A stretch of DNA of 10,362 nucleotides from the NCBI GenBank assembly GCA_900319505.1, contig ONOV01000071.1:1-10362 (forward strand), written 5' to 3'. This document shows, piece by piece, positions 1-10,362 of this stretch (position 1 is the stretch's first letter; each line of letters opens with the position of its first letter). Source of the stretch: an uncultured Erysipelotrichaceae bacterium. Its GTDB lineage: Bacteria; Bacillota_I; Bacilli_A; Erysipelotrichales; Erysipelotrichaceae. Made by a program: the position numbers and the translations under genes. The notes below the pieces were generated by a model. The model was not told where the DNA came from. It made no database searches and was given only the letters and a program-made list of their open reading frames with translations.

Positions 1-747
1 CAGGCAGCCATAGAAGCAGCGGATCTTGTTGAAAATAAAAATACGGTAATCATTGATACTTCTACAGCTCATCGTACTTCCGCCGGCTGGGTGTATGGCC
101 TTGCGGAGCTGAAAGGGCAGAGAGAAAAGATCAGAGCGGCAAAAAGGATTGCCAATCCCGGCTGTCACGCCACCGGCTTCATTCTTCTTGCTTCACCGCT
201 GGTCAAAGCAGGCATCATTGATCCGGATACGATTCTCTCTTTGACTTCATTGACCGGCTATTCAGGCGGCGGCAAGAAGATGATCGCAAGATATGAGGCA
301 ATTGAAAAAGAAGCACATATCAATGCACCGCAGCTTTATGGCCTGGGACAGAAACATAAACATCTGCCGGAAATGGAAGTGATGAGCGGTCTGAAACATC
401 CGCCGATCTTTAATCCGGTAGTAGCGGATTATTACTGCGGAATGGAGAGCATTCTATCTCTTGACTGTACACAGATTCATGGATCGATGGAAGAGATCAG
501 GGAAACATATCGCAAAGCGTATCCTGGTGGCATGGTTCATTATGAAGAAAAGCTTGATGAAAACGGCTATCTTCCGGCAGATCTTTATGCCGGAAGGGAT
601 GATTGTGCCATTACGGTGATTGGAAATGAAGAAAGAATGGATGTCATTGCCCTGTTTGACAATCTTGGCAAAGGGGCAAGCGGGGCAGCTATTCAGAATA
701 TGAACATTGTTTCAGGAATAGAAGAAGAAATAGGACTGGTGAAATGA
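1..747 (+). CDS. argC: N-acetyl-gamma-glutamyl-phosphate reductase, uncommon (type 2) form, 5' partial
   Basis: This enzyme carries out the NADPH-dependent reduction of N-acetylglutamyl phosphate to N-acetylglutamate semialdehyde, the third step of arginine synthesis, in the cytoplasm. The frame is open from base 1, and 248 codons are visible before TGA at 745-747. Roughly the first 60 residues, with the nucleotide-binding glycine motif, lie before the window, so the GTG at 91 and later ATGs are not the true start. Visible signatures are DTSTAHR, WVYGL, the catalytic-cysteine motif ANPGCHATGF (Cys codon 163-165), GYSGGGKKMI, the histidine-containing KHKHLPEM, and DNLGKGASGAA near the end. The GYSGGGKKMI and WVYGL blocks match the shorter, uncommon ArgC family (argC_other type) rather than the more common E. 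coli/Bacillus form. Its stop overlaps the argJ start (ATGA), so the two are probably translationally coupled. Confidence 0.95.
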   Translation, partial: QAAIEAADLVENKNTVIIDTSTAHRTSAGWVYGLAELKGQREKIRAAKRIANPGCHATGFILLASPLVKAGIIDPDTILSLTSLTGYSGGGKKMIARYEAIEKEAHINAPQLYGLGQKHKHLPEMEVMSGLKHPPIFNPVVADYYCGMESILSLDCTQIHGSMEEIRETYRKAYPGGMVHYEEKLDENGYLPADLYAGRDDCAITVIGNEERMDVIALFDNLGKGASGAAIQNMNIVSGIEEEIGLVK

Positions 748-1970
748 TGTATAAGGAAACAGAAGGCGGCGTTACGGCAGCGAAAGGATTCAGGGCATCC
801 GGCATTCACTGCGGCATACGTCATAACAAGGAAAAGAAAGATATTGCTCTGATTTACTGTGAAAAGCCAGCTGTCTGTGCCGGCCTGTTTACTCTGAATA
901 AAGTCAAGGCAGCGCCGGTGAAACTGGACATGGAAACCGTGAAGAACGAAACGGTCAGAGCCATCTTTGCCAATTCCGGTATTGCCAATGCCTGTGCCCC
1001 AGGATGTGATGAAGCAGCGGCAGGGATGCAGAAGATGGCAGCGGATGCCCTTGGCATCAGGCCGGAAGAAGTGCTTGTCTCTTCCACCGGTGTGATCGGG
1101 ATACCGCTGGATCTTGTGCCGATGCAGAAAGGTCTGCCACAGCTGGTCAAAGAACTCACGGATGCGCCGTCCGGTTCTGATGATGCGGCCCATGCCATCA
1201 TGACTACCGATACCCGCAAGAAGGAATATGCCATCCAGTTTGAACTGGGAGGAAAGACAGTGACGATCGGTGCCATTTCCAAAGGCTCCGGCATGATTCA
1301 CCCACATATGGGCACCATGCTGTGCTATATCACTACCGACTGTGCCATCCGTAAAGCCATGCTGAAGAAAGCCCTGAAAGAGGTATGTGATGTGACCTTC
1401 AACCGGATTTCCGTTGATGGGGATACCAGTACCAATGATTCACTGATCATGCTGGCAGATGGTCTGGCTGGTAATCCGGCTATTGATACGGAAAATGAAG
1501 ACTTTGAAATCTTTGTCAAAGCATTGAAACACTTATGTACCGTGATGGCAAAGCGTATGGCAGCGGATGGGGAAGGTGCCAGGCATCTGATTGCCTGTAC
1601 GGTATCTCATGCGGCAGATGAAGCTGAAGCAGAACTTCTCAGCAAGTCAGTCATCTCTTCCACCTTGACTAAGGCAGCGATCTTCGGCTGTGATGCCAAC
1701 TGGGGCAGAGTACTCTGTGCCATGGGCTATTCCGGAGCTGATTTTGCTCCTTCCACGGTGGATATCCGCTTTGCCTCCAGGGCAGGTGAGATTCTGGTCT
1801 GTGAAAAGGGAAATGGACTCAGTTTTGATGAGGATCTTGCCGCAAAGATTCTGCATGAAGATGAAGTACAGATTCTGATTGACATGCATGAAGGAAACAG
1901 CAGCGTCACCTGCTGGGGATGCGATATTACCTATGACTATATCAGAATCAATGGAGATTACCGGACATGA
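744..1970 (+). CDS. argJ: Bifunctional glutamate N-acetyltransferase / ornithine acetyltransferase
   Basis: ArgJ transfers the acetyl group from N-acetylornithine to glutamate, releasing ornithine and regenerating N-acetylglutamate. Bifunctional members also use acetyl-CoA. The 408-residue length is normal for the family. It is an Ntn-hydrolase-like proenzyme that cleaves itself into alpha and beta chains. The site is visible as KGSGMIHPHMGTML (residues 180-193), with Thr191 (codon 1314-1316) as the expected new N-terminus and nucleophile. The usual residue before it is Ala, and here it is Gly190. The oxyanion-hole motif SSTGVIG is around Thr115-Gly116, and the C-terminus INGDYRT matches the family ending. 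The start is ATG 744 (or 747), preceded by AGGA at 732-735. The stop overlaps argB by ATGA. Whether it is mono- or bifunctional cannot be read from sequence, but no argA is visible nearby. Confidence 0.96.
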   Translation: MMYKETEGGVTAAKGFRASGIHCGIRHNKEKKDIALIYCEKPAVCAGLFTLNKVKAAPVKLDMETVKNETVRAIFANSGIANACAPGCDEAAAGMQKMAADALGIRPEEVLVSSTGVIGIPLDLVPMQKGLPQLVKELTDAPSGSDDAAHAIMTTDTRKKEYAIQFELGGKTVTIGAISKGSGMIHPHMGTMLCYITTDCAIRKAMLKKALKEVCDVTFNRISVDGDTSTNDSLIMLADGLAGNPAIDTENEDFEIFVKALKHLCTVMAKRMAADGEGARHLIACTVSHAADEAEAELLSKSVISSTLTKAAIFGCDANWGRVLCAMGYSGADFAPSTVDIRFASRAGEILVCEKGNGLSFDEDLAAKILHEDEVQILIDMHEGNSSVTCWGCDITYDYIRINGDYRT

Positions 1971-2827
1971 TGGATCTGTCAAACAGTGAAAGAGCTGAAG
2001 TGCTTGTCCAGGCCCTGCCTAATATCCAGCATTATTCCGGACACACGGTTGTCATCAAGTATGGCGGCAATGCCATGAAGTCAAAACAGCTGGAAAAGCA
2101 GGTTACCCAGGATGTTGTTCTGTTAGCAGCGGTTGGGGTACATGCAGTATTGGTACATGGCGGAGGACCTGCCATTTCCCAGATGATGAAGCTGACCGGC
2201 AAGGCGTCTACGTTCATTGACGGGCTGAGGGTAACGGATAAGGAAACCGTGGATCTGGTCCAGATGGTACTTGCCGGCAAGATCAATAAGTCTCTGGTCA
2301 ACCTTCTGCAGGCCTGCGGCGGCAGAGCCATCGGTCTGGCCGGTATGGATGACGGCATGATTGAAGCGGAAATCAAGGATCCCAAGTACGGTTATGTCGG
2401 AAAGATCACAGCGATTCATCCAGCCATCCTGAATGATCTGATCGGGGCCGGCTATATACCGGTCATCGCAACCGTAGGATGTGATCAGCAGGGCAATGCC
2501 TACAACATCAATGCGGATACGGCAGCGGGAGAAATCGCTTCTGTTCTGCATGCGGAAAGACTGATCATGATGAGTGATATTTCCGGCATCATGCGGGATA
2601 TTCATGATCCGTCCACTCTGATTCCGCATCTGACGATTAACGAGACACGTCAGCTGTATGAAGACGGCATTGTCGCCGGCGGGATGATTCCCAAAGTTGA
2701 GTGCTGCGTCAATGCGGTAGAGAAAGGGGTAAAGGCATCGGTCATTCTGGATGGAACAAGGCCGCATGCCTTACTGATGGAGCTTCTGACTGATGAAGGC
2801 GCCGGTACAATGATTGAAAAGGAGTGA
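1967..2827 (+). CDS. argB: N-acetylglutamate kinase, arginine-sensitive type
   Basis: ArgB phosphorylates N-acetylglutamate with ATP, the second step of the pathway, and belongs to the amino acid kinase family. The 286-residue protein has the phosphate-binding VIKYGGNAM (Lys31, Gly33-Gly34), the substrate loop VHGGGPAIS (from His64), GLAGMDDGMI, the NADTAAGEIA block and GGMIPKVE. An N-terminal extension of about 25 residues before the kinase core (SERAEVLVQALPNIQHYSG) matches the N-helix of hexameric arginine-inhibited kinases. The C-terminal HALLMELLTDEGAGTMI matches the arginine-site signature of that group. Feedback inhibition by arginine is therefore inferred, which fits the cyclic pathway made possible by ArgJ. 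GGAG at 1953-1956 favours ATG 1967 over ATG 1970. The start overlaps the argJ stop by four bases. A gap of six bases separates the gene from argD. Confidence 0.96.
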   Translation: MMDLSNSERAEVLVQALPNIQHYSGHTVVIKYGGNAMKSKQLEKQVTQDVVLLAAVGVHAVLVHGGGPAISQMMKLTGKASTFIDGLRVTDKETVDLVQMVLAGKINKSLVNLLQACGGRAIGLAGMDDGMIEAEIKDPKYGYVGKITAIHPAILNDLIGAGYIPVIATVGCDQQGNAYNINADTAAGEIASVLHAERLIMMSDISGIMRDIHDPSTLIPHLTINETRQLYEDGIVAGGMIPKVECCVNAVEKGVKASVILDGTRPHALLMELLTDEGAGTMIEKE

Positions 2828-2833
2828 GTTTCT

Positions 2834-4018
2834 ATGGAGACAGAAAAACTGGATCAGAACTATATTGCCCATACCTATGACCGCTATCCGGCTGTATTAG
2901 TGAAGGGACACGGGGTAAAGGCGGCTGATGATAAAGGCAGAGTCTATACGGATCTGACTTCAGGCATCGGCGTCAATATCTTCGGCTATTGCGATGACAT
3001 ATGGAAAAAAGCCGTTGAAGCCCAGCTTGACTGCCTCCAGCATACTTCCAACCTGTACTATACGGAACCATGTGCGCATCTGGCCCAATTGCTTTGTGAA
3101 AAGACAGGCATGAAGAAAGTATTCTTCGGCAATTCCGGAGCTGAAGCCAATGAAGGCGCCATCAAGGCCGCCCGTAAGTATGCGGCCGGGAAGCACGGTG
3201 CGGATACATATACCATCATTACTCTGAAGGATTCCTTCCATGGCCGCACCATCACAACTCTTGCGGCAACCGGTCAGGACATGTTCCATCATGACTTTCT
3301 GCCGCTGACTCCGGGTTTTGTCCATGCAGAAAGAAATAATCTTGCCGATATGGAAAAGCTTGTCAGGGAAAACAAGACAGCAGCGATCATGATCGAATGC
3401 ATTCAGGGTGAAGGCGGTGTGCATGTTCTGGATCAAAAGTACGTACAGGGCATTCAGAAGATCTGTGATGAGAATGACATTCTTCTGATTGTGGATGAGG
3501 TACAGACCGGCAACGGCCGTACCGGCAGCTATTTCTCCTACATGAACTACGGCATCCATCCGGACCTTGTCACCACAGCCAAGGGACTTGGCGGCGGTCT
3601 GCCGATCGGGGCGGTACTGTTCAATGAAAAGACCCAGGATGTTTTCAGGCCTGGCGACCACGGTTCTACGTTCGGCGGCAATCCGATTGCGGCCGCCGGC
3701 GGTGTATCGATTGCTGAAAGAATTGATGATACACTGTTACAGGACGTCAGAGCCAAGGGTGAAAAAGTACAGGCATTCTTCAAAGCGGATCCGGATGTGA
3801 AAGCAGTCGAAGGCATGGGGCTGATGATCGGGATTGAACCGAAATATGCCAAAGCAGAAGATGTTCTGATGACCTGCATGAAACATGGGGTACTGGTACT
3901 GACCGCACATGACAATCGGATCAGACTGCTGCCGGCCCTCAATATTCCGGAAGATACGCTGATGGCAGCCTGTGAAGTGATTCAAGAAGCTCTGGCTGAA
4001 GAAAGGAAAATAAAATGA
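2834..4018 (+). CDS. argD: Acetylornithine aminotransferase
   Basis: ArgD is a pyridoxal-phosphate enzyme of the class III aminotransferase family. It converts N-acetylglutamate semialdehyde plus glutamate to N-acetylornithine plus 2-oxoglutarate. The 394-residue length is typical. Visible signatures are FFGNSGAEANEGAIK (phosphate-binding Ser101-Gly102-Ala103), SFHGRT, IVDEVQTGNGRTG (Asp221, which contacts the pyridine nitrogen) and TTAKGLGGGLPIGAV, with the PLP lysine at Lys250 (codon 3581-3583). GSTFGGNP follows, the usual dimer-contact motif. The start is ATG 2834, preceded by a strong AAGGAG at 2819-2824 that lies inside the end of argB. Its stop overlaps the argF start by ATGA. Related aminotransferases such as ornithine or succinylornithine transaminases share these motifs, but the operon position makes acetylornithine the likely substrate. 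Confidence 0.95.
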   Translation: METEKLDQNYIAHTYDRYPAVLVKGHGVKAADDKGRVYTDLTSGIGVNIFGYCDDIWKKAVEAQLDCLQHTSNLYYTEPCAHLAQLLCEKTGMKKVFFGNSGAEANEGAIKAARKYAAGKHGADTYTIITLKDSFHGRTITTLAATGQDMFHHDFLPLTPGFVHAERNNLADMEKLVRENKTAAIMIECIQGEGGVHVLDQKYVQGIQKICDENDILLIVDEVQTGNGRTGSYFSYMNYGIHPDLVTTAKGLGGGLPIGAVLFNEKTQDVFRPGDHGSTFGGNPIAAAGGVSIAERIDDTLLQDVRAKGEKVQAFFKADPDVKAVEGMGLMIGIEPKYAKAEDVLMTCMKHGVLVLTAHDNRIRLLPALNIPEDTLMAACEVIQEALAEERKIK

Positions 4019-4998
4019 ACCTGAAAGGAAGAGATTTTCTGAAACTGCTGGATTATGAACCGGAAGAAATCACATATCTTCTGGATCTGGCAGCAGATCT
4101 CAAGGCAAAGAAGAAGGCCGGTATTCCCCATGAGCTTGAAAAAGGGAAGAACATTGCCATGATCTTTGAAAAGACTTCAACAAGAACAAGATGCTCATTT
4201 GAAGTCTCGGCACATGATCTGGGCATGGGGGCTGTCTATCTTGGCCCGACCGGCACGCAGATCGGCGTCAAAGAATCCATTGCGGATACAGCCAGAGTTC
4301 TGTCACGGATGTTTGATGCCATCGAATACAGAGGCTATGGCCAAGCCATCGTGGAAGAGCTGGCAAAGTATGCCGATGTGCCTGTGATCAACGGTCTGAC
4401 CAATGAGTTTCATCCTACCCAGATGCTGGCGGATCTGCTTACCATACGTGAGCACTGCGGGCATCTGAAGGGCATTCACCTGGTGTATCTGGGTGACTGC
4501 CGCTACAACACGGCCAACAGTCTGATGTGTGCCTGCGCCAAGATGGGCATGCATTTTACAGCCAGCGGTCCGGATGGCTATATGCCTTCGTCTGAACTGA
4601 TTCAGGTATGCCGGGACATTGCTGAAAAGACCGGGGCAGTAATTGACTTTGTCAGGGATCCGTATGAAGCAGTTCAGGGAGCCGATATCGTCTATACGGA
4701 TATCTGGGTTTCCATGGGCGAACCGGAGAAAGTATGGGCGGAAAGACTGCCGCTGATGAAACCTTATCAGGTCAATCGTGAACTGATGGAGAAAGCGGGC
4801 AGACAGGCGCTGTTCATGCATTGTCTGCCAAGCTACCACGATACCCATACGGATGTCGGAAAGATGGTCTGTGAGAAGTATGGCATGGATGCGCTGGAAG
4901 TCAGTGATGAAGTATTTGAAAGCGATGCGTCCATTGTGTTTGATGAAGCAGAGAACCGCATGCATACCATTAAAGCGGTCATGGCGGCACTGTTATGA
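4015..4998 (+). CDS. argF: Ornithine carbamoyltransferase (anabolic)
   Basis: ArgF joins carbamoyl phosphate and ornithine to give citrulline. All family signatures are present in the 327-residue protein: the carbamoyl-phosphate loop STRTR at residues 55-59, HPTQ at 133-136, the ornithine-binding DIWVSMGE (Asp229, Ser233-Met234-Gly235) and the catalytic HCLP at 269-272. SMG marks it as an ornithine rather than an aspartate carbamoyltransferase. A catabolic role in the arginine deiminase pathway is possible for this family, but the company of argCJBD and carAB argues for biosynthesis. AAAGG at 4002-4006 precedes ATG 4015, which overlaps the argD stop. The stop at 4996-4998 overlaps the carA start by ATGA, putting the carbamoyl phosphate consumer directly next to its producer. 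Confidence 0.96.
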   Translation: MNLKGRDFLKLLDYEPEEITYLLDLAADLKAKKKAGIPHELEKGKNIAMIFEKTSTRTRCSFEVSAHDLGMGAVYLGPTGTQIGVKESIADTARVLSRMFDAIEYRGYGQAIVEELAKYADVPVINGLTNEFHPTQMLADLLTIREHCGHLKGIHLVYLGDCRYNTANSLMCACAKMGMHFTASGPDGYMPSSELIQVCRDIAEKTGAVIDFVRDPYEAVQGADIVYTDIWVSMGEPEKVWAERLPLMKPYQVNRELMEKAGRQALFMHCLPSYHDTHTDVGKMVCEKYGMDALEVSDEVFESDASIVFDEAENRMHTIKAVMAALL

Positions 4999-6059
4999 AG
5001 AAGTATCTGGTACTGGCGGATGGTTCCGTCTATGAAGGAGAAGGCTTTGGCAGTGAAAAGGAAACGGTGGGTGAACTTGTCTTTACAACCGGCATGTGCG
5101 GTTATATTGAAACCCTGACCGATGCAAGCTATGCCGGCCAGATCGTCATTCAGACTTTCCCGCTCATCGGCAACTACGGCATCATTCCGGAGGACTTTGA
5201 AGGGGAAAGTCTGCTCAAAGGATATGTAGTAAGAGAGTATTGTGAAACCCCAAGCAACTTCCGCTGTGAAGAAACCCTCAATGCCTATCTGAAGGAAAAG
5301 GATATTCCTGCTATTGCCGGGGTAGACACAAGAGCTCTGACCCGGCGCATCAGAAACCACGGCGTCATCAATGCCGGTCTGTTCAATACCGTGCCGGAAG
5401 ACCTTTCCATTCTGAAAAACTATGCAGTTACAGGTGTTGTCAATGCGGCAACGTGCCGTCACATCGAAACCTTTCCTGCCGAAGGTGAGGAAAAACGTCA
5501 TGTGACGCTGATTGACTGCGGTCTGAAAAAGAATATTGTCCGTGAACTGTGCCGGCATGGCTGCACGGTCAAAGTTGTTCCTTCCACAAGTTCAGCTGAA
5601 GAGATCCTGAAAGAACCGGTGGACGGTATCATGATTTCCAATGGCCCGGGTGATCCGGGTGAAAATACGGCTTTGATTCAGACGCTGCGTCAGATCGTCG
5701 GAAAGAAGCCGGTTTTCGGCATTTGTCTGGGCCATCAGCTCATGGCTCTTGCCATGGGCGGGACAACCTACAAGATGAAGTTCGGCCACAGAGGCGTCAA
5801 CCAGCCGGTCAAGGATCTTGAAACAGGCAGAACCTATATCACATCCCAGAATCATGGCTATGCGGTTGATGCAGATTCGCTCAGAGGCATCGGCACAGAA
5901 GCCTTTGTCAATGCCAATGACGGTACATGCGAAGGCATGCGCTATCCCGGCTATGACTGTCTGACGGTGCAGTTTCATCCGGAAGCCTGCTCTGGTCCGA
6001 AGGACTGCGGCTTTCTGTTTGATACATTCATGAAGATGATGGAGGAAAAGCATGCCTAA
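4995..6059 (+). CDS. carA: Carbamoyl-phosphate synthase small subunit (glutaminase)
   Basis: CarA hydrolyses glutamine and channels ammonia to CarB for carbamoyl phosphate synthesis. The 354 residues fit the usual two-part form. An N-terminal small-subunit domain (about residues 1-150, with ADGSVYEGEGFG and TTGMCGYIETLTD) is followed by a class I glutamine amidotransferase domain. The latter has NGPGDPG, the nucleophile in GICLGHQ (Cys244, codon 5724-5726) and VQFHPEA, carrying His328 and Glu330, so the catalytic triad is intact. The start at 4995 overlaps the argF stop (ATGA). No convincing Shine-Dalgarno sequence is seen upstream, so reinitiation by ribosomes finishing argF is likely. The gene overlaps carB by eight bases. 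Its place in the arg operon suggests a role mainly in arginine synthesis, though it could also feed pyrimidines. Confidence 0.96.
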   Translation: MKKYLVLADGSVYEGEGFGSEKETVGELVFTTGMCGYIETLTDASYAGQIVIQTFPLIGNYGIIPEDFEGESLLKGYVVREYCETPSNFRCEETLNAYLKEKDIPAIAGVDTRALTRRIRNHGVINAGLFNTVPEDLSILKNYAVTGVVNAATCRHIETFPAEGEEKRHVTLIDCGLKKNIVRELCRHGCTVKVVPSTSSAEEILKEPVDGIMISNGPGDPGENTALIQTLRQIVGKKPVFGICLGHQLMALAMGGTTYKMKFGHRGVNQPVKDLETGRTYITSQNHGYAVDADSLRGIGTEAFVNANDGTCEGMRYPGYDCLTVQFHPEACSGPKDCGFLFDTFMKMMEEKHA

Positions 6060-9000
6060 GGATCAATCTATTCGTAAAGTTCTGGTCATCGGCAGCGGTC
6101 CGATTGTCATCGGCCAGGCAGCTGAATTCGACTATGCGGGCACCCAGGCCTGTACCGTCCTCAAGCAGGAAGGCATTGAAGTCGTTCTTGCCAATTCCAA
6201 TCCGGCTACCATCATGACGGATAACCATATGGCAGATGAAATCTACCTGGAACCCCTGAATGAAACAACCATCAAACGTATCATTGAAAAAGAACATCCC
6301 GATTCCATGCTGGCATCGCTTGGCGGCCAGACCGCTCTGACGCTGGCCTTACAGCTGAGCAAAGACAACTGGCTGCAGAAACACGGCGTACGTTTATTAG
6401 GCTCGGATATTGAAGCCATTGATAAAGCCGAAGACAGACAGCGCTTCCGCGATACCATGGAAGCCATCGGCCAGCCGGTCGTACCAAGCGCTACCGCCAG
6501 TACCCTGGAAGAAGCACTAGAGATTGCCGAAAAGATCGGCTATCCGGTTATTGTCAGACCTGCCTTTACACTCGGCGGATCAGGCGGCGGCATTGCGGCA
6601 GATGAAGAAGAACTGAGAATCATTGCCCGTACCGGTCTTGATCTTTCTCCGATCACCCAGGTACTGATTGAGCGTTCCATTGCCGGCTGGAAGGAAATCG
6701 AATTTGAAACAATGCGTGATGCCATCGGCAATGTCATTGCCATCTGTTCCATGGAAAACATCGATCCGGTCGGCGTGCATACTGGCGACAGTATTGTTGT
6801 TTCCCCATGTCTCACCCTGGCTGATAAGGAATTCCAGATGCTCAGAAAAGCATCACTGGATATCATCAGCGCCCTCAATATTGTCGGGGGCTGTAATGTT
6901 CAGCTTGCCCTGAATCCGGAGTCCTTTGAATATGCGGTTATTGAAGTCAATCCCCGTGTATCAAGATCCAGTGCCCTGGCTTCCAAAGCCACCGGCTATC
7001 CGATTGCCAAGATCACAACCAAGATTGCCCTTGGCTACAGCCTGGATGAAATTACCAATGAAGTAACCGGGGAGACGGTATCCTGCTTTGAACCGTCCCT
7101 TGACTATGTTGTAGTCAAGATGCCGAAGTGGCCGTTTGACAAGTTTGCCGGCTCTTCCCGTAAGCTTGGCACCCAGATGAAGGCAACCGGTGAAGTCATG
7201 GCAATTTCCAACTGCTTTGAAGCAGCTTTACTGAAAGCAGTCAGAGGTGCCGAGATCAAACTGGATACCCTGAATGCCAGGCCGCTGGATAATCGGCTTG
7301 TAGAAGAAAGACTGCTGGATCAGGATGACCACCGGCTCTTTACGGTATTTGAAGCGCTCAAGAAGGGTGTTTCCATCGAAAAGATTCATGAACTGACAAA
7401 GATTGATGAGTGGTTCCTGGCCAAGTTCAAGGGCCTGGCTGAGTATGAAAAGAGAATTGCGGATGGTTTGAGTGATGAAGACTATTACCTCGGCAAGAAG
7501 CTTGGCTATACGGATGAAGCATTGAGCAGGCTGTCCGGCCGCAGTGATCTGCCTTCATTCCACTATGTCTATAAGATGGTTGATACATGTGCCGGTGAGT
7601 TTGAAGCAGCTACCCCGTACTTCTACAGCACGGCAGACAAAGAGTGTGAAGCAAGAGGATTGAAGCGGTCCGGCAAGCCGGTGGTCATGGTACTGGGCTC
7701 CGGTCCGATCCGCATCGGCCAGGGCATTGAGTTCGATTACTCCAGTGTGCACTGTGTCTGGACGTTAAGAGCACTTGGCTATGATGTCGTCATTGTCAAT
7801 AACAACCCGGAAACCGTATCGACCGACTATGACACGGCTGACCGCCTGTACTTTGAACCGTTATGCAGAGAAGATGTCATGAACATCATCCAGGTGGAAA
7901 AGCCGATGGGTGTTGTTGTGGCTTTCGGCGGTCAGACCGCCATCTCTCTGGCCGGCTACCTTGACAGTCAGGGAGTCAATATCCTTGGTACCAGTGCCGA
8001 TGCGATCGACCTGGCTGAAGACAGAGCCAGATTTGAAGCTCTCCTGCAGGCAAGAGGCGTCAAGCGTCCCAAGGGCATGAGTGTACTGACCATGGAGGAA
8101 GCGAAGCAGGCCGCAAAGGAAATCGGCTATCCGGTCCTTTTAAGACCTTCCTATGTCATCGGCGGTCAGAATATGACCATTGCCCACAGTGAAGAGGATA
8201 CCGTCGACTACATGTCCAGAATTCTGGCCCAGGGCATTGACAACCCGGTTCTGATTGATGCGTATCTGCCCGGCATTGAGCTGGAAGTGGATGTCATCTC
8301 GGATGGGGAAGATGTTCTGATCCCGGGCATCATGGAACATATCGAAAGAGCCGGTGTACATTCCGGCGACTCCATCGCTGTCTATCCGCCATACAATCTC
8401 AATGATGAACAGCTGGAAAGAGTGATTTCCGTTTCCATCCAGCTGGCCAAGGATATGGGCACAAAAGGGCTTGTCAACATTCAGTATCTGTTCTTCCAGG
8501 GCGAACTGTATGTCATTGAAGTCAACCCGAGAGCTTCCCGTACCGTTCCTTATATTTCCAAGGTGACAGGCGTACCGATGGTGGATCTGGCCTCCAAGAC
8601 GATGCTCGGCTATAAGCTGAAAGATCTTGGCTTCGGTACAGGACTCTATCGCCAGCCGCCTTATACCTGTGTCAAGGTACCGGTGTTTTCCTTTGAAAAG
8701 CTCATGGATGCCAACAGCATTCTCGGCCCGGAAATGAAGTCTACCGGTGAAGCCTTAGGCATCGGCAGAACGCTGCCGGAGGCACTGTTCAAGGGACTTG
8801 CCGGGGCCGGATTCAAGATGCTTGATACGCTGTCACGTGCCCATGGCGGCATCCTGATCAGTGTGGAAGAACATGACAATGCGGAAATTGTCGATGTGGC
8901 TGCCAAGTTCTCATCGCTTGGCATGAAGATCTATGCCACGGAAACAACCGCAGAAGCCATCCGCCGCATGGGTATTACCGTAACAACCGTATCCACGGAA

Positions 9001-10083
9001 AACAGCAGTAAAGAGATCTTTGATCTGATGGATCAGGGTGAACTGAACTACATCATCTATACCGGCGCCGTACGAGACGGCACCATCGGCGACTATACAG
9101 CCATCCATACCAAGGCCATGCAGCTGAGTATTCCATGCCTGACATCAGCCGATACCGCTGCTGCTCTTGCAGATATGGTGGCCGGCCGCTACAACAGTGA
9201 GAATACCGAACTCATCGACATCAACCACATGCGTCATAACCATGAAACCGTCCACTTCACCAAGATGCAGGACTGCGGAGATGACTATATTGTGATTGAG
9301 GACTTCATGAATAAGATCACCTCTCCTGAGTCCTTATGCGTCACACTCTGTGACCGTCATACCGGCATCGGTGCTGACGGCATTGTACTCATCCGTATCT
9401 CTCTGCGTGCCGATGCCCGGATGATCTCCTATAACCGTGACGGCACAAGAGCGGAAATCGGCGGCAACAATCTGCGCTTTATGGCCAAGTACCTGTATGA
9501 TCAGGGAATTGTCAGAAAGACAAACATGTCTATTGAAACTGATGCCGGCGTCAGAACCATGCATCTGTTCCTGCGCAATGGCAAGGTGCATTCCGTCACC
9601 GTCGATATGGGCAGGCCGGACTTTGCCTGTGAGAACATCCCGGTAAAGACAGAAGAAAAAGAGATGATTCAGAAGCCGCTCACCATTCACGAACACATCT
9701 ATACCGTTACCTGTGTCAAAGTAGGATCTCCCAACTGTGTCATTTTTGATGATCATATTGAAGAGATCAACCTGCCGGAAGTCGGTCCGTACTTTGAAAA
9801 TGCCGATCTCTTCCCGGAGCGCACTAATACGGAATTTGTCAGGGTTGTGGATGAAAGTACGCTTAAAGTCAGAGTGTATGAAAGAGGCAACGGCATCACC
9901 AACGGATGCGGCATTGATGCCTGTGCCGCTGCCGCCGCAGCGGTACGCATCGGCTATTGCCGTGAAGAGATGCCGATCAAAGTGGAACTGCCGGGCGGCA
10001 ATGTCACGGTTACCATTCACAATGGCAGAGTGATGCTGAACGGCGGCTGTGAAACCGTCTTTGAAGGTACATTTGCCTACTGA
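6052..10083 (+). CDS. carB: Carbamoyl-phosphate synthase large subunit fused to a DapF-like domain
   Basis: The first 1060 or so residues are a normal CarB, which makes carbamoyl phosphate from bicarbonate, two ATP and ammonia delivered by CarA. The carboxyphosphate half spans about 1-400 (IGSGPIVIGQAAEFDYAG, RPAFTLGGSGGG, metal-binding IEVNPRVSRSS with Glu298 and Asn300). A linking/oligomerisation segment runs to about 543. The carbamoyl-phosphate half is about 544-930 (LGSGPIRIGQGIEFDYSS, RPSYVIGGQNM, IEVNPRASRT with Glu823 and Asn825). An MGS-like allosteric domain covers about 934-1055. CarB normally ends near here at about 1060-1075 residues. In this protein the frame continues through a further DapF-fold domain (about 1067-1343), for 1343 residues in total. 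A strong GGAGG at 6041-6045 sets the start at ATG 6052, overlapping carA by eight bases. Codon use looks the same across the junction, which argues against a recent insertion. Confidence 0.95.
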   Translation: MPKDQSIRKVLVIGSGPIVIGQAAEFDYAGTQACTVLKQEGIEVVLANSNPATIMTDNHMADEIYLEPLNETTIKRIIEKEHPDSMLASLGGQTALTLALQLSKDNWLQKHGVRLLGSDIEAIDKAEDRQRFRDTMEAIGQPVVPSATASTLEEALEIAEKIGYPVIVRPAFTLGGSGGGIAADEEELRIIARTGLDLSPITQVLIERSIAGWKEIEFETMRDAIGNVIAICSMENIDPVGVHTGDSIVVSPCLTLADKEFQMLRKASLDIISALNIVGGCNVQLALNPESFEYAVIEVNPRVSRSSALASKATGYPIAKITTKIALGYSLDEITNEVTGETVSCFEPSLDYVVVKMPKWPFDKFAGSSRKLGTQMKATGEVMAISNCFEAALLKAVRGAEIKLDTLNARPLDNRLVEERLLDQDDHRLFTVFEALKKGVSIEKIHELTKIDEWFLAKFKGLAEYEKRIADGLSDEDYYLGKKLGYTDEALSRLSGRSDLPSFHYVYKMVDTCAGEFEAATPYFYSTADKECEARGLKRSGKPVVMVLGSGPIRIGQGIEFDYSSVHCVWTLRALGYDVVIVNNNPETVSTDYDTADRLYFEPLCREDVMNIIQVEKPMGVVVAFGGQTAISLAGYLDSQGVNILGTSADAIDLAEDRARFEALLQARGVKRPKGMSVLTMEEAKQAAKEIGYPVLLRPSYVIGGQNMTIAHSEEDTVDYMSRILAQGIDNPVLIDAYLPGIELEVDVISDGEDVLIPGIMEHIERAGVHSGDSIAVYPPYNLNDEQLERVISVSIQLAKDMGTKGLVNIQYLFFQGELYVIEVNPRASRTVPYISKVTGVPMVDLASKTMLGYKLKDLGFGTGLYRQPPYTCVKVPVFSFEKLMDANSILGPEMKSTGEALGIGRTLPEALFKGLAGAGFKMLDTLSRAHGGILISVEEHDNAEIVDVAAKFSSLGMKIYATETTAEAIRRMGITVTTVSTENSSKEIFDLMDQGELNYIIYTGAVRDGTIGDYTAIHTKAMQLSIPCLTSADTAAALADMVAGRYNSENTELIDINHMRHNHETVHFTKMQDCGDDYIVIEDFMNKITSPESLCVTLCDRHTGIGADGIVLIRISLRADARMISYNRDGTRAEIGGNNLRFMAKYLYDQGIVRKTNMSIETDAGVRTMHLFLRNGKVHSVTVDMGRPDFACENIPVKTEEKEMIQKPLTIHEHIYTVTCVKVGSPNCVIFDDHIEEINLPEVGPYFENADLFPERTNTEFVRVVDESTLKVRVYERGNGITNGCGIDACAAAAAAVRIGYCREEMPIKVELPGGNVTVTIHNGRVMLNGGCETVFEGTFAY
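9250..10083 (+). other. DapF-like (diaminopimelate epimerase fold) C-terminal domain of CarB, altered active site
   Basis: Residues about 1067-1343 align end to end with DapF, which interconverts LL- and meso-diaminopimelate with two cysteines. Landmarks in order are FTKMQDCGDDY (family: FxKMxGxGNDF), DRHTGIGADGIVLI, NRDGTRAEIGGNNLRF (family: NADGSxAxMCGNxxRC), VGSPNCVIF (family: GNPHxV), FPERTNTEF, and ERGNGITNGCGIDACA (family: ERGxGETxACGTGACA). By hand alignment to H. influenzae numbering, Cys73 is Gly1137 (GGC at 9460-9462), Asn11 is Asp1077 and Asn157 is Ser1226. Cys217 is kept as Cys1286, and Asn64, Asn190, Glu208 and Arg209 are kept as Asn1128, Asn1259, Glu1277 and Arg1278. Both halves of the pseudo-symmetric fold appear present and there is no stop or frameshift. 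Two-base epimerisation is unlikely with one cysteine gone. Its present function is unknown. Confidence 0.85.
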
Positions 10084-10093
10084 TATGACTTTC

Positions 10094-10122
10094 AGCACAT
10101 GGATTTACTCCATGTGCTTTTT
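10094..10122 (+). terminator. Intrinsic terminator of the arg-car operon
   Basis: A perfect 10-base-pair inverted repeat (AGCACATGGA at 10094-10103, TCCATGTGCT at 10109-10118) with a five-base loop is followed directly by a T run ending at 10122. It begins 10 bases after the carB stop, as expected for the end of the operon. Confidence 0.9.
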
Positions 10123-10177
10123 GTATGCCTGCATGCATGAATGAATTGCATGTGCTCAACCGCTGTATTACCTGATT

Positions 10178-10203
10178 TTGAAAGGAAAAATATATCGTAT
10201 AAA
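10178..10203 (+). promoter_or_regulatory. Possible promoter for the downstream secreted-protein gene
   Basis: TTGAAA at 10178-10183 resembles a -35 box and TATAAA at 10198-10203 a -10 box, in the AT-rich stretch after the operon terminator. The 14-base spacer is shorter than the usual 16-18, so the assignment is weak. A promoter is expected somewhere here because a terminator lies upstream and a new gene starts at 10298. Confidence 0.25.
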
Positions 10204-10228
10204 CACTGCTGTCATCGGAATATTACTC

Positions 10229-10252
10229 TCTGTTATTACAATCTGTAACAGA
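10229..10252 (+). promoter_or_regulatory. Hairpin 1 / dyad in the leader of the downstream gene
   Basis: TCTGTTA at 10229-10235 is complementary to TAACAGA at 10246-10252. An alternative pairing uses an inner dyad, TTACA-ATC-TGTAA (10236-10248), plus the outer TCTG/CAGA with a small bulge. It may be an RNA hairpin in the leader or an operator-like DNA dyad. No T run follows, so it is not a terminator. Confidence 0.4.
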
Positions 10253-10273
10253 AGGGAAAAGAGAGGTTTCCCT
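10253..10273 (+). promoter_or_regulatory. Hairpin 2 in the leader of the downstream gene
   Basis: AGGGAAA at 10253-10259 pairs perfectly with TTTCCCT at 10267-10273 around a seven-base loop, AGAGAGG. It starts directly after hairpin 1 and ends about 10 bases before the ribosome-binding site. The loop bases AGAGAG are complementary to CTCTCT at 10226-10231. No T run follows. Confidence 0.4.
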
Positions 10274-10297
10274 GCAATAAAATAAGGAAAGAAAATA

Positions 10298-10362
10298 ATG
10301 AACATGAAATTTCTGAGATCACTTGCAGCAGCACTCATGGCTACAGCATTTGCCATTACAGC
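10298..10362 (+). CDS. Start of a secreted or membrane-anchored protein, 3' partial
   Basis: Only 21 codons plus two bases are visible before the window ends. The predicted start, MNMKFLRSLAAALMATAFAI, looks like a signal peptide: two basic residues (Lys4, Arg7) followed by an alanine/leucine-rich hydrophobic stretch. AAGGAAAG at 10284-10291 is a plausible ribosome-binding site for ATG 10298. It fits the second ATG at 10304 less well because the spacing would be too long. No cleavage site or lipobox cysteine is reached, so export by the Sec route is inferred and the mature protein cannot be identified. The gene is separated from carB by a terminator and is probably its own transcription unit, unrelated to arginine synthesis. 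Confidence 0.6.
   Translation, partial: MNMKFLRSLAAALMATAFAIT

Follow-up and report, generated by a model that had tools for sequence, protein, structure and literature searches.

The last gene of an arginine operon in an uncultured Erysipelotrichaceae bacterium encodes a carbamoyl-phosphate synthase (CPS) large subunit, CarB, that continues in the same frame into a diaminopimelate epimerase (DapF) fold devoid of one of its two catalytic cysteines. Judged from sequence, this added domain is probably a DAP-epimerase pseudoenzyme that an arginine-dedicated CPS large subunit has kept, either for a regulatory role with ligand binding or as a structural part. The window, meaning the whole stretch of 10,362 nucleotides analysed, is filled by a single plus-strand operon in its list of open reading frames (ORFs): a cut argC, argJ, argB, argD, argF, carA and, in last place, carB::dapF-like. 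The end of carA (4995-6059) overlaps the start of the fusion gene, so carB adjoins carA here. The features are as follows.

1..747, plus strand: argC, 5' end cut by the window; an ORF whose name comes from its sequence and its place in the operon, and which served as the argC query in relatives
744..1970, plus strand: argJ; an ORF in the order shared with the Clostridia locus L237, whose NCBIfam-identified ArgJ matches this protein
1967..2827, plus strand: argB; ORF, with gene order, NCBIfam identification and match from L237
2834..4018, plus strand: argD; ORF, same L237 order, identification and match
4015..4998, plus strand: argF, ornithine carbamoyltransferase; ORF, same L237 order, identification and match
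4995..6059, plus strand: carA, CPS small subunit; ORF, same L237 order, identification and match
6052..10083, plus strand: carB::dapF-like fusion of 1343 residues; ORF, Pfam and NCBIfam
8884..9144, plus strand: MGS allosteric domain of CarB, residues 945-1031; Pfam
9199..9234, plus strand: junction ENTELIDINHMR, residues 1050-1061, mostly the native C-terminal tail of CarB; tails of the unfused L232 and L276
9253..10074, plus strand: DapF-fold domain, residues 1068-1341; TIGR00652 and Foldseek matches of models to DapF structures
9460..9462, plus strand: codon GGC, Gly1137 at the catalytic Cys73 position; Ala in 119 and Gly in 1 (the window) of a 120-protein alignment
9727..9729, plus strand: Ser1226 at the Asn157 position, a distal carboxyl contact; Asn in the other 119 proteins
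9907..9909, plus strand: Cys1286, the second catalytic cysteine Cys217, kept; Cys in 120 of 120
9913..9915, plus strand: Ile1288 at the Ser/Thr219 position, a reactive carboxyl contact; Thr in the other 119 proteins

A preliminary description of this DNA had reported an in-frame CarB-DapF fusion of 1343 residues, and this stands: one ORF (6052..10083) traverses both parts without a stop or change of frame. The CarB profile TIGR01369 spans residues 2-1041 (1382 bits against a cut-off of 1027), the DapF profile TIGR00652 spans residues 1068-1341 (230 bits against 114.65, E 3e-68), and Pfam places MGS at 945-1031 together with DAP_epimerase. Database proteins repeat the arrangement. A search with the window's DapF part against targets of 738-2350 residues returned 698 proteins, 120 of them listed; both domain types (CPSase and DAP_epimerase) occur in all 120, the window's own included. 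The search proposed earlier, for CarB proteins of more than 1250 residues with a C-terminal DAP_epimerase domain, is answered by 111 of these 120. A sequencing, frameshift or assembly artefact is rejected because the fusion recurs in many assemblies (120 listed proteins, 22 of 70 genomes of the window's genus and 80 of 80 fetched loci).

The stated lack of a ribosome-binding site between the two parts extends to the relatives: a Shine-Dalgarno-like motif precedes the linker Met in 0 of 113 fused rows, these being the rows in which an internal linker Met could be located. Unlike that Met, the start of the window's carB is preceded by GGAGG. An internal start releasing free DapF is not favoured on this count. 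Several database proteins of 284 residues begin at the linker Met, most of them on contigs below 5 kb. Three such proteins, P0132, P0175 and P0201 (Mobilibacterium timonense), belong to clusters with contigs above 20 kb; P0201 comes from an isolate; its first residue is the fusion's linker Met, and its Cys73 motif is degenerate. A separate DapF product may exist in some species.

The supposed linker of about ten residues is traversed by the frame as described, but most of this stretch is CarB's own C-terminal tail. Unfused relatives stop there, with ENVSLVDINTL-stop in L232 and DNVTLVDINTL-stop in L276, and the junction is therefore the CarB tail (NTELVDINxM) running into DapF. An AlphaFold model of residues 540-1343 built from 77 sequences reaches pLDDT 86 and pTM 0.84 with an ordered linker; an earlier model of MGS plus DapF from 20 sequences had a weak linker, and the longer model is the better one. 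The ordered linker suggests a fixed docking of the modelled DapF domain on the CPS half. In Foldseek comparisons, the DapF part of the model matches 9mro at TM 0.92 and 3ejx at 0.86-0.89, some inhibitor-bound structures being the best; DapF entries from Haemophilus and E. coli score 0.81-0.84. This ranking says little on the bound state, because the DAP-bound Corynebacterium structure 5m47 reaches only TM 0.79.

The domain had been called complete, which holds for its full-length fold (residues 1068-1341) but not for its catalytic site. DapF requires two cysteines, and the window carries Gly1137 and Cys1286 at their positions. According to the available portion of PMC8225329, Gly74, Asn75, Gly218 and Ser219 of Haemophilus DapF contact the reactive carboxyl, Glu208 and Gln44 the distal amino group, and Asn64, Asn157, Asn190 and Arg209 the distal carboxyl. 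On our own residue mapping onto this numbering, Asn64, Gly74, Asn75, Asn190, Glu208, Arg209, Cys217 and Gly218 are kept in 120 of the 120 listed proteins, and Asn157 and Thr219 (Thr in place of Ser219) in 119, the window being the exception. The Gln44 position is Gly throughout, as in the aligned B. anthracis DapF. At position 73, the 120 proteins have Ala in 119 cases and Gly in one, the window.

Compared with known DapF (TIGR00652; 2otn, 9mro, 1bwz), the window domain thus shares Cys217, Glu208-Arg209, the fold over its full length and the majority of substrate contacts (7 of 9 scored diaminopimelate contacts). It differs in its fusion to CarB, in the replacement of Cys73 by Gly here and by Ala in the clade, and in the changed contacts Asn157 and Ser/Thr219. 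A DapF relative recruited to another pathway is also seen in PddB, the 2,4-diaminobutyrate racemase, which keeps both cysteines and has changed the distal contacts Asn64, Asn157, Asn190 and Arg209, as far as the available text of PMC8225329 describes it; the Ala-type CarB::DapF is the reverse. Across the family as a whole, the most probable ligand would be diaminopimelate. The domain also carries a warning for annotation. Where names are given, the listed proteins are called carbamoyl-phosphate synthase and shorter pieces diaminopimelate epimerase; DapF profile scores lie far over the cut-off and some fragments bear the epimerase name, yet one catalytic cysteine is missing.

Mapping of taxonomy and operon context, also proposed in the preliminary description, shows through the named-genome scan and the protein searches that the fusion is common in gut Clostridia and not an isolated case. 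Within the window's GTDB family, the matches listed confine it to the window's genus, where 22 of 70 genomes have it, with no listed match in a frame above 340 residues among the other 202 genomes searched in that family. The scan of named genomes gave at least 562 relatives, and the best 80 were fetched. All of these best 80 are fused in one frame, a contig end cutting L143 47 residues before DapF. Their titles name Erysipelotrichaceae/Solobacterium, Oscillospiraceae or Ruminococcaceae, Christensenellaceae and unclassified Clostridia, with two labelled Chloroflexi; most are MAGs, many from herbivore guts. A draw of 291 Clostridia genomes across a class, whose centre G316 was chosen for having the fusion, contained 39 with a clear fusion, G344 (contig-cut) and G517 being left unclassified. 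A two-cysteine query found 6714 long proteins among 7991 scored, of which 120 were listed. One genome, G297 (L142, L143), holds two different Ala-type domains plus a separate DapF, through duplication or as a mixed MAG; one of the two domains lies on a contig that begins inside the fusion. In the open-licence literature, which leaves most subscription papers outside, no description of a CarB-DapF fusion was found; the available part of PMC2705460 describes other lysine-pathway fusions, in oomycetes.

The family divides according to the Cys73 position. The 39 class-draw fusions have Cys in 19, Ala in 12, Gly in 6 and Ser in 2, the 80 fetched loci have Ala in 76 and Gly in 4, and both cysteines are retained in each of the 120 proteins most closely related to a Cys-type member. 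Gene neighbourhood follows the same division. Where a locus extends 3 kb or more upstream, arginine genes precede 56 of 65 Ala-type fusions (50 of 57 in the first set, 6 of 8 in the class draw) as against 0 of 16 Cys-type loci (Fisher p 6e-11, descent ignored). Cysteine-less members not behind arginine genes comprise the other 9 of the 65 Ala-type loci plus Gly and Ser types. Neighbours of the Cys-type, labelled from 14 query genes only, are carA and, by case, purF, purC, purB, pyrG, thrC/folC or dapL. The two-cysteine Clostridia fusions (L195-L205, L208-L214, L216; P0241-P0360) share with the window the same fusion, order and tail-to-DapF junction, but differ in having both cysteines intact, nucleotide, folate/threonine or dapL genes nearby in place of arginine genes, and UMP/IMP-site residues mostly kept.

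These neighbourhoods qualify the earlier assertion that DapF has no known link to carbamoyl phosphate synthesis, since they provide a genomic one: both carA-carB-dapF-dapL and carA-carB::dapF-dapL occur with intact DapF in related Clostridia. The unfused order is carA-carB-dapF-dapL behind purF in L229 and L231 and carA-carB-dapF-pyrG in L232, with DapF intact in each. L229, L230 and L231 represent a different unfused CarB lineage with separate dapF and dapL downstream (purF upstream in L229 and L231); the carB-dapF neighbourhood therefore arose or persisted in two CarB lineages. Two further loci, L278:5531-10474 and L279:2345-7278, have carA immediately followed by dapF, pyrG and dapL, with no carB between carA and dapF. 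In G448, L248:5150-9192 on the minus strand shows carB as two overlapping frames before a fused two-cysteine DapF, by frameshift or assembly error.

Thr1042 contacts ornithine, and His995 is presumably a UMP/IMP-site residue of the MGS domain. Lys993 has been implicated in UMP binding, according to the available portion of PMC6245113. The window has Thr982 and Asn984 at the K993 and H995 positions, which are not the residues of a UMP-regulated CPS of the E. coli type, and keeps Thr1031 as the Thr1042 equivalent, Thr being present in all rows of the 120-protein comparison and in all fused rows. Cys-type rows retain Lys993 in 19 of 19 and His995 in 18 of 19. The 86 Ala-type rows, some of them near-duplicates, have Lys993 in 4 and His995 in 1, with gaps in 13 and 14, respectively. 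A simple KxH motif was present in 95 of 120 further Cys-type proteins and not found in 25. The loss of most UMP/IMP residues with Thr1042 kept fits an arginine-dedicated CPS that would not respond to pyrimidines. Relative to E. coli CarB (1bxr, 1jdb), the window protein retains the two ATP-grasp halves, the MGS domain and the Thr1042 equivalent, but has changed the Lys993 and His995 equivalents and adds a DapF fold behind MGS. A second CarB, whole or partial and of 43-60% identity, is present in 21 of the 22 fused genomes of the genus, the exception being the window's own. That genome (G000) has, on contig C199 (L181:5427-7976, plus strand), a very divergent CarB-like frame of 27% identity, which scores 265 bits with TIGR01369 (cut-off 1027); an ordinary second CarB is absent.

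The placement of an amino-acid-binding fold directly beside the regulatory domain of an arginine-feeding CarB is thus upheld by a full DapF fold behind MGS in an arginine operon. Of the two roles suggested for it, a new allosteric sensor or a linked activity, the data are consistent with regulation through amino-acid binding; a linked activity is unsupported in this protein, given Gly at Cys73, N157S and T219I. The sequences show that one family of Clostridia has carB and dapF side by side or joined, and that in a large clade mostly behind arginine genes Cys73 is replaced, with the other diaminopimelate contacts and Cys217 kept under purifying selection. In the scenario we propose, relatives with a seemingly intact fused DapF would represent a working double enzyme, the second half of which would later have been retired yet kept. 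From its residues, the retired domain should no longer epimerise LL-DAP, but in most members it may still bind diaminopimelate or some comparable two-headed amino acid; it would either tune the CPS via the neighbouring allosteric domain or serve as a structural part.

A more specific form of this scenario is possible but tentative, namely that a bifunctional CPS/DAP-epimerase of gut Clostridia became a diaminopimelate-sensing arginine CPS, whose retired site reports the DAP pool, which serves cell wall and lysine, to arginine synthesis via the adjacent allosteric domain. If true, this would constitute a regulatory link between peptidoglycan and arginine metabolism that has no description in the open-licence literature searched, and carbamoyl phosphate supply would be tied to diaminopimelate metabolism. 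Living relatives include separate carB/dapF neighbours, fusions whose DapF is apparently active, and a fusion in a different operon that is conserved although dead. Such a set makes the passage from an enzyme to a non-catalytic, possibly regulatory domain directly testable.

Ddh bypasses DapF as a source of meso-DAP. In 16 of 19 Cys-type genomes, no DapF hit was obtained besides the fused copy. Four of the 19 lack Ddh (G325, G448, G354, G498), have no other DapF and carry dapL after the fusion, in G354 behind pyrG. The two-cysteine form probably works as an epimerase. Ddh was discarded as a discriminator between Cys-intact and Cys-lost genomes, since 15 of 19 Cys-type genomes have it as well. 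The cysteine-less Clostridia genomes number 69 (50 behind the 80 fetched loci and 20 from the class draw, one in both), and 19 of them have no separate DapF hit, against the 16 of 19 Cys-type genomes (Fisher p 1e-5). By source, a separate hit occurs in 40 of the 50 genomes behind fetched loci and in 11 of the 20 from the class draw. When shared descent on the CarB tree is taken into account, the association of Cys73 loss with a separate DapF rests on 5 independent pairs and is not significant (p 0.25). Cys73 was present in 10 of the 10 separate copies inspected. In the window's genus, Ddh and LysA occur in 21 of the 22 fused genomes, by which the fused domain is rejected as the active DapF of most of them; a separate DapF hit occurs in 13 (fragments in G033 and G044), with none over noise in 9.

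An inert passenger is the strongest competitor, though we consider it unlikely. The domain would be carried along with carB, its epimerase redundant and its excision harmful to folding of the CarB tail, and it would bind nothing. Repeated loss of Cys73 agrees with this reading: the state changes 6 times on the CarB tree, 5 of them forced by supported branches, with the frame open in the rows used. So do the other meso-DAP routes (separate DapF or Ddh), which 61 of the 69 cysteine-less genomes of Clostridia possess, as do 21 of the 22 genomes of the genus with the fusion, and the further decay of the window's copy. However, within the clade the ligand contacts are as invariant as fold residues, though the enzyme is dead. 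The dN/dS of the DapF part is 0.02-0.29 in cysteine-less close pairs with a defined value (two pairs had saturated dS), far below 1; in most pairs this part evolves somewhat faster than the CarB part. These values indicate that the cysteine-less domain is under purifying selection at the sequence level. Moreover, the relative L275 has no DapF domain behind CarB, so loss of the domain is possible.

The trees leave the history of the fusion with several readings. A first DapF tree of 81 rows joined the window to one very long standalone branch; for the second, of 71 rows, ten rows were dropped, the three longest among them. In the DapF tree, the Ala-type forms a single clade that has support and in which G398 is basal; the CarB tree puts G398 elsewhere. 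The CarB tree also places the unfused L232 (carB and dapF apart) and L276 inside the fused clade, and the DapF tree has L232 near the base. These two loci may reflect re-separation or repeated fusion, or they may represent the ancestral state; the fusion may also have a single origin. Transfer of the fused gene into the window's Erysipelotrichaceae genus is likely, because the rest of the Ala-type is found in Clostridia.

A one-base enzyme with a new reaction is improbable. Cys217 alone would act on a diaminopimelate-like compound by exchange, elimination or another step, as its presence in 120 of 120 proteins despite the lost Cys73 might suggest, but position 73 (Ala or Gly) shows no obvious new catalytic residue and the gene context suggests no other substrate.

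Least credible is a DAP epimerase that still works with another base as the sole DapF of the window's organism: cysteine substitution leaves below 0.1% activity in related enzymes (available text of PMC8225329), the window has also lost the Asn157 and Thr219 contacts, and Ddh and separate DapF hits are distributed through the fused genomes of its genus as given above. In its favour, contig C179 of the window's genome (L180) carries a dapA-dapB-tetrahydrodipicolinate N-acetyltransferase-aminotransferase (cut) cluster, indicating an LL-DAP route, and no other DapF, Ddh or LysA was found in that genome (92% complete, 239 contigs). The 19 cysteine-less genomes that lack a separate DapF divide into 11 with Ddh and 8 that lack this enzyme as well. 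Residual or other activity may persist in cysteine-less domains, because these 8 genomes and the window's own show no alternative.

Under the favoured reading of a retained pseudoenzyme, the window's copy stands apart. Ligand binding, if present in the family, is doubtful here, because of the changes N157S, T219I and N11D and the greater divergence of the DapF part; this copy probably is kept for structure, has a changed ligand, or is decaying. At otherwise conserved DapF positions, the window has 8 of 80 changed, the highest share among 111 long rows (median 0; next P0048 with 7 of 83), including N11D, N157S, T219I and, at position 73, Gly in place of Ala. In the CarB part, 7 of 493 conserved positions are changed. 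At equal CarB distance, DapF identity is 0.55 for the window (40 pairs) against 0.63, sd 0.05, for 2790 other pairs. In the DapF tree, the window groups with its genus and a single Clostridiales MAG, and this clade is supported.
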